This document shows, in pieces, positions 1 through 64,000 of a stretch of 64,000 bases of DNA; the first letter of the stretch is position 1, and every line of letters starts with the position of its first letter. Origin of the DNA: an uncultured Deferribacteraceae bacterium. GTDB taxonomy: Bacteria; Chrysiogenota; Deferribacteres; CAMZNJ01. The notes under the pieces are model-generated. The model made no database searches and was not told the origin of the DNA. It saw nothing but the letters and a program-made list of their open reading frames with translations. The position numbers and the translations under genes were made by a program. Where the stretch lies: assembly GCA_947313855.1 (NCBI GenBank), contig CAMZNS010000004.1, positions 1-64,000 of the forward strand. Direction: 5' to 3'.

Positions 1-2
1 TG

Positions 3-119
3 AAAGAGTCGGGCACATCCAAGCTCTCCATGGTACTGGATATCCCAAATCGTGCCACGCAGGACAAGATTCGCCAATCCCTTACGACAAATATTAAGCA
101 CGTTATACGCATACTCTAG
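3..119 (+). CDS. C-terminal end of an unidentified protein (cut by the left edge)
   Basis: The third frame is open from the first bases and ends at TAG (117-119), giving 38 residues with a protein-like composition that contain LDIPNRATQDKIRQ and finish in VIRIL. It runs towards manB and its stop lies one base before the long repeat array. Nothing in the visible tail identifies a family, and the other two frames look less protein-like. It is called mainly because the frame is clean, the amino-acid mix is normal and the array starts right after the stop, as at other gene ends here. Confidence 0.5.
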   Translation, partial: KESGTSKLSMVLDIPNRATQDKIRQSLTTNIKHVIRIL

Positions 120-120
120 T

Positions 121-537
121 TGTGCGGTGTTGCGGTTGTGCGGTTCCACACAGTGCCACGCCCACACGGTTCCACACAGTTGCCACGGTATTCGCGGTTG
201 TCACGGTGCCACGCCCACACGGTTCCACACAGTTGCCACGGTATTCGCGGTTGTCACGGTGCTACGCCACGCCACGCCACGCGGTTGTCACGGTGCCACG
301 CCCACACGGTTCCACACAGTTGCCACGGTATTCGCGGTTGTCACGGTGCTACGCCACGCTACGCGGTTGTCACGGTGCCACGCCACGCGGTTCCACACAG
401 TTGCCACGGTATTCGCGGTTGTCACGGTGCTACGCCACGCTACGCCACGCCACACGGTTTCACACAGTGCCACGCCACTCAACACGCTACGCCACACGGT
501 TGCCACGGTTGCCACGGTTGCCACGCCACGCCACGTC
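121..537. repeat. Minisatellite filling a convergent gene junction
   Basis: About 417 bases made of nested repeats. A core starting GGTTCCACACAGTTGCC and running about 42 bases occurs at 168, 221, 308 and 389, interleaved with runs of GCCACG, GCTACG and GTTGCCACG. The array begins two bases after the stop at 119 and ends at the manB stop (538, opposite strand), so it fills the whole gap between two converging genes. Three overlapping open frames across it are products of the repeat, not genes. No hairpin-plus-T-run terminator is seen. Confidence 0.9.
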
Positions 538-1893
538 TCACTCCCCGCGAATAATGTTGAGTGCCTCCTGAGTCACACTCTCCATTAATGCACGATTACC
601 TCGCGACTCAACGTTGAGCCTTATGAGGGGTTCGGTGTTCGCCTTGCGTACGTTGAGCCTCACGTCGCCGAGGTCGATACTAAAGCCGTCAGTGGTATCA
701 ACCCCCTTGGCTCTCCCCTTGAAGTGCCTGTAGAGCTGATTAATCTTGTCATCAGGGTTGCTGTCAGGCTTGAGAGCGGTATTGATTTCGCCACTGATGG
801 GGTACTGCATCTCGTATTTATTGATGATGTTTGTGAGGTCGCCACCCTTGGTTTCGAGTATTTGCATCATCAGTAGGAACGCGATCATACCGCTATCGCT
901 GAAGGAGAAGTCTTTGAAGTAGTGGTGTGCAGAGATTTCGCCGGCGTAGATTGCGTCCACGTCACGCATGCGTTGCTTGAGGAAAGCGTGTCCTGATTTG
1001 CAGACAACGGGTGTACCGTCGTATTCGTCGATGGTGTCCAGCACGTTGAATGTTACTCGAGGTTCGTGTACGACGGTTGCTTTGGGGTTACGTTGTAGCA
1101 TCGCTTCGACCATTAGTGAGACAACGTATGCACCTTCGACAAAACGACCTTTGCTGTCGAAAAAGAAGCATCTGTCGAAATCACCGTCCCATGCGACACC
1201 GATATGTGCGTTATTTGCGATGGTTGCGTCACCCGTGGATTTTTGGTTTTCGACGAGCATGGGGTTGGGCACACCGTTGGGGAAGGATCCGTCGGGTGTT
1301 TCGTTGATGAAGATTAGTTCCCAAGGTAGGTGTGGTTCGAGTAGTCGTAGAACAGGTGCTGCACAGCCGTTTCCGGGGTTGACCACAACTTTGAATTTGT
1401 TTGTTGAGTTGCCGAGGAATTTCAGTAGGAACCGTATGTAATCGGTTTTGTCGTGGTTTATTTCTACAGTGCCTTCGGTTTTTGCGTGTGTGAAGTTGTC
1501 TTCAATGATTAGGTTTTTGATATCTTCGAGTCCGTTTTCCGAACCGATGGGTATGGCTTTTTCGCGTACGGTTTTGAGTCCGTTGTAGATGCTAGGGTTG
1601 TGGCTTGCGGTAATCATTATGCCGCCGTCGAGGTTGTTGTTGAATACGGCGAAGTAGAGTTCTTCACTCCCTGCCAGTCCGATGTTTACGACGTCAACGC
1701 CCATTTGTGTGAGTCCTTTTGTGAGTGCTGTGGCGAAGGGGATGGATGATGGTCGTACGTCGTATGCGATGGCGACTTTTTTGGGTTTGAGGAATGTTGC
1801 GAAAGCGAGTCCGTATTTGTAGACGATGTCTTCATTGAGTTCGGCTGGTACTCGTCCACGAACGTCGTACGCTTTAAATATGTCTAGATTCAT
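538..1893 (-). CDS. manB: Phosphomannomutase / phosphoglucomutase
   Basis: A 451-residue alpha-D-phosphohexomutase that interconverts hexose 1- and 6-phosphates (mannose or glucose) to feed sugar nucleotides into glycans. All four family signatures are seen: the phosphoserine loop TASHNP (about residues 95-100), the metal loop DGDFDR (about 237-242), the sugar-specificity loop GEISAHH and the phosphate-binding C-terminal segment with RKANTEP. Length matches the bacterial AlgC/ManB group. The start has a purine-rich AAAGGTGGTG site in front. Its stop touches the repeat array 121-537, and a second array lies upstream. Whether mannose or glucose is preferred cannot be read from sequence. Confidence 0.9.
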   Translation of the reverse strand: MNLDIFKAYDVRGRVPAELNEDIVYKYGLAFATFLKPKKVAIAYDVRPSSIPFATALTKGLTQMGVDVVNIGLAGSEELYFAVFNNNLDGGIMITASHNPSIYNGLKTVREKAIPIGSENGLEDIKNLIIEDNFTHAKTEGTVEINHDKTDYIRFLLKFLGNSTNKFKVVVNPGNGCAAPVLRLLEPHLPWELIFINETPDGSFPNGVPNPMLVENQKSTGDATIANNAHIGVAWDGDFDRCFFFDSKGRFVEGAYVVSLMVEAMLQRNPKATVVHEPRVTFNVLDTIDEYDGTPVVCKSGHAFLKQRMRDVDAIYAGEISAHHYFKDFSFSDSGMIAFLLMMQILETKGGDLTNIINKYEMQYPISGEINTALKPDSNPDDKINQLYRHFKGRAKGVDTTDGFSIDLGDVRLNVRKANTEPLIRLNVESRGNRALMESVTQEALNIIRGE

Positions 1894-1920
1894 AACACAC
1901 CACCTTTAGTTTATATTTGT

Positions 1921-2053
1921 TGTGCGAGCTGTTCACGTTGCTCACGTTGTTCACGTTTGTGCGAGCTGTTCACGTTGCTCACGTTGTTCACGTTTGTGCG
2001 AGCTGTTCACGTTGCTCACGTTGTTCACGTTTGTGCGAGCTGTTCACGTTGCT
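1921..2053. repeat. 37-bp tandem repeat, about 3.6 copies
   Basis: Units start at 1921, 1958, 1995 and 2032, each beginning TGTGCGAGCTGTTCACG and carrying TTGCTCACG and TTGTTCACG. The copies are essentially identical, which suggests recent expansion. The array lies in the 330-base gap between the manB start (minus strand) and tRNA-Ser (plus strand), so it sits in the upstream region of both. The remaining bases to 2223 are AT-rich and contain no convincing gene. Confidence 0.9.
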
Positions 2054-2223
2054 GAGTTATGCAGGATAGCGGCACCCGTTTTCAGCGATTTACTCAGTAT
2101 ATCATACTGTCACACTAGATTTCTAGTGTTTAGTAATATTTACGAATAACCTTTTTGGGGTGTTATTTCTAAAATTTGGCTTGTATTTTGTATGGATATG
2201 GTTTAAACTTATGTTTCTTTTGT

Positions 2224-2310
2224 GGAGGAGTGTCCGAGTCTGGCTTAAGGAGACGGTCTTGAAAACCGTTAACGGGCAACCGTTCGGGGGTTCGAATCCC
2301 TCCTCCTCCG
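2224..2310 (+). tRNA. tRNA-Ser (UGA)
   Basis: An 87-nt class II tRNA. The acceptor arm GGAGGAG (2224-2230) pairs with CTCCTCC (2303-2309), followed by discriminator G. The anticodon stem ACGGT/ACCGT encloses CTTGAAA, giving anticodon TGA at 2260-2262. A long variable arm is followed by a T arm with TTCGAAT. CCA is not encoded. Serine identity agrees with the long variable arm and G discriminator. It would read UCA and other UCN codons. Confidence 0.96.
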
Positions 2311-2387
2311 CTCTCTTGTTTTTTGCGATTGTTTGTGTTGGGGAGTATTCCTCTTTAGGGATGGTACTCGCCACGTCTACCGTCGTG

Positions 2388-3326
2388 CTAGTCGTAGACG
2401 CCCTTGGTTACCACACCAGACATAATCCTTGCATTACCTTTAATGATGGCGTTCCCGCCGATGAAAGCGTCTCCGCCGATGATAGCGTTCCCTGAGATTT
2501 GTGCGTTGCCGGTGATTGTTGCACGCCCTTTAACTTCTGCGTTCCCCCCCACAGTGGCAAATTCGCTAACGGTTGCACTATCCATGATCTTGGCGTTATC
2601 TTTGACGACAGCGTCCCCTTGTATGGCGGCTTTTCCGGTGATGACAACGTCTCCGCTAATGCGAGCATGTCCTTGCACCACAGAGTAGCCTTGTATGATG
2701 GCGAGATCGTCGATGTGAGCACGTTCTTTGATGGAGGCGTTCCCTCGAATAATCGCATCCCCCTCTACAAGGGCACTCCCTGCGATGGAGGCGTTGTTGC
2801 TGATTTTGGCACTCCCTTTTACGGTAGCGTTGTTGGCGATGATGACGGTATCTCGTACCCTGGCCGAGCCGTTAACATGAGCCATATCCTTGACGGTGGC
2901 TTGTCCATATATTTTGGATGAACCAGACACGGTGGCTTGGTCGAAAACCTTCGCATTCCCGTAAACGCTACCCATCATGCTGACAACAGCGTTGCCGCCC
3001 ACGGAGGCTCTATCAGACACTTCAGCGTCGCCGGTAACATGGGCATTGCCGAAGACAACGCCGTTTTTGATTACTCGACCACGGTGGGAGATGGTGGCAT
3101 TCCCCCGAACAGTAGCTCTGTCGCGTACTTGAGCGTAGTCGATAACCCGTGATGAGCCGTATATTTTGGCGGAACCGGTAACCTTGGTGTTGTGCAAGAC
3201 AGTGCTATTGGCGTCGATGTACACACCACTGCTGGAGGCACCAAAAGATAGTCCGGGGAGGGTAATCAGAGCACTTGCCACAAGGGTGACTAAGCCCATG
3301 GATAGGGGGGAGAAGTTGTATTTCAT
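2388..3326 (-). CDS. Exported hexapeptide-repeat (left-handed beta-helix) protein, long paralogue
   Basis: A 312-residue protein starting with a signal peptide (positive residue, hydrophobic stretch, ending near SFGA). Almost all the rest is about 40 degenerate hexapeptides of the type GNAxVx, which predict a left-handed parallel beta-helix. No catalytic insertion or acyltransferase loop is visible, so a structural or surface role is more likely than an enzyme. The start at 3326 is chosen because GAGG lies 7 bases before it; a GTG 13 codons upstream lacks this. It is divergent from a shorter paralogue at 3502. Low complexity makes homology assignment unreliable. Confidence 0.8.
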   Translation of the reverse strand: MKYNFSPLSMGLVTLVASALITLPGLSFGASSSGVYIDANSTVLHNTKVTGSAKIYGSSRVIDYAQVRDRATVRGNATISHRGRVIKNGVVFGNAHVTGDAEVSDRASVGGNAVVSMMGSVYGNAKVFDQATVSGSSKIYGQATVKDMAHVNGSARVRDTVIIANNATVKGSAKISNNASIAGSALVEGDAIIRGNASIKERAHIDDLAIIQGYSVVQGHARISGDVVITGKAAIQGDAVVKDNAKIMDSATVSEFATVGGNAEVKGRATITGNAQISGNAIIGGDAFIGGNAIIKGNARIMSGVVTKGVYD

Positions 3327-3380
3327 TGAGGTACCTCGAAACAATCGCCTGAGCACAAAGCCCAAGGGTAGATACTTTTT

Positions 3381-3410
3381 ATAATAGCAAAAGTTGCCCC
3401 CTTTTGTAAA
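3381..3410 (-). promoter_or_regulatory. Candidate sigma-70 promoter for the long hexapeptide-repeat gene
   Basis: Reading the minus strand, a -35 box TTTACA (3405-3410) and a -10 box TATTAT (3381-3386) are 18 bases apart, about 55 bases upstream of the chosen start. It is back to back with the plus-strand promoter at 3431-3459, so the two paralogues have closely spaced divergent promoters. Confidence 0.5.
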
Positions 3411-3430
3411 TAAAAATATAAACTAAAAAG

Positions 3431-3459
3431 TTGAATTCATACGTAATTTATGTTAGAAT
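3431..3459 (+). promoter_or_regulatory. Candidate sigma-70 promoter for the short hexapeptide-repeat gene
   Basis: TTGAAT (3431-3436) and TAGAAT (3454-3459) are separated by exactly 17 bases and lie about 42 bases before the ATG at 3502. This is one of the better consensus matches in the window. Confidence 0.6.
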
Positions 3460-3501
3460 AAAACAAGGTTATTGTTGCTACTTTAAACTAAGGAGGAAGA
3501 T

Positions 3502-4083
3502 ATGAAAAAAATACACATGATAACGCTAGTACTAGGCTTGGTGTTGCTACCAGCCACAGTGTTTGCATACGTTGATCGTAATGCAACTGTTGATCGCACT
3601 GCCATTGTTGATCGTACTGCTAAGGTGGACGATCGTGCACAAGTGTTGGACAAAGCAAGGGTGCTCAACTATGCCGAAGTGGACGACTACGCGATTATCT
3701 CTGGAAAAGCAACCGTTTCTGGTAGTGCGGAGGTGTCTGATAGTGCACAAGTTTCAGATAACGCTGTTGTTACCGACAAAGCAGAAGTTAGCGACAGAGC
3801 ACAGATCTCAGGCAACGCAGTTATCTCAGGACATGCGGAAGTTGATCAAAGTGCAATCGTAACAGGTGATGCAGTCGTAACAGGCTTTGCACAAGTGTAC
3901 GGCGATGCTGTCATCAAAGGTAACGCAGTTATACGGGGGTGTGCACGCATTCGTAGCGGTACCATCTCCTCTGGTATTCACGGCGATAACGACTCATGCC
4001 GACACATTGATGACGACTACGACAGAGATCGTTACCACCGCGATGGACGTACAATCGACAACCAAATGCCGCCAAAAAGGTAG
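3502..4083 (+). CDS. Exported hexapeptide-repeat (left-handed beta-helix) protein, short paralogue
   Basis: A 193-residue protein with a classic signal peptide (MKK, hydrophobic core, cleavage near VFA/Y at about 22). About 22 imperfect hexapeptides (DRAxV, GNAxI and similar) follow up to about residue 155, then a hydrophilic Asp/Arg/His-rich tail with DDDYDRDRYHRD. An AGGAGG site stands 6 bases before the ATG. It shares architecture with the divergent gene at 2388-3326, so the pair probably arose by duplication and divergence. A periplasmic or surface structural role is inferred. The tail could bind metal, but that is speculation. Confidence 0.8.
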   Translation: MKKIHMITLVLGLVLLPATVFAYVDRNATVDRTAIVDRTAKVDDRAQVLDKARVLNYAEVDDYAIISGKATVSGSAEVSDSAQVSDNAVVTDKAEVSDRAQISGNAVISGHAEVDQSAIVTGDAVVTGFAQVYGDAVIKGNAVIRGCARIRSGTISSGIHGDNDSCRHIDDDYDRDRYHRDGRTIDNQMPPKR

Positions 4084-4086
4084 TAT

Positions 4087-4797
4087 TTAACCCTGACGTG
4101 CAATATTGCGTTGTACCTTGTTCACTCGGAGGGTAGAGAACGCGCCCACCGTAATGATTATCATAAGGAAGACAATCCCTTGGTGTAGTAGCCCTGTGGC
4201 TGTAATAAACTCTAGCCACATGATAACGAGTGCTAACTCGGCTACTACACCTTTGTAAAAGATGTCCACACGGCTACTCCGCCTGAGGCTCCAAAGTATT
4301 ATCACAGCACTCACGGAGATGGCAAAAACCACTGTTGATCCTGTTATTATTAGTGGTAAGGTGATTATGAGGATAAGGTACAACCCTGCACCTATAAACT
4401 TTTCACGCGTGTATTTTGCTGTGTACGCGATGGTATTTTTTACACCGAAGAGCAGTGATTTGAGGCTACTGTTTGGTGTTTCTTTTTTGTGTGTGAGGCT
4501 GATAATATACCCACGGCTGATTAGTATGATTAGTGTGAAAACTAGTATGGCAGTTGGCTGGAATGTGACACCGATGTTTAGTCGTGATGTGAACTGAATA
4601 ACATTTTGCGTTAAGAAGATCCCCCATATTAGCCATAGGGGTATGTTGGCGGTGAAGTGTACTAGTGTTGTTGCTGGGTTTTGGATGATATAGTTTTTGA
4701 GCTTGATGGTGAGTCCGATTACCCCTGTATTGCCACCTATTGTAGCTCTTAGGATAGACTGTAGCATCTGCGAAGTTGTTTTGATTATGTTACTCAT
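4087..4797 (-). CDS. Multi-pass membrane protein of unknown function
   Basis: A 236-residue protein with about five or six hydrophobic segments (roughly residues 48-66, 80-98, 135-155, 158-172, 183-202 and 205-222) and short charged loops. The N-terminal 45 residues are polar and probably cytoplasmic. I recognise no family motif. It lies 16 bases downstream of mutS and is probably cotranscribed with it. Its stop is three bases from the stop of the converging hexapeptide gene, the only convergent protein-gene junction in the window without a repeat array. Confidence 0.7.
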   Translation of the reverse strand: MSNIIKTTSQMLQSILRATIGGNTGVIGLTIKLKNYIIQNPATTLVHFTANIPLWLIWGIFLTQNVIQFTSRLNIGVTFQPTAILVFTLIILISRGYIISLTHKKETPNSSLKSLLFGVKNTIAYTAKYTREKFIGAGLYLILIITLPLIITGSTVVFAISVSAVIILWSLRRSSRVDIFYKGVVAELALVIMWLEFITATGLLHQGIVFLMIIITVGAFSTLRVNKVQRNIARQG

Positions 4798-4813
4798 AAT
4801 GGTGGTATCTCCT

Positions 4814-7564
4814 TTATTTCTGGTTATTGTTAATAATTTTTTGGATAGTTTGTAGGGCTGTTAATGCTTCTACGGGTGTTGTGTTGTTCATATCCATGTT
4901 TTGGATATGCGTTTTGATACTCAGGTATTTCGCATATTCTTTTTCGTTTTGCCTATCTACAGTTAGAGTATCGAGTTGCTTATTTGTTCCAATACTTTTT
5001 TCAGGGAATAGTATTATGCCTTGGTAAGGGATGTTGTTTGCCAAGTCGCTGTTATCGTCAGGGTTTTCGTTTTGTTGTTGGGTAAGTTTTTTGGTATTGA
5101 GGTTATTTTCCAGTATTTCCATGATATTGTTGGCTCTTTGTATGAGTTTTGTTGGCATTCCAGCCATTTGAGCCACATGTACGCCGTAACTTTTGTTTGC
5201 GACGCCGTCTTTGATTTGTCGTAGGAATATGATACTACCATTGTTTTCACTTATTTGCATGCTCATATTTGTTACAGCGTTGTATGATTCTTCGAGTATT
5301 GCGAGTTCGTGGTAGTGCGTTGCGAACAGTGTTTTTGCGTGTATGTTGTTGATGATGTGTTCGACGACGGCAAAAGCTATTGCGACACCGTCGTAGGTTG
5401 AAGTTCCTCGTCCTACTTCGTCGAGTATGATTAGTGAGTTTTGTGTTGCGTTGTTGATGATGTTTGCGGTTTCGATCATTTCGACCATGAATGTTGATTC
5501 GCCTAGGGCGAGGTTGTCGTTTGCTCCCACTCGTGTGAAGATTTGATCCATGATGGGTATAATTGCTTTGTCGGCTGGTACGAATATGCCCATGTGCGCC
5601 ATGATGGTGATGAGAGCGACTTGTCGTATGTAAGTACTTTTGCCGGCCATGTTTGGTCCGGTGATGAGCAGTATTTGTCGTTGTGTTTGGTTGAGCAGTG
5701 TGGAGTTTGGTACGAATTCTTTGTCTTGCGTTTCGTTGAGTACTTTTTCGACAATACAGTGTCGTCCCCCTTGTATTTCGAGGTTTTGGTTGTGTTCGAT
5801 ATGTGGTCTTGTGTGGTTGTATTTTGTTGCGACGTGTGCCATTGCTGTTGCGAAGTCTAGTTGTGCGATTAGTGATGCTATTTGTAGTATGTTGTTTCGT
5901 TGAGCGTTGCATGTTTCGCGAATGAGTAGGAATTCTTGGTATTCCATGTTGTGTAGAGAGTCTGTTCCGCCGAGAATCTCTTCTTCGATTTTTTTCAGGT
6001 TTTGGTTGATAAATCGTTCAGCATTGACGAGTGATTGTTTGCGTTCGTAGTTGTCGGGTATTTTTTTGGAGTGTGTTTTGCTAACTTCGAAGTAGTAGCC
6101 GAAGACTTTGTTGTAGCCGATTTTGAGGTTGTGTATCCCTGTGTGTAGTCGTGCTTCTGTTTCGGCGTTGTCGAGTTTTTGTTGTAGCGAGTCGTAGGCT
6201 ATTTTGAGTGTGTCGATTTCGTTGTTGTGTCCGATTTTGATGAGTCCCCCTTCGGTGATATTTGTGGGTGGGGGATCGATGATGCTGTTTTCGAGTGTTT
6301 CGGCGAGTTGGATGAGTGTTTCGGCATCTTGGAGCATATTTGCGATGAATTGGTTGTTTTGTGTTTGTAGAATACTGTGTAGTATTTGTATGTTGTGTAG
6401 TGATGTTTTGAGTGTGATGAGGTCTTTGGGTGTTGCTTTTGTGTTAGCGAGTCGAGCGGCAATTCGTTCGAGGTCGTAGATTTCGTTTAGGACAGAGCGT
6501 ACCGATTCGTTGAGGTCCCATGCGTTGAAGAAGTGTTCGATTAGGTCGAGTCGAGCGTTGATTTCGTTTTTGTTGCGTGAGGGGTGTATGAGTCGGTTTT
6601 TGAGTAGTCGTTTGCCCATGGGAGTTTGGCAGTGGTTGAGGGTGCTGAAGAGGGTATTTTTTTGTGAGCCGTCTAGTGCTGTAACGAGTTCGAGGTTTCG
6701 GTATGCGGATGGATCGAGGGTGAGTGTTTGTTGTGGTAGTAGTAGTGTTGGTGTGTTGAATATGGGTTCGAGTATGACATCTTGCATGTAGTCGAGTAGT
6801 TGTGAGAATGCGAGTAGGTATTCGGTGTTGTCTAGTCCGAACCCTTTTTCGTTGTTGACGTTGTAGTAGTTGAGGAACCTTGTTCGTAGGTAGTGTGGGT
6901 CCACTTTTTTGGTCATGAGTTTGAAGGGTGTGTTGCGAACTAGGCATGATTCGTGGTTGGCGATGACCTCTTTGGCGTTCCATTTTTGTACAATTTCGGT
7001 GAGTACTTTTTGTATGTTAGCTGGTGAGTTTGTTTCGGTTGAGCAGGGTAGTTTTTGGAAGAACAGTTCGCCGGTGGCAATATCGGCGATGGCACAGTGG
7101 ACGAACCCTTTTGTTAGTGCGGCGGATATGAGGAAGTTGTTGTCGAATTCGTGTAGTGATTCGTCTTCCATGATGGTTCCGGGGGTGACAACGCGTGTTA
7201 CGCCTCGTTTTACGAGTGTTGTGGTTTTTTCCCTGAGGGATGGGTCTTCGAGTTGGTCGCAAATGGCAACTTTTTCGCCGTGTTTGAGCAGTATGGGCAC
7301 GTATTTGTGGTAAGCGTGGTGTGGGATGCCACACATGGGGATTTCGTTGGGAGTGCCCTTTTGTCTTGCGGTGAGTGTGAGTCCGAGTATTTTGGATGCA
7401 CGTACAGCGTCGTCGCCAAACATTTCGTAGAAGTCGCCCATGCGAAAAAACAGTATGGAGTCGCCATGGGTTTGTTTTATTTCGTAAAACTGTTTCATCA
7501 TGGGTGTGTTGGGTGTGTTGGGTGTGTTTTGGCTAATTTTTGTGGACACTGCTTTAACCTCCAA
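4814..7564 (-). CDS. mutS: DNA mismatch repair ATPase MutS
   Basis: A 916-residue MutS, slightly longer than usual. The mismatch-probing F-Y-E is at residues 45-47 in GDFYEMF, preceded by a short N-terminal extension with NTPNTPNTP, encoded by three 9-bp repeats (7501-7530). The ATPase Walker A GPNMAGKST lies near residue 635, with the Walker B/signature region around LDEVGRGTSTYDG. The C-terminal region carries the helix-turn-helix dimer segment and an Asn/Gln-rich tail. The protein recognises mispairs and small loops. Replication slippage repair depends on it, which matters in a chromosome so rich in short tandem repeats; the gene appears intact. Confidence 0.97.
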   Translation of the reverse strand: MEVKAVSTKISQNTPNTPNTPMMKQFYEIKQTHGDSILFFRMGDFYEMFGDDAVRASKILGLTLTARQKGTPNEIPMCGIPHHAYHKYVPILLKHGEKVAICDQLEDPSLREKTTTLVKRGVTRVVTPGTIMEDESLHEFDNNFLISAALTKGFVHCAIADIATGELFFQKLPCSTETNSPANIQKVLTEIVQKWNAKEVIANHESCLVRNTPFKLMTKKVDPHYLRTRFLNYYNVNNEKGFGLDNTEYLLAFSQLLDYMQDVILEPIFNTPTLLLPQQTLTLDPSAYRNLELVTALDGSQKNTLFSTLNHCQTPMGKRLLKNRLIHPSRNKNEINARLDLIEHFFNAWDLNESVRSVLNEIYDLERIAARLANTKATPKDLITLKTSLHNIQILHSILQTQNNQFIANMLQDAETLIQLAETLENSIIDPPPTNITEGGLIKIGHNNEIDTLKIAYDSLQQKLDNAETEARLHTGIHNLKIGYNKVFGYYFEVSKTHSKKIPDNYERKQSLVNAERFINQNLKKIEEEILGGTDSLHNMEYQEFLLIRETCNAQRNNILQIASLIAQLDFATAMAHVATKYNHTRPHIEHNQNLEIQGGRHCIVEKVLNETQDKEFVPNSTLLNQTQRQILLITGPNMAGKSTYIRQVALITIMAHMGIFVPADKAIIPIMDQIFTRVGANDNLALGESTFMVEMIETANIINNATQNSLIILDEVGRGTSTYDGVAIAFAVVEHIINNIHAKTLFATHYHELAILEESYNAVTNMSMQISENNGSIIFLRQIKDGVANKSYGVHVAQMAGMPTKLIQRANNIMEILENNLNTKKLTQQQNENPDDNSDLANNIPYQGIILFPEKSIGTNKQLDTLTVDRQNEKEYAKYLSIKTHIQNMDMNNTTPVEALTALQTIQKIINNNQK

Positions 7565-7596
7565 AATATTGTTTCGGTTATTTTCGTTGTACTAGT

Positions 7597-8487
7597 TTAG
7601 CATAACGACAGGTAAATCGCCACACCCTTCCCGTCATCTCGAATATTACTTTCGGTGGAGGTTTTGAATCCTACAACGGGGGTATTGGCGGGGGTATTGG
7701 CGGGGGTATTGGTGGTGTTGAGCATGCGTGGGGATACTTCCGAGTACACAACATGGGCAACGCTATCGGAGCGACCGCTACGACTAGATGCCACAACAAA
7801 CACGCCGTTACGGAGGCAGCGGGAGATTTGTGGACGAAGTTGGGCAGGGAATCGGCTGAGGATGCGGGGCTCAGGGATGTTGTGCACGGTAACTCCTGCA
7901 AGGCGAAGCTTTTTCATGGTTTGAGCGTTGTTGCGGTTGAGGGTTTTGGAGGTAGTGTTGCTCAGCAGAAACACCTCCAAAGTATGGGGGTCGCCTGTGC
8001 GTGCAGTGTATTGCAGTGCCCCCAACATGATGCTGTCTGGGGTGCCCACCGACGGGATGCCCCCCGTATTGAACACACTGGCGAATAGCTGAATACGCTG
8101 ACCACGTTGTTTGGCAGTGTTTGCGTGGAGGCTTATCTGGCGGATGACCACAGGGTATATTTGGGGCAAGCTTACGTATGGCTTGGTTGTGCTAGGTGTG
8201 GTCGCTGTGGTTGAAAGGTAGGCGTGGTTCACGACGGGGAAGCCGTTGGAGATAGTTGCGAATGGTTGTGCGTTTGTGTTTTCGGGTGTGTTGGTTGCTA
8301 ATGTGGCAGCGTTGTGGGATCGCATCAGGGGTAGCAAGAGGTAGTAAGACAGTAGGGTGCTGAGTAGGAAGAGGGCGATGAATATGGGGAGGGCGAATGT
8401 TGAGGCACGCAGGAGGAAGAGGTGTAGCTGAGGTGGTCGTATTCGATGGTAGTATTGTTTGGCTTGCAAAATGGTACGTTCAAGCAT
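7597..8487 (-). CDS. Membrane-anchored protein of unknown function
   Basis: A 296-residue protein with one strong transmembrane segment (LPIFIALFLLSTLLSYYLLL, about residues 31-50) and a long Thr/Pro/Asn-rich extracytoplasmic part. Near the C-terminus is NTPANTPANTP, encoded by three GGGGGTATTGGC-type 12-bp repeats (7676-7712). No catalytic motif is recognised. The ATG at 8487 is preferred over an upstream GTG at 8529 that would overlap engB by 31 bases, although neither has a strong ribosome site. It follows engB closely and is probably in the same transcript. Confidence 0.6.
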   Translation of the reverse strand: MLERTILQAKQYYHRIRPPQLHLFLLRASTFALPIFIALFLLSTLLSYYLLLPLMRSHNAATLATNTPENTNAQPFATISNGFPVVNHAYLSTTATTPSTTKPYVSLPQIYPVVIRQISLHANTAKQRGQRIQLFASVFNTGGIPSVGTPDSIMLGALQYTARTGDPHTLEVFLLSNTTSKTLNRNNAQTMKKLRLAGVTVHNIPEPRILSRFPAQLRPQISRCLRNGVFVVASSRSGRSDSVAHVVYSEVSPRMLNTTNTPANTPANTPVVGFKTSTESNIRDDGKGVAIYLSLC

Positions 8488-8498
8488 GCTTGCCACTC

Positions 8499-9092
8499 TT
8501 ACCCACTGTTGTTGGAGTCCAAAGCACACCGCTCGCGTATTGCGTCAAACACTTCGGTAACCCCAACGGACTTGGTTGTGGAGAAGGGTATGATGGTTTT
8601 GGCTGAGACACCCATGTCGTTGGCGACAATCTGGATACGTTTCAGCATCTGGCTACGGGATAGTTTGTCCACCTTGGTGAGCACAAGAATGGGGTGTATG
8701 CCGTATTCGTATGCCATTGCGAGCATATTTTTGTCTTGTTGGTTCGGTTCGCGTCGACAATCGAGTAGTAGCACGAGTGTTGTTAGTGTTTCTCGTCGTT
8801 GGAAGTATTCGGCGATCATTGGGTCCCATGTTTTTTTCTGTTCACGGCTAACCTTTGCGTAACCGTATCCTGGTAGGTCGGCGAAGATGAATTCGCCGTT
8901 GATGTCGAAGAAGTTGATGAGTTGAGTTTTCCCTGGAGTTTGGGATGTTTTTGCGAGTTTTTTGCGATTGACTAGTTTGTTGAGCATGCTGGATTTGCCC
9001 ACGTTTGAGCGTCCACAGAATGCGATTTCGGGTAGTGTTGTTTCGGGGTATCCGCTGTATTTTACGGCAGAGATAATAAATTTTGCGTTCAT
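8499..9092 (-). CDS. engB: Ribosome biogenesis GTPase EngB (YsxC/YihA)
   Basis: A 197-residue TRAFAC GTPase needed for late 50S assembly. G1 GRSNVGKSS is at residues 27-35, followed by the switch segment TPGKTQ, G3 DLPGYGYA, and G4 TKVDK. Length and the absence of extra domains are typical. It is cytoplasmic. It is followed on the same strand by the anchored protein at 7597. Confidence 0.95.
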   Translation of the reverse strand: MNAKFIISAVKYSGYPETTLPEIAFCGRSNVGKSSMLNKLVNRKKLAKTSQTPGKTQLINFFDINGEFIFADLPGYGYAKVSREQKKTWDPMIAEYFQRRETLTTLVLLLDCRREPNQQDKNMLAMAYEYGIHPILVLTKVDKLSRSQMLKRIQIVANDMGVSAKTIIPFSTTKSVGVTEVFDAIRERCALDSNNSG

Positions 9093-9149
9093 GGGTGATG
9101 TCCTACTTAGGTTTTCCCTAGGGTTGGTTTGTGTTGCTGTGTTGCTGTG

Positions 9150-10001
9150 TTATGTGTTTAGTCCGATGGTTTGTAGAATGGCGTTTTGGATGCTGGTGGT
9201 GTCCACGGGGAACCCTGCTGCTTGTGGGTGTCCACCGCCACCATTGCGTTTGGCAATATGCAGTATGCTCATTTCGGAGGTGCTACGCAGGGACGCACGA
9301 CCTTTTGCCATGTTGATGATGACAACGTAGTTGCAACTGGGTGTTTCGACTAGGACTCTGTTCCCTATTTCGGATGAGTAGCGTTCGGCAAAGAGCAGTG
9401 CGAATGTGTATCCGTCGGGGTCGGTGGCTATCTGCACGGTGTCCATTGCGGATTGGAGGTATGATTCCATCCGTTCCTCTTCTGTTTGGATAATATCCTC
9501 TTCGGTACTGCTAAACCCTTGGAAAGCTTTGCTTGCGAGTAGGTCGAACATGCGATTGATGCCGACAACGTTGAGTAGGAAGTTCATCTTTAGTGATTCG
9601 TCGTGTTTGAGTATCCACAGGTCGTAGTCGTTGATTAGTTCGACCATGTATTCGTACTGTTCGATGTTGTGTCCTTGTGCTAGTAGCCATTGGAACATTA
9701 GTTTGGTTGCAGAGACGGTATTGTCGTAGACGATTTCGTGGAAGTCGCCCACGTATTGCTGTGTGGTAGCGTGGTGGTCGACAACGGTGCACTGTGTTTC
9801 GGCACAGACAATGGCTAACACATTGGCACTTGGCACGATGTCTGAGATGATAACACGTTGGTAGTTTTCGTAGTTGTCCATTACGACTTGGTCGATGTTG
9901 TTGTGGTTTGTGTGAATGATGTCCACACTGCCGAGAGCTGCTTTGGTGAGGATGGTGCATCCGATTCCGTCTAGGTCGTTGTGTGAGATGTGTAGAGTCA
10001 T
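9150..10001 (-). CDS. DHH/DHHA1 family phosphoesterase
   Basis: A 283-residue protein with the DHH-superfamily motifs: HNDLDG at residues 6-11, ISDIVP near 53, VDHHA at about 74-78 and the DHHA1 glycine loop GGGGHPQAAGF near 256. These proteins are manganese-dependent phosphodiesterases acting on short oligonucleotides or cyclic dinucleotides (NrnA/NrnB group). It has no N-terminal PAS or GGDEF domain, so it is not GdpP. It lies downstream of the metallohydrolase at 10090, separated by a GT-rich repeat. A nano-RNase role is plausible but the exact substrate is unknown. Confidence 0.8.
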   Translation of the reverse strand: MTLHISHNDLDGIGCTILTKAALGSVDIIHTNHNNIDQVVMDNYENYQRVIISDIVPSANVLAIVCAETQCTVVDHHATTQQYVGDFHEIVYDNTVSATKLMFQWLLAQGHNIEQYEYMVELINDYDLWILKHDESLKMNFLLNVVGINRMFDLLASKAFQGFSSTEEDIIQTEEERMESYLQSAMDTVQIATDPDGYTFALLFAERYSSEIGNRVLVETPSCNYVVIINMAKGRASLRSTSEMSILHIAKRNGGGGHPQAAGFPVDTTSIQNAILQTIGLNT

Positions 10002-10015
10002 GTTCCCCTCAGTGT

Positions 10016-10088
10016 TGTTGGTGTGCGTTGGTGTGTGCGTTGGTGTGTGTGGGTGGATATTGATGCGTGCGTTGGTGTGTTGGTGTGT
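10016..10088. repeat. GTGTGCGTTG / GTGTTG tandem repeat
   Basis: Imperfect short units (GGTGTGCGTT, GTGTGTGCGTT, GGTGTGTTGG) fill the gap between the DHH phosphoesterase start and the metallohydrolase stop at 10090. It is GT-rich on the plus strand, like the surrounding block. It lies between two co-directional genes, just upstream of the DHH gene. Confidence 0.75.
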
Positions 10089-10089
10089 G

Positions 10090-11022
10090 TTAGGTTTTGC
10101 AGGCTACTCCTGCTTTGTTGAGTAGTTCGAGGTAGAGTCCTGTGTAGGCGAAGCATGTGTTGGGGAATTTTTGTCGTATGTTCCTCAAGACGGCGTCGAG
10201 GAATTTGTCGTTGTAGAGGTGGTGGTGGTGTGAGAGTATTAGGTATTTGACACCTGCTGCTTTGGCGATATCCACGGCGTGTTCGTGTGTGGAGTGTCCC
10301 CAGCCGATGTAGTTTGCGATGTAGTCGTCTTGTGTGTAAGAGCTGTCGTAGATGAGGAAGTCGGCGTTTTGTGCGAATTCGATGAGGGCGGCGTCTTGTT
10401 GTAGGTTGTGTTCGTAGTCGCCTGTGAAGCAGTGTGATCCTACCCCTTCGATATTGAGTCGGTACATGACACAACCACCGGGGTGATTCCCTTTTCGTGT
10501 GAGTACGTCCACTTCGTTTATGGGGAATCGGTACACGCTACCATCTTCAGGTATGTCGATGTTGTGGAACACTATTTTGGAGGAGAAGGCGTCTTGCACA
10601 ACAGGGAAGTAGGGTGTTGCGAGGAATGGTGAGATCATTTCGGCGAAGGAGTCGAAGCCGTAGTATGATGGTACGTAGAGGTGTATGGTGGTATGGTTGC
10701 TGTAGAAGATGGGCAGGTAGAGTAGTCCTAGTATGTGGTCGAGGTGCATGTGTGTGAAGAGCATGTGCACGGTGTTGTATTTGGAGAAGTCATGGTGCAG
10801 TACGCCTGTTCCGGCATCGATGGCGATACAAACAGTGGGATCGTTTGTGTCCATGACAAAGCTAGTTGTTGCACCGCCGAACTTGGTGAACTGCTCCCCT
10901 GAGACAACGGTTGAACCGCGGGCACCGAGTATGCCAAGGGCGTGGATAGGCAAGGTTCGCCCCCCCTCTTCATCGTTTCCGAAGGGGTAGTAAGGGCTTA
11001 ATATTTTAGAACTGTTTAGCAT
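10090..11022 (-). CDS. Metallo-beta-lactamase-fold phosphodiesterase-like hydrolase
   Basis: A 310-residue protein. It contains GARGSTVVSG and FGGATT (about 33-55), metal motif THMHLDH (about 90-96), the DAGTG strand, IYDSSYT and GWGHSTHEHA (about 225-250), and SHHHHLYND. This pattern matches the RNase Z/cyclic-nucleotide phosphodiesterase branch of the superfamily. No RNase Z exosite arm or signal peptide is seen. It is cytoplasmic, and the substrate (cyclic nucleotide or similar phosphodiester) is inferred. Its upstream gap to the divergent HNH gene carries a 17-bp duplication. Confidence 0.75.
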   Translation of the reverse strand: MLNSSKILSPYYPFGNDEEGGRTLPIHALGILGARGSTVVSGEQFTKFGGATTSFVMDTNDPTVCIAIDAGTGVLHHDFSKYNTVHMLFTHMHLDHILGLLYLPIFYSNHTTIHLYVPSYYGFDSFAEMISPFLATPYFPVVQDAFSSKIVFHNIDIPEDGSVYRFPINEVDVLTRKGNHPGGCVMYRLNIEGVGSHCFTGDYEHNLQQDAALIEFAQNADFLIYDSSYTQDDYIANYIGWGHSTHEHAVDIAKAAGVKYLILSHHHHLYNDKFLDAVLRNIRQKFPNTCFAYTGLYLELLNKAGVACKT

Positions 11023-11040
11023 GTGACTCTCCCCTAGCAG

Positions 11041-11074
11041 TGAAGTGGCAATATCAATGAAGTGGCAATATCAA
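11041..11074. repeat. 17-bp direct repeat upstream of the metallohydrolase
   Basis: TGAAGTGGCAATATCAA occurs twice head to tail (11041-11057 and 11058-11074), 18 bases before the start codon of the minus-strand gene at 11022. The rest of the gap to 11263 is AT-rich and has no convincing gene. Confidence 0.85.
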
Positions 11075-11263
11075 TGGCAAGATAGCACACTACATATTAA
11101 ATATACTTTTAACACAATAAGATATAAATTTCAACCAACTATTAAAGTGTCGCAAGTCAAGTGGTGGGAAAAAACTTGCAAACGTAGCCCCTTTCAAGCA
11201 GAATTGTAGGCAAAGTTGGGCGATGATCAAAGTGGTGACGACTAATTATTACGGGTATGTTAA

Positions 11264-11533
11264 ATGGATTTTTATGCAGAAAGCAACAGCAATGTTAAAA
11301 AAGAACGGGCACAGGCGAGGCGAATGAGAAAAACGCAGTGGTGGCTAACACTCGCAAACAGAGGCGTGTGCCACTACTGCAACACGAAGGTTGGCAAGGA
11401 AAATATTACCATGGATCACGTTGTGCCCCTATCCCGTGGGGGGAAGTCCACCAAAGGGAACATTGTGCCGTCGTGCAAGGAGTGCAACAATCAGAAAAAA
11501 TCGGGCACACCCGTAGACAGTATTCTCGACTAG
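11264..11533 (+). CDS. Small HNH endonuclease-domain protein
   Basis: An 89-residue protein. Its C-terminal 55 residues form an HNH fold: CHYCN (zinc Cys pair, about 37-41), MDHVVPLSRGG (catalytic His about 53), GNIVPSCKECNNQKK (Asn, second Cys pair). The N-terminus is basic and helical and could contact DNA. Standalone proteins of this size are widespread in bacteria, and their targets are mostly unknown. It is not next to phage genes or an intron, so there is no direct sign that it is mobile. The stop is followed within 15 bases by an 18-bp tandem repeat. Confidence 0.8.
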   Translation: MDFYAESNSNVKKERAQARRMRKTQWWLTLANRGVCHYCNTKVGKENITMDHVVPLSRGGKSTKGNIVPSCKECNNQKKSGTPVDSILD

Positions 11534-11548
11534 GTGGTGCTCGCGTCG

Positions 11549-11584
11549 CAGGGAACACCCTCGCCACAGGGAACACCCTCGCCA
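11549..11584. repeat. 18-bp tandem repeat, two copies
   Basis: CAGGGAACACCCTCGCCA occurs at 11549-11566 and 11567-11584, with a partial third unit before it. It lies just after the HNH gene stop, at the start of the 389-base gap before rpsB-tsf. Confidence 0.85.
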
Positions 11585-11620
11585 AGGTGACGAATATTTT
11601 GCCCCCATGGCACAAATGAC

Positions 11621-11649
11621 TTGACACATCGGTGCAAATAAGGTAACGT
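11621..11649 (+). promoter_or_regulatory. Candidate promoter and long leader of rpsB-tsf
   Basis: A perfect TTGACA (11621-11626) is 17 bases from TAACGT (11644-11649), a weaker -10 box. Transcription from here would give a leader of about 270 nt before the ATG at 11923. A long leader is expected where S2 represses its own operon, as known in other bacteria. I see no canonical S2-binding structure by eye. The leader contains no gene. Confidence 0.45.
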
Positions 11650-11922
11650 GGTGGTTCTGATACATGCACATATGCATAACCATATGTAAAACACACGTCT
11701 TCCCCCTATTCGCTATTTCGTCGTGCGTAGCCACAGCGTGCCCAATGGTAACGGTGCTCGAAACGGTACACCAAGAGCATGCCAAACGGCTAACTAAGTT
11801 GCGACACTCTAGCGGATCTGACCAAATACCGGTGGTCGTGGTAGCTCGCTTAACACAACAAGCTTGCTGCTCCCCGTATTGCGAAGACGGAGGTTTAACA
11901 AATTTTTTAAGGGGGTATAACT

Positions 11923-13815
11923 ATGTCACACGTATCAATGAAGAACCTACTCGAAGCCGGTGTCCATTTCGGACACCAAACACGCCGCTGGAACCCAAAA
12001 ATGTCCAAATACATTTACGGCTCACGTAACGGCATTCACATTCTCGACTTGCAAAAATCCTTGCGACTCTTCAACAAAACATACGACTATGTTGCACAAG
12101 AAGCATCACAAGGGAAAGTATTCCTGTTCGTCGGTACAAAAAAACAGGCACGTGACTCTGTTCGCGACGCTGCCAACAATTGCGGTCAGTACTACATCAA
12201 CCACCGCTGGCTAGGCGGACTGCTAACCAACTTCAACACAATCAAAACACGCATCGTTCGCCTGAAAGAACTCACCGAACTACTCTCAAGCGACACAGCC
12301 GAACTCTACACCAAAAAAGAACTAGCCAACCTAAAAAGGGAACACGACAAACTCGAACGTAACCTTGGCGGTATCAAAGATATGCCACGTATCCCAGATG
12401 TCATATTTGTCCTAGACATCAACATCGAACACAACGCCATCGCCGAATGTCGCAAACTAGGCATACCCATCGTTGCCCTTGTTGACACAAACTGCGACCC
12501 CGAACTTGTAGACTACCCTATCCCCGGAAACGACGACGCTATTCGTGCCTGCAAACTCTTTGTCGACAAACTATCCGAAGCTATCCTTGTCGGCTTCCAA
12601 GACCTAGTGGACAGAGCCGAACGGGAAGACGCTGAAGCTGCCGCAGCCGCTGGTGTGGCTCTGGAAGGGGCTAGCACCGCTGGTGAAGCTGTCGATACCT
12701 CCGCTCCTGCCACCAATGCTGATACGGCAAACACTACCCCCGAACCTGTAAAGGTTGATGCAGCAAAACTTGCAGCAAGCATGGTGTCCTCTCGCGATAG
12801 TGAAGATGCTGCCTTGGACAGCGTTGTGAAGAAAACATCACAGCTCAAAACCGCTCCCACAACAGCACCTGCACCTGCTCCCACAACAGCAACAGCACCT
12901 GCACCTGCTCCCACAACAAAAAAACCTAGCTCTGCCGCAATGGTAAAAGAGTTACGCGAACGTACTGGTGCAGGTATGCTCGACTGCAAGAAGGCTCTGG
13001 AAGAGTGTGGTGGTGACATTGAGAAGTCCATCGATTACTTGCGTGAAAAAGGCTTGTCCGATGCTGCGAAGAAAGCTGGACGTATTGCTGCTGACGGACT
13101 TGTTGTTGCTGTGCAAAACGATGCCAACACAATGGCAACACTCATCGAGCTCAACTGCGAAACCGACTTTGTTGCAAAAAATGAAGGGTTCCAAAAGGTT
13201 GCCGATAATGTTGCTGGCGAGCTCCTCAATATTCAAGGTGCTGACGCAATGAGCGTTGAAGACTACCTGACAAAACCTCTACCATCTGCTGGTACGTCTG
13301 TGGGCGAATACATCGCGAATCAGGTATCGGTCATCGGTGAAAATATTCAGCTGAGAAGGTTCTCGGTGTACAGCACTGAGGCAAATTCTGCCATCGGTTC
13401 GTATATTCATGGTGGTGGTAAGGTTGGTGTTTTGGTTGAGCTTAAGACCGATTCAGCCGATGCTGTGGCTAAGGTTGGTGATCTCTCCAAAAAGCTTGCC
13501 ATGCATATTTGTGCTTCTAACCCCACAATTATCTCTGCTGAGCATGCTGATGCGAGTGTTCTTGCTTTTGTCAAGAAAGAGGCTGAGCTTTCAGATATGA
13601 AAGAGTCTAAGGTGTTGTCCAATATTTCACTTTTGTCTCAATCGTTTGTGGTTTCGCCATCCGATACTGTTGAAAAGTATTTGCAGAAAGAGGGTGAGTC
13701 TCTTGGTTGCAAGATTGAGGTATCTCGTTTTGTTCGTTATGAGCTTGGCGAGGGTATTGAGAAGAAGGTTGAGGATTTTGCGAAAGAGGTTCAGGAGCAG
13801 TTGCGTAAGAAGTAG
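11923..13815 (+). CDS. rpsB-tsf: Ribosomal protein S2 fused to elongation factor Ts
   Basis: One uninterrupted 630-residue frame. Residues 1 to about 235 are a complete S2 (VHFGHQTRRWNPKM, HRWLGGLLTNF, then DTNCDP near the end). Residues about 240-335 are an Ala/Pro/Thr linker with tandem repeats (TTAPAPAP). Residues about 338-630 are a complete EF-Ts: UBA-like RERTGAGMLDCKKAL, the EF-Tu-contacting TDFV near 415, then the core. In most bacteria rpsB and tsf are adjacent separate genes in this order, so loss of the first stop would give this fusion. EF-Ts recharges EF-Tu with GTP; fusion would tether it to the 30S subunit unless the linker is cut. An AGGGGG site is 7 bases upstream of ATG. Base composition switches from A+C-rich to G+T-rich near the linker. 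Confidence 0.93.
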   Translation: MSHVSMKNLLEAGVHFGHQTRRWNPKMSKYIYGSRNGIHILDLQKSLRLFNKTYDYVAQEASQGKVFLFVGTKKQARDSVRDAANNCGQYYINHRWLGGLLTNFNTIKTRIVRLKELTELLSSDTAELYTKKELANLKREHDKLERNLGGIKDMPRIPDVIFVLDINIEHNAIAECRKLGIPIVALVDTNCDPELVDYPIPGNDDAIRACKLFVDKLSEAILVGFQDLVDRAEREDAEAAAAAGVALEGASTAGEAVDTSAPATNADTANTTPEPVKVDAAKLAASMVSSRDSEDAALDSVVKKTSQLKTAPTTAPAPAPTTATAPAPAPTTKKPSSAAMVKELRERTGAGMLDCKKALEECGGDIEKSIDYLREKGLSDAAKKAGRIAADGLVVAVQNDANTMATLIELNCETDFVAKNEGFQKVADNVAGELLNIQGADAMSVEDYLTKPLPSAGTSVGEYIANQVSVIGENIQLRRFSVYSTEANSAIGSYIHGGGKVGVLVELKTDSADAVAKVGDLSKKLAMHICASNPTIISAEHADASVLAFVKKEAELSDMKESKVLSNISLLSQSFVVSPSDTVEKYLQKEGESLGCKIEVSRFVRYELGEGIEKKVEDFAKEVQEQLRKK

Positions 13816-13858
13816 TTTACTGCTTTGTATGCGACCCCTATTTTTGTTCTAGGTTATG

Positions 13859-13895
13859 CCCCTTCAGGTTGTGTCCTGAAGGGGTTTTGTGTTTT
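13859..13895 (+). terminator. Rho-independent terminator after rpsB-tsf
   Basis: A perfect 10-bp stem, CCCCTTCAGG (13859-13868) with CCTGAAGGGG (13875-13884), around a 6-base loop, followed by TTTTGTGTTTTT. It stands 43 bases after the stop codon and is the clearest intrinsic terminator in the window. Confidence 0.93.
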
Positions 13896-13953
13896 TGGTT
13901 GAGAAACTACGGTTGATGCGGTTGCGGTGCAGTTGTGTTGGAGTTATATTTTC

Positions 13954-14064
13954 GAGTTAGGTTTGCGGATGACACATATTTGTTTAGTTTTGTTGTGTAA
14001 CTGTGTTAGAGTTAGGTTTGAGGCTTGCACGTATTTGTTTAGTTTTTGAGGTATAATTATGTTA
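13954..14064. repeat. 55-bp imperfect tandem duplication across the MFS gene start
   Basis: Two copies (about 13954-14008 and 14009-14064) begin GAGTTAGGTTTG and share ATATTTGTTTAG-like and TAGTTTTTG-like stretches. Both end in TGTTA. The second copy supplies the ribosome site GAGG and the ATG; the first has CTG at that place. The duplication therefore moved or created the present translation start region. Confidence 0.75.
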
Positions 14065-15258
14065 GAGATGTCAAAGGTACAGAAGCGTACGATTATTGCG
14101 ATTTTGGCGTTGATAAATATTATTGCTATCGTTGATTTTATGATTATGATCCCCATGGCTCCGTTTTTGATTGAGGGTTTTGGTGCGACAACGTCTACGT
14201 ATGCTTATGTTTTGTCGTCTTACTCCATATCGGCAGGCGTATCGGGTTTTTTGTGGTTGAACGTTGTTAACCGTGTTAATTACAAGTGGATGCTTGTTTT
14301 GTTGTTGTCTGGTTTGGGTTTGGGTACCTTGCTTTGCGGTTTTGCTCCAAATATGACTTGGTTGATGGTTGCCCGTTCGATAGCTGGTGCTTTTGCTGGT
14401 ACGATTGGTGGTTTTAGTTTTGCTGTTTTGGCATTTTTGTTTCCGCCGTCGGAGCGTGGTCGTGCTGGTGCATTTTTGGCATGGGGTTATCCCATAGCGT
14501 TCATGGCTGGCATCCCTTTTAGTTTGTATCTTGTTACTGTTATCGATTGGCGTGCACCGTTCCATCTTCTTGCATTTTTGTGTCTTCCAGTGTTGGTTGT
14601 GATATTGCGTTATTTTCCGTCGATGCCAGTTGATAGTTCTTGGAGTTTGCCGTATTTTTCGACTCTTCGCAGTGTTTTCGGTCGACCTACCAACATCCTT
14701 GCGATGGCGACTAATATTACTCTTATTTTGAGTACGGCCACAGTTATGCCCTACTTGATTATTTATATGACGGCGAATCATGGTTATCCTAAGGAGGGTA
14801 TTTTCCTTGTTTACATGCTTAGTGGTGCGGTTACGATTGTGACGTCAGTGATAGTTGGTCGTTTGTCAGACAGTGTTGGTAAGGTACGCATGTATCGCAT
14901 TATGAGTGTGTTGCAGATTGTGAATATTGTAAACGTTACGACTTTGATATTGTGGGATGCTAATATTTACTTTTTGCTATCAGCGGTGATATTTATTGTT
15001 ATTTCGTCGAGTCGTTTTGTTCCTGCCAGTGTTTTGGTTACGGGTGCTGTGCCCTCTTCGATACGTGCTCCGTTCATGAGTGTAAATTCTAGTATGACGC
15101 ACCTATTTTTCGGCATTAGTGCAAACATTGCGGGTTTCCTTTCTGGTGCTCAGGTTGGCACGGACACGTTGCAGACGTACTATTACAACGGGATATTTGC
15201 GACGGTGGCACTCCTGCTCTCCATTTACATAGTTGGTTTTTTGCGTAAGGAGTATTAA
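14059..15258 (+). CDS. MFS transporter
   Basis: A 399-residue major-facilitator protein with about 12 transmembrane helices. It has no signal peptide; the first helix (IIAILALINIIAIVDFMIMI) carries the Asp typical of drug/H+ antiporters and sugar-efflux members. A motif-A-like loop appears as GRLSDSVGKVRMYR between the halves. It most resembles the AraJ/sugar-efflux or drug-efflux group, and the substrate is unknown. GAGG lies 7 bases before the ATG. The coding strand is strongly G+T-rich (80% in 14281-14340), in contrast to its neighbours. Confidence 0.8.
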   Translation: MLEMSKVQKRTIIAILALINIIAIVDFMIMIPMAPFLIEGFGATTSTYAYVLSSYSISAGVSGFLWLNVVNRVNYKWMLVLLLSGLGLGTLLCGFAPNMTWLMVARSIAGAFAGTIGGFSFAVLAFLFPPSERGRAGAFLAWGYPIAFMAGIPFSLYLVTVIDWRAPFHLLAFLCLPVLVVILRYFPSMPVDSSWSLPYFSTLRSVFGRPTNILAMATNITLILSTATVMPYLIIYMTANHGYPKEGIFLVYMLSGAVTIVTSVIVGRLSDSVGKVRMYRIMSVLQIVNIVNVTTLILWDANIYFLLSAVIFIVISSSRFVPASVLVTGAVPSSIRAPFMSVNSSMTHLFFGISANIAGFLSGAQVGTDTLQTYYYNGIFATVALLLSIYIVGFLRKEY

Positions 15259-15297
15259 TATTCTTGCGATTTTGCTGTTATTTGTAGCGATAGGATA

Positions 15298-15325
15298 TTG
15301 AATATGAATCTATTTTGGGTATAAT
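15298..15325 (+). promoter_or_regulatory. Candidate promoter of the secreted beta-lactamase-like gene
   Basis: TTGAAT (15298-15303), a 16-base spacer and a perfect TATAAT (15320-15325), about 70 bases before the chosen start. It indicates independent transcription from the MFS gene upstream. Confidence 0.6.
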
Positions 15326-15396
15326 AATTGGAAATACTAAAAACGCTCGCACCATAACTAGCAAGATGTTGTATCGGGTGCAAGGGGATGGTTTTC

Positions 15397-17208
15397 ATGG
15401 GGATACTTACGCCAACACCGATTTCAAGTGGAAAACGTAGACCTCGCAAGAGCACTGAAGACAGGGGCATAACAACACTACTGTTGTGGGGTTTAGCTGT
15501 TGCAGGGATGCTCATGGGGGTCGCACCCGCCTTCGCCGCAAACACTGAGACAAACAATCAGCAAGTAACGGTGCACATTAGCCAAACCAACTCCACCTAC
15601 AGCGAAATACAGCCGTCAAGCAGAGCCTATGTGGGCAATCGAGGCACGTTTCAGGCGTACAAACATGGTGACGAAAAGCTGTTCATCGCCATGGACAACA
15701 TCGCCAACGCAACCCTATTCATTAACGGAAAAGTGGTGAGCCTCAAAAGTGCCATGGGGGGGAGCAAAGCCAAAAACGTGGGGGGAGGGAGCGTTGGGAG
15801 CGTTGGGAGCAAAGCCGATAACAGCAATGACACCACCATTACCCAAAACCTAACCGCAATAAACATCTCGAAAAATGTTGTTGCAGGAACAAACTTTATC
15901 CGTGTGGAAAATATCACATCCGCGGACGAAAGTAGCAACGCCACAATAAACATCTACATCCCATACCCCACGTTAAACATTGCAAAACCGAACAGTGGCA
16001 AGGGATTCACCCCCGCAAATCTGAAAAAAGTGGACGAAATTATCGAAGCCGACATCGAGAACGGATTCCCCGGAGCTGTGTTGGCAATCGTCAAAGATGG
16101 TGCCCTAGTCAAACTTTCCGCCTATGGAAACCAACGAACATTCCTCGACGGGGGGAACACCATGGACACACCCCAACCCATGACCGTCAACACTATGTTT
16201 GATATGGCATCGGTCACCAAAGTGTACGCCACAACACTGGCACTCATGAAGCTCTCATACGAAGGGAAACTAGATATCAACAAACCCGTCTACTACTACC
16301 TCCCCGATTTTGCCAAAAACAACACAGGGAAATTCGACAAACGAACAGTAACAGTACGAAACCTACTGGAACACTCCGGCGGACTACAACCCGAAATCGT
16401 CTTCTTCAACGAAAACAAGGTGCCACCAAACCTGTTCTCACTAAACAAAAATACAACCAAACGTATTGCTTTGCAGAACGCACCCCTAGTTTACCGACCC
16501 GGAACGCAGTACGTCTACAGCGACACAGGCTTCATCATCCTCGGATTCATCGTGGAAAAGATAACCAACATGCCACTGGACAGCTATGTGGAACAGTACA
16601 TCTACAAACCCATGGGGCTAAACAGCACCGTGTTCAACCCCCTAACAAAATCGTTCCGCAAAGAGGAGTTCGCCGCAACAGAGGTGTGGGGCAATACGAG
16701 GAAATTCCAACGGAACTTTAACGCAAGCCGAGAGTACGTACTGCAAGGGGAAGCTCACGACGAAAAAGCATGGTACTCCATGGGCGGAGTCTCAGGACAC
16801 GCAGGACTATTCTCAAACGCCACAGACCTCGCAATACTCGGACAACTCATGATCAACAAAGGGGGGTACGGTGACGTGAAAATCTTCGACGAAAATACCT
16901 ACAACCTGTTCACAAAATCGCTGGACAACCACTCCGACCAAGGGCTAGGGTGGCGAAAAAGGGGCTCATGGGAAGAGGATGCCAAAACATGGATGTTTGG
17001 GGACTATGCCAGCTACAACACAATTGGACACACAGGATGGGTAGGGAACGTTGTGCTCGTTGATCCCGAGATGGGGATGAGCATTGTGCTACTCACAAAC
17101 AAAAAACACACCGATATTGATGAAAACATTGTGTTTGACGGCGATAGATTCGAAACAGGACGGTACGGAAGTATTGTGAACAAGGTGTACGAAGCTCTCA
17201 GGCAGTGA
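15397..17208 (+). CDS. Secreted serine beta-lactamase-like hydrolase
   Basis: A 603-residue exported protein. A signal peptide (hydrophobic segment about residues 25-43, cleavage near AFA/AN) follows a basic N-terminus. Residues about 50-195 are a predicted beta-rich domain with a Gly/Ser repeat (GSVGSVGS). Residues about 205-600 form a class C-type fold: SVTK (nucleophile Ser), YSDTG (YxN position) and HTG near 545. Such proteins act as peptidases, esterases or cell-wall amidases more often than as true beta-lactamases. AAGGGG is 9 bases before the ATG at 15397; the in-frame ATG at 15388 abuts this site and is unlikely. The stop touches a repeat array. Confidence 0.83.
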   Translation: MGILTPTPISSGKRRPRKSTEDRGITTLLLWGLAVAGMLMGVAPAFAANTETNNQQVTVHISQTNSTYSEIQPSSRAYVGNRGTFQAYKHGDEKLFIAMDNIANATLFINGKVVSLKSAMGGSKAKNVGGGSVGSVGSKADNSNDTTITQNLTAINISKNVVAGTNFIRVENITSADESSNATINIYIPYPTLNIAKPNSGKGFTPANLKKVDEIIEADIENGFPGAVLAIVKDGALVKLSAYGNQRTFLDGGNTMDTPQPMTVNTMFDMASVTKVYATTLALMKLSYEGKLDINKPVYYYLPDFAKNNTGKFDKRTVTVRNLLEHSGGLQPEIVFFNENKVPPNLFSLNKNTTKRIALQNAPLVYRPGTQYVYSDTGFIILGFIVEKITNMPLDSYVEQYIYKPMGLNSTVFNPLTKSFRKEEFAATEVWGNTRKFQRNFNASREYVLQGEAHDEKAWYSMGGVSGHAGLFSNATDLAILGQLMINKGGYGDVKIFDENTYNLFTKSLDNHSDQGLGWRKRGSWEEDAKTWMFGDYASYNTIGHTGWVGNVVLVDPEMGMSIVLLTNKKHTDIDENIVFDGDRFETGRYGSIVNKVYEALRQ

Positions 17209-17412
17209 TGGGCGACGGGCGATTGTTGCGGGCGTGTTGCACGGCGGAACCGTGGGCGTGTTGCGGGCGTGTTGCACGGCAGAACCGTGGGCGACGGGCG
17301 TGTTGCACGGCAGAACCTTGTCCTTGTGAGCACGGGCAGAACCGTGGGCGTGTGGCACGGCAGAACCTTGTCCTTGTGAGCACGGGCGGAACCGTGGGCG
17401 ACGGCGATGACC
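17209..17412. repeat. Minisatellite filling a convergent gene junction
   Basis: About 200 bases of imperfect units built from GGGCGTGTTGCACGGCAGAA, ACCGTGGGCG and CCTTGTCCTTGTGAGCACGG. It starts right after the stop of the plus-strand hydrolase and runs to the stop of the minus-strand iclR-type gene, so no unique spacer is left. No intrinsic terminator hairpin is seen for either gene. Confidence 0.88.
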
Positions 17413-18219
17413 CTAGTATTCGTAGTCGATGCTACTAATATCGGAAGCGTAGCCGAACTTGCGGGAAATACTGTCACGCATCTCCAAGAGCAGAGGAGCA
17501 ATCTCCCCCTCAATACGATCGGGGCTGAGCCTATCTTTAGGGGCGATGATGCTGATTCCCAGTCGAGGTTTGCTCATGAAGTCCACAGCGGCGATACCAA
17601 CACCACGAACACCCACATGGTACTCTTCGTTATCGATGGCGAATCCGATCTCTTTTACCTTAGCGAGTTCTTCATGTAGTTGATTGATATCGGTGATGGT
17701 GTTGTCGGTGAGTCGTTGGAATTTTTCGGGGTAGTATGAGTTGGCGTAGTTGGGGTTGCGGAATGCCAACTGAGCTTTGCCGCAAGATGTGGCATAAGCG
17801 GGACGTAGGTTGGCCAAAACGGGGGCAACACGGACTGCTCGATTTGTTTCGGAGTAGTTGATGTACACCACAGAGCCTTTGCGTAGGATGCTGACGAAGA
17901 CGGATTCGTTGAGTTTGTCCCTTAGGGCACGGATTTCGTTTATGGTGGTTTTGTTGACATCGAGTTTGTTGGAGTATGCGGTTGAGATTTGGAATGTTTT
18001 GACACCTAAGCGGTATTGATCGGAGTAGGGGGAGTATTCCAAGTAGTCGTAGCGTTCGAGTGTTCGCAGTAATTTTTTGGCACTACTGGGGGTGATATTT
18101 AGTTTTCGGATGATGTCAGTGGTATTGGTTACGGGTTTTTCGTTGGCGACATAATTCATAATATCCAGCGCACGTTGTATACTTTTGATGGTATAGTTTG
18201 TTTTGCTTTGTTTTTTCAT
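17413..18219 (-). CDS. IclR-family transcriptional regulator
   Basis: A 268-residue protein. The N-terminal winged helix-turn-helix (residues about 8-70, with IQRALDIMNYV and TPSSAKKLLRTLERYDYLE) is followed by a GAF-like effector domain. In that domain RPAYATSCGKAQLA and IDNEEYHVGVRGVGIAA match IclR hallmarks. These regulators usually control uptake and breakdown of small carbon compounds and often their own neighbours. Here the neighbours are a secreted hydrolase (convergent) and an MFS transporter; a link is only inference. It has its own good promoter. Confidence 0.88.
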   Translation of the reverse strand: MKKQSKTNYTIKSIQRALDIMNYVANEKPVTNTTDIIRKLNITPSSAKKLLRTLERYDYLEYSPYSDQYRLGVKTFQISTAYSNKLDVNKTTINEIRALRDKLNESVFVSILRKGSVVYINYSETNRAVRVAPVLANLRPAYATSCGKAQLAFRNPNYANSYYPEKFQRLTDNTITDINQLHEELAKVKEIGFAIDNEEYHVGVRGVGIAAVDFMSKPRLGISIIAPKDRLSPDRIEGEIAPLLLEMRDSISRKFGYASDISSIDYEY

Positions 18220-18270
18220 ATGTGGCGTTCCCCTGCAGTATTTTTAAAACACATTAGATACATTTCTTGC

Positions 18271-18299
18271 ATTATAACACATGTTCAATAATTATTCAA
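18271..18299 (-). promoter_or_regulatory. Strong sigma-70-type promoter of the IclR-family gene
   Basis: On the minus strand TTGAAT (18294-18299), a 17-base spacer, then a perfect TATAAT (18271-18276), about 50 bases before the ATG at 18219. The spacer contains TTGAAC, which could belong to an operator, but no clear palindrome was found. Confidence 0.7.
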
Positions 18300-18431
18300 A
18301 TATTTTCGCAGACAGATGTGAAACAGACTTTTTCCCTGATGGCGAATACCACAGTGTTTGAGCTCTGCTTAAAAGGATATTCCGACGAAGATAAAAAATA
18401 TACTTAGGTTAATTATTGGCGGCGTCTGGGC

Positions 18432-18899
18432 TCAGAATAGGGGGCGTTCGTTGAGGTTGTCGCTAGGATTGCTAGTATCGATGGGGTAGCCGAGGCGTAA
18501 CCATTCGTCGAAACCGTTTTCGAGGTAGTGGATGTTGCGAAAACCGCTATTAGTCAGGTACAGGGAGTAGGAGGCGGCTTTGGAGCCGTTTTGGCAATAA
18601 ATATGGTAGTTTTTGTCACGGGGGAGTGAGTCCATGAGGGCTTTCATTCGGCTGCTGGAGATATCGATATTGGTGGCACTAGGGATGCAGCCGAGGCGAT
18701 AGTCTTTGGCACTGCGAATATCGATGATGACAGAGTTTGGATCGGCGGCATCCCGTTGTGTGGACAGCATAAACTGCTTGCTGCTTAGGGGGAACGACCG
18801 CTGTTTGCGGGTAAAGCCACCACGGAAAAATATGAAGTATATGAGTGCTAAGGATCCAACAATAAAGTAGATTTTGAGAAAGTTGCCGTCAAAGTTCAT
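18432..18899 (-). CDS. Membrane-anchored rhodanese-domain protein
   Basis: A 155-residue protein. One N-terminal transmembrane segment (IYFIVGSLALIYFIFF, about residues 10-25) is followed by a rhodanese domain with active-site Cys in YCQNGSKAA (about residue 104) and the DIR of the CH2A motif. The ATG at 18899 has GGAGG 7 bases upstream; an ATG 10 codons earlier does not. Such proteins move sulfane sulfur to acceptors or sense thiols. The loop is longer than the common CxxGxR. It is last in a run of three rhodanese genes. Confidence 0.82.
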   Translation of the reverse strand: MNFDGNFLKIYFIVGSLALIYFIFFRGGFTRKQRSFPLSSKQFMLSTQRDAADPNSVIIDIRSAKDYRLGCIPSATNIDISSSRMKALMDSLPRDKNYHIYCQNGSKAASYSLYLTNSGFRNIHYLENGFDEWLRLGYPIDTSNPSDNLNERPLF

Positions 18900-18963
18900 A
18901 ACAGTGCCTCCATGAGTGGTATCTATCACGCACCTCGCCTAAGGTTGCAGGAGTATGAGGGGG

Positions 18964-19446
18964 TTACTTATATTTAATTACAGGCAGTCCTGATCTTTTC
19001 CAATTGAGGATACCGCCGGAAGATAGGTATGCGTGTTCGAAACCAAGATTACGGGCGATGGCAACAGCCTTTGTGGCACGGTTTTGTGTGCGACATATGA
19101 ATATGTAGGTTTTGTTTGGGTCGAGTGCTTTGATTTCGTCGGCGAAGTTGTTTTCGGAAATGGGGAGGAGTTTGCACCCTTCAGCGTGCCCTGAGGAGTA
19201 TTCCATGGGGGTACGAACATCGATGCAGACAACTTCATTGCTTGCGATGAGGTTGTAGGTTTCTTGTGGGGTAAATCCTAGGTTATCCTTGGGTATGGCA
19301 CCGGTGGTGGTGTTTGTTGCTGTGTTTGTTGTGGTATCGGTTTCGGTGCTGTTCGTTTTCTTGGATGATGTTGTGTAGATTACTGCAGTTATTGCCATTA
19401 TGGTGAGTATTATCAGGAGGATAGGTTTGTTTTTTTTGTTTGCCAT
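18964..19446 (-). CDS. Membrane-anchored rhodanese-domain protein
   Basis: A 160-residue protein. It has a hydrophobic N-terminal anchor or uncleaved signal (ILLIILTIMAITAVIYTTS, about 9-27), a Thr/Asn-rich linker (about 30-48) and a rhodanese domain with VCIDVRTPMEY and active-site Cys in FICRTQNRAT. The linker suggests the domain faces the periplasm, where sulfurtransferases take part in thiol or respiratory chemistry. It differs from its downstream neighbour enough to be an old duplicate. Confidence 0.83.
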   Translation of the reverse strand: MANKKNKPILLIILTIMAITAVIYTTSSKKTNSTETDTTTNTATNTTTGAIPKDNLGFTPQETYNLIASNEVVCIDVRTPMEYSSGHAEGCKLLPISENNFADEIKALDPNKTYIFICRTQNRATKAVAIARNLGFEHAYLSSGGILNWKRSGLPVIKYK

Positions 19447-19552
19447 ATGTTGAGCACCTGTTTATTTATTGGAGATGTGTGGGAGCAGGTTTTGTTTCTG
19501 CCCCCACTATTTTCGTGTTCACTGTGTTGCGTTCACTGTGTTGCGGTGATTG

Positions 19553-19885
19553 TTAGCCTTTTACGGGTAGTCCGCTTCTTGCCCAGTTTGAGATACCGCC
19601 TTGGATGTTGTAGATGTTTGTGAATCCGAGTTCTTTTGCGATACCGAGGGCACGTTTGGATCTCATTCCGCTAGCACAGAGGAATAGGTAGGTTTTATTT
19701 TTGTCGAGTTTGCCTAGTTCAGTGTTGAAGTTGCTTTCGTTTAGGCAGATTAGTTTTGCTCCTTGCACACTTGCTCCGGCGTGTTCTTCGCGACTACGCA
19801 CGTCGATACAGATTGCACCGTCTTCCTGCATTTTTTTGAGTGCCTCACTTGGTGAGATGTTCGTACTGTTCCCTTTGAAAAACAT
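19553..19885 (-). CDS. Cytoplasmic single-domain rhodanese
   Basis: A 110-residue rhodanese without signal or anchor, size typical of GlpE/PspE-like domains. ICIDVRSREEH is followed by the classic active loop CASGMRS with the catalytic Cys, then IYNIQGGISNW and a short tail. It shares GGISNWARSGLPV with the GGILNWKRSGLPV end of the next gene, showing a common origin. Upstream is the LpoA-like lipoprotein gene; all lie on one strand and may be one transcript. A 15-bp duplication (CACTGTGTTGCGTT-type, about 19514-19546) precedes the next gene. Confidence 0.86.
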   Translation of the reverse strand: MFFKGNSTNISPSEALKKMQEDGAICIDVRSREEHAGASVQGAKLICLNESNFNTELGKLDKNKTYLFLCASGMRSKRALGIAKELGFTNIYNIQGGISNWARSGLPVKG

Positions 19886-19935
19886 TAGTTTTCCTCCATA
19901 AAGTTTTATAGTTTTGTATTTTATAGTTTATTTTT

Positions 19936-21369
19936 TTAATAAAGTATACGTTCTATTTTGTTGCGACTTTGAATTTTGTAGACGCCGAGTGTGTTTGCGG
20001 CGTAGTTGAAGTCGGCACCTTCGATACTGTAGAAGAAGTTGGGTATTTTGTCGTTAGGGGCACCATGGATGTACCACTGCGTAAATTTGACAACGTCGTC
20101 GCCGAGTAGTGATAGTGAGGTTGGTTCTTGGTGGTAGAACAGTTTGTATCCTTTGGCGAAGTTACTGTATTGTTTGTTGTTGATGGCGAGTAGTGGTGTG
20201 TAGATGGAGCTTTTTATGAAGTAGTTGATGTTGTTTCTGTCGAGGTATGTTGGTGGTAGGAGGTCTGTGATGTAGTAGTTTGCCTGTTCGTCGCCATCAT
20301 TGATGTTGTATCGTGCGTATGGTGCGAAGGTTGATATTTCGGTGGATGATCCTAGTGCGAGTGTTACGTATGGTGTGTCTTTGCGAGCTGTTCGGTATCG
20401 TATGAAGCGTTGTTGCATCCCTGGCGAGTTGTAGTTGAGTACGGCAACGTTGACGCCTTGGTTTTCGAAGAATGTTTTGGCGATATTGGCTGATTGTGAG
20501 TAGTTGTCGGAGACGCCGATGAGTAGGTGATCAATCCCTTGTAGTGAGATCTGGTAGAGTGCTTGTGTGATAATTTTGTTTCTGTCGGAGAAGAATTTGT
20601 ATTGGTTGCCGTAAATGATCATGCGGTATTCGTCGGGGATGAGTATGACTCGTGTTTTCAGGTTGTTACGCAAGTTGTTTGTGGGTTGTACTTGGTAGCT
20701 GAGGTTGAGTGTGTTGATGGTAGCGAAGAGTCCGTAGACCATTTCGGAGCCGATCTGGTTTTCGGGTATTTCGATGATAATTGGGTTGGTGCTGTTGGTA
20801 TCGATGTTGGTTTTGAGGTTGTTGACGATGGATGTGGGTTCGTTGAGTTTGACGAGGTAGCAGGCGTTGTATCCTTGTGCGAAGGGGTAGAGTCGTTCTC
20901 GTAGGCAGTAGTTGTGTACGACTCTGTTGAAGGTAACGGCGTTTTGGAAGGCGTGAATATTTGTTGTTTGTGTGTTGGCTTGGTCAAGATCCCCTTTGGC
21001 GATGAGTAGGTCGTAGTACCAGAGTTGTCCGTAGATTTGCATGGATGGTGAGAGGTTTGGTGAGTTGTAGTTGGAGCTGAGGATTTTCTCACTTTTGCTG
21101 ATTTCGCCGGATTCCAGAAGGTATTTGCCGAGTATGAGGTTGGCTTCAGCTTTAACGGTGCTGTTGGTTGATTTTGCGTACCGATTGAGCAGGATAATGT
21201 CGGATGGGTTAGGTCGTTTGGTGGCGTAGTATTCGGCGTAAAAGGCTGTTGTTGGTTGGATATTGTCGCCTTGTGAGACTACTCCAGAGCAGGAGATCAG
21301 TGTGGTGCTAACGATTGATAATGCAATAAGTACGCTGAATAGGTGTTTCAACCCGTTGAAGGTGTGCAT
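19936..21369 (-). CDS. Lipoprotein resembling the LpoA-type penicillin-binding-protein activator
   Basis: A 477-residue lipoprotein with lipobox LISC (Cys about 27). Residues about 40-190 are helical and repeat-like (NLILGKYLLESGEISKSEKIL), and about 195-470 resemble a periplasmic-binding-protein fold (IIIEIPENQIG, LIGVSDNYSQSANIAKTFFENQGVNVAVL). TPR-like helices followed by a type I binding-protein fold is the layout of LpoA. The assignment rests on architecture only. GAGAGG stands 5 bases before the ATG, so the 62-base overlap with the end of rsmG appears real. It would sit in the outer membrane or face the periplasm. Confidence 0.62.
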   Translation of the reverse strand: MHTFNGLKHLFSVLIALSIVSTTLISCSGVVSQGDNIQPTTAFYAEYYATKRPNPSDIILLNRYAKSTNSTVKAEANLILGKYLLESGEISKSEKILSSNYNSPNLSPSMQIYGQLWYYDLLIAKGDLDQANTQTTNIHAFQNAVTFNRVVHNYCLRERLYPFAQGYNACYLVKLNEPTSIVNNLKTNIDTNSTNPIIIEIPENQIGSEMVYGLFATINTLNLSYQVQPTNNLRNNLKTRVILIPDEYRMIIYGNQYKFFSDRNKIITQALYQISLQGIDHLLIGVSDNYSQSANIAKTFFENQGVNVAVLNYNSPGMQQRFIRYRTARKDTPYVTLALGSSTEISTFAPYARYNINDGDEQANYYITDLLPPTYLDRNNINYFIKSSIYTPLLAINNKQYSNFAKGYKLFYHQEPTSLSLLGDDVVKFTQWYIHGAPNDKIPNFFYSIEGADFNYAANTLGVYKIQSRNKIERILY

Positions 21370-21910
21370 TTAATCCTCTCTTGGTCATGAGCTTGCGAGC
21401 TAAGACTAGTTCTTCTTCCACGCGTTCCCCTTTGTATAGGAGCATTTTGGTGGTTGGCGTCCATAAATCTGACGTTAGTGTTAGCATCTTGTTGACAGGT
21501 GCAACACCCCGTGAGGTAATGTAGTCGGTGGCTTTGAGGGTGGTGTTTTCGATACGGTCGGCGATGACCGTAACATTTTCCAGCTTTAGTGTTGCCACAG
21601 CCATTCGTAAAAAGTCGCACTTCTTGCTGATGGATTCAACAAGGGTAACACTCGCCTGTGGGTTGGTGATGGCAAGGGGTATCCCAGGGAATCCGCCACC
21701 GCTACCGATATCGATGATATTGTGGTAGGGTAGTTTGTTGGCTTCAAAGTAGTACACACTATCGAGGTAGTGTTTGGTATGAAACTCAGCTTTGTTTTTG
21801 ATGGCGGTGAGGTTGAGTGTTGCTTGTGAGTGTAGGTCGTACAGGGTGTTAAGCTGTTGTTGTTGACGCTGACTCAGTGAGCTCCACCATTGCTCGTAAC
21901 TATACATCAT
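21308..21910 (-). CDS. rsmG: 16S rRNA (guanine-N7) methyltransferase RsmG (GidB)
   Basis: About 200 residues from the ATG at 21910. It carries the family signatures: NLTAIKNKAEF near the start, SAM-binding IDIGSGGGFPGIP (about 67-79), VESISKKCDFLR, and SRGVAPV near 130. It modifies G527 of 16S rRNA (E. coli numbering) in the decoding region. ATG pairs at 21910 and 21907 are both possible; a longer start to 21946 is less likely because a candidate promoter (ACACAA complement at 21941-21946, AGTATA complement at 21917-21922) lies there. If that promoter is used, the mRNA would be nearly leaderless. Confidence 0.9.
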   Translation of the reverse strand: MMYSYEQWWSSLSQRQQQQLNTLYDLHSQATLNLTAIKNKAEFHTKHYLDSVYYFEANKLPYHNIIDIGSGGGFPGIPLAITNPQASVTLVESISKKCDFLRMAVATLKLENVTVIADRIENTTLKATDYITSRGVAPVNKMLTLTSDLWTPTTKMLLYKGERVEEELVLARKLMTKRGLNAHLQRVETPIQRTYCIINR

Positions 21911-21978
21911 TTCAGAAGTATAACCTATTTTCAACCAAAAACACAAGGCTAATAAAATTATAATTGTAAGTTATGGTG

Positions 21979-22008
21979 TTGATCGGTTGTGGGGTTTTGC
22001 TTTACAAT
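21979..22008 (+). promoter_or_regulatory. Candidate promoter of the znu zinc-uptake operon
   Basis: TTGATC (21979-21984), 18-base spacer, TACAAT (22003-22008), about 85 bases before znuA. The region just upstream (21955-21978) is AT-rich and weakly palindromic around ATAATTGTAAGTTAT, which could hold a Zur-type operator, but the symmetry is too poor to call. The leader ends in GGGAGATATTA repeated twice, duplicating the ribosome-binding site. Confidence 0.5.
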
Positions 22009-22093
22009 GCTTGACGAGCGTGGTAGAGTATGTTCCTTGGGAGTATGGTTGCGAACGCCACCGCTCTGAGGGAGATATTAGGGAGATATTAGT

Positions 22094-23125
22094 ATGGTAA
22101 ATATTCGTAGGATAGTTTCTGTTCCACTTTTTGCAATCGTAATGCTAGCACTACCGTTGTTGGTGGCATGCGAGAAGAGATCAGCCCCACAGGTGAATGA
22201 GACCTTTGCTATTGTTGGCGAGGTTCAACCCATATGCTACTATGTGGACGTCATCATCGGTGCCAAGGTGTGCACCCCTTTGTTCCCCCCCACTGTGTCC
22301 CCTGAGGTGTATGAGCTCAAAGCGTCCGACTTGGCTCTGCTGAACCAGAACGTAACCCTGTTCTACTACATATCCACACTGGGCAACGAAGTTACCATAG
22401 ACAAGCTGAAAGCATCCTACCCCGACATCGAGTTTGTTGATCTAGTGGAGGCATACCCGTCCATTGCTGTTGAAACGGCGAGCTGTTTAGTATCGAAGGA
22501 TGCCATACCATTGGCTGTGTTGGAAGACGATCACGATGCCGACCACACAATCGACGACGGACACGATCACGATGCCGACGAATTCCTAGACACCAGCATC
22601 GATCCAGCCGTTGGCGAATTCCTCGCACAATCCCATTACCACGCTAGCGATCCCCATTTGTGGTTGTCCCTTTCGCGTGGAGATCAGATTGTGGCATCCG
22701 TTAGTGAGGCGTTGCGACGCACCTACCCGTTTTTGGCAACAACAATCGATGCCAACAGCGACAGGTTATCATTGGAGATGGAGTACAAGTATGAAGAGGT
22801 GTTGCGACGTATTGCCGACTCAGGTATTCGGGGGTTCGCACTCTACCACCCATCGTTGAACTACTACGCCGACGACTACAATATCTGCTACCTTGCTCTA
22901 GAAGACATGGGGAAATCACCAGTGCCACAAACAGTGAAAAAGATTATCGAAATGTCGGAAGATCTGTCGGTAAAAACAGTATTTGTGCAGAAAGGGTTCC
23001 CCCAGCGAGACCTCGACACCCTCTCAGACGCAATTAACGCACACCTAACACCATTCGATCCCATGGGGTATGACGTAATAGAAACAATCGACAACATCAC
23101 CAACAGTCTCATAAAAAATAAGTAG
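22094..23125 (+). CDS. znuA: Zinc/manganese ABC transporter substrate-binding lipoprotein (ZnuA-like)
   Basis: A 343-residue lipoprotein with lipobox LVAC (Cys about 26). Its cluster-9 features are an acidic His-rich loop (DDHDADH...DGHDHDAD, about 140-160), the ligand region YHASDPHLWLS (about 178-188), and the conserved LYHPSLNYYADDY. The first metal-ligand site normally reads PHxxE/xP; here it is TVSPEVYELKASD, so a His seems to be missing. The ribosome site GGGAGATATTA is duplicated in front. It is the first gene of a znuA-znuC-znuB operon. Zinc is the likely substrate because of the His-rich loop. Confidence 0.82.
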   Translation: MVNIRRIVSVPLFAIVMLALPLLVACEKRSAPQVNETFAIVGEVQPICYYVDVIIGAKVCTPLFPPTVSPEVYELKASDLALLNQNVTLFYYISTLGNEVTIDKLKASYPDIEFVDLVEAYPSIAVETASCLVSKDAIPLAVLEDDHDADHTIDDGHDHDADEFLDTSIDPAVGEFLAQSHYHASDPHLWLSLSRGDQIVASVSEALRRTYPFLATTIDANSDRLSLEMEYKYEEVLRRIADSGIRGFALYHPSLNYYADDYNICYLALEDMGKSPVPQTVKKIIEMSEDLSVKTVFVQKGFPQRDLDTLSDAINAHLTPFDPMGYDVIETIDNITNSLIKNK

Positions 23126-23164
23126 TGCTGTACGGCAACCAAAAACGGTGAAAAATAAATAACG

Positions 23165-24286
23165 GTGAGCATGGGTATGGATAGCAACGTTTTGCTAGAA
23201 CTAAATGGCGTGGACTACAGCTACCACACAGACAAAAGTGGCAACTCCAAAGTGCTAGACAGTATCTCCATGACTATCCTCAAAGGGGACATGGTTGCCC
23301 TCGTTGGACCAAACGGCGGTGGCAAAACCACCCTAGTCAAAATTATCCTCGGAATACTCAATCCGCAAAAAGGCTCCATTGCAGTCAACATGGACAGGAA
23401 AAAGATAAGCTACGTACCGCAGTACTTCTACAGCGGACGCGACTACCCCCTAAGTGCCATGCAAGCAGTACTCATGGGCATGGGGAAGGGGCACAGAATC
23501 TACACAAGGGCAAACAAAACCCAAGCCATGGAGGTTCTCGCCAAGTTCGGCGTCGACCATGTGGCAAACAGACGGGTGGGAACACTCTCCCCAGGGCAAC
23601 TGCAGAAGGTTATCATCGCCCGAGCGGTCATGAACAAACCGGAACTCATCGTTATGGACGAACCCCTCTCCGGCATCGACGAAAGTGGTCAAGGGGAGAT
23701 TTACGCACATCTGGACACACTCAACAGGGAGGGCACAGCCATTGTTGCCGTAACTCACGACCTGTACGCTGTACCAAAATATTTTCAGACAATTGCGTGT
23801 ATCAAAAAAACACTGCACTTCCATGGTCATAGTAGCAATATGGATGAAGTTGCGAAAGTCATCTACGGAAGCACGGGCACAAGTACCACGGGCACAAGTA
23901 CCACGGGCATATCTACCGATTATCAGCGTTTGGTTCATGTTCATAGTAGCGGTTTGCCTGTGAGGGTTTTGGACTGCCACGAGTGTCGCCACAATCAAAG
24001 TCGTAGTCAAAGTCGTAGCCAAAATCGTCAGGGTGATGCTGGCGACACGTCCCCCTCTGCCCATACGGCACGTGGTCATGACCGCGTGCACGACCATGAC
24101 CACGTGCATGACCGCGTGCACGACCATGACCACGTGCATGACCGCGTGCACGACCGCCACGACCGCGTGCACGACCACGACCGCGTGCACGACCACGACC
24201 ATGACCGCGTGCACGACCGCCATGACCGCGTGCACGACCATGACCACGTGCATGACCGCGTGCACGACCGCCATCCCCATGATTAG
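23165..24286 (+). CDS. znuC: Zinc ABC transporter ATPase with a long His/Asp repeat tail (ZnuC-like)
   Basis: A 373-residue protein from the GTG at 23165 (ATGs at 23171 and 23177 are equally possible; GGTGAG is best spaced for 23177). Residues 1 to about 240 form an ABC ATPase: Walker A GPNGGGKTT (48-56), signature TLSPGQLQK, Walker B VMDEPLSG and the switch His in AVTHD. After a Thr/Gly repeat (three 15-bp units near 23877) come about 75 residues of HDRVHDHDHV-type repeats, with around 30 histidines, ending in HPHD. Usual ZnuC proteins are about 250 residues without this. The tail likely binds zinc in the cytoplasm, as buffer or sensor (inference). Confidence 0.88.
   Translation: MSMGMDSNVLLELNGVDYSYHTDKSGNSKVLDSISMTILKGDMVALVGPNGGGKTTLVKIILGILNPQKGSIAVNMDRKKISYVPQYFYSGRDYPLSAMQAVLMGMGKGHRIYTRANKTQAMEVLAKFGVDHVANRRVGTLSPGQLQKVIIARAVMNKPELIVMDEPLSGIDESGQGEIYAHLDTLNREGTAIVAVTHDLYAVPKYFQTIACIKKTLHFHGHSSNMDEVAKVIYGSTGTSTTGTSTTGISTDYQRLVHVHSSGLPVRVLDCHECRHNQSRSQSRSQNRQGDAGDTSPSAHTARGHDRVHDHDHVHDRVHDHDHVHDRVHDRHDRVHDHDRVHDHDHDRVHDRHDRVHDHDHVHDRVHDRHPHD
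24072..24281 (+). repeat. In-frame tandem repeat encoding the ZnuC His/Asp tail
   Basis: Units of CACGACCATGACCACGTG and CATGACCGCGTG alternate with GACCGCCACGACC-type variants; all are multiples of three bases, so the frame is kept. The array ends six bases before the stop. Fourteen bases, GCACGACCGCCATC, are shared with the noncoding array at 61262-61376. Confidence 0.9.
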
Positions 24287-24303
24287 GAGTTGCAAGAGTT
24301 ATT

Positions 24304-25113
24304 ATGTTTGATTTTATTCCGTCGTTCATGGTGAATGCTTATATTTCTGCCCTTTTGATTAGTGTTGTTGTTGGTATTGTTGGTACTTTGGTTGTTGTTA
24401 ATCGGATTACGTACATTGCGAGTTCCATATCTCATTCGTCTTATGGTGGTATCGGTTTGGCGTTTTTTTTCGGTTTGCCACCGTTTTTGGGTGCATTGTT
24501 GTTTGTTCTTCCCGTCGCGGCATTTGTGTCTTACATTAGTTTTCATCATGTTCGTCGAGCGGATGCTTTTATCGGTATGGTTTGGGCGTTGGGGATGTCC
24601 ATCGGAATAATTGCTGTTGATCTTGCTCCCAGCTATCCGGGTGATCTGATGTCCTATCTTTTTGGTAATGTTTTGTTGATACCTCGTGGCGATTTGATGT
24701 TAATCGGTTTGCTTGCTTTGGTTGTGTTTTTGATTGTTGTAGCAATCTACCGTCAGCTTGTGATATTCAGTTTTGACAAGGACTACGCATTGGCTCTTGG
24801 TATCCCTGCACAAGCCCTCCATTTTGTGACGATTTTCATGATTGGTATAGCGTCTGTTTTGTTGATAAAGATGGTTGGTTTGATCTTGGTGATAGCTCTT
24901 TTGACCATGGCACCATTGATAATGGAGAAGTATTCACGCAGTATTGCGTCCATGATGGTTTATACGGCCGTGTTGTCTTTGTTTTTCATGTTATCGGGTT
25001 TGGTGCTTTCTTACTACCTCAACCTTTCCACATCTCCCATGATAATCATAGTTGGGAGCGTAGTATTTTTTGCGGATTATATGTTGTACCGTTGGGTTTG
25101 GGGTCGATCTTAG
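24304..25113 (+). CDS. znuB: Zinc ABC transporter permease (ZnuB-like)
   Basis: A 269-residue ABC-3 family permease with about eight hydrophobic helices. Seen: NAYISALLISVVVGIVGTLV at the start, then SSISHSSYGGIGLAFF, a family hallmark, and VGLILVIALLTMAP. It starts 17 bases after znuC with AGGAGT in front, so it is translated from the same mRNA. It passes zinc delivered by the znuA product using ATP hydrolysis by the znuC product. The coding strand is strongly G+T-rich, unlike the A+C-leaning znuC. Confidence 0.9.
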   Translation: MFDFIPSFMVNAYISALLISVVVGIVGTLVVVNRITYIASSISHSSYGGIGLAFFFGLPPFLGALLFVLPVAAFVSYISFHHVRRADAFIGMVWALGMSIGIIAVDLAPSYPGDLMSYLFGNVLLIPRGDLMLIGLLALVVFLIVVAIYRQLVIFSFDKDYALALGIPAQALHFVTIFMIGIASVLLIKMVGLILVIALLTMAPLIMEKYSRSIASMMVYTAVLSLFFMLSGLVLSYYLNLSTSPMIIIVGSVVFFADYMLYRWVWGRS

Positions 25114-25152
25114 CTTAAGTGCGAATCTTTCTTAGTGTTGCAATAATCGTTC

Positions 25153-25181
25153 TTGCTTGAGGTACGTAGTTGTGGTAGAAT
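25153..25181 (+). promoter_or_regulatory. Candidate promoter upstream of gyrB
   Basis: TTGCTT (25153-25158), 17-base spacer, TAGAAT (25176-25181). The region on either side carries an imperfect repeat: CTTAAG followed by AATCT and GGTGCAATA-like sequence near 25113-25145 and again near 25290-25327. The leader to the ATG at 25374 is about 185 bases and has no convincing gene. Confidence 0.5.
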
Positions 25182-25316
25182 TGTAGTACTTGACTGCACG
25201 GTAAGGGCAGGCAGGGAAGTGGAAAAAAGTAAGAACAAGTGAAAAAAGTAAGAAATATATATGATAATCGGCAGGCTAGTACCAACTTAAGCTTAAGCGT
25301 AAATCTGCGTGTTTGA

Positions 25317-27911
<2,595 letters not shown>

Positions 27912-27971
27912 GGGGTAGAGCTTGTTTGTGAGCTTTGTAGTTACGCACAATTTAATTAGGAAATTGCAATT

Positions 27972-30461
27972 ATGATACTTGATGACCAAAATATTATTGA
28001 TTTGAATATTGAAGACTCCCTGAAGAAGAGCTACCTCGATTACGCCATGAGTGTTATTATCGGTCGTGCTCTCCCCGATGCTCGCGATGGGCTGAAACCT
28101 GTTCACCGTCGCGTCCTCTTCTCCATGCACGAAATGGGGCTACGCTACAACAAACGTTACCTCAAGTCTGCCCGTGTTGTTGGTGATGTTATCGGTAAGT
28201 ACCACCCACACGGCGACACAGCCATTTACGACACCCTTGTGCGTATGGCTCAGGAGTTCTCCTTACGCTACCCCCTTGTTGACGGTCAGGGTAACTTCGG
28301 CTCCATTGATGGTGATGCTGCCGCTGCCATGCGTTATACTGAGGCGAAGATGATGCGTATTACCGACGAGCTGCTGCAGGATATCGACAACGATACCGTT
28401 GATTTTGCTCCAACTTACGATGACGTGTTGGAGGAACCCACAGTTTTGCCCACCAAAATCCCCAACCTTTTGGTTAATGGGAGTAGTGGTATCGCTGTTG
28501 GTATGGCGACCAACATCCCACCCCACAACCTTACGGAGATTATCGATGCACTTCTGTTGATGGTGGACAACCCCAACTACACTGAAGATGAAATACTGAA
28601 CATTGTCACTGGACCCGACTTCCCCACACGCGGCTTTATCCTCGGTAAAGAGGGGATAACCAAGGCGTACAAAACTGGTCGTGGTTCGGTGAAGCTTCGC
28701 TCTCGAACCAACATCGAGATAGACAAATCTGGACGCGAACGCATCATTGTCACCGAAATACCCTACCAAGTGAACAAATCCACCATGATCGAACGCATGG
28801 CAGAGCTTGCTCGTGATAAGGTGATTACCGGCATTTCAGATCTTCGTGATGAGTCTGACAAAGACGGTATTCGCGTTGTCATCGAAATAAAACGCAACGA
28901 TGCTGGTCAAGTTGTTCTCAATCAGTTGTTTAAGTACACACAGCTGGAAACATCTTTCGGTATCAACATGGTTGCCATTGTGAATGGTCGTCCTAAGATT
29001 ATGAACCTTATCGGTCTTTTGGAGGAGTTTAAGGCTCACCGCGTGATTGTTGTTCGTCGTCGCACCGAGTTCTTCCTACGCAAGGCTAACGACAGGTTGC
29101 ACCTTATCGAAGGTTTGCGTACGGCTGTGTCGAATATCGACGAAGTTGTAAGCATTATCCGCACCTCTGCCGATACGCCTGAGGCGAAGCGTCGCTTGAA
29201 GGAGCGATTCAGCTTGTCCGATATTCAGGCACAGGCGATTCTCGACATGCGTTTGGCGAAAATCACTAGTCTGGAGATCGACAAACTCAACGAAGAGTAT
29301 CAAGAGATACTGAAAAACATTGAATACCTCATGGGTATCCTAAACAGTCGTGAGGTTCTGATGGGTGTTGTTCGTGATGAGCTTGAGGGTGTCAAAGAGG
29401 CTTATGGCGACGATAGGCGTACTGAAATCATCCCTGTTGAAGGGGAGATTAGCATGGAAGACCTTGTTTCCGACGACAACGCTATCATCACATTTACCCA
29501 TTACGGCTACATTAAACGTATGCCTAGCGATGCATTCCAATCGCAACGTCGTGGTGGTAAAGGCAAGATGAGTTCGTCCACCTCTGGTGACGGCGAAGAC
29601 TTTGTTACCGATGTTATTCATACCACCAACCACACTAAGTTATTTATATTTACCAATCAGGGTCGCGTCCACTACCTCAAAGCTTACGAAATCTCTGAAA
29701 TGGGTCGTGTTGCCCGCGGTCGACATATCTCCAACTCACTCTCACTCAACGAAGACGAACGCATCGTAAGTATTCTGCCGTTGACCAAGGATGTGATGAA
29801 GCTTGATTCCGTTGTTGTGACCAAAAATGGGATGATCAAACGCTCGCCATTCTCCGTATTCAAGAGTGAACGATCAGGTATTCGTGGCATTAACCTGCGT
29901 GAGGGTGACGAAATAGTCGGGCATGTTTCCGCAAGTGAAGACTCCTACGTATTCATTGCCACAAGGCAGGGGAAATCCATACAGTTCAAGCTGTCAGACA
30001 TTCGTGCCATTGGGCGAGTTGCTCAGGGTGTCCGTGGTATCTCCCTGTCGGAAGGGGATGCTGTTGTAAGCATCAACGTTGCCACCCAAGCCGATGAAAT
30101 ACTGACCGTTACTGAAAACGGGTACGGCAAACGCTCATCCCTAGCCGATTACCGCTTGCAAGCACGTGGTGGACAGGGTACAAAGCTCTCCAATGTTACA
30201 GAAAAAACAGGTGAGATAGTTGGTGCGAATGTTGTTACTGTTGATAACGATCTGGTTCTTGTGTCCAAGTCGGGCAAGCTAATTAAGCTGAATGTTGGTG
30301 ACATATCCCTACTCGGTCGTGCAACTCAAGGTGTGAAGCTCATGTCTACTGGTGGCGACTCCATCATTACGTTTGCTGTTCTGCCCCCTGGCATAGACGA
30401 GGATGATGGCGATAACGCTAACGGCGATGGCGATAATGGTGCTACCCCCGCCGATTCTTAA
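27972..30461 (+). CDS. gyrA: DNA gyrase subunit A
   Basis: An 829-residue GyrA. Numbering matches E. coli through the breakage-reunion domain: catalytic Tyr122 in AMRYTEAKM, quinolone-region HGDTAIYD with Thr at 83 and Asp at 87. The gyrase-specific GyrA box QRRGGKGK is present in the C-terminal wrapping domain, so it is gyrase rather than topoisomerase IV. Six beta-pinwheel blades are suggested by repeated GxxxR segments. The C-terminal tail ([14 protein letters not shown]) is acidic and low in complexity, echoing the GyrB N-terminal repeat. AGGA lies 11 bases before ATG. Confidence 0.97.
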
Positions 30462-30524
30462 GCATTTGACTCCACAAAAAAAGGTATGACTAAACATATA
30501 TAAATTTTAGAGTAGGAATATGCT

Positions 30525-31370
30525 ATGACAAACAACAGGGATGAGAAGAAAATACTTTTTTGCGATCTGGATGGCACGCTAATCAACCACCTAGGGGAGA
30601 TTGATGAATACACGCTAACAAGAATTCGTCAGTTTTGTGATGCTGGTAACGAATTCATCATCGCCACAGGGCGTCAGTACGATGATATTACCCATTTCGA
30701 ACGGCGAATCGACCGTGGTGACAACTACCGTGTTTCGCAAAACGGAGCGGTTATCATCGATGGTGCGGGGAACACACTGCAAGACATTCGCATCGATGAT
30801 GACATAACTCTCCCCCTGTACAACCACTTGGAGGGGCTATCCAACGAACGCACAGTTCCCCTTGACGATCCGAGCTACATTCGTCTAGAATTCACCAACG
30901 ACGCCAACAGGTACATCATCACCACACGACCCGAACTCACCGGCTATCTCGGTGGCGATATCGGTCGCACACCCATATTCGAAGATATTAACGGGTTTGC
31001 CAATCGTATCCAAAGTATTCGTCCTGTGAAATATGTGATATTCAAAAACACACCCGAATTCAGTGCCGAAAAAGAGGGGTTGGAATCCCTGTTCCCTGGC
31101 AGATTCTACTACCCCATGACTAGCCCCAATACTGTGGAAGTTGTCCCCCTCGCTTCCACCAAAGGTGCTGGACTCAAATTTGTTACAAAACATGCCGGCT
31201 TCAACCTCGATAACTGCTACGCTGTTGGCGACAATGGGAACGACATACCCATGTTTCAAGCTGTGAAAGTATCTTTCGCAATGGACAATGCCTCAGACGA
31301 TGTCAAACAACACGCCACACACGTTGTTGCAACCGTAGGTGAAGCCATCGACAAAATAATGGGAGCCTAG
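30525..31370 (+). CDS. Cof-type HAD-superfamily phosphatase
   Basis: A 281-residue HAD IIB hydrolase. Motif I is CDLDGTL (nucleophile Asp about 13), a cap domain covers about residues 85-190, and motif IV is VGDNGNDIPMF (about 238-248) followed by MDNASDDVK. These enzymes dephosphorylate sugar phosphates or cofactor precursors; the substrate cannot be predicted. Upstream is AGTAGGAATATGCT, giving AGGA 7 bases before ATG. It lies between gyrA and rplI and may be its own unit. Confidence 0.88.
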   Translation: MTNNRDEKKILFCDLDGTLINHLGEIDEYTLTRIRQFCDAGNEFIIATGRQYDDITHFERRIDRGDNYRVSQNGAVIIDGAGNTLQDIRIDDDITLPLYNHLEGLSNERTVPLDDPSYIRLEFTNDANRYIITTRPELTGYLGGDIGRTPIFEDINGFANRIQSIRPVKYVIFKNTPEFSAEKEGLESLFPGRFYYPMTSPNTVEVVPLASTKGAGLKFVTKHAGFNLDNCYAVGDNGNDIPMFQAVKVSFAMDNASDDVKQHATHVVATVGEAIDKIMGA

Positions 31371-31473
31371 GTGCACTCATTATAAAAGTTACCACTACAG
31401 TATTGGCAAAAAATGTGTTACAATGCCTAACTACTGAAAATGAAAAATACCCTGAAAAGAGGGAGGGGTTGCT

Positions 31474-31929
31474 ATGAAAGTAATATTTCTCAAAGATATG
31501 AAGGGTATCGCCAAAAAAGGCGATATCAAAGAGGTGAAGGACGGTTACGCCAATAACGTACTCTTTCGACAAAAAATGGCAACAAGGGCAACAGCCTCAA
31601 ACCTCAAACGTATCGCCGCCGAAGCAGCACAGGTGCAAGCCGCTGAAGATGCTCGACTACAAGAAGCCGTGGACTTAGCTCGCACACTAAGAGACATACG
31701 TATCGAAACCACCGCCAAAGCAGGGCAAGGGGGATCACTATTCGGTGCCATCACAAACAACGATATCGCCAAAATGCTCGCCGAACGTGGCATCGAAATG
31801 GACAAACGTATGATCGAAGTGGAACGCAAAGGTATTAAAAAAACAGGGGAACACACCATTGTTGTCAACCTATACAAAGGTGTCAAAGGGGAATTTACCC
31901 TGGCCGTAAAAGGCATTGTCGCCGAGTAA
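31474..31929 (+). CDS. rplI: 50S ribosomal protein L9
   Basis: A 151-residue L9. The N-terminal domain has [21 protein letters not shown] and DGYANNVL, followed by a long connecting helix rich in Ala/Glu/Arg (about 45-80) and a C-terminal domain with [14 protein letters not shown]. An AGGGAGG site is near the ATG. A -10-like TACAAT lies at 31418-31423. Usually rpsF-rpsR precede it; here a HAD phosphatase does, so only the rplI-dnaB part of that operon is kept. Confidence 0.96.
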
Positions 31930-31938
31930 GTACTCAAC

Positions 31939-33360
31939 ATGGAACACAACTACAGCGACAACCCAAACCCAATCATGGATGACAACAACTACGAAGCTGG
32001 CGGTGCACTAAGCTACGGCTTCATGAAGGCAACAGAGATGGAGAGAGCCGTGCTGGCATCACTCATCACAGACGCCACCGTTGCCGACGAAGTCTTCTCC
32101 AAACTCACCGAATCCGACTTCGCACAATCAAATCACGCAACAACATTCAGTGCCCTCAAAAAACTTTTCCAATCCGAACGACCCCTAGACATGCCCTCCC
32201 TAATCCATATCCTCCAAGAGCGGTCGCAAATGGACGTGCACGGCTTTGCCGAATTCATCCACGAACTCAGCTTCACATACCCCGAAACAGTCAACATTGC
32301 TGACTACATCAAGGTTGTTTACTTCTACTCCACACTACGCAAACTTGTCAAATCGTGCGGTAATATTGTTGAGCGTTGCCGTACCGAGTCCGACAAAAGT
32401 GTGCACATGGACGAATTCATCGACAGCGTTGAGAAAGAGATTCTGGACATTACGCAACAGCAGAATCGCTCCGAGCTTGTCCCTATGGAAGACATTGTTG
32501 TGGGGTTCCTCGAAAACCTCGACTCGTTATGGCTAAACCAAACACACGAAGGGATTACAGGGCTTGCAACAAAATTTTCTGAGCTTGACCAAATCACCAG
32601 TGGACTACAACCTACCGACCTGATTATCGTTGCGGGTCGCCCTGCCATGGGGAAAACAGCGTTCGCCCTCAGCATGGGGCTAAATGTTGCCAAGGAGGGG
32701 AAGTCTGTTGCCGTTTTCTCCCTCGAAATGAGCAGTGGACAGCTTGTTCAACGCCTAATCTCAACAAGTGCAGGTGTGCCCGCATCTGAAATTCGTTCCG
32801 GCAAGTTTAAGAAAGAAACTTGGACACTCATCCGTAACGCCGCAAATGAATTCGCCGAACTACCATTTTATATCGACGATACACCATCCATAACTATCTC
32901 AGAGCTTCGCTCCAAAGCACGACGCCTTAAAGCTCGAAGCGGACTCGACCTCATCATAATCGACTACTTGCAACTTATGTCGGGCATCGGTGGCGATAAC
33001 CGTGAGCAGGAGATATCACAAATATCACGATCGTTGAAAGCCCTTGCCAAAGAGCTCGAACTACCCATTGTGGCACTGTCGCAGCTTAATCGTGACGTGG
33101 AGAAGCGTGCCGATAAGCGACCAAACCCATCGGATCTGCGTGAGAGTGGTGCCATCGAGCAGGATGCGGATATTATCATGTTCCTTTATCGCGACGAGGT
33201 TTACACCAAGGAGAAGTGCACCAAGCCTGGTATTGCCGAGGTTATCATATCGAAGCATCGTAATGGACCTACAGGTATGGTTGAGCTGCTGTTTGAGAAT
33301 ACCTATGTGCGGTTCAAGGATAAGACGCCCTATCAGGGTTCCTACAAGCAGGGTCGGTAA
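31939..33360 (+). CDS. dnaB: Replicative DNA helicase DnaB
   Basis: A 473-residue DnaB. The N-terminal helical collar domain (residues about 25-140, with ERAVLASLI) is followed by the linker and RecA-like motor: Walker A GRPAMGKTAF (about 232-241), VFSLEMSSGQL, Walker B IIDYLQLMSG, and SQLNRDVEKR. No intein interrupts it. It is the hexameric 5'-3' fork helicase. It starts nine bases after rplI. A 30-residue polar N-terminal extension precedes the conserved domain. The stop abuts a repeat array. Base usage is A+C-rich over most of the gene and becomes more G+T-rich in the last 350 bases. Confidence 0.96.
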   Translation: MEHNYSDNPNPIMDDNNYEAGGALSYGFMKATEMERAVLASLITDATVADEVFSKLTESDFAQSNHATTFSALKKLFQSERPLDMPSLIHILQERSQMDVHGFAEFIHELSFTYPETVNIADYIKVVYFYSTLRKLVKSCGNIVERCRTESDKSVHMDEFIDSVEKEILDITQQQNRSELVPMEDIVVGFLENLDSLWLNQTHEGITGLATKFSELDQITSGLQPTDLIIVAGRPAMGKTAFALSMGLNVAKEGKSVAVFSLEMSSGQLVQRLISTSAGVPASEIRSGKFKKETWTLIRNAANEFAELPFYIDDTPSITISELRSKARRLKARSGLDLIIIDYLQLMSGIGGDNREQEISQISRSLKALAKELELPIVALSQLNRDVEKRADKRPNPSDLRESGAIEQDADIIMFLYRDEVYTKEKCTKPGIAEVIISKHRNGPTGMVELLFENTYVRFKDKTPYQGSYKQGR

Positions 33361-33653
33361 TCGTCGTTTGGGGTGGCTCGCGTTCGGGGTGGCTCGCGTT
33401 CGGGGTGCCTCGCGTTTGGGGTGGCTCGCGTTCGGGGTGCCTCGCGTTTGGGGTGCCTCGTGTTCGGGGTGGCTCGCGTTCGGGGTGCCTCGTGTTCGGG
33501 GTGGCTCGCGTTTGGGGTGGCTCGCGTTGTGTGTGGTATCCGTTCAGCACCTCCGTCCAGCACCACGCACCTCCGTCCAGCACCTCCGTCCAGCACCTCC
33601 GTCCAGCACCTCCGTCCAGCACCACGCACACCCGTCCTGTGGTCATCTTGCCC
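33361..33653. repeat. Two minisatellites filling a convergent gene junction
   Basis: A 16-bp unit, GGGGTGGCTCGCGTTC, is repeated ten times with few changes (33370-33529). It is followed by a 13-bp unit, CACCTCCGTCCAG, in about six copies with CACCACG interruptions (about 33545-33630). Periods of 16 and 13 do not keep a frame. Together they fill the gap from the dnaB stop (33360) to the ABC ATPase stop (33654, minus strand). The first array is G+T-rich and the second C-rich on the plus strand. Confidence 0.92.
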
Positions 33654-35309
33654 TTAGCCGTGGTTGTCCAGCGTTGCGGTATGGTCTGCAAACCCTTTAA
33701 TTATTGCTGTATTGTGTGTTGTGAGCATTATTGTTGTTCCCAATCGTTCGTTGATGTCCAGTAGCATATTGAGTATTGTTGCGGTTGCGTTGGCGTCGAG
33801 GGCGGATGTGATTTCGTCTGCGATGAGGATTGTTGCTCCCCCCAGGAGTGCTGTTATTATTGCGATGCGTTGTTTTTGTCCCCCTGAGAGTTGGTGTGGG
33901 TATTTGTTGAGTGCGTCTGTTGGCAGTATGAATTCGTTCATCAGGTATTTTACGTGGTATGGGTGTATTGCGGGGTTGTAGTTGTTTGTGGCACTGTTAC
34001 GCAGTATATTTTTGATGGTCATTTTGGGGTTGAGCATGGTGTTTGGGTATTGTGTTACGATTCTGACATGTTTGTAGCGTTGTGTTGTGTTTGTTTTTTC
34101 TCCCCATACGGTGATTGTTCCTTCGGAGGGTGTTTCTAGTCCTGCGAGTATGTTTGCGAGTGTTGATTTTCCGCTTCCAGATTGTCCGATAAGAGCTGTA
34201 ATTTTTCTTGCGGGTATGTTTAGGTTGATGTTTTTGAGTGCTGTGTTGTTCCCTTTTTTATTGTTGTATATTTTGGTAAGGTTTTTGATTTCGATGGCGT
34301 TGGTGCATTTGTTGAGGTTGATTTGTTTGTCGGTGGCACCTTTGGTCCACATTGTTTGCGTGATATTTTCCCCTTTTGGTGTTAGAGGTTTGTTGTTGTT
34401 TGTTTGCGAGTTGTTGTTTGTTAGGGTGAAGAAGCGTGTTTTTTTGTTGTTTGGGATTGTTTTGTGTTTTGTTTGGAATTGGTTTGCGCTGAGCAGGTTT
34501 TTGGTATGTTCCTGTTTTGCGTTTGCGATGAGGTTGTTTAGGTTGCTGTTCGGTTTGTTGTTTATTGTTTCGATGATAGTTCCGTTTTGTAGGATGGCTA
34601 TTTTTTGTGCAACAGATGCTGCCATGACCATGTTGTGTGTAATGAGAATTAGGGATGTGCTATTTTGTTGGCAGAGTTGTTGTAGCATATTGATTATGAG
34701 TGTTTGGTTTGTTTCGTCGAGGTTTGAAGTTGGTTCGTCTGCGATGATGAGTTTGGGTTTGTTTGCGATTGCGAGTGCGATTGCGACGCGTTGTGCTTCT
34801 CCGCCGGATAGTTGGTGTGGGTAACGGTTGTGGTAGTTTGTGTTGAGTTCGACTTGTGTTAGGGCGTCATGGACTTTGTTTGTTACCTCTTGTTTGGTCA
34901 TTTTTTTGTTACGGTGTAGTGTGATGATTTCGCCGATCTGTTTTCCGATTGTCATGAGTGGGTCGAGGGATGCGTGTGGTTCTTGGAAGATGATACCGAT
35001 GCCGTTTTTTTGTCCTAGTAGTTTGTTGAGTGATTGTGTTTGCGGGTTGTTTGTGATGGAGCCGTTGATTGTTGCTTCGGTGTTGAAGTAGTTGTTTAGT
35101 TGTTTGTTTGTTTTGGGATTTAGTACCCCTACCATAGATTTCCAGAGCATTGTTTTGCCACTTCCGGAGAGTCCGACGAGAGCCATGATTTCGTTTTCGT
35201 TGAGTTGTAGGTTAACGTTTTGGAGTAGTTTTGTTGTTGAGTTGTTTGCGTAGAGAGTTGTGTTGAGGTTTTGGAGGTTAAGTAGTTGTTGTGATTGTTG
35301 TTGGGTCAT
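33654..35309 (-). CDS. Oligopeptide ABC transporter, fused double ATPase (DppD-DppF type)
   Basis: A 551-residue protein with two complete ABC modules. Module one has Walker A GLSGSGKTM, signature QLSGGEAQR and DEPTSNLD. Module two has GQSGSGKST, QLSGGQKQR and DEITSALD. The linker (about 265-330) is Asn/Lys/Thr-rich. Usually the two ATPases of a peptide importer are separate genes; the fusion is known in several lineages (YejF, DdpF-like). It overlaps the upstream permease by 4 bases (ATGA), indicating translational coupling. It energises the permeases encoded at 35306-37171. Confidence 0.92.
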   Translation of the reverse strand: MTQQQSQQLLNLQNLNTTLYANNSTTKLLQNVNLQLNENEIMALVGLSGSGKTMLWKSMVGVLNPKTNKQLNNYFNTEATINGSITNNPQTQSLNKLLGQKNGIGIIFQEPHASLDPLMTIGKQIGEIITLHRNKKMTKQEVTNKVHDALTQVELNTNYHNRYPHQLSGGEAQRVAIALAIANKPKLIIADEPTSNLDETNQTLIINMLQQLCQQNSTSLILITHNMVMAASVAQKIAILQNGTIIETINNKPNSNLNNLIANAKQEHTKNLLSANQFQTKHKTIPNNKKTRFFTLTNNNSQTNNNKPLTPKGENITQTMWTKGATDKQINLNKCTNAIEIKNLTKIYNNKKGNNTALKNINLNIPARKITALIGQSGSGKSTLANILAGLETPSEGTITVWGEKTNTTQRYKHVRIVTQYPNTMLNPKMTIKNILRNSATNNYNPAIHPYHVKYLMNEFILPTDALNKYPHQLSGGQKQRIAIITALLGGATILIADEITSALDANATATILNMLLDINERLGTTIMLTTHNTAIIKGFADHTATLDNHG

Positions 35310-36160
35310 TTTTTGCCCCTGAGTTTTTGGTTTAGTCCGTCGCTAATGAGGTTTAGTCCTAGTATTGTTGTGATGATGGTTGTTGCGGGAGCGATGGCTG
35401 CCATGGGTTGTTGGTTGATATATGGTATTGCTTGGTTGAGCATTATTCCCCAGCTTGGCGTTGGTGGTGCGACTCCGAGTCCGAGGTAGCTGAGTCCTGC
35501 TTCGACAAGTATTGCTGTGCTCATGTAGATTGGTATTGCGACGATGATGTTTGGTGTAGCGTTTGGCAGAGCATGTTTGAGGGCGATGTTGATGTTGCTG
35601 ACGCCCCAGGTTTTGGCTACTTTGATGTAGTCTTCTGCGTACACCTGTATGAGGGTTGCCTGCATAATCCTTGTGAGTCCCGGTACGAGCATGATTGTGA
35701 TTGCGATGGTTGTGTTTGCGATTCCGCCCCCTAGGATAGAGACCACTGCGAGTGCGAGTAGTAGTGATGGTATCCCCATTAGTGTGTTTGTGATGAATGT
35801 GATGGTTTTGTGTGTTAGTTGTGCTGTGTGTGATGGTGTTGTTGTGTTGCGTGCTGCTACTGCGGTTGTGCTGAGTGCAAAAGCGGTAATGGTTGCAGTA
35901 GCGATTGCCATTATTGCCATTGTCATTGTGATGCGAGCTCCAGTCATGAGTCGGCTGAGAGTATCTCGTCCTAGGTAGTCGCCGCCGAGTGGGTGTGTGG
36001 CTGTGATGGGTGCAGAGACGGCGTCGGGGATGATGAGGTTCGGTTCGAAAGGTGTGTACAGTAGCGATACGAGTCCCATGGCGAGTGGTGTGCCAGCAAA
36101 GATGATTCCTAAGGCGAGGTTGAGAGGCATGAATGGTGCTGTACCTTGGTTGTGGTTCAT
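35306..36160 (-). CDS. Peptide/nickel-type ABC transporter permease (DppC/OppC-like)
   Basis: A 284-residue permease with an N-terminal segment and about six transmembrane helices. Seen: HPLGGDYLGRDTLSRLMTG, the DppC hallmark, and the EAA-like loop EDYIKVAKTWGVSNINIALKHALPN that contacts the ATPase. It starts immediately after the companion permease stop (36161). It forms the channel heterodimer with that protein. Confidence 0.92.
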   Translation of the reverse strand: MNHNQGTAPFMPLNLALGIIFAGTPLAMGLVSLLYTPFEPNLIIPDAVSAPITATHPLGGDYLGRDTLSRLMTGARITMTMAIMAIATATITAFALSTTAVAARNTTTPSHTAQLTHKTITFITNTLMGIPSLLLALAVVSILGGGIANTTIAITIMLVPGLTRIMQATLIQVYAEDYIKVAKTWGVSNINIALKHALPNATPNIIVAIPIYMSTAILVEAGLSYLGLGVAPPTPSWGIMLNQAIPYINQQPMAAIAPATTIITTILGLNLISDGLNQKLRGKK

Positions 36161-37171
36161 CTAGGATCTCCTTAGTTTGGGGTTGAGTATGTAGTAGAGT
36201 CCGTCGGTGATTTTGTTGATGACCACCACTAGAAACGCAACATACAGCACAGCACCTTGCACAAGAAGGGTGTCTCGCTGATGAATACCTGTGACGAGTG
36301 TGTTGCCTAGCCCCGGAATGTTGAAGATGTATTCGACTAGCACCGATCCTGCAAGGAGATCGATGAGGAGGATGCCACTGAATGTGGTGTAGCCCACAAG
36401 AAGGTTACGTAGTGTGTGGCGTCGCAGGAGTTGCCAGCCACCGATACCACGACAGTGTAGTGCTAGCATGAAGGGTTGTGCGTTTAGTTCGCGAACAGAG
36501 TTGTAGGTGTATCGGCTGAGTATTGCTATTGCGGGGAGAGCCAGTGCTAGTGCGGGTGCAAAGAGGTATGCCAGTGCGGGGATGGTGTTGTGGCTACCAC
36601 TGCCTGCTGCTGCCATGGGGAGGATACTGCTCAGGGGAACGTACAGACCCGGTACAAAAGCGGAAAACACGTTGCCGAATAAGTAGAGGAGGAGTATCCC
36701 CCATAAAAATTGTGGAACAGCCACGCCAAGGGTAACAGCGGTGGTAAGGGGGGTGCGTAACACTTGTGAGCCGTTGCTACCGAGGTAAAGACCAAGGGGC
36801 AAGGATACTGAAACAGCAATAACCATCGCAACACTAGCAATTACGGCAGTAACACCCAAAGCATGAAGCACGATGGTGAAAACAGGGGCATGGTAAACAT
36901 ACGAAACGCCGAAATCACCTCGCAACAAGCCTTGCAACCACTCAAAATACTGTATGAAAGGTGAGGTATTGAGGGAAAATAGTGCCTGATACGACTCAGT
37001 GAGAACACGATCGGAACCAACACCAACCTGAATGAGCAAAGCATTGCCAGGGGTTAGGTATAAAAGTGAAAATACGACAACACTGACGCCAAGGAGGAGT
37101 AGTATGGCATCCAGAGTGTTTTTCACAAGTTTGGTCATTATCAATATGGTAGGGGTAGGCATGGTAAGCAT
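36161..37171 (-). CDS. Peptide/nickel-type ABC transporter permease (DppB/OppB-like)
   Basis: Up to 336 residues. The first helix (AILLLLGVSVVVFSLLYLTPG) is followed by the usual periplasmic domain and about five more helices, with LLRRHTLRNLLVGYTTFSG as the ATPase-contact region. The C-terminus YYILNPKLRR is typical of the family. The start is uncertain: ATGs at 37171, 37162 and 37138 all lack a good ribosome site, and 37138 best matches the family length. The gene follows the binding protein by 28-60 bases. Confidence 0.88.
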   Translation of the reverse strand: MLTMPTPTILIMTKLVKNTLDAILLLLGVSVVVFSLLYLTPGNALLIQVGVGSDRVLTESYQALFSLNTSPFIQYFEWLQGLLRGDFGVSYVYHAPVFTIVLHALGVTAVIASVAMVIAVSVSLPLGLYLGSNGSQVLRTPLTTAVTLGVAVPQFLWGILLLYLFGNVFSAFVPGLYVPLSSILPMAAAGSGSHNTIPALAYLFAPALALALPAIAILSRYTYNSVRELNAQPFMLALHCRGIGGWQLLRRHTLRNLLVGYTTFSGILLIDLLAGSVLVEYIFNIPGLGNTLVTGIHQRDTLLVQGAVLYVAFLVVVINKITDGLYYILNPKLRRS

Positions 37172-37199
37172 TATACATCAGAAGTTACGGGAAGTGTTA

Positions 37200-38843
37200 T
37201 TATTTTGTGGTGTTGGTGTTGGTGTTGGTGGTGGTGTTGGTGGTGTTGGTGTTGGTGTTGGTGGTGTGGAGTGCGTACACGTCGATTACGCTAATGGGGT
37301 AGGTTGTCCAGCCAGCAATACCCTTTCGCACCGCTGTGTGCACTGCGGGATCCATGATAAAGTATGCCGCCAAGTCTTCAGCCAAAATACCTTGGGCATC
37401 GCGGTATGCTTTTTCACTTTGGGACTCATTGCTATGCAGGGCGGTGTTGATTAATTGGTCAAACGTTGTGTTTTTGTAGTGGAAGAAGTTGTTGCTGTAT
37501 GTTGATGAGTATCGTCGTAAGGTTTGGTACGGGTCGAGTTTCCCTGCGAAGCCCACAACAGTTGCTTCGTAGTTTGCCGATTTGTAGACGTCGTTGAGCC
37601 ATACCCCCCACTCCACGGTTTTGATTGTGGTGTTGATGCCGATTGTGTTGAGGTTTTCGGCGATGAGTACTGCTGTGTCCACGTGTAGTTGGTAGTTGGA
37701 GGGGACAGTTATTGTGAGGTTGAAGCCGTTTTTGTAAGGTGAGCGTTTGAGGCTGAGTAGAGCTTCGGTTTCGTTGTATGGGTATGGTGTGGCGATGGAG
37801 CTGTTGTAGTATTGCCCCATGAGCGGTGTCATGTGCGATTCGAGGGGGGTGCCTTCGTTGTTTGTGAGTAGCTCGATGATGCGGGTTTTGTTGATTGCCT
37901 GACTAATGGCGATACGAACGTCTTTGTTGGCAAGGGGTGCATAGGTGTGGTTGTATGCGAGTATTTGTACGAGGTTGAGGTTTGCGGCGATGTTGTTGAA
38001 GTTTGACATGTTTAGCATTTTGAAGTTGTTGTAGGGTAGGTCGGGGATAATGTCGAGGCTGTTGCTACTCTGACTGTTGGCTGCGAGTATGGTGGTTGTC
38101 ATGTGGGGGATGATTCGGAATGTAACATTTTTGATGGGAGCCTCGCCCAGGTAGAACTGTGGGAATGCTTCGAGGGCAACAAACTGTGTTGGGGAGTAGT
38201 TCTGCAAGCGATACGGACCTGCACCGACGGGGTTGACGCCCACAGTGTCGCCACTATTTTCGGGGATAATAGCTCGGGTAAACTCTGTTAAGATGGAGTT
38301 GTTGGACTCAGACAGGGTAAAACGTACGGTAGAGGGGTTCACTGCCTCCACCCCCGTTACAATATCGAGGGACTTATAACGTATGCTTGGATCCATATCA
38401 CCCATGAGCCTGCGGTAGCTGTAGACAACATCTTTGGATTCGACGGGGTTGCCGTTGTGAAACAGGGCATTGGGGCGAAGGTGGAAAGTGTACTGAGTGC
38501 GGTTGTTGTTGACGCTATAGCTGCTGGCAATACCATCCACAAGGCTACCGTTCGGTGTTGGCGTGAGCAGTCCGCGAAACACGTTGAACATTACCTCTTT
38601 AGTACCAGCAGACGAGGCTTTGTGGGGATCGAGGGTGTCCATGTCTTGCGGGATACGAATATTTAACGTGTGGGTGTTGTAGTTTTTGGTGGTTGCCATG
38701 TTGTTGGTTTTGGTGCACGCACCTACAATTAGGGGGAGCATGGTTAGTGTGACAGCTGTAAGGGCAAGTGTGGTGTGTTTGGGTAGTATTCGTCGGTGTT
38801 TTGGTGTGAGTTGTTGGGCTGTCGCTGTTTCTGTCGCGGTCAT
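37200..38843 (-). CDS. Peptide ABC transporter substrate-binding lipoprotein (OppA/DppA-like)
   Basis: A 547-residue SBP family 5 protein. AAGGGGAG lies 4 bases before the ATG at 38843, which excludes an upstream TTG/ATG. Lipobox IVGAC puts Cys near residue 43 after a long basic lead. Then come DTLDPHKASS, LRPNALFHNGNPVESKDVVYS, GAGPYRL-like GPYRLQNY, and a C-terminal domain. The last about 20 residues are Thr/Asn repeats (TNTNTNTTK) from GGTGTTGGT units (37205-37262), not part of the fold. It supplies short peptides to the permeases downstream. Confidence 0.9.
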   Translation of the reverse strand: MTATETATAQQLTPKHRRILPKHTTLALTAVTLTMLPLIVGACTKTNNMATTKNYNTHTLNIRIPQDMDTLDPHKASSAGTKEVMFNVFRGLLTPTPNGSLVDGIASSYSVNNNRTQYTFHLRPNALFHNGNPVESKDVVYSYRRLMGDMDPSIRYKSLDIVTGVEAVNPSTVRFTLSESNNSILTEFTRAIIPENSGDTVGVNPVGAGPYRLQNYSPTQFVALEAFPQFYLGEAPIKNVTFRIIPHMTTTILAANSQSSNSLDIIPDLPYNNFKMLNMSNFNNIAANLNLVQILAYNHTYAPLANKDVRIAISQAINKTRIIELLTNNEGTPLESHMTPLMGQYYNSSIATPYPYNETEALLSLKRSPYKNGFNLTITVPSNYQLHVDTAVLIAENLNTIGINTTIKTVEWGVWLNDVYKSANYEATVVGFAGKLDPYQTLRRYSSTYSNNFFHYKNTTFDQLINTALHSNESQSEKAYRDAQGILAEDLAAYFIMDPAVHTAVRKGIAGWTTYPISVIDVYALHTTNTNTNTTNTTTNTNTNTTK

Positions 38844-38879
38844 AATTCTCCCCTTAAAATGGGTTGTGTGTTTGGTTGT

Positions 38880-38910
38880 GTAGCAGTACCCCAATAAAAG
38901 GTACTGCTAC
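38880..38910. terminator. Perfect 11-bp inverted repeat between htrA and the peptide transporter
   Basis: GTAGCAGTACC (38880-38890) and GGTACTGCTAC (38900-38910) enclose a 9-base loop. On the minus strand it stands 20 bases after the htrA stop and about 37 bases before the SBP start. No T-run follows on the minus strand, so termination may be weak or factor-dependent; an operator for the peptide operon or an mRNA-stabilising hairpin is equally possible. Confidence 0.6.
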
Positions 38911-38929
38911 AAAGTTGTGCTAGTTGTTG

Positions 38930-40495
38930 CTAGTCTTTGTTGTAGGCGATGTAGGTTTTGCCCCTAGGTGTGGCAACACGCATGTTGACCGTATCACCAG
39001 ATTTAATTTTGGAGTAGGTTGCTTTGAAGTCTGCAACGGATGTTATTTTTGTGCCATCAATAGCCATGATGATTACCCCCGCTTTCAGACCAACACTGCT
39101 CGCATTCGATTCGGCTTCGACAGCCCATACGCCAACGCCGTAAGCAACGTCATATTCTTCGGCAGTTTTGTTGTCAATGTTTTGTACCGATATTCCGTCT
39201 ACGGTGGTGGAGTTTTGGTTGTTGTCATTGTTTTGGTTGTTGTCATTGTTTTTGCGTCCAGCGGTTTCGGGTCGTTCGCCCACAGTTACCTTGACGGTTA
39301 TCCGTTTGTTGTTTCGTAGTATCCCTAGTGTAACGGTTTTCCCTGGCTTGGTGCTTCCAACAGTTTGTGCAAAGCCTCTGAAGCCGTTGACGGGCATTTT
39401 GTTGACGTCGAGGATAACATCTCCGGGTAGGAGTCCACTTTTGTCAGCAGGATTGTCGGGCACCACATCGGCAATAACAATGGCGTTGTTGTAGTCTTTG
39501 GGAACGCCAAACGATGACGCTAGTTCGGGAGTGAGTTCCTGCAGTGTAACACCTATCCAGCCGTGGACAACAGAGTTGTTGAGTAGTTGTGGCATTAGTG
39601 TTGTGAACGTGTTGATGGGTATGGAGAAGCCGAGTCCGTGTGCACTACGAAATATTGCGGTGTTGATACCGATGACTTCGCCTGCCATGTTGATTAGGGG
39701 TCCGCCAGAGTTGCCAGGGTTGATGGATGCGTCTGTTTGTAGGAAGCTGTCGAATGGTCCGCTTTGAATGCTTCTGTCCTTTGCGGAGATGATTCCAGCG
39801 GTAACAGTGGCGTCAAGTCCGTACGGGGATCCGATGGCGAGCACCCATTCGCCGATATTGGTGGCGTCGGAGTTGCCTAGAGGTAGGGGGGTGAGGGTTT
39901 CGTTGGCATCGATTTTGATTAGGGCAAGGTCGGTGAGGGGGTCTGTGCCGATGAGGGTGGCGTTGTACGCGTTGCCACTAGACAGGGTTACGACGATACT
40001 CGTTCCGTTGTCCACAACATGGTTGTTGGTAACGATGTAGCCATCTTGGTTGATCACAAAACCTGAACCTTGGGACTGAGATTCTCGTGGTTGTGTTGGT
40101 CGTGGTGTTTGTGGGTGTTGCGGGAAGGGTTGCTGAAAGAACTCGCCGAAAAACTCATCGAAGAAGTTGTTGGGCATGCCGTTGAAGAGGCTCGACATGG
40201 GCTGCTGCTCCACGATTTGCGTTACGACGATGTTGACCGTACCGTTGCGTGTTCGGTTGATAATCTCCACGAAGTTGGGGTATGGCGTGTTAGTGTTAGC
40301 GTTAACGTTGTTTTGGAGATTGGTTTCGCCCACGTTAAGTGTGGTTGTATCTGTGTTGAGGTTTTGGTTATCGGGGTTTGTTGCGGTTTGTTTTGGGTTA
40401 CTGCATCCTTGGAGTGCCACTAGAACAATAAGTGCTAAAAGTATGATTGTGGCGATGTGTTGAATACGCAGTACCGGTTTTGTGTTAATATGCAT
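38930..40495 (-). CDS. htrA: HtrA/DegP-family periplasmic serine protease, lipoprotein form
   Basis: A 521-residue protein from the ATG at 40495, with GGAGGAGAT 8 bases upstream. A lipobox ALQGC (Cys about 30) predicts lipid anchoring, unlike soluble E. coli DegP. The protease domain has the triad TNNHVVD (His), DLALIK (Asp) and GNSGGP (Ser), preceded by a Q/P/F-rich LA-like loop (FFDEFFGEFFQQPFPQ). Two PDZ domains follow, separated by an Asn/Asp linker (NNDNNQNNDNNQ) coded by 21-bp repeats near 39203-39250. It degrades or refolds damaged envelope proteins and may be controlled by the nearby ECF sigma factor (inference). Confidence 0.94.
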   Translation of the reverse strand: MHINTKPVLRIQHIATIILLALIVLVALQGCSNPKQTATNPDNQNLNTDTTTLNVGETNLQNNVNANTNTPYPNFVEIINRTRNGTVNIVVTQIVEQQPMSSLFNGMPNNFFDEFFGEFFQQPFPQHPQTPRPTQPRESQSQGSGFVINQDGYIVTNNHVVDNGTSIVVTLSSGNAYNATLIGTDPLTDLALIKIDANETLTPLPLGNSDATNIGEWVLAIGSPYGLDATVTAGIISAKDRSIQSGPFDSFLQTDASINPGNSGGPLINMAGEVIGINTAIFRSAHGLGFSIPINTFTTLMPQLLNNSVVHGWIGVTLQELTPELASSFGVPKDYNNAIVIADVVPDNPADKSGLLPGDVILDVNKMPVNGFRGFAQTVGSTKPGKTVTLGILRNNKRITVKVTVGERPETAGRKNNDNNQNNDNNQNSTTVDGISVQNIDNKTAEEYDVAYGVGVWAVEAESNASSVGLKAGVIIMAIDGTKITSVADFKATYSKIKSGDTVNMRVATPRGKTYIAYNKD

Positions 40496-40611
40496 CGTAA
40501 TATCTCCTCCTAAGTGAAAAGTAGGGTGCGATTTATTATACAAAACTGCAGGAAAATTGCAAGACATGGGGGATAATTATTGCGGGGCTAGGGTTGTGGC
40601 TAGGGATGGCA

Positions 40612-40742
40612 ATGGTGACGGGCGACAAGTACGGGCGACAAGTACGGGTTGAGGCTTGAAGGAGCGGGGTAGCGTAACGGTAGCGTAACGGTAGGTAGCA
40701 GTAGCGTAACGGTAGGTAGCAGTAGCGTAACGGTAGGGCTCA
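40612..40742. repeat. Tandem repeats between anti-sigma gene and htrA
   Basis: GACGGGCGACAAGTAC-type units (about 40617-40650) and a 23-bp unit, GTAGCGTAACGGTAGGTAGCA with two further bases (about 40672-40738), lie next to the stop of the anti-sigma gene at 40745. The genes on both sides run the same way (minus), so this array is 3' of the anti-sigma gene and 5' of htrA. Confidence 0.82.
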
Positions 40743-40744
40743 GT

Positions 40745-41293
40745 CTACTTTTCAATATCAATATCCGACACCATGATAACCAAAGAACCGTCGTTTAAGG
40801 ACTCGTGCTGTACGCTAGAGAATGAGTACAACATACTAGTACTGCTCCCCACAAGTATTAAAAGGCTCGCCGCGGATGTAATGATTAGGGGTCGTGGGTT
40901 AAAAAGAAATTCGTATTTCGGGTTATGGCGACTATCCCCAGCACTGTTTTTTGTGGTATCAGGGTTGGTGTTGGTGTTGCCGAAGTGGTTGTGGTTAGCG
41001 GGGTATTTGCGATAGTCATCGATAGTTTTGGTTTGCTGTGCTATTCGAGCCATAATGGTGCTTGCCATGGCGGTATTTTCTGTTTGGGAGTTGGTTTTGC
41101 CGGCAAGGAAATGGATATTAGAACGCACGATATTGTGTACCTGTTTTTGTGCTTCGAGCTCCGAAAAGCAGTACGCACAACTCTGTGTATGTTGCATCAG
41201 TGATTTTTTATCCTGATTGGGCAGGGCGTTGTCCATAAGTGCAGAGATATTGCGTTTGTACTCTTCGCAGCTACTTAATCGTTGTGGCTGCAT
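40745..41293 (-). CDS. Anti-sigma factor with zinc-finger-like N-terminus and one membrane span
   Basis: A 182-residue protein. The N-terminal anti-sigma domain has CEEYKRNISALMDNALP and the QHTQSCAYC motif, matching the HxxxCxxC zinc site of ZAS proteins. A polar linker is followed by a transmembrane segment (PLIITSAASLLILVGSSTS, about 133-151) and a short extracytoplasmic tail. It would hold the sigma factor encoded just upstream at the membrane until a stress signal. It overlaps the sigma gene by 23 bases, which supports paired expression. Confidence 0.87.
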   Translation of the reverse strand: MQPQRLSSCEEYKRNISALMDNALPNQDKKSLMQHTQSCAYCFSELEAQKQVHNIVRSNIHFLAGKTNSQTENTAMASTIMARIAQQTKTIDDYRKYPANHNHFGNTNTNPDTTKNSAGDSRHNPKYEFLFNPRPLIITSAASLLILVGSSTSMLYSFSSVQHESLNDGSLVIMVSDIDIEK

Positions 41294-41864
41294 CTGAGAT
41301 AACTCCTTTTTTCATTAATTTATCTTTAAAAATACGTCTGGCATTAAAGAGCCTACTACGCACTGTTCCAACGGGGATATACAGTGCTTCGGCTATCTCT
41401 TCGTACGATAAGCTTTCCACTTCACGCAAGTAGTAAACAGTTTGCAGTCGTTGTGGAAGTGTGTTGTAAATATTTTCTAATAGTACTGACACGTCGGCAT
41501 TTGCCAGAATATCTTCGGGTGTTTTGTCGGCGACAATACTATTTATGATATTGTCGTGGTGTTCTTCGTCGGCGAACGAGTATTGGTGTTTGATGGTTCT
41601 GAAGTATGAGTACGAGTTATTGATGGCAACGCGTCTCAACCATGGGTAGAAGCTGTTTGGGTCCTTGAGGGACTTGAGGTTGATGTAGGCAGCCACAAAG
41701 CTATTCTGTACAATATCTTTAGACGCATCTTCATTTCGGGTAATTCTCATTACCAGTGCTAACAAAGGATTTTGATACTTTAAAACAAGCGACTCAAAAT
41801 CGTTCGTCGATCCACTTAAAACCTTATCGATGATAGCTTTATCACCAGTATTATCTGGAATCAT
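41271..41864 (-). CDS. ECF-type RNA polymerase sigma factor (RpoE-like)
   Basis: A 197-residue group IV sigma factor. Region 2 covers about residues 18-90 (FESLVLKYQNPLLALVMRITRNEDASKDIVQNSFVAA region, with WLRRVAINNSYSYFR for -10 recognition). Region 4 covers about 128-180 (LPQRLQTVYYLREVESLSYEEIAEAL, IPVGTVRSRLFNARR). It is paired with the anti-sigma factor that overlaps its end. Targets cannot be read from sequence; htrA and the envelope proteins in this operon are natural candidates. Confidence 0.93.
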   Translation of the reverse strand: MIPDNTGDKAIIDKVLSGSTNDFESLVLKYQNPLLALVMRITRNEDASKDIVQNSFVAAYINLKSLKDPNSFYPWLRRVAINNSYSYFRTIKHQYSFADEEHHDNIINSIVADKTPEDILANADVSVLLENIYNTLPQRLQTVYYLREVESLSYEEIAEALYIPVGTVRSRLFNARRIFKDKLMKKGVISDAATTIK

Positions 41865-41900
41865 AACCCCTGTGAACCCCTTTTGAGTAGGTGTAGGTTT

Positions 41901-43445
41901 TTATAACCCACATTTAAATAGAGCAACAAAGGAGTCATTGATTAGCTTGTCGATAAAGTCAGCTATATATGTTTTGCTGTAGCAAAACATATTGTCTTCG
42001 TGTTTGTAAAGTCGACCACTAGAACACGAGGATTGGTTATCAATAACTACCTTATAGTTGTTCGGGAGCTGGTAAAAGTTCATTGTTTTATTAAGAATAT
42101 TATTACCAGAGTCGTCGTAAACGTAGACATAAGCCCTTGTTTTTAAAAACAGTATATATATATCTTCGTTGTTTGCCAAGGCATTTTTGCTATACAGTGC
42201 AAAATTGGCTGTTTGTCGTGTTAGTTCGTTGCTCTGGCCGATATTTTGCAACCGTATGGAGAGTTGTCGCAGGTTGCCTTGGTATTCGTCTAGAGTCTTG
42301 CTATCATATAGCACTGTTGTGTTCTGTATGTCAACTGTTTGAAATATTTTGTCGGGATTAAAAAATTTGGAAAGCAACAGACCTTTAACGTAATCGGCGA
42401 TGCTTATTGCATCTGAGTTCAACCATGCGTCAATATTATTCTGAAAAATATCGGTACATTTCTTATCGATGTTGGTTTTGGTAGTGTCAATCTTTAACGA
42501 CGATATGGTATCTAAGGCGTGGGGGAGGAAGTTGGAAAAATCGCTAGGGGAGGGGGAGTGTGCAACAAGTAGGTATGTTCTGGCACCATCTTGCACCATT
42601 GCTTCGAGACCTGAAGGGCTGAAGGATATGCTAATCATGTTGGCACCATCGTATGTTCGCAGAGTATTGTGTGTCCATAAATTACTGGTGTTGCTGGCGT
42701 CCGTATCTATGTCGTAGAGGGACATGTTCAGCGTGGAACCGGTGGTGTTGTCTGTGACGGTCATGAAGTAGTATGAGAGTTTGTCGGAGGTGTAGTTGAT
42801 GTTGTAGTGGAGGCTACTGTTGCGGTCGGGGTAGAGGCTGAAGCGTGTGCCGGGGATATCTATTGGCGAAGGTTGGGGTGTGTTCCATGATGTTGTGTCG
42901 ATGTGTGTTACGGTGTTGCTGTGTTTTTGTGCTTCCGTGGCAAGTTTTTGCAGGTAGCTGTTTGCTTGCTGGAGGAGCCCCTCTTGTAGTGCCTTGCGTT
43001 TTGCGTAGATGAGTCCGAAGTCGGACAACCCTTTGCGGTAGGCAACACTGGCGTTACTTTCGCGGATGATAAACGTGTAGCTGTTGTCGGCGGGGAGTAC
43101 GCTGATTATGGGGGGCGGGATGACCATCACTAGCTCTTTGGGTGACTCAGAATCGGTTTTGTTTTCGATGTAGTGGGTGGTAATCCCCTTGGTGGCGATT
43201 TTGGCGGTAACAAGGTAGGGGGTGATTCGTGAGATGCGGGGGATGTCGAGATACAGATCGACCTGAGTCACGGCAAGGGTGAGCTCAGACTGGTTGTACA
43301 TGTTTTGAATGCCGACGTCGGCGGGTGACATGGACGGGATACTACGAAGACGCTGTTGTAGGGGCAAGGATAGGGCAACCATGAGTGCAAACGCTGAGAT
43401 GAGTAGCACTGGGGAGGATAGTTTTCGTAGGATTAGTTGCGTCAT
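41901..43445 (-). CDS. Anchored envelope protein with DUF4230-like region
   Basis: A 514-residue protein. One N-terminal membrane segment (SSPVLLISAFALMVALSLPL, about 10-29) is followed by a region like DUF4230: YNQSELTLAVTQVDLYLDIP, then LVMVIPPPIISVLPADNSY and a helical segment AKRKALQEGLLQQANSYLQK (about 45-175). The remainder (about 180-514) is beta-rich and unrecognised, with two Cys pairs near the end. The family match is by eye. It lies 36 bases upstream of the sigma gene in the same direction, so the two are probably cotranscribed. Confidence 0.55.
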   Translation of the reverse strand: MTQLILRKLSSPVLLISAFALMVALSLPLQQRLRSIPSMSPADVGIQNMYNQSELTLAVTQVDLYLDIPRISRITPYLVTAKIATKGITTHYIENKTDSESPKELVMVIPPPIISVLPADNSYTFIIRESNASVAYRKGLSDFGLIYAKRKALQEGLLQQANSYLQKLATEAQKHSNTVTHIDTTSWNTPQPSPIDIPGTRFSLYPDRNSSLHYNINYTSDKLSYYFMTVTDNTTGSTLNMSLYDIDTDASNTSNLWTHNTLRTYDGANMISISFSPSGLEAMVQDGARTYLLVAHSPSPSDFSNFLPHALDTISSLKIDTTKTNIDKKCTDIFQNNIDAWLNSDAISIADYVKGLLLSKFFNPDKIFQTVDIQNTTVLYDSKTLDEYQGNLRQLSIRLQNIGQSNELTRQTANFALYSKNALANNEDIYILFLKTRAYVYVYDDSGNNILNKTMNFYQLPNNYKVVIDNQSSCSSGRLYKHEDNMFCYSKTYIADFIDKLINDSFVALFKCGL

Positions 43446-43494
43446 AGTGGTTGTCTCCGTGTTGTAAAAGTCGGTTAGTGGTTACGGTTAGTGG

Positions 43495-44898
43495 TTACGG
43501 GTTGAGGTTGATGGTGCTGACATAAAGGTTGTTTCGGGCATACTCAGTGTACAAAAATATCTTTAAAGTATCAACCATGGTACTGTAAATCTGTCCGTCA
43601 GAGAGTAGGCTAATGGCTATCTGTTCGTCTAATCTGTTGACGTCGATTGTTGGGCTTGAGTTGTGCTCGGACGATAGAATCGTATTGATGATGAGGTAGT
43701 TGGTTTCAGGGGTAACGGGGTTAGCAAGCATGGTGTTTTGTTCGGTAGTGTTGTTGTCGGCAACGGTATCTGCAACGGTATTTATATCTGGCATTGGTAT
43801 CGGTGTCGGTGCGAGATAGTGGATAATCTTGGAGTGGTCGCTAATCTGGTAAAACAGGGGCTCGGTGGGTGTGTACACCGCATTATCGATGTTTTCCCCA
43901 AGGGTTGTGAGGTTACTGTTGTTCTGAGTTCCGACTGGCTGTGTGTGTATTTTTTTGGGTTGCAGTCGAAGCCAACCATCGGCTGTGGTAAAGGTTTGCA
44001 TGGGTAGTGCGTTTGCGGCTTTCCCCGTATTGGGTTCGATGTAGCTTTGTGCGAAGCCCACTTTGACAAGGGTTGCGTTGTGGATGGTCACCTTGATGCG
44101 AAATGGGATTAGGTTGAGGTCTGATTTGTGTGATACGACTGAGTTGAGGTAGCTAAACTCGGTTAGGTCGATGGATATGTCGGCATAACCTTGGACATTG
44201 TAGACGGAGCTGTTTGTTGTTGCTGATGCGATATTGTCTTGGGAGAGAACGCCGTTGATGATAAACTTATCGAATTCGATACGTTGTAGCACTGGGTATA
44301 TGGCGTTGCGTGCCTGTTCGTCTGTGGTGTTCGCCGTGGTGTGGATGAGGCTTACTGCTGGGATAGCCTCGTCGTCGTCAAGGAGTATGCCTACGATGGG
44401 CATGGTAATTGCGATTATGGTAAATGTTACGGTGAGTATTGCCATGATAATGCCACGGATACCGGCGTTTTCAGTGATACCACTCATAACCGATGATTTT
44501 ATTTGGTACGAGATTTTTCGTTCGATGTTGAAGGCGTCGTGAATTCGGTTGAGTTCTTGTCCGTGTGCAAAGGTTACGAGGTTTTCGGCGATACTGAGTA
44601 TTTTTTCACGTTGTGGTTCTCCCATTTCGAATGTGAGTTCGAGTAGTTTGGAGAGCAGTTCTTTTTCGGTCATCCCCTGCGATTGGATGTTGTTGACGAG
44701 GTTGATGATGAAGTCGTCTTTGTTGGGTATGGAGTTGTATTTTTTTTTCAGGGCAACGCAGATGTATTCGGATATGTGTCGTTCTTTGCGGTGTGAGCGG
44801 AACACTTTTCGTGCAAGGTAGTAGATAGCGTAGACCATGATGACAAGATTTTGTTCCATACTGCTTTGTTGTTGGTTGCGGTTTGGGTTGTTGTTCAT
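43495..44898 (-). CDS. Membrane protein with helical cytoplasmic domain and large extracytoplasmic domain
   Basis: A 467-residue protein. The N-terminal about 150 residues are helical and cytoplasmic in look (ERHISEYICVALKKKYN, MTEKELLSKLLELTFEMGEPQREKILSIAENL), somewhat like TerB/DnaJ-associated helical domains. One membrane span lies at about 149-173 (GIIMAILTVTFTIIAITMPIVGILL). A long outer part with Asn/Thr-rich segments follows. I recognise no family with certainty. It is the second gene of the row tadA, this, DUF4230-like, sigma, anti-sigma. A 12-bp duplication (GTTAGTGGTTAC, about 43477-43500) overlaps its stop. Confidence 0.55.
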   Translation of the reverse strand: MNNNPNRNQQQSSMEQNLVIMVYAIYYLARKVFRSHRKERHISEYICVALKKKYNSIPNKDDFIINLVNNIQSQGMTEKELLSKLLELTFEMGEPQREKILSIAENLVTFAHGQELNRIHDAFNIERKISYQIKSSVMSGITENAGIRGIIMAILTVTFTIIAITMPIVGILLDDDEAIPAVSLIHTTANTTDEQARNAIYPVLQRIEFDKFIINGVLSQDNIASATTNSSVYNVQGYADISIDLTEFSYLNSVVSHKSDLNLIPFRIKVTIHNATLVKVGFAQSYIEPNTGKAANALPMQTFTTADGWLRLQPKKIHTQPVGTQNNSNLTTLGENIDNAVYTPTEPLFYQISDHSKIIHYLAPTPIPMPDINTVADTVADNNTTEQNTMLANPVTPETNYLIINTILSSEHNSSPTIDVNRLDEQIAISLLSDGQIYSTMVDTLKIFLYTEYARNNLYVSTINLNP

Positions 44899-44932
44899 GA
44901 CAGCATGGCTCCTTGTTTGGTCGTTGTTTTGT

Positions 44933-45448
44933 TTAGCTGTTGAGTTTTGTGCGTATTTCGCGAAAAAATCTTCGTATTAGTGTTTGTGATTCGTTCTGCA
45001 TGAGTCCGTATTGGTAGTTGACTTTGTGGTTGAGTGTTGGTATGTCGAACAGGTTTGTTTGGCTGATGATGCCTCCGAATTTGGGTTCGTTGGTGCAGAA
45101 GACAACACGGTTGATTCGTGCGTGTATGATGGCACCACAGCACATTATACACGGTTCGATATTTGTGTACAGTGTAGAGTTGTTGAGTCGCCATGAGCCG
45201 AGTTTTTTGCTAGCGTCTTGTATGGCTAGTATTTCGGCGTGTGCGACAGTATCTTGCCGTGTTTCTTTTCGGTTCTGTCCGACTCCCACTATCTCCCCCT
45301 CCGCGACGACTATGGCACCGATGGGTACTTCCCCATTATCATAGGCATTTTGTGCTAATTTTAGTACATATTCCATGAAATAAATATCTTCGGGTGAGTA
45401 GTTGTCGTTGTTGGGTTTGTGGTTGAGGTTTGTGTTTGTGTTGTTCAT
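44933..45448 (-). CDS. tadA: tRNA adenosine-34 deaminase TadA
   Basis: About 171 residues from the ATG at 45448; frames to 45562 exist but only add low-complexity Thr/Asn/Lys. Zinc and catalysis motifs: VAHAEILA (His70, Glu72) and EPCIMCCGA (Cys100, Cys103), with VPIGAIVV before and GGIISQTNLF after. It converts A to I at the wobble position of tRNA-Arg(ACG). The C-terminus with RRFFREIRTKL is normal. The start is uncertain because no candidate has a good ribosome site. Confidence 0.9.
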   Translation of the reverse strand: MNNTNTNLNHKPNNDNYSPEDIYFMEYVLKLAQNAYDNGEVPIGAIVVAEGEIVGVGQNRKETRQDTVAHAEILAIQDASKKLGSWRLNNSTLYTNIEPCIMCCGAIIHARINRVVFCTNEPKFGGIISQTNLFDIPTLNHKVNYQYGLMQNESQTLIRRFFREIRTKLNS

Positions 45449-45627
45449 GGTTTGTGTTGTTTTTGTATCTCCGTGGGTTTTGCTTATCTTGGTTCTGGTG
45501 TTTGTTATGTTATAGTTGATTGCCGTAAAAATCAACATATCTAACGAGCTTTCGTCGATCATAATTTATCGTGCTAGTGAAAATCCCCTTTGCTATTGGT
45601 ATTTTTTTCGTGTAAAATGTGCTTTCT

Positions 45628-46650
45628 ATGCAAAAGTTAGCTACGCAAGCCGAGGATACTTCCATCGTGGGTATGAAGAATAGCATTTTGGTTACGGCAA
45701 GGAAGTATCGTGTTCTGATTGTTTCAGTTTCGATACTGGTGATTCTTGTTGCTGGTCTTACGTACGTGTTGGTTCAGCGGTATGCTGCTAGTCATGTCAA
45801 GTTTGTGTCCATTAACGGCAAAATGTACTACACTTCAGATTTCTCCGATTACATGTCCCTTAAAATGGGGGACATCTCCCCCAAGCTATTAAATAGTACT
45901 GAGGTTTTTCAGTTTTATCTCCACGATTTTGTACGCTACAACCTTATCTATCAGGATGCTCGTGGGGGCGGTTCATCTATCCCCCCCGTGGCGGGTAGCG
46001 AAGTGCGATACGCCCTCGAGGGGAATGCCTCCAAGGCGGATACCGTCAGGATACTCAGCAACCCACAAGTATTCAACAGCTTCCTAGGGATAACTTATCA
46101 AGACAGTGTTATTCACGGCTACATGGTCGACAACTTCTACAGGGTGATAACCATCTCGCCTGCTGAGATTAGCCAAGAATACGACAGGGTCAAAAAAGAG
46201 TTCGACAACTACCCCATTCGCCATATTTTAGGGATTGTCACCGACAACAGCTCCCTGCAACAGGAGATACTCGAAGAGCTCAAAGAGTACGATTTCGAAG
46301 AGGTGGCACGCCGTTATGGTGAGAGGTACAGCGACGTTTTCCTTCAGGAGGGGTTTTTGCTGGAAGGGAGTATCCCCCAAGAGATTATCCCTGCAGATGA
46401 AATGTCTCAGGGTGAAGCGCACTTATACGACCAAGGTGGCGTGCATCACATCTATCAAGTACTAGGGGTGTACCGCAATAGCAGAAACTTTATCCCGTTA
46501 GACTTGCTACGCGACAGTATCGGCAAATATCTGTACCACCAAAAGGTAAACTCTTATGTAGACGACTATATTGAAATATTGTACACTACTACCGATATAC
46601 ACTACTACATACCGAACGGAACGGTAATCAACACAATCATGACCCCATAA
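45628..46650 (+). CDS. Membrane-anchored PpiC/SurA-like peptidyl-prolyl isomerase
   Basis: About 340 residues. An N-terminal cytoplasmic stub is followed by a membrane span (VLIVSVSILVILVAGLTYVLV, about 28-48), a helical chaperone part and a parvulin-like domain (PIRHILGIVTDN, then EYDFEEVARRYGERYSD, FLLEGSIPQEI). The topology is that of PpiD/PrsA-type folding factors for exported proteins. The start could be ATG 45628 or ATG 45673; a -10-like TAAAAT at 45613-45618 would make the first one leaderless. It is divergent from tadA. Confidence 0.75.
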   Translation: MQKLATQAEDTSIVGMKNSILVTARKYRVLIVSVSILVILVAGLTYVLVQRYAASHVKFVSINGKMYYTSDFSDYMSLKMGDISPKLLNSTEVFQFYLHDFVRYNLIYQDARGGGSSIPPVAGSEVRYALEGNASKADTVRILSNPQVFNSFLGITYQDSVIHGYMVDNFYRVITISPAEISQEYDRVKKEFDNYPIRHILGIVTDNSSLQQEILEELKEYDFEEVARRYGERYSDVFLQEGFLLEGSIPQEIIPADEMSQGEAHLYDQGGVHHIYQVLGVYRNSRNFIPLDLLRDSIGKYLYHQKVNSYVDDYIEILYTTTDIHYYIPNGTVINTIMTP

Positions 46651-46721
46651 CACCACAACATACCCACAACATAATACTTGTTGAGCTGTGAATGTTATGG
46701 GAAACTTCAGACGGAGACGTT

Positions 46722-47786
46722 ATGGCCATATATTTTCAGAGATTGGGGCATGCAAACCCAACAATAACGGACAAAACACTACGAATTATTACGCCACCTG
46801 CAACAGCACCTGCACCTGAAACAGCAACAGCACCTGCAACAGCAACAGCACCTGCAACAGCAACAGCAATACTCCTCAGCCTAGTGGCAACGGCTCTCAT
46901 CCTCACCAGCCTGCCCCGCACAGCGATTGGTGCCGATACCCCCCGCTTTAGTGGCACATCCTTGGCGTTGGTGATTAACCAAAACCCACTAACGTACAAA
47001 GATATTGCCGACATGGGGTTCGATCTTACTTCGCAAAACGGGGGTGCTTTCGGTGCTGAGAGTGGCTTCGTGGACAAGAGTTTGGCGAGTAACGAAACCT
47101 TACGTGAGTCGATTGTCGAAGGGGAGATACTAACCAGAGCACTCAAGCAGGTTCGCTTACCTGAGCCCACCCCTGAGGATCAAAACACCTACATTCAAGC
47201 AATACTCGACGCCCAAGGGGCAACGCGGGAACAACTCCTGCAAGACCTCAAAACCAGCGGTCTGAGCTACGACAGCTACTTGGCACGCATCAACCTTGAG
47301 CTCAAACGACAAAGCATCGCCCAAAACGTTATCGCCCCCACGATTGTTATCACTAGTCGTGACATCCTCGAGTACGGGTTTGGCGAATATAAGGAGGCGA
47401 AGCCGTATGTTATCAACGTTATTTACGATCCCAAATACGACACCCAGATCACAGATCTGTTTCGGGATGGATTGCGGGATCAAGAGTTGGCGGCACTGAG
47501 CCGTGTTGCCCAAGCAGTGGTTATCCCTTACGACAAAATTGGCGATATTCGCGACGACCTGCAACCCATTGTAAAAACCTTGAAAGCAAAAACCATCTCC
47601 CCAGTGCGTGTTGTGGATGGTAGTGCGTACCGATTCTACATTACCTCCAACCCCCGCACGATAGCGTCATTTTACGACCTAAACGGGAGAGTTCTGCAGG
47701 AACTGTACGCCTCCAAGCTACAAACAACTTACGACCAGTGGCTCGAGATGCAGATGAGGTTTTCAGTTGTACAGGTGTTCGAGTAG
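46722..47786 (+). CDS. Periplasmic SurA-like chaperone with repeat-expanded leader
   Basis: A 354-residue protein from the ATG at 46722 (GGAG 5 bases upstream; an ATG at 46692 has none). About residues 25-50 are an Ala/Thr/Pro repeat (TAPATATAPATATA) coded by 15-bp units, placed before the hydrophobic export segment (ILLSLVATALILTSLPRTAIGA). The mature part has SurA-N features: LALVINQNPLTYKDI, SIVEGEILTRALKQVRL, LKTSGLSYDSYLARINLELKR. The parvulin domain is degenerate. It probably assists outer-membrane protein folding with the preceding gene. Confidence 0.72.
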   Translation: MAIYFQRLGHANPTITDKTLRIITPPATAPAPETATAPATATAPATATAILLSLVATALILTSLPRTAIGADTPRFSGTSLALVINQNPLTYKDIADMGFDLTSQNGGAFGAESGFVDKSLASNETLRESIVEGEILTRALKQVRLPEPTPEDQNTYIQAILDAQGATREQLLQDLKTSGLSYDSYLARINLELKRQSIAQNVIAPTIVITSRDILEYGFGEYKEAKPYVINVIYDPKYDTQITDLFRDGLRDQELAALSRVAQAVVIPYDKIGDIRDDLQPIVKTLKAKTISPVRVVDGSAYRFYITSNPRTIASFYDLNGRVLQELYASKLQTTYDQWLEMQMRFSVVQVFE

Positions 47787-47806
47787 GTCGACCTTAGGAG
47801 CACTTT

Positions 47807-48070
47807 ATGCGTTTAGATAAATTTTTGAAAGTTACGATGATTGCAAAACGTCGCTCCGTTGCCTCTGAGGCAGCAAAAGAGGGGTTTGTAACCGTAAATG
47901 GTGCCAAAGTCAAGGCATCCTACGTTGTTAAGGTTGGTGATCGCGTGGTCATGGAAACTCCTGCACGACGCATCAGTGTTGACGTTGTACAGGTGCCAAA
48001 CACCAACAGCGTTAACAAAAAATATATTGATGATTACATTACAGTTGTGGAAAATACACCCCTGAATTAA
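47807..48070 (+). CDS. rqcP: S4-domain RNA-binding protein (RqcP/HslR type)
   Basis: An 87-residue S4-domain protein. MRLDKFLKVTMIAKRRSVA and AKEGFVTVNGAKVKASYVVKVGD fit the RqcP (YabO) family closely. In Bacillus that protein binds tRNA on obstructed 50S subunits and helps alanine tailing in ribosome quality control; HslR has a similar size and function. Close packing with SurA-like genes suggests a shared transcript. GGAG precedes ATG by about 9 bases. Confidence 0.85.
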   Translation: MRLDKFLKVTMIAKRRSVASEAAKEGFVTVNGAKVKASYVVKVGDRVVMETPARRISVDVVQVPNTNSVNKKYIDDYITVVENTPLN

Positions 48071-48121
48071 ACATGGGGCATCATGGCGAAACCCCCGCTT
48101 GGGGGCAGGATGGGAGTGTGT

Positions 48122-49900
48122 ATGCGTATCTTCAATCGTGAGTACCGCATTAGTATTCGTGGTACAAATAAGGTTATTTCGGTGCAGAAAGGGGCAACCC
48201 TCTATCAAGCATTGCGTGATAGAAATATTATGCACACAACCATGTGCAACGGTAAAGGGCGGTGTGGCAAATGTCAGGTGCAGTTCTCCGCGGATGGAGA
48301 ACGCATAAGCAAGGCGGATAGACTGCATGTTGGACAGCTACTACTAAACAACGGTTACCGACTAGCATGCCGATACAGTGTTGGACACGACGTGGAGATA
48401 TCCCTCCCCGACAGCAGCACCAACAACACACAGCAGGAGAACGACGCGCACCACAACGCTGGGGGGCAGTACGTTGATGGCGGTGCTCAGATGTCGCCAA
48501 CGTCTTCCACGTCGCCATCCAGCCAACAGGGGATGTTCGACTACGTTGATGGTGGTGCTCAGATGTCGCCAACGTCGCCAATGTCAACATCGCCATCACT
48601 GCACGCCATCACCTCGCAGGCAGGTGCAACCCACTCATCCTACTACAGAGACGTGCCCCACCTTGCGGAAGCAACCATCGATGACATTACCCATCCTGAG
48701 CCCCTTGCTGCCGGTCTGACTGATGGCATAGTTGTGTACGATAACGGCGATACCATTCGCATTTTGCAGTACAGTGCCCCCTTGGACAGAATAATTAACG
48801 ATACAACAATACCGGTGTCCAGCTTAGTTGGGTATATTGTTCCTGTTCAGGAGTCTGTTCAGGAGTCTGTTCAGGAGTCTGCTCAGGGTTCCGAGGTCAT
48901 CACAGCGTCCCAGTTTTTGCATCGGGTGATTAGTGAGGGTTTGTTGCCCCAAGTAATCAATCGCATGCTTAATATTCAGCATTCTGAGCGTGTTATCTGC
49001 ATTATTCGTGAGTATGCTGAGATGGCTACTGTTGATGTTAGGAAGAACCTGTTCGGTCTTGCTTTTTACGCTTCTGAGAGTGTTGATGGCGTCCGCATCG
49101 AGTATTTACAGCCCCTTGCCACGGACACTACCCCTGCGAATTTGGATCATTTTTTGCTTCTTTCGAATTTGCATAGCAGTGGAACCTTGGTTTTGAGTAC
49201 TCAGCATACAGATAGGGTTTATTACTATGCTAAGTCGGGGTATTACGAGTTTTCCACGTCACCGTTGTCTTTGCCACCATCTTTGGAGTTACCTGAGTTT
49301 TCGGCAACGAACCCTATAATTAGCATGCATAAGGGTATTGGTGATGTTGGCATTTTGGATCCTGATCTGCCGCCTAATGGGATAACTTTTGTGGCGATGT
49401 TGCATTGTATCCATATTCTTTTGGGTCGCGGTTTTTTGGATGAGACTTATCAGTTTTATCCCCGTACGGAGCTTTCTGAGCGTCTTCCTTTGGAGTTGGC
49501 ACTTAAGGTTGCGGCGAAATCTAAGGGTAATTTTTTCAATATATACCGTGATCGTCATTCCGTTGTGTCTGTTGATGGTGAGTATATTCGTGGCGTGGAC
49601 AAATACGGCAAGGCTGTCCGTGCACTGCTTCCCCTTGTTGCGTCGGAGATAGTTCCCCTTGTTGGTATTCGCATCTACACAGGAGCGTCCGTTGGTGATA
49701 TTTCGTCGTTTGCCCAATACCTAGGGATAATCGACAAAACATACCACGGTAAGCTGGAGAATGTTACTTACGACGGTGCCTTAATCGGCATAAACTACTT
49801 CAGTGCCCCTAGTATTGATGATTTTGCCACACGCTACATAAAAGGTATTAGCTGTGTGTCCATCTCCGATGTTCCGGGGTTGGCTGGCTTGATATCGTAG
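48122..49900 (+). CDS. Ferredoxin-domain protein with degenerate ASKHA (DUF4445-like) region
   Basis: A 592-residue protein from the ATG at 48122 (GGGAG 5 bases upstream). Residues about 1-85 are a 2Fe-2S ferredoxin: MCNGKGRCGKCQ gives three Cys and RLACRY the fourth. An Asp/Ser/Pro linker holds a duplicated block (YVDGGAQMSPTS, twice) and VQESVQESVQES from 12-bp repeats. The rest resembles the C-terminal part of RACo-type activators (IRIYTGASVGDISSFAQYLGI, YDGALIGINYF), but the nucleotide-binding DIGTTT motif is not seen, so ATP binding is doubtful. RACo-like proteins reactivate corrinoid enzymes; none is in this window. Confidence 0.62.
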   Translation: MRIFNREYRISIRGTNKVISVQKGATLYQALRDRNIMHTTMCNGKGRCGKCQVQFSADGERISKADRLHVGQLLLNNGYRLACRYSVGHDVEISLPDSSTNNTQQENDAHHNAGGQYVDGGAQMSPTSSTSPSSQQGMFDYVDGGAQMSPTSPMSTSPSLHAITSQAGATHSSYYRDVPHLAEATIDDITHPEPLAAGLTDGIVVYDNGDTIRILQYSAPLDRIINDTTIPVSSLVGYIVPVQESVQESVQESAQGSEVITASQFLHRVISEGLLPQVINRMLNIQHSERVICIIREYAEMATVDVRKNLFGLAFYASESVDGVRIEYLQPLATDTTPANLDHFLLLSNLHSSGTLVLSTQHTDRVYYYAKSGYYEFSTSPLSLPPSLELPEFSATNPIISMHKGIGDVGILDPDLPPNGITFVAMLHCIHILLGRGFLDETYQFYPRTELSERLPLELALKVAAKSKGNFFNIYRDRHSVVSVDGEYIRGVDKYGKAVRALLPLVASEIVPLVGIRIYTGASVGDISSFAQYLGIIDKTYHGKLENVTYDGALIGINYFSAPSIDDFATRYIKGISCVSISDVPGLAGLIS

Positions 49901-49948
49901 AGGTTTCGGTAAGTATTTACTGTTTCTGTTTTGTTTTTGGTTGTAGTT

Positions 49949-49957
49949 TGTTATAAT
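49949..49957 (+). promoter_or_regulatory. Extended -10 promoter element before uvrA
   Basis: TGTTATAAT: a TGn extension directly before a perfect TATAAT (49952-49957). No good -35 box exists (TTTTGT at 17 bases). A triplicated GTTAAGCT 8-9-bp unit follows (about 49966-49988). The start codon at 50052 is about 90 bases downstream. No LexA-like box was found by eye. Confidence 0.5.
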
Positions 49958-50051
49958 TTATTGTTAAGCTGTTAAGCTGTTAAGCTGTTGCGATTCCGTG
50001 TTGCTATGTGGGGTTGGTGCAGTAGTGTCGCTTTTGGGGTGGAATAATATT

Positions 50052-52868
50052 ATGGTGAATGACAAAATTATTATCAAGGGTGCACGTGAGCACAACCTAA
50101 AAGGTATCGATCTTGATATTCCGAAAAATAAACTGGTTGTGATTAGTGGTGTGAGCGGTTCGGGTAAGTCAACCCTTGCGTTCGACACACTTTACGCTGA
50201 GGGGCAGCGTCGTTACGTGGAGTCGCTGTCCGCTTATGCTCGTCAGTTTTTGGAGCTAATGAGCAAGCCCGATGTTGATTCGATTCAATTCCTGTCCCCT
50301 GCCATTAGTATCGAGCAGAAGTCTGTGTCTCGCAATCCACGCTCCAACGTTGCCACTGTGACCGAAATATACGATTATATTCGTCTTTTGTATGCCCGTG
50401 TTGGCGACGTTCACTGCTACTCATGTGGCAAGCGGATACACTCCTACTCCCCCCAAGAGATTGTTGACTACATTCTGACTCGCAGTGCTGGTGCCAAACT
50501 CGAGATTATGTCGCCTGTGGTTCGCGGTCGCAAAGGGGAGCAACGCAAGCTGTTTGCAGATCTGTTCAAACAGGGATTTGTTCGCGTCTACGTTGACTCC
50601 AAACTTTACCGCTTGGATGAAGAGATTAAAATTGCAAAAACCGTTAAACACACCATAAGCGTTGTTGTTGATCGATTGAAGGTTGACGCCGACAACAAGC
50701 GTCGCCTCACCGATTCTGTGGAGGTAGCGTTAGAGCTTAGTTCCGGTCTGGTTGAGCTGAAGTTTGACGAAGAGGTTGTACTCATGAGCGAACACCTCTC
50801 CTGCCTCGACTGTGGCGTTGCCATTACCGACATGGAACCACGCAACTTCTCCTTCAACAACCCTTACGGCTCCTGCAAAGCATGTGACGGCTTGGGGGAG
50901 AGCAACGAGCTGGATGTTGCACTAATCGTGCCCGACGGTAGCCTGAGCATTCAGGAGGGGGCAATACTCCCTTGGAAAAAGATGGAAAGCTACCACTTCT
51001 ACAACACCCTCAACGCCGTATCGTCCACCTATGGCATAGATATGGACAAACCGTGGAACCTTCTCAGCGACAAACACAAAGATATTATGATTAACGGTGT
51101 TGACGAAAAGATTGTCATCCACATGTACTCCGATACGGAGAAGATTACCATTGAAAAACCCTTCAAAGGGGTTATGGGACACCTGCAATCCATGTTGCGA
51201 AGTGGAGTGGCAAAAGACAAAGAGAAAACCGAAAAATATATGCTGGCAAGACCATGCCCAGCCTGCAAAGGCAAACGACTCTCACCCGAATCACTGTCCG
51301 TTTATGTTGGTGGCAAAAATGTTGCAGACATTATGGAGATGAGCACCACCGAAGCCCTGACATTCTACCAAAACCTAACGCTAGACGGATTCCGACAACT
51401 TGTTGCCGACAAAATCGTCCAAGAGATAATCCAACGACTCACATTCCTCAACGATGTGGGACTGCACTACATTAATCTAGGACGACGATCCGGCACACTC
51501 TCAGGGGGAGAAGCACAACGCATACGACTCGCAAGCCAAATAGGATCAGGACTCACCGGCGTGCTGTATGTTTTGGACGAACCATCCATCGGACTACACC
51601 AACGTGACAACGACAAACTACTAGCAACACTCAAGGGCTTGCGGGATCTCGGTAACTCCGTTTTAGTGGTTGAACATGACGAAGACACACTAAAACAGTG
51701 CGATTATGTTGTTGATGTTGGTCCCTACGCCGGTGTTCATGGTGGGGAGGTAATCTTTGCGGGCACACCCGAAGAGCTTCTCCTTAGCGAAAAATCCCTC
51801 ACAGGGGCATACCTTTCAGGGCGATTGAAGATCGAAGTGCCAACAACACGACGCTCAACCACCAAAGGGGCGATTGTTGTTCGCAATGCCAGCGAAAACA
51901 ACCTTCAGGGGGTGGATGTTTCATTCCCCTTGGGAGTATTCACCACCGTCACAGGTGTTAGCGGTTCGGGCAAGTCGTCCCTCGTCATGGACGTCCTTTA
52001 CGGCAACATCGCAAAAACCCTGTACGGGGGTGCGTTTATCCCTGGGAAGTGCGATTCGGTCGAGGGTATCAACCTTGTGGACAAAATCATACACATCGAC
52101 CAAAACCCCATCGGACGCACTCCACACTCCAACCCTGCCACCTACACCGGCGTTCTTACCGATATCCGCGAGGTGTTCGCAACACTGCCTGAGGCGAAAA
52201 AACGTGGCTACACATCCGGCAGATTCTCATTCAACACAAAACATGGACGATGCAAAGAGTGTGCCGGCAACGGATCCATCAAAATAGAGATGCACTTCAT
52301 GCCCGACATGTACGTCAAGTGCGATACCTGCAAGGGGAGCCGATACAATCGCGATACCCTAGATATCAAGTTTAACCACAAATCCATTGCCGACGTACTA
52401 GACATGACCATCAATCAGGCATGCGACTTCTTCGACAACATATCACGCATCAAAGGGAAACTAGTAGTGCTCCAAGAGGTGGGGTTAGGATACCTCAAAC
52501 TAGGACAATCATCCACAACACTGTCGGGGGGGGAAGCACAACGACTCAAACTCAGTCGCGAACTCAACAAACGATCCACCGACAACACACTCTACATATT
52601 CGACGAACCCACAACAGGACTCCATTTCCACGATATCGCCAAACTAATACACATTTTCAACGCCCTTGTAGACGAAGGGAACACCGTCGTGGTTATCGAA
52701 CACAACCTAGATATTATCAAAAGCTCCGACCACATCATCGACATGGGACCAGATGGTGGAACAGGTGGCGGGATGGTAATATTTGAGGGGACGCCAGAAG
52801 AGATATCCAAGGCGAAGCACTCGCACACAGGCAGATACATGAAAACTAAATTGGCACAACACAAATAA
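50052..52868 (+). CDS. uvrA: Excinuclease ABC subunit A (UvrA)
   Basis: A 938-residue UvrA from the ATG at 50052 (GGGGTGG 9 bases upstream); a longer TTG frame from 49998 lacks support. ABC module I has Walker A SGVSGSGKST (about 32-41) and the zinc module with CYSCGKRI and CLDCGVAIT. Module II has SGVSGSGKSS and the zinc knuckle CKECAGNGS...CDTCKGSRY. Signatures LSGGEAQR appear twice. It locates bulky lesions and loads UvrB in nucleotide excision repair. Codon choice turns from mixed to A+C-rich in the second half. Confidence 0.97.
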   Translation: MVNDKIIIKGAREHNLKGIDLDIPKNKLVVISGVSGSGKSTLAFDTLYAEGQRRYVESLSAYARQFLELMSKPDVDSIQFLSPAISIEQKSVSRNPRSNVATVTEIYDYIRLLYARVGDVHCYSCGKRIHSYSPQEIVDYILTRSAGAKLEIMSPVVRGRKGEQRKLFADLFKQGFVRVYVDSKLYRLDEEIKIAKTVKHTISVVVDRLKVDADNKRRLTDSVEVALELSSGLVELKFDEEVVLMSEHLSCLDCGVAITDMEPRNFSFNNPYGSCKACDGLGESNELDVALIVPDGSLSIQEGAILPWKKMESYHFYNTLNAVSSTYGIDMDKPWNLLSDKHKDIMINGVDEKIVIHMYSDTEKITIEKPFKGVMGHLQSMLRSGVAKDKEKTEKYMLARPCPACKGKRLSPESLSVYVGGKNVADIMEMSTTEALTFYQNLTLDGFRQLVADKIVQEIIQRLTFLNDVGLHYINLGRRSGTLSGGEAQRIRLASQIGSGLTGVLYVLDEPSIGLHQRDNDKLLATLKGLRDLGNSVLVVEHDEDTLKQCDYVVDVGPYAGVHGGEVIFAGTPEELLLSEKSLTGAYLSGRLKIEVPTTRRSTTKGAIVVRNASENNLQGVDVSFPLGVFTTVTGVSGSGKSSLVMDVLYGNIAKTLYGGAFIPGKCDSVEGINLVDKIIHIDQNPIGRTPHSNPATYTGVLTDIREVFATLPEAKKRGYTSGRFSFNTKHGRCKECAGNGSIKIEMHFMPDMYVKCDTCKGSRYNRDTLDIKFNHKSIADVLDMTINQACDFFDNISRIKGKLVVLQEVGLGYLKLGQSSTTLSGGEAQRLKLSRELNKRSTDNTLYIFDEPTTGLHFHDIAKLIHIFNALVDEGNTVVVIEHNLDIIKSSDHIIDMGPDGGTGGGMVIFEGTPEEISKAKHSHTGRYMKTKLAQHK

Positions 52869-52933
52869 ACACCGCAAAACACAACCGCAAAACACAACCG
52901 CACAACACTGAAAGATTAGGGGCAAATACATGG

Positions 52934-52962
52934 TTGAGAACTGCAATGTTTTGTGCTACAAT
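52934..52962 (+). promoter_or_regulatory. Candidate promoter of the amidase gene
   Basis: TTGAGA (52934-52939), 17-base spacer, TACAAT (52957-52962), about 90 bases before the TTG start at 53053. Just upstream, a 13-bp unit CGCAAAACACAAC is repeated about three times (52866-52905), next to the uvrA stop. Confidence 0.65.
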
Positions 52963-53052
52963 GCACGTAAGTACGTTTGTACGCTGCTCTAAGCAAGTAC
53001 CGTGTGCCGAGTCAAACATGTTAGCCATTGGCGTTAACAGTCGGGGTGTGTT

Positions 53053-54876
53053 TTGAAGTTTGTATTGCAACAAATAAATATGCAAATCATGACCATGGTT
53101 GCCCTGATTACAATGGGTACCATCACCCTTGCCCTTATCCCGACGAACTCAGCATTCGCCAACACCGCCTCCACTGCCAAATACTACTCCATCTTGGGCG
53201 ACCTCAGAGACAACAAAAATGCCATGCGTAAGCAGTACACAACCTTCGCAACAGAAGTATGTAAAAAATACTCCGATAACCCCCAAAGTGATGACGCACC
53301 CGACTACATCTTCGCCTGTGCAACCATCTACTGGGACTCATACATGCGGTATGCAGTCAAATCCGACATGGACAACGCACTGAGATACTACCGACTAGTA
53401 GCAACCAACTACGAAACCGACCTCGCAGCAAGGGGCTACCTCGAAACATCAGCCATCTACGAACTCCAAGAAGACTACTCATCCGCCCTCTACAACTACA
53501 ATCGCGTCTTAACACGATTCGCTGGCTCACCATACGCTGACGAAGCCCTGAAAAAGATCGACTCCCTAACCAAAAAATTCGGCGGAACACCACTACCAAA
53601 AGAAACAGCAACACAAAACCAAAACGATAAGGGCATAAACAGAGGGGTAATCGACGAAATACTACAACCGGTCGCAAATACCGCAACAAGCAACGGCGAG
53701 CCCCTTGGCGACGCAAGCTTCGGACTGGTAATCCCCGCCAACAGCAACACGCAAGCACAAGAAGACAACCTTGCCCATGGATTCGAACTACTGAAATCGT
53801 TCCGACACTACTCGGGCAAAAACTACACACGCCTCGTCATCGACCTCTCCGACGCCGTGGACTACACCTTCAAAGACCTTCCACCAGACCCCAAATTCAA
53901 CCGCTCCGCACGCATCTTCATCGACCTCAAAAACACAACAGTCAACAAAGATATCCCCACAACAGTCAACGTCAACGACTCGCACCTACAACAGATACGT
54001 TGGGCAGTAAATCGCCCTGGAGTTGTACGTGTTGTACTCGGACTAGACAAACCCACCGGGTACAAGGTGTTTGAACTGAGCTCACCACACCGAATTGTTG
54101 TGGATATCTCCGACGACGCACCTCTGCGTGCAACACTGGGCGGAAGCACAACCCTGGTGTCAAAAGATGTGGACATCGAAACACTAGCACAAGTCATCGG
54201 CGTTAAAATTCGCAATGTTGTGGTGGACCCCGGTCATGGTGGCAAAGATCCCGGTGCCATCTATTACGGGCTCAAAGAGAAAGATATCGTCCTAGATATC
54301 AGCAAAAGACTCGCCAAAAGACTCGCAACCAACAAAGACCTGAGCGTATACCTAACACGTAGCTCAAATAAATTCATAGAACTCGACGAACGAACAGCCT
54401 TTGCAAACAAACGTCATGCCGACCTATTCCTCTCCGTGCATGCCAATGCACACACCAATCCCAACCTCTACGGTGTCATGACATTCGTGCTAAACATTAC
54501 AAAAGACAAAACATCGCTGGATATTGCCGCATTCGAAAACCAAGCAACAACCAAAGCCATGAGCGACCTGCAGGGGATAATGTACGATATTATTCTGGGC
54601 TCAAAACTCGAAGAATCATTGCTGTTGGCAAACTATGTGCAAAAAGGTATCCTTGGGGAGCTCAAATTAGGGCGTTCATACGACAAAGGGGTGCGACAGG
54701 CACCATTCTACGTACTTGTAGGGGCACGTATGCCATCCATACTCATCGAAACAGGGTTCCTGTCAAACAAAAACGACGCCTCAAGATTTAAAAGTTCTCG
54801 AAACTTGGACAAGTATGCCGACGGCATCAGTAAAGGGGTATTCCAATACATCGAAAACTATAACGGTAAAAAATAA
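53053..54876 (+). CDS. amiC: N-acetylmuramoyl-L-alanine amidase with AMIN domain (AmiC type)
   Basis: A 607-residue exported protein. A signal peptide ends near SAFA/NT (about 36). Residues about 40-175 are TPR-like helices (DMDNALRYYRLVATNYE, SALYNYNRVLTRF). An AMIN domain spans about 255-370 (RLVIDLSDAVDYTF, HRIVVDISDDAP). The zinc amidase domain starts at VVVDPGHGGKDPGA (about 388), with EKDIVLDIS, SVHANAH and IETGFLSN giving the His/Glu ligands and catalytic Glu. It cleaves the stem peptide from MurNAc during cell separation. The TTG start is the longest; ATG at 53080 or 53089 also leaves a usable signal peptide. Confidence 0.92.
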   Translation: MKFVLQQINMQIMTMVALITMGTITLALIPTNSAFANTASTAKYYSILGDLRDNKNAMRKQYTTFATEVCKKYSDNPQSDDAPDYIFACATIYWDSYMRYAVKSDMDNALRYYRLVATNYETDLAARGYLETSAIYELQEDYSSALYNYNRVLTRFAGSPYADEALKKIDSLTKKFGGTPLPKETATQNQNDKGINRGVIDEILQPVANTATSNGEPLGDASFGLVIPANSNTQAQEDNLAHGFELLKSFRHYSGKNYTRLVIDLSDAVDYTFKDLPPDPKFNRSARIFIDLKNTTVNKDIPTTVNVNDSHLQQIRWAVNRPGVVRVVLGLDKPTGYKVFELSSPHRIVVDISDDAPLRATLGGSTTLVSKDVDIETLAQVIGVKIRNVVVDPGHGGKDPGAIYYGLKEKDIVLDISKRLAKRLATNKDLSVYLTRSSNKFIELDERTAFANKRHADLFLSVHANAHTNPNLYGVMTFVLNITKDKTSLDIAAFENQATTKAMSDLQGIMYDIILGSKLEESLLLANYVQKGILGELKLGRSYDKGVRQAPFYVLVGARMPSILIETGFLSNKNDASRFKSSRNLDKYADGISKGVFQYIENYNGKK

Positions 54877-54927
54877 ACATACGAATAACAATGCCCCCCG
54901 TTGTGTTTGTGTTAGGAGTTGCTTCGA

Positions 54928-57015
54928 ATGGCTGGTGTAAATAGTGGTGCTCGTGGTGCTGAAGACGGGCGTGCTCATGGTGCTGAAGACGGGCGTGCTC
55001 GTGGTGCTCATGGTGCTGAAGACGGGCGTGCTCATGGTGCTCATGGTGCTGAAGACGGGCGTGCCCGTGGTGCTGAAGACGGGCGTGCTCGTGGTGCTGA
55101 AGACGGGCGTGCTCGTGGTGCTCATGGTGCTCATGGTGCTGAAGACGGGCGTGCTCGTGGTGCTCATGGTGCTGAAGACGGGCGTGCTCGTGGTGCTCGT
55201 GGTGCTCATGGTGCTGAAGACGGGCGTGCTCGTGGTGCTCATGGTGCTGAAGACGGGCGTGCTCATGGTGCTGAAGACGGGCGTGCCCGTGGCTCCCGTG
55301 GCGGCAGAAAAATACTCACAATGAACATAACAAGCAGACGTGTGGGGGTAGTGGCTCTAATCTTGGCGGGGGTATTCGCTGGGTTAGGCACCCCCGGCAT
55401 CTCGCCAACACCTTACTTCGCCTTCGTGGCATTCATACCCATGTTTTGGGTGTGGGACAATGTTCGATCCCATTCAACCTTTACCAAGGGGTATATTTTT
55501 GGGTTCGCCTACTTCTTTGTTAACTCCATATGGCTCTACAACACGGCTTACCAATACGGATTGCCCGCCATCGTTGGTCTTGTGGTGTATGTTGTTCTTT
55601 TCGGCTTAGCATTTTATTACGCATTGATAGCGTTGTTCTATTCTCGCGTCAAATCCCCCCTACTGGTGGGTAGTTTCGTCGGTGGCGTGGAGCTCCTCAA
55701 GGGGGTTCTCCTAACCGGTTACCCGTTCGGCAACGTGGGGGTCATGCTCCATGGTGAGCTGGCACTTATTCAGGGTGCATCCTTTTACGGTGAGATAGGG
55801 CTTTCGGTTCTGGTGATAACGGTCAGTCTTGGTGTTTACCGTGCCATTATGTATTCGCGTCGTAACCTTGTCTATGTTGCTTTGGGGCTTGCGGGGTTGC
55901 TGTTGCCTAACCTTTATTATGCTCCGTACGAGTATGGTTCCGGTGGGGAGAGTGGTGCGTCACAGTTGCATACGGATCTGCCAAGCTATCGCGAAGGGTA
56001 TTCGTGGTCTGGTGCTAGTGCCGACGGTGTTGCCGGCGGTGTTGCCGGCGGTGTTGTTGACGGTGTTGTTGACGGTGAATATTCCGTTTTACTCGTGCAG
56101 ACTGGTCTCGATCAGCGATACAAGTGGAGCGTTCGACGTCATGTGGAGGTGATGTCGTACGTTGGTGATGTTATTCGTGAGGCGGCTCGCATCGCGTCTG
56201 AGACTAACCCCGATATCGTTGTTTTCCCGGAATCGGTGTACCCCCAAAACATGAATGGTGTAGGGGAGATTGAGGTGCTCTTGAACACCTACTTCCCCAC
56301 AACGCCAGTACTCATCGGCGTAATCTACAATCGTCTTGCCAACGGCTCTGTGACCGATCTATCCTCCAACGCTACAGCACGATCTTACTTCAAGCGAAGG
56401 GTTGCGGTGAAAAGTTTTACGTCGGTTTATGCCCATCGCAGTGTTTACGAGAAGTACACCTTGTACGACAAAAATAGACTTGTTTTGTTGGGTGAATACC
56501 TCCCTTTGTACTCGTTGTTAAAGCCTGTTTACAACCTGTTTTATGGGTTTGAATCTGGGGAGGGGTATTCGTCGGGGGAGCAGATAGGTGCAATTAGCGT
56601 GGCGAATAAGTTCCGCATCTTGCCCCTTTTGTGCATGGAGGCGTCGTTTAGTAGTGCTGTTACCCGCTACCAGCCGGATAGTTTCAACGTAATCGCCATT
56701 ATGGGTAACGACGATTGGTTCAAGTCTGATCGTGCCAAGGAGCAACACCTTGCCATGCATACCATGCGTGCTGTTGAGTCTCGTAAGTATGTTTTGCGTT
56801 CGGGTCAAACAGGTATCACCACAGTGATTGAGCCTAGTGGGGCGTATGAGAATAGTGAGGCGGATGGTGTGGCATTTATGCTTCAGAGTTTTCAGACAAG
56901 TGAGTCGATACCCCTGTTTGCGAGAATACATTATTGGTGGCTAGCTTTGCCGTTATTTTTGGGTATGTTTCTTTGGGTAAGACGTTTCGTTTTAAAAAAG
57001 GTGTTTACAAACTGA
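54928..57015 (+). CDS. lnt: Apolipoprotein N-acyltransferase with N-terminal repeat extension
   Basis: 695 residues if translated from the ATG at 54928, which has AGGAG about 9 bases upstream. The first about 131 residues are a GAEDGRAR-type repeat; the conserved Lnt begins at the ATG at 55321, which has no clear ribosome site. The membrane part has about six helices (ISPTPYFAFVAFIPMFWVWD onward), then a nitrilase-fold domain with FPESVYP (Glu), DKNRLVLLGEYLP (Lys) and LLCMEASF (Cys) as triad. It adds the third acyl chain to lipoproteins in the inner membrane. A GVAGGVAGGVVDGVVDG repeat lies in the periplasmic domain (56026-56080). Confidence 0.9.
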   Translation: MAGVNSGARGAEDGRAHGAEDGRARGAHGAEDGRAHGAHGAEDGRARGAEDGRARGAEDGRARGAHGAHGAEDGRARGAHGAEDGRARGARGAHGAEDGRARGAHGAEDGRAHGAEDGRARGSRGGRKILTMNITSRRVGVVALILAGVFAGLGTPGISPTPYFAFVAFIPMFWVWDNVRSHSTFTKGYIFGFAYFFVNSIWLYNTAYQYGLPAIVGLVVYVVLFGLAFYYALIALFYSRVKSPLLVGSFVGGVELLKGVLLTGYPFGNVGVMLHGELALIQGASFYGEIGLSVLVITVSLGVYRAIMYSRRNLVYVALGLAGLLLPNLYYAPYEYGSGGESGASQLHTDLPSYREGYSWSGASADGVAGGVAGGVVDGVVDGEYSVLLVQTGLDQRYKWSVRRHVEVMSYVGDVIREAARIASETNPDIVVFPESVYPQNMNGVGEIEVLLNTYFPTTPVLIGVIYNRLANGSVTDLSSNATARSYFKRRVAVKSFTSVYAHRSVYEKYTLYDKNRLVLLGEYLPLYSLLKPVYNLFYGFESGEGYSSGEQIGAISVANKFRILPLLCMEASFSSAVTRYQPDSFNVIAIMGNDDWFKSDRAKEQHLAMHTMRAVESRKYVLRSGQTGITTVIEPSGAYENSEADGVAFMLQSFQTSESIPLFARIHYWWLALPLFLGMFLWVRRFVLKKVFTN
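54943..55300 (+). repeat. 24-bp/9-bp in-frame tandem repeat at the lnt 5' end
   Basis: Eleven copies of GGTGCTGAAGACGGGCGTGC plus four bases, interspersed with nine-base GGTGCTCAT or GGTGCTCGT units. All units are multiples of three, so the frame from 54928 stays open across about 360 bases. Copies are nearly identical, which points to recent or continuing expansion. Confidence 0.93.
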
Positions 57016-57191
57016 GATTAAACCATTAGACTAGTGGCGATTAGTTTTTTATAATGGTGTGGGCATTGATTATTTTTGTTGATTGCTTGTTGTACAATCG
57101 TTAGTATTTGTCGGTATCATGGGTATTATTGGTATCGTGGCAGGGCATTTAGTGATTGTTGGGTTATTATTCATTTGTAGAGGGCATTTTT

Positions 57192-58139
57192 GTGGTTAGA
57201 ACATTCGATCGTGCTTTTAAGTCCATCAGTTTTGTGAGTGCATTGCTGAGTCTTGTTCTCATTTTTTCCATATTCTTTACCCTGCTGTATTACTCCAGGG
57301 AGGCCATTGGTGGAATAGGTTTCCTCGACTTTATTTTTGGTACAGTTTGGGCACCGTCTCAGGGTGTTTACGGTGCGTTTCGCCCCTTGATGGGTACACT
57401 CATTACCACCATCATCGCCATAGTTATCGCGGTTCCTTTCGGTATCGGTATTGCTATTTTCATTGTTGAGGTATGTCCCAAGGTTTTAAAGCGTCCTATC
57501 ACCACAGCCATCGAGCTTTTGGCGGCCATCCCCTCTATTATTTACGGTATGTGGGCGTTGTTCACCTTCTCCAGTTTTTCCAACAAGTTTATTGAGCCGT
57601 TCCTAGATTTCACCCTTTCTTGGTTACCCTTTGTTGGTCATTTTTTCTCTGTGGACTGTGGTGGTGCCGACGTATGCGTCAACACTAGTGGTGTTAATAT
57701 CCTTACGGCAGGTATTATTCTTGCGACTATGGTTCTGCCTTTTATTACCATGGTTGCTGTGGAAACGTTTGAGCGTGTTCCTCGCGTCATCAAAGAGTCG
57801 GCTTACGGGTTAGGTGCCACTCGATGGGAGGTTGTTCGTGATGTTATGATCCCCTACAGTAGCGTGAGTATCATGGGTAGCATAATTGTTGCGTTAGGTC
57901 GTGCATTGGGTGAGACCATGGCCGTTGCATTTATTATCGGCAATAGCTACGCTGCGTTGCAGACATTGTACTCCCCATACTCCACCATTACCTCCGTTTT
58001 GGCCAACGAATTTAATGAAAGTGATGGTTTGCATCGATCGTCGTTATTTTTCCTTGCGACAATTCTTTTCATGGCGAACTTCATAATTTTGGCTCTGTTT
58101 AAGTACTACATTCATAAGCGTGCCAATAGGCTTTCATAA
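57192..58139 (+). CDS. pstC: Phosphate ABC transporter permease PstC
   Basis: A 315-residue permease from the GTG at 57192, with AGAGGG 7 bases upstream; a TTG at 57156 has none. It has six transmembrane helices: FRPLMGTLITTIIAIVIAVP, ELLAAIPSIIYGMWALF, and the ATPase-contact loop ESAYGLGATRWEVVRDVMIP, then GRALGETMAVAFIIGN, all PstC hallmarks. A TACAAT -10-like box lies at 57093-57098. No gene for the phosphate-binding protein PstS lies before it. Confidence 0.95.
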   Translation: MVRTFDRAFKSISFVSALLSLVLIFSIFFTLLYYSREAIGGIGFLDFIFGTVWAPSQGVYGAFRPLMGTLITTIIAIVIAVPFGIGIAIFIVEVCPKVLKRPITTAIELLAAIPSIIYGMWALFTFSSFSNKFIEPFLDFTLSWLPFVGHFFSVDCGGADVCVNTSGVNILTAGIILATMVLPFITMVAVETFERVPRVIKESAYGLGATRWEVVRDVMIPYSSVSIMGSIIVALGRALGETMAVAFIIGNSYAALQTLYSPYSTITSVLANEFNESDGLHRSSLFFLATILFMANFIILALFKYYIHKRANRLS

Positions 58140-58199
58140 TGTTGTCTAAGTTTGGTATTATTTCGCCACATGATTTTGTGGCATGGGAGGTTTAAGGTT

Positions 58200-59057
58200 G
58201 TGAATACATATTCTTATCGCAAGTTAAAGAGTGCATTATGGATGTTTGTTTTTAGTGTTTTTGCTATTATTGCTATCTCGTTTTTGGCATTTATTACTAT
58301 TGACGTGTTTATTAATGGTATTTCCGCCCTTAGCCCCATGATATTCGTTCAGGATCAGGTTCCGCCATTTATGCCTGAGCTTGGTGGTTTACGTTTTGCC
58401 ATTGTTGGTCACTTGATAATAACGGCGTTGGCTATCCTTCTCGGTATTCCGTTGGGCATTCTTGCGGGTACATTTTTAGCTGAGTACGGTAAAAATTCAC
58501 GCATTAAAACGTTTATTACTATTTTTTCAGATATGATGCTGAGTATCCCCTCCATCGTTATCGGCACCTTCGTTTATGCCATTGCAGTTGTTCCCTTCGG
58601 CAGTTACAGTGCTCTTGCTGGCTCCCTTGCGTTGGCAATCATTATGTTCCCCGTTGTTTTGCGTATTACAGAAGACATGATGAACCTTGTTCCGAAGGAG
58701 CTCCGTGAGGCTGGTTTTGCCCTTGGTGCCCCTTACTACAAGGTAATTTTCTCCATTGTTTACCGCTCAGCTGCCAGCGGAATCATCACAGGTGTGATTT
58801 TGGCCATCGGCAGGGTGGCAGGCGAAACAGCACCACTACTATTCACATCGTTCAACAACAACTATTTCACAACAGACTTAACAGAGCCCATGGCGTCCCT
58901 TACGGTTACAATATTCAACTATGCAGGTTCGCCCTATGAAAACTGGCAATCCTTAGCATGGGCAGGGGCATTTATTATTACGGCATTCGTGCTTTTCATT
59001 AATATTGCCAGCAGGCTTTTGGTATCTTGGAGGTATGGTAAAGATGGCAATAGGTAG
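58200..59057 (+). CDS. pstA: Phosphate ABC transporter permease PstA
   Basis: A 285-residue permease from the GTG at 58200 (GGGAGG 8-9 bases upstream). Seen: [51 protein letters not shown], the contact loop [23 protein letters not shown] and [14 protein letters not shown]. Its end overlaps pstB by 14 bases. Base composition flips inside the gene: the first 60 bases are 35% A+C, and 58801-58920 is 60% A+C. Confidence 0.95.
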
Positions 59058-59826
59058 AGTGAGCAGTGCCGAAGAGACCACCACCCTTTCCGTTCGGGGG
59101 CTAAACTTCTTTTACGGCAACACACAAGTATTAAAAAATGTTACAATGGATATATACGAAGGTCGCGTAACAGCACTAATCGGACCATCAGGGTGCGGGA
59201 AAACCACATTCCTACGAACCTTCAACCGCATGCACGACCTCTACCCCGGCAATAGGTACGAAGGGGAGATTATCCACAACGGCGAAAACCTACTCAAAGT
59301 AGAAGACCTCATCGCCCTCAGAGGACGACTCGGTATGGTCTTCCAACGACCAACTCCCTTCCCAATGAGCATATTCGACAACATCGCTTACGGACTCAGA
59401 CTCGGTGGACTACGAAACAGAAGCGAAATAGCGGGCAGGGTGGAAAAAGCCCTCAAAGACGCCGCACTCTGGAACGAAGTGGAAGATCGACTCAAACACA
59501 GTGCCATGGGACTCTCAGGGGGACAACAACAACGACTCGTTATCGCCCGTGCACTAGCCGTCGAACCCGAAATACTACTCCTCGACGAACCAACATCAGC
59601 ACTCGACCCCATCGCAACAAACAAAATCGAAGAACTCGTGGTGGAACTCAAAGAGAAGGTAAGCATCGTAATGGTTACACACAACATGCACCAAGCAGCA
59701 AGACTCTCAGACTACACAGCATTCATGTACCTCGGAGAACTCATCGAATACGGTGGCACCGACAAACTATTCACGCAACCGAGAGAAGAGATGACCGAAA
59801 GATACGTTCGGGGCATGTTCGGGTAG
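59044..59826 (+). CDS. pstB: Phosphate ABC transporter ATPase PstB
   Basis: A 260-residue ATPase from the ATG at 59044 (GGAGG 10 bases upstream; the ATG at 59035 is too close to that site). Walker [11 protein letters not shown] is at about 47-56, then [16 protein letters not shown] (a PstB signature), Q-loop [16 protein letters not shown], signature LSGGQQQR, Walker [12 protein letters not shown], switch VTHNMHQA. It powers phosphate import. It is followed by a repeat array and phoU. Confidence 0.97.
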
Positions 59827-59829
59827 GAA

Positions 59830-59965
59830 ACGAATACAATAAACACAGCACAATACAGCACAACACAGCACAACACAGCACAACACAGCACAACACAGCG
59901 TAACGCCAAACACAGCACAACACAGCGTAACGCCAAACACAGCACAACACAGCGTAACGCCAAAC
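59830..59965. repeat. 10-bp and 27-bp tandem repeats between pstB and phoU
   Basis: CACAGCACAA is repeated about five times, then a 27-bp unit (ACACAGCACAACACAGCGTA plus ACGCCAA) three times. It separates two genes of one operon by 164 bases, so the array is almost certainly transcribed. It is A+C-rich on the plus strand, as are pstB and phoU. Confidence 0.9.
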
Positions 59966-59990
59966 GGTATCGTGCTCAGGAGAAGGGGTA

Positions 59991-60665
59991 ATGGTTTACA
60001 AACTACTAAGGGAAAATTTAACTCTACTAGAACACGACCTAAAAGACATGGTAACAGTAAGCACGGAGATGCTGCAAATTATCTCCAGCGACATGGAAGC
60101 CAACAAATACAAGCGGTATCGCGAAATACGCAAAATGTCGAGCAACGTATCCGCAATAGGCGAACACCTCACAACTGATGCCATCTTTATCATCGCAAAA
60201 TTTGAACCGAAAGCCTCAGACCTAAGAGCAATCATCGCAATGATGCAGATGACTCTCGACCTCATTCGTATCGGCGAACACTGTCGCAAATTCTACCAAA
60301 GAATGATGGAGGTGGAGGTACCATTCAGTAACATACAAAAAAATGCCATCATCAAAATGAGCGACACATCCGTCAATATGCTGGAACTAGTAATCGAATC
60401 GTTCGTGGATTGGACACCAAAACTCGCCAAACAGGTCATAACAATGGACGACGAAATGGACAATCTACGAAAAATGCTCATACACGACGCATTCACTAGC
60501 CTCACAGCTGAAGGGGCAAAAAAAACACTCTCCGATTACCAAGACTTCGCCTTCTTCATGCTTAGCTCATCCTCGCGACTAGAACGTATTGCCGACCACT
60601 GTGTCAACATGGCAGACCTAACCTATTACGCAATTACAGGACGCAAGCTTGATACTAAAATATAA
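59991..60665 (+). CDS. phoU: Phosphate-specific transport accessory protein PhoU
   Basis: A 224-residue all-helical protein with the two-fold PhoU repeat: MLQIISSDMEANKYKRYREIR-type helices with a first bundle up to about residue 105 (LIRIGEHCRKFYQRM) and a second to the end (SRLERIADHCVNMADLTYY), containing the ERIADH metal-site motif. It restrains Pst import and PhoR signalling when phosphate is plentiful. GAGAAGGGG stands just before the ATG. It overlaps the next gene by 17 bases. Confidence 0.93.
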   Translation: MVYKLLRENLTLLEHDLKDMVTVSTEMLQIISSDMEANKYKRYREIRKMSSNVSAIGEHLTTDAIFIIAKFEPKASDLRAIIAMMQMTLDLIRIGEHCRKFYQRMMEVEVPFSNIQKNAIIKMSDTSVNMLELVIESFVDWTPKLAKQVITMDDEMDNLRKMLIHDAFTSLTAEGAKKTLSDYQDFAFFMLSSSSRLERIADHCVNMADLTYYAITGRKLDTKI

Positions 60666-61245
60666 ATTTAGACGCAACCGAAAAATTGTCACTAACAGGA
60701 CGGGTGCTGTTGCAGACAAAAAAGGGCTCTTCCTAGACAGAGATGGCATAATCAACGTGGACAACGGCTACGTACACCGAGAAGAAGATTTCTTCTGCTA
60801 CCCGGAAATATTCCCCATATGCAAAAAATTTCTGGACAAAGGGTACACCATCGTCGTGGTCACAAATCAGTCGGGCATTCAACGAGGCTACTTCACTGAG
60901 GAAGATTTTGAAAACATAACAAAACATATGCTAGGTATATTTGAACGCAACGGAATACACATACAGCGGGAAAATATCTACCACTGCCCATACCTAGACG
61001 CAACACAACCATGTCGTAAGCCTAATCCCGGTATGATACTGGAGAGTGCCTCGCAATTGGGCATCAACGTTGCCAAGTCGGTGATTATTGGCGACTCAAA
61101 TAGGGACATTGAGGCGGGTGTTGCTGCTGGCGTTGGCACTCGTGTGAAAATTGGCGTTGAGGGGTGCAGTGATGCCACGCACCACTTCGTCTCCATGGGG
61201 GATCTGCTTTCGGGGGTGAATGCAGGGGCACTACGCATACGATAG
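60649..61245 (+). CDS. GmhB-like HAD phosphatase (heptose-bisphosphate or histidinol-phosphate type)
   Basis: About 198 residues from TTG 60649 (AGGA 7 bases upstream); no ATG or GTG lies between there and the core. HAD motif I FLDRDGIINVD (about 27), VVVTNQSGIQRGYF, and GDSNRDIEAGVAAG. The zinc loop of GmhB (CPHxP...CxCRKP) is degenerate: HCPYLDATQPCRKP keeps two Cys but lacks the His and one Cys. Substrate is therefore unsure. Its stop is followed by a repeat array leading to rpe on the other strand. Confidence 0.8.
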   Translation: MILKYKFRRNRKIVTNRTGAVADKKGLFLDRDGIINVDNGYVHREEDFFCYPEIFPICKKFLDKGYTIVVVTNQSGIQRGYFTEEDFENITKHMLGIFERNGIHIQRENIYHCPYLDATQPCRKPNPGMILESASQLGINVAKSVIIGDSNRDIEAGVAAGVGTRVKIGVEGCSDATHHFVSMGDLLSGVNAGALRIR

Positions 61246-61261
61246 TTTGCGGGTGGTGGTT

Positions 61262-61376
61262 GTTTTGCCATCACGTCAGCACGACCGCCATCACGCCATC
61301 ACGTCATCACGTCATCACGCCATCACGTCAGCACGACCGCCATCACGCCAGCACGACCGCCATCACGTCAGCACGT
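61262..61376. repeat. Minisatellite filling a convergent gene junction
   Basis: Units of CATCACGTCAGCACGACCGC and shorter CATCACGC/CATCACGT words fill 61262-61376. The array runs from 17 bases after the GmhB-like stop to the base before the rpe stop codon (61377, minus strand). No terminator hairpin is seen. Fourteen bases, GCACGACCGCCATC, recur in the ZnuC tail array. Confidence 0.9.
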
Positions 61377-62042
61377 CTACGCCTCCCCCATGAGGGACGC
61401 AATCCGCTGTTGGTAGTCGCCACTAAACACGTAGTTGCCCGCAACAAGCATGTTCGCCCCAGCGTTACGCAGGTCGATTGCGTTGTCAGCGTTGACGCCA
61501 CCGTCCACCTCTAGGAGTATGTTTCGTTCTCCGATCATACTGCTCACATTTCGCACTTTGTTTAGCATTTCGGGGATGAATTTTTGTCCACCATATCCAG
61601 GGTTAACGCTCATGATGAGTATTAGATCCAGTTGTGGTATTAGGTATTCGATGTTGGATTCGTGTGTTGCGGGGTTGAGAGCGATGCCTGCTTTTTTCCC
61701 TAGTTCCCTGATTTTCATTATGGTACGGTGCATGTGCGTTATCCCCCTTGCTTCGGCGTGTACGGTGATGATGTCTGATCCGGCCACGGCGAAGTTTTCC
61801 AGCATATGGTAGGGGTTATCGACCATTAGGTGTGTGTCGAGTGTGAGGTTAGTGTTTTGTGCAATGTCGGCGATGAGTTTGTGTCCGAAAGTTATGTCGG
61901 GCACGAATGATCCGTCCATAACGTCTAGGTGTAGGTGTGTTGCGCCGGCGTTTTGTAGGTCTTGGACCTGTTGTCCTGCTCGTGCGAAGTCTGCACTTAG
62001 CAGGGATGGTGCTATGATAGTGTTGTTGTTAGGTTTCGTCAT
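61377..62042 (-). CDS. rpe: Ribulose-phosphate 3-epimerase
   Basis: A 221-residue TIM-barrel epimerase. Motifs: PSLLSADFA (residues about 13-21), HLDVMDGSFVPDITFG, HLMVDNP, VHAEA, MSVNPGYGGQKFI, and EVDGGVN near 177. The catalytic Asp pair and metal-binding His residues are present. It interconverts ribulose 5-phosphate and xylulose 5-phosphate in the pentose phosphate pathway. It overlaps fmt by 14 bases, so the two are translationally coupled. Confidence 0.96.
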   Translation of the reverse strand: MTKPNNNTIIAPSLLSADFARAGQQVQDLQNAGATHLHLDVMDGSFVPDITFGHKLIADIAQNTNLTLDTHLMVDNPYHMLENFAVAGSDIITVHAEARGITHMHRTIMKIRELGKKAGIALNPATHESNIEYLIPQLDLILIMSVNPGYGGQKFIPEMLNKVRNVSSMIGERNILLEVDGGVNADNAIDLRNAGANMLVAGNYVFSGDYQQRIASLMGEA

Positions 62043-63006
62043 TCCTTCCCCCTAGTATCTGTTCGGTAAGGTCTGGTCTTCCGTTGATGATATCGCTCAC
62101 AGGCATGCTTCTTTTCCCTTCGAGTTGTGCGTTGTGCACCTGTAGCATGGTGTTGTTGCCACAGAGGATGATGAGTCCGCCCTTGGCTGATGCATGTAGT
62201 ATTGTGCCACAGAGTTGTGTTTGCGGTAGTGTTTCGGTGTTGATTCCTGCTTCGAGTAGCTGTTTGTTGTTGATTACGTTGACCTTAGTGATTTTGAATA
62301 TTTTTGAGTCAAGAGTTGTGTAGGCTGATGGCCATGGTGCGTATCCTCTGACCATCCTTTCGATGGTTTGTGCGTCTTGTGTCCAGTGTATTTCGCCGTC
62401 AGTTTTTTGTATTATTGATGTGTATGTTGCTTGTGTGTTGTCCTGTGGTTTTGGGAGTATTGCGTCGAAATTTTTCACAGTTTCGACTATGACACGCCCA
62501 CCTAGGAGTGTAAGTTCTTCGAGTAGTGTTGCTGTTGTGTGGTTGCCCACAACCACAGTCCTTTGTTGCAGGATATCCCCTTCGTCCATCCCTAGACTCA
62601 TGATCATTGTGGAGACGCCAGTTTGTTTGTCACCGCACAGGATGGCGTTATGGACGGGTGAAGCCCCGCGATGTTTTGGGAGGAGTGAGTAGTGTACGTT
62701 GATGCAAGCTTTTGCGGGCACATCTAGAACTTTTTGGGGGAGTATTTTACCGTACGCAACAACAATGATGAACGTTGGGTTGTGGCTTTTCAGAAGTTGG
62801 ACGAAGCTGTCGTCTTGTACGGATTTTGGTTGCACAACGTCGATACCTAGGTTTGTTGCCATGGTTTTGGTTGGTGGTGGCGTTGTTTTGTGTCCACGTC
62901 CCGTTGGTCTGTCGGGTGCGGTGACGACTAGGGATACATTGAAGCCAGATTTGACTAGTTGTTCTAATGTGTATGCTGCTGTTTCGGGTGTGCCCATGAA
63001 GATCAT
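62029..63006 (-). CDS. fmt: Methionyl-tRNA formyltransferase
   Basis: A 325-residue enzyme. The N-terminal Rossmann-like catalytic domain has IFMGTPETAAYTLEQL at the start, the folate and catalytic motif INVHYSLLPKHRGASP (Asn and His about 108-110), and GMDEGDIL with the catalytic Asp. The OB-like C-terminal tRNA-binding domain covers about 210-320. It formylates initiator Met-tRNA. It is upstream of rpe on the same strand; def is not adjacent. Confidence 0.96.
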   Translation of the reverse strand: MIFMGTPETAAYTLEQLVKSGFNVSLVVTAPDRPTGRGHKTTPPPTKTMATNLGIDVVQPKSVQDDSFVQLLKSHNPTFIIVVAYGKILPQKVLDVPAKACINVHYSLLPKHRGASPVHNAILCGDKQTGVSTMIMSLGMDEGDILQQRTVVVGNHTTATLLEELTLLGGRVIVETVKNFDAILPKPQDNTQATYTSIIQKTDGEIHWTQDAQTIERMVRGYAPWPSAYTTLDSKIFKITKVNVINNKQLLEAGINTETLPQTQLCGTILHASAKGGLIILCGNNTMLQVHNAQLEGKRSMPVSDIINGRPDLTEQILGGRNDET

Positions 63007-63055
63007 AGTGCCTGTACTCCTTTACTCAAAACATGGCGATAGTATTTCGGCATTC

Positions 63056-63087
63056 TGTGGTCGTGTGGTCGTGTGGTCGTGTGGTCG
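63056..63087. repeat. 8-bp tandem repeat, four copies
   Basis: TGTGGTCG is repeated four times exactly, 50 bases upstream of fmt. The 326-base gap between fmt and the NhaC gene otherwise holds AT-rich sequence and the promoter described at 63188-63237. Confidence 0.88.
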
Positions 63088-63187
63088 CTGTAGATGTTGT
63101 ACAACGATTCTGCTTATTTTACAAAAATTATGAACAGCCGTACAATATTTTAGTCCATATTTAACAAGTAAGCTACAAGTTTTTACT

Positions 63188-63237
63188 CTTGACATTTTGT
63201 TGTTGATTCTGCTCGTCCGTTGTGGTAAAATGTCAAG
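63188..63237 (+). promoter_or_regulatory. Promoter of the NhaC-type gene bracketed by an 11-bp inverted repeat
   Basis: TTGATT (63203-63208), 17-base spacer, TAAAAT (63226-63231). Perfect arms CTTGACATTTT (63188-63198) and AAAATGTCAAG (63227-63237) lie 28 bases apart and the second arm overlaps the -10 box. This could be a two-site operator or a loop-forming repressor target. Confidence 0.6.
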
Positions 63238-63332
63238 TCTTATTAGTTTGGCAGGGTTTATCTGAATCTGTTGTCGGCGAAAAATATAACAAAATTCGTC
63301 TCAGTTATATTGCGGGCGAGTAGGAGACTCTC

Positions 63333-64000
63333 ATGAATGAAGTGGATATTGGCGGTTTCGGGTATGGGTGGATAACCCTGATGCCCACAGTTTTAACGAT
63401 TGTGATGGCTATCGCTTTTAGACGCATGATAATCGCTCTTAATATCGGTATTGTTTCAGCAATAATAATAATCGTTTTCCGAAAACCTGAGATCCACTCC
63501 TTGGGTATGATTAGTCAACTTATTGAAGCAACGAAGCAGGTTGTTGTTATGTTTTTCTCCCTGTTTTGGGGTTCGGTGAGTGACCCATGGAACCTTGGGC
63601 TGATTATCTCCGTACTCCTTTTAGGGGGGTTCATCGGTTTGATAACGTCTAGTGGCTCCATTGAAAGGGCGTTCTCCATGCCCTTAAAATATGCCCACAC
63701 GTCGCGATCCGCCTCCATATTGACGGCTCTTTACGGCTTGATGCTATTTTTTGACGACTACATCAATACCATCGCCATCGGATCGGCAATGTCATCCATT
63801 ACGGGTAAGTTGCGTGTATCCAAGGCGAAGCTGGCATACGTCGTTGATGCCACGGCGGCACCCATGGCAACGGTGGCTGTTCTCACAACGTGGACAGTTT
63901 TCTACATCGGGCAAATAAGTGGTGCTGTTGAGGGTTACTCCCTCGGTGTGGAGCCGTTTCAGCTGTACCTCATGTCCATCCCTGCAATATTTTACGCATT
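63333..64000 (+). CDS. NhaC-type Na+/H+ antiporter, N-terminal part (cut by the right edge)
   Basis: 222 codons are open from the ATG at 63333 (TAGGAGAC about 7 bases upstream) to the window end. At least five hydrophobic segments are visible, including WITLMPTVLTIVMAIAF and LGLIISVLLLGGFIGLIT. The family hallmark FFDDYINTIAIGS followed by SKAKLAYVVDATAAPMATV closely matches NhaC-type exchangers, in which the Asp residues take part in ion coupling. It exchanges Na+ (or an organic acid pair) for protons; exact substrates are not known from sequence. Confidence 0.85.
   Translation, partial: MNEVDIGGFGYGWITLMPTVLTIVMAIAFRRMIIALNIGIVSAIIIIVFRKPEIHSLGMISQLIEATKQVVVMFFSLFWGSVSDPWNLGLIISVLLLGGFIGLITSSGSIERAFSMPLKYAHTSRSASILTALYGLMLFFDDYINTIAIGSAMSSITGKLRVSKAKLAYVVDATAAPMATVAVLTTWTVFYIGQISGAVEGYSLGVEPFQLYLMSIPAIFYA

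Follow-up and report, generated by a model that had tools for sequence, protein, structure and literature searches.

An in-frame tandem array ahead of the Lnt core in a Deferribacteres genome, probably a tolerated N-terminal tail

The gene for the apolipoprotein N-acyltransferase Lnt carries, ahead of its conserved core, an in-frame tandem array that we take, with a probability of roughly 0.78, to be a tolerated N-terminal tail of the enzyme, a repeat expansion filtered by the reading frame and not a switch. Lnt is not alone in this: its array is one instance of a pattern seen across the genome. The relevant features of the window (the whole stretch of 64,000 nucleotides that was analysed) are the following:

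53053..54876, + strand, upstream AmiC-type amidase gene
54913..54918, + strand, Shine-Dalgarno (SD) sequence TAGGAG, 9 nt ahead of ATG 54928
54928..54945, + strand, first residues MAGVNS, including the start codon
54946..55290, + strand, in-frame tandem array, 345 nt, 115 residues
55291..55320, + strand, junction GSRGGRKILT from the array to the Lnt core
55321..57012, + strand, Lnt core (apolipoprotein N-acyltransferase), matching TIGR00546, PF20154, PF00795 and PDB 5n6h
56019..56077, + strand, second, internal in-frame Lnt array, ADGVAGGVAGGVVDGVVDG, directly ahead of the nitrilase domain

The first-pass annotation had described a repeat of 131 residues before the first helix of Lnt (54928-55320), and this is indeed what is found: the frame that opens at ATG 54928 is free of stops over residues 1-131 and runs into Lnt. 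Its count of eleven GAEDGRAR-type units also holds, since 54946-55290 can be tiled exactly by eleven 24-nt units, GAEDGRA(R/H), plus nine 9-nt modules, GA(R/H). Three 64-kb first-order Markov sequences built from the window gave 0 arrays each with the detection settings unchanged, so that a chance origin is excluded. A second forward frame across the array is also nearly stop-free, and for this reason the openness of the frame says little by itself.

The start region is more telling. Pairing with the anti-SD reaches -7.2 kcal/mol at 54928 (AGGAG core at 54914-54918) versus -2.8 kcal/mol at 55321, a value at background level given the median of -2.9 kcal/mol over all ATGs. These energies agree with the earlier claim that the only good ribosome site precedes ATG 54928 and that 55321 has none; between these two positions no further start occurs in frame. 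The distance from the amidase stop is 51 nt to ATG 54928 and 444 nt to ATG 55321. The genus-level comparison rests on two genomes, the focal one and its sister (CAMZNJ01, M_SnakePit_MAG_00002), recovered from midgut of the vent shrimp species Rimicaris exoculata; the study that described it proposed the name Candidatus Rimicarispirillum nautilei (PMC9636832). Judging by size, G+C and identity, the focal genome plausibly represents another species of the genus Candidatus Rimicarispirillum, a member of the Deferribacteres that lives as a symbiont in vent-shrimp guts. The Lnt proteins of the two are 92% identical. The sister (L002) conserves the TAGGAG, the distance of 9 nt and the ATG at the same place, 55 nt beyond the amidase gene; its protein begins with MADMNR, the ATG is followed by MADMNRRARTRGARDGVNSGRNTLLVDITSKR, and the frame continues without a stop into the shared core. 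It has no array, the extension ahead of that core having 25 residues versus 131, and the codon that matches the M of 55321 is GTG (V), without a ribosome site. Since the sister keeps the signals of 54928 and has no ATG at 55321, translation of Lnt from ATG 54928 is very likely on sequence grounds, which favours the translated tail that the first-pass annotation had proposed. The prediction that a change in copy number would vary protein length without breaking the frame is likewise consistent with module lengths that are all divisible by three and with the 131 and 25 residues of the two species.

The same annotation had left open that the array might instead be a 5' leader that is not translated, with Lnt starting at the ancestral ATG 55321. 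An ATG does exist at this position, and Lnt in other families, including other Deferribacteres, begins at or near it, so that a start there would not be absurd. Furthermore, arrays are denser between genes, where they make up 25% of the intergenic bases of the 42 kb that are fully syntenic between the two species, versus 2.6% of the coding bases. We nevertheless consider the leader unlikely, because it would span 444 nt where gaps are short, it would leave Lnt with a start at background pairing energy, and its module lengths respect the reading frame; what the sister conserves is the upstream SD and ATG and not the ATG of 55321. The same position of the start in other families makes the extension a derived trait of this lineage. 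A coupled leader peptide, which would deliver ribosomes to the start at 55321, could be drawn from an ORF at 54944-55324 that ends in an ATGA overlapping ATG 55321. We find this highly improbable, since its GTG start would lie just downstream of a strong SD-ATG pair that belongs to a different frame, no separate SD was seen for it, and both the array frame and the ATGA overlap are missing from the sister. A hairpin or riboswitch was rejected, since RNA folding at the start and across the array was no stronger than in shuffled sequences.

By its sequence the gene product is an apolipoprotein N-acyltransferase, with lipoprotein N-acylation as its putative activity. TIGR00546 is matched with 157.4 bits against a curated cut-off of 132.9, and the N-terminal membrane domain (PF20154) and the nitrilase domain (PF00795) are both above their curated cut-offs. 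In an alignment of 16 rows, E435, K515 and C569 (long-form numbering) are invariant at the positions expected for the Glu-Lys-Cys triad, K and C by alignment with 5n6h and E by its conserved PES motif. The protein thus shares with the E. coli-type Lnt (PDB 5n6h) the membrane domain, the nitrilase domain and the invariant triad positions, and differs from it by the repeat tail at the N-terminus and by an internal repeat loop. AlphaFold2, run with the 16-row alignment, keeps the pLDDT under 50 for residues 1-132 and predicts no secondary structure in them; in long-form numbering, the first helix spans residues 137-153. The tail is accordingly predicted to be disordered. It is nearly uncharged (net charge +2) and should lie on the cytoplasmic side, ahead of the first transmembrane helix, because of the known topology of Lnt. 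A second stretch predicted as disordered, residues 337-381, is overlapped by the internal array at 56019-56077, the length of which differs in the sister. The tail apparently leaves the Lnt core intact and the enzyme undisturbed, and would be neutral; a core envelope enzyme has been hit by repeat expansion and seems unbroken.

Repeat tracts are known to generate differences in length, and in some surface proteins repeat tails have a role. A selected function, with the tail either serving as a binding region or adjusting the level or activity of Lnt through its variable length, could be supported by this capacity and by the near-uniform units of the array. However, a recent expansion would also give uniform units, the sister species manages without the array, the tail is predicted to be disordered and comparable arrays are found in many unrelated genes; in addition, with units divisible by three a change in copy number cannot turn the frame off. 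A selected tail therefore seems quite unlikely to us. If translated, as its conserved start suggests, the array with its stop-free 24- and 9-nt modules is an in-frame coding minisatellite. It does not have the form of a contingency locus subject to phase variation, every module length being divisible by three, and no evidence was found of regulation or switching by the Lnt array.

A tolerated tail of this kind probably grew in place. The Lnt unit has no other copy in either genome with up to 3 mismatches, which makes local expansion likelier than a mobile element, and a single mobile repeat spreading through the two genomes was rejected on the same count. Weaker similarity, 67-71%, was found to two arrays of the sister genome, both in G/C-rich repeats that belong to genes other than lnt. 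Before the two species split, their common ancestor would have gained the upstream start and a short Lnt extension, and GGTGCTCGT and GGTGCTGAAGACGGGCGTGCTCGT modules would then have multiplied in the focal species by slippage or unequal recombination. Alternatively, an older array may have been lost in the sister. With the array present in one species and absent in the other (one genome per species), and with a genus known from two genomes, birth in the focal species and loss in the sister both fit. A single-unit precursor in the sister extension (GARDG versus GAEDG) was discarded, as equally good scores came from 26 of 2000 shuffled sequences and from 132 of 3744 pieces of the genome. A phage origin was also set aside: its single match was to an unannotated record and fell inside the enzyme rather than the array.

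The source genome is a draft of 1.34 Mb in 49 contigs, 90.7% complete and probably assembled from a metagenome, and tandem repeats are known sites of misassembly (PMC6868369). Both facts could point to an assembly artefact or to a wrong copy number. Against this, the longest exact internal repeat of the Lnt array is 71 nt, which is less than the read length of 150 nt in the sister-genome study (PMC9636832), the mosaic of R/H variants is unlike a simple collapse, and the repeat habit is common to two genomes that were assembled separately. We regard such an error as very unlikely; that the array itself is an artefact is unlikely, and its exact copy number may be off.

Arrays were called with Tandem Repeats Finder on sampled sequence, using identical settings across genomes. 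Array density is 48 and 53 per 100 kb in the two species, which corresponds to 4.6 and 4.4% of the bases; one relative, sampled over 400 kb, has 1.7 per 100 kb, and the 760 kb pooled from nine genomes of the eight other families have 5.1 per 100 kb. The interruptions of synteny between the two species coincide with array positions. In the regions present in both species the period was divisible by three in 44 of the 46 arrays in conserved frames versus 18 of the 42 intergenic ones (one-sided Fisher p = 2.6e-8), a test that is partly circular since the counted frames had to be open. The fully syntenic 42 kb gave 12 of 12 coding and 3 of 10 intergenic arrays with such a period. At least one array was found there in 9 of 32 genes, Lnt having two. 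Intergenic sequence amounts to 2868 of the 41847 bp of this stretch (coding density 93%), so the intergenic regions are not expanded in the manner of repeat-rich symbionts that lack dnaQ. Arrays across the genome would arise by the same process as the one in Lnt, and those within genes would persist mainly if unit and net length keep the frame and the insert sits in a tail or loop.

Neither genome (90.7% and 86% complete) yielded a DEDDh exonuclease of the PF00929 family, which includes DnaQ. Of the 38 other genomes of the class that were searched, 33 have this family and five do not. Array density in the class members that lack it is 17-31 per 100 kb, less marked than in the focal pair, and the most similar genus with PF00929 has 15-20 per 100 kb; the correlation involves few independent losses, and the genomes are incomplete and differ in G+C. 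A contribution of lost DnaQ-type proofreading to array growth is plausible, and we offer it as a lead. Loss of mismatch repair was rejected as the cause, mutS and mutL being present, and so was a lack of SbcD or RecG, both of which are present. Besides the focal pair, genus g12 and genome G028 lack PF00929, and both are moderately repeat-rich.

Rickettsia palindromic elements, reportedly described by Ogata and colleagues in 2000, are said to be inserted in frame in protein genes. The arrays resemble them as in-frame additions to unrelated housekeeping genes that are tolerated at protein surfaces, but the Rickettsia elements are interspersed and related, whereas here every locus has its own tandem unit. 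Loss of dnaQ accompanies repeats and genome instability in Candidatus Portiera of the whiteflies Bemisia and Singhiella (PMC7821994), a repeat-rich symbiont without the proofreading subunit, as the focal bacterium appears to be; Portiera BeTa has 111 tandem repeats. The repeats of Portiera go with expanded intergenic regions and coding densities of 60-70% (PMC7821994), whereas the focal bacterium has mutS and mutL, a larger genome and frequent arrays within genes. Ehrlichia ruminantium (Collins et al. 2005, cited in PMC10710844), also a small host-associated bacterium, likewise has many tandem repeats, the copy number of which varies as they expand and contract. PMC10710844 describes the process in Ehrlichia as targeting noncoding regions, with a coding density of about 64%; here, on the contrary, arrays also occur in about a quarter of the sampled conserved genes, at the 93% coding density of the syntenic 42 kb.

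Taken more broadly, Candidatus Rimicarispirillum might be in a runaway minisatellite regime tied to the DnaQ-type loss, with disordered in-frame inserts in a large share of its housekeeping proteins, a proposal that we put forward tentatively and at somewhat less than even odds. If true, the inserts would be lineage-specific, with Lnt and DNA-repair proteins among their carriers, and would form a bacterial counterpart of the low-complexity inserts in Plasmodium proteins, and the two sister species would allow the birth and turnover of inserts to be traced gene by gene. A whole genome is in any case available where repeat growth within and between genes can be watched, selection on the reading frame can be measured from coding versus intergenic unit lengths, and the joint absence of the exonuclease makes a link between proofreading loss and tandem repeats testable beyond insect endosymbionts. 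Annotating the start of Lnt at the familiar residue would hide such tails.

Repeats were also noted at other places. The MutS gene (window 4814-7564, minus strand) contains short repeat tracts, and the MutS, MutL, RecG, Mfd and SbcD frames are longer in both species than in the relatives searched; the matched parts of SbcD are wider apart in the focal genome than in the sister, as with a larger in-frame insert. A CinA-type protein of the sister (L038 655-2619, minus strand) has several separate in-frame inserts (TGTSTTGTS..., DGVGDGVG... and DAGAGAGAD...), and a glycine-rich GGAGGAHGA repeat frame (sister L037 1335-1734) lies right after a fumarase-type gene, near the contig end. The highest share among the sampled genomes was that of G031 (L139, L140), with 13% of a 40-kb sample in tandem arrays. 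Within the window, an ABC transporter ATPase ends in a C-terminal HDRVHDHDHV His/Asp repeat (24077-24273), which might bind metal; the sister protein has 307 residues versus 373 and is without this repeat.
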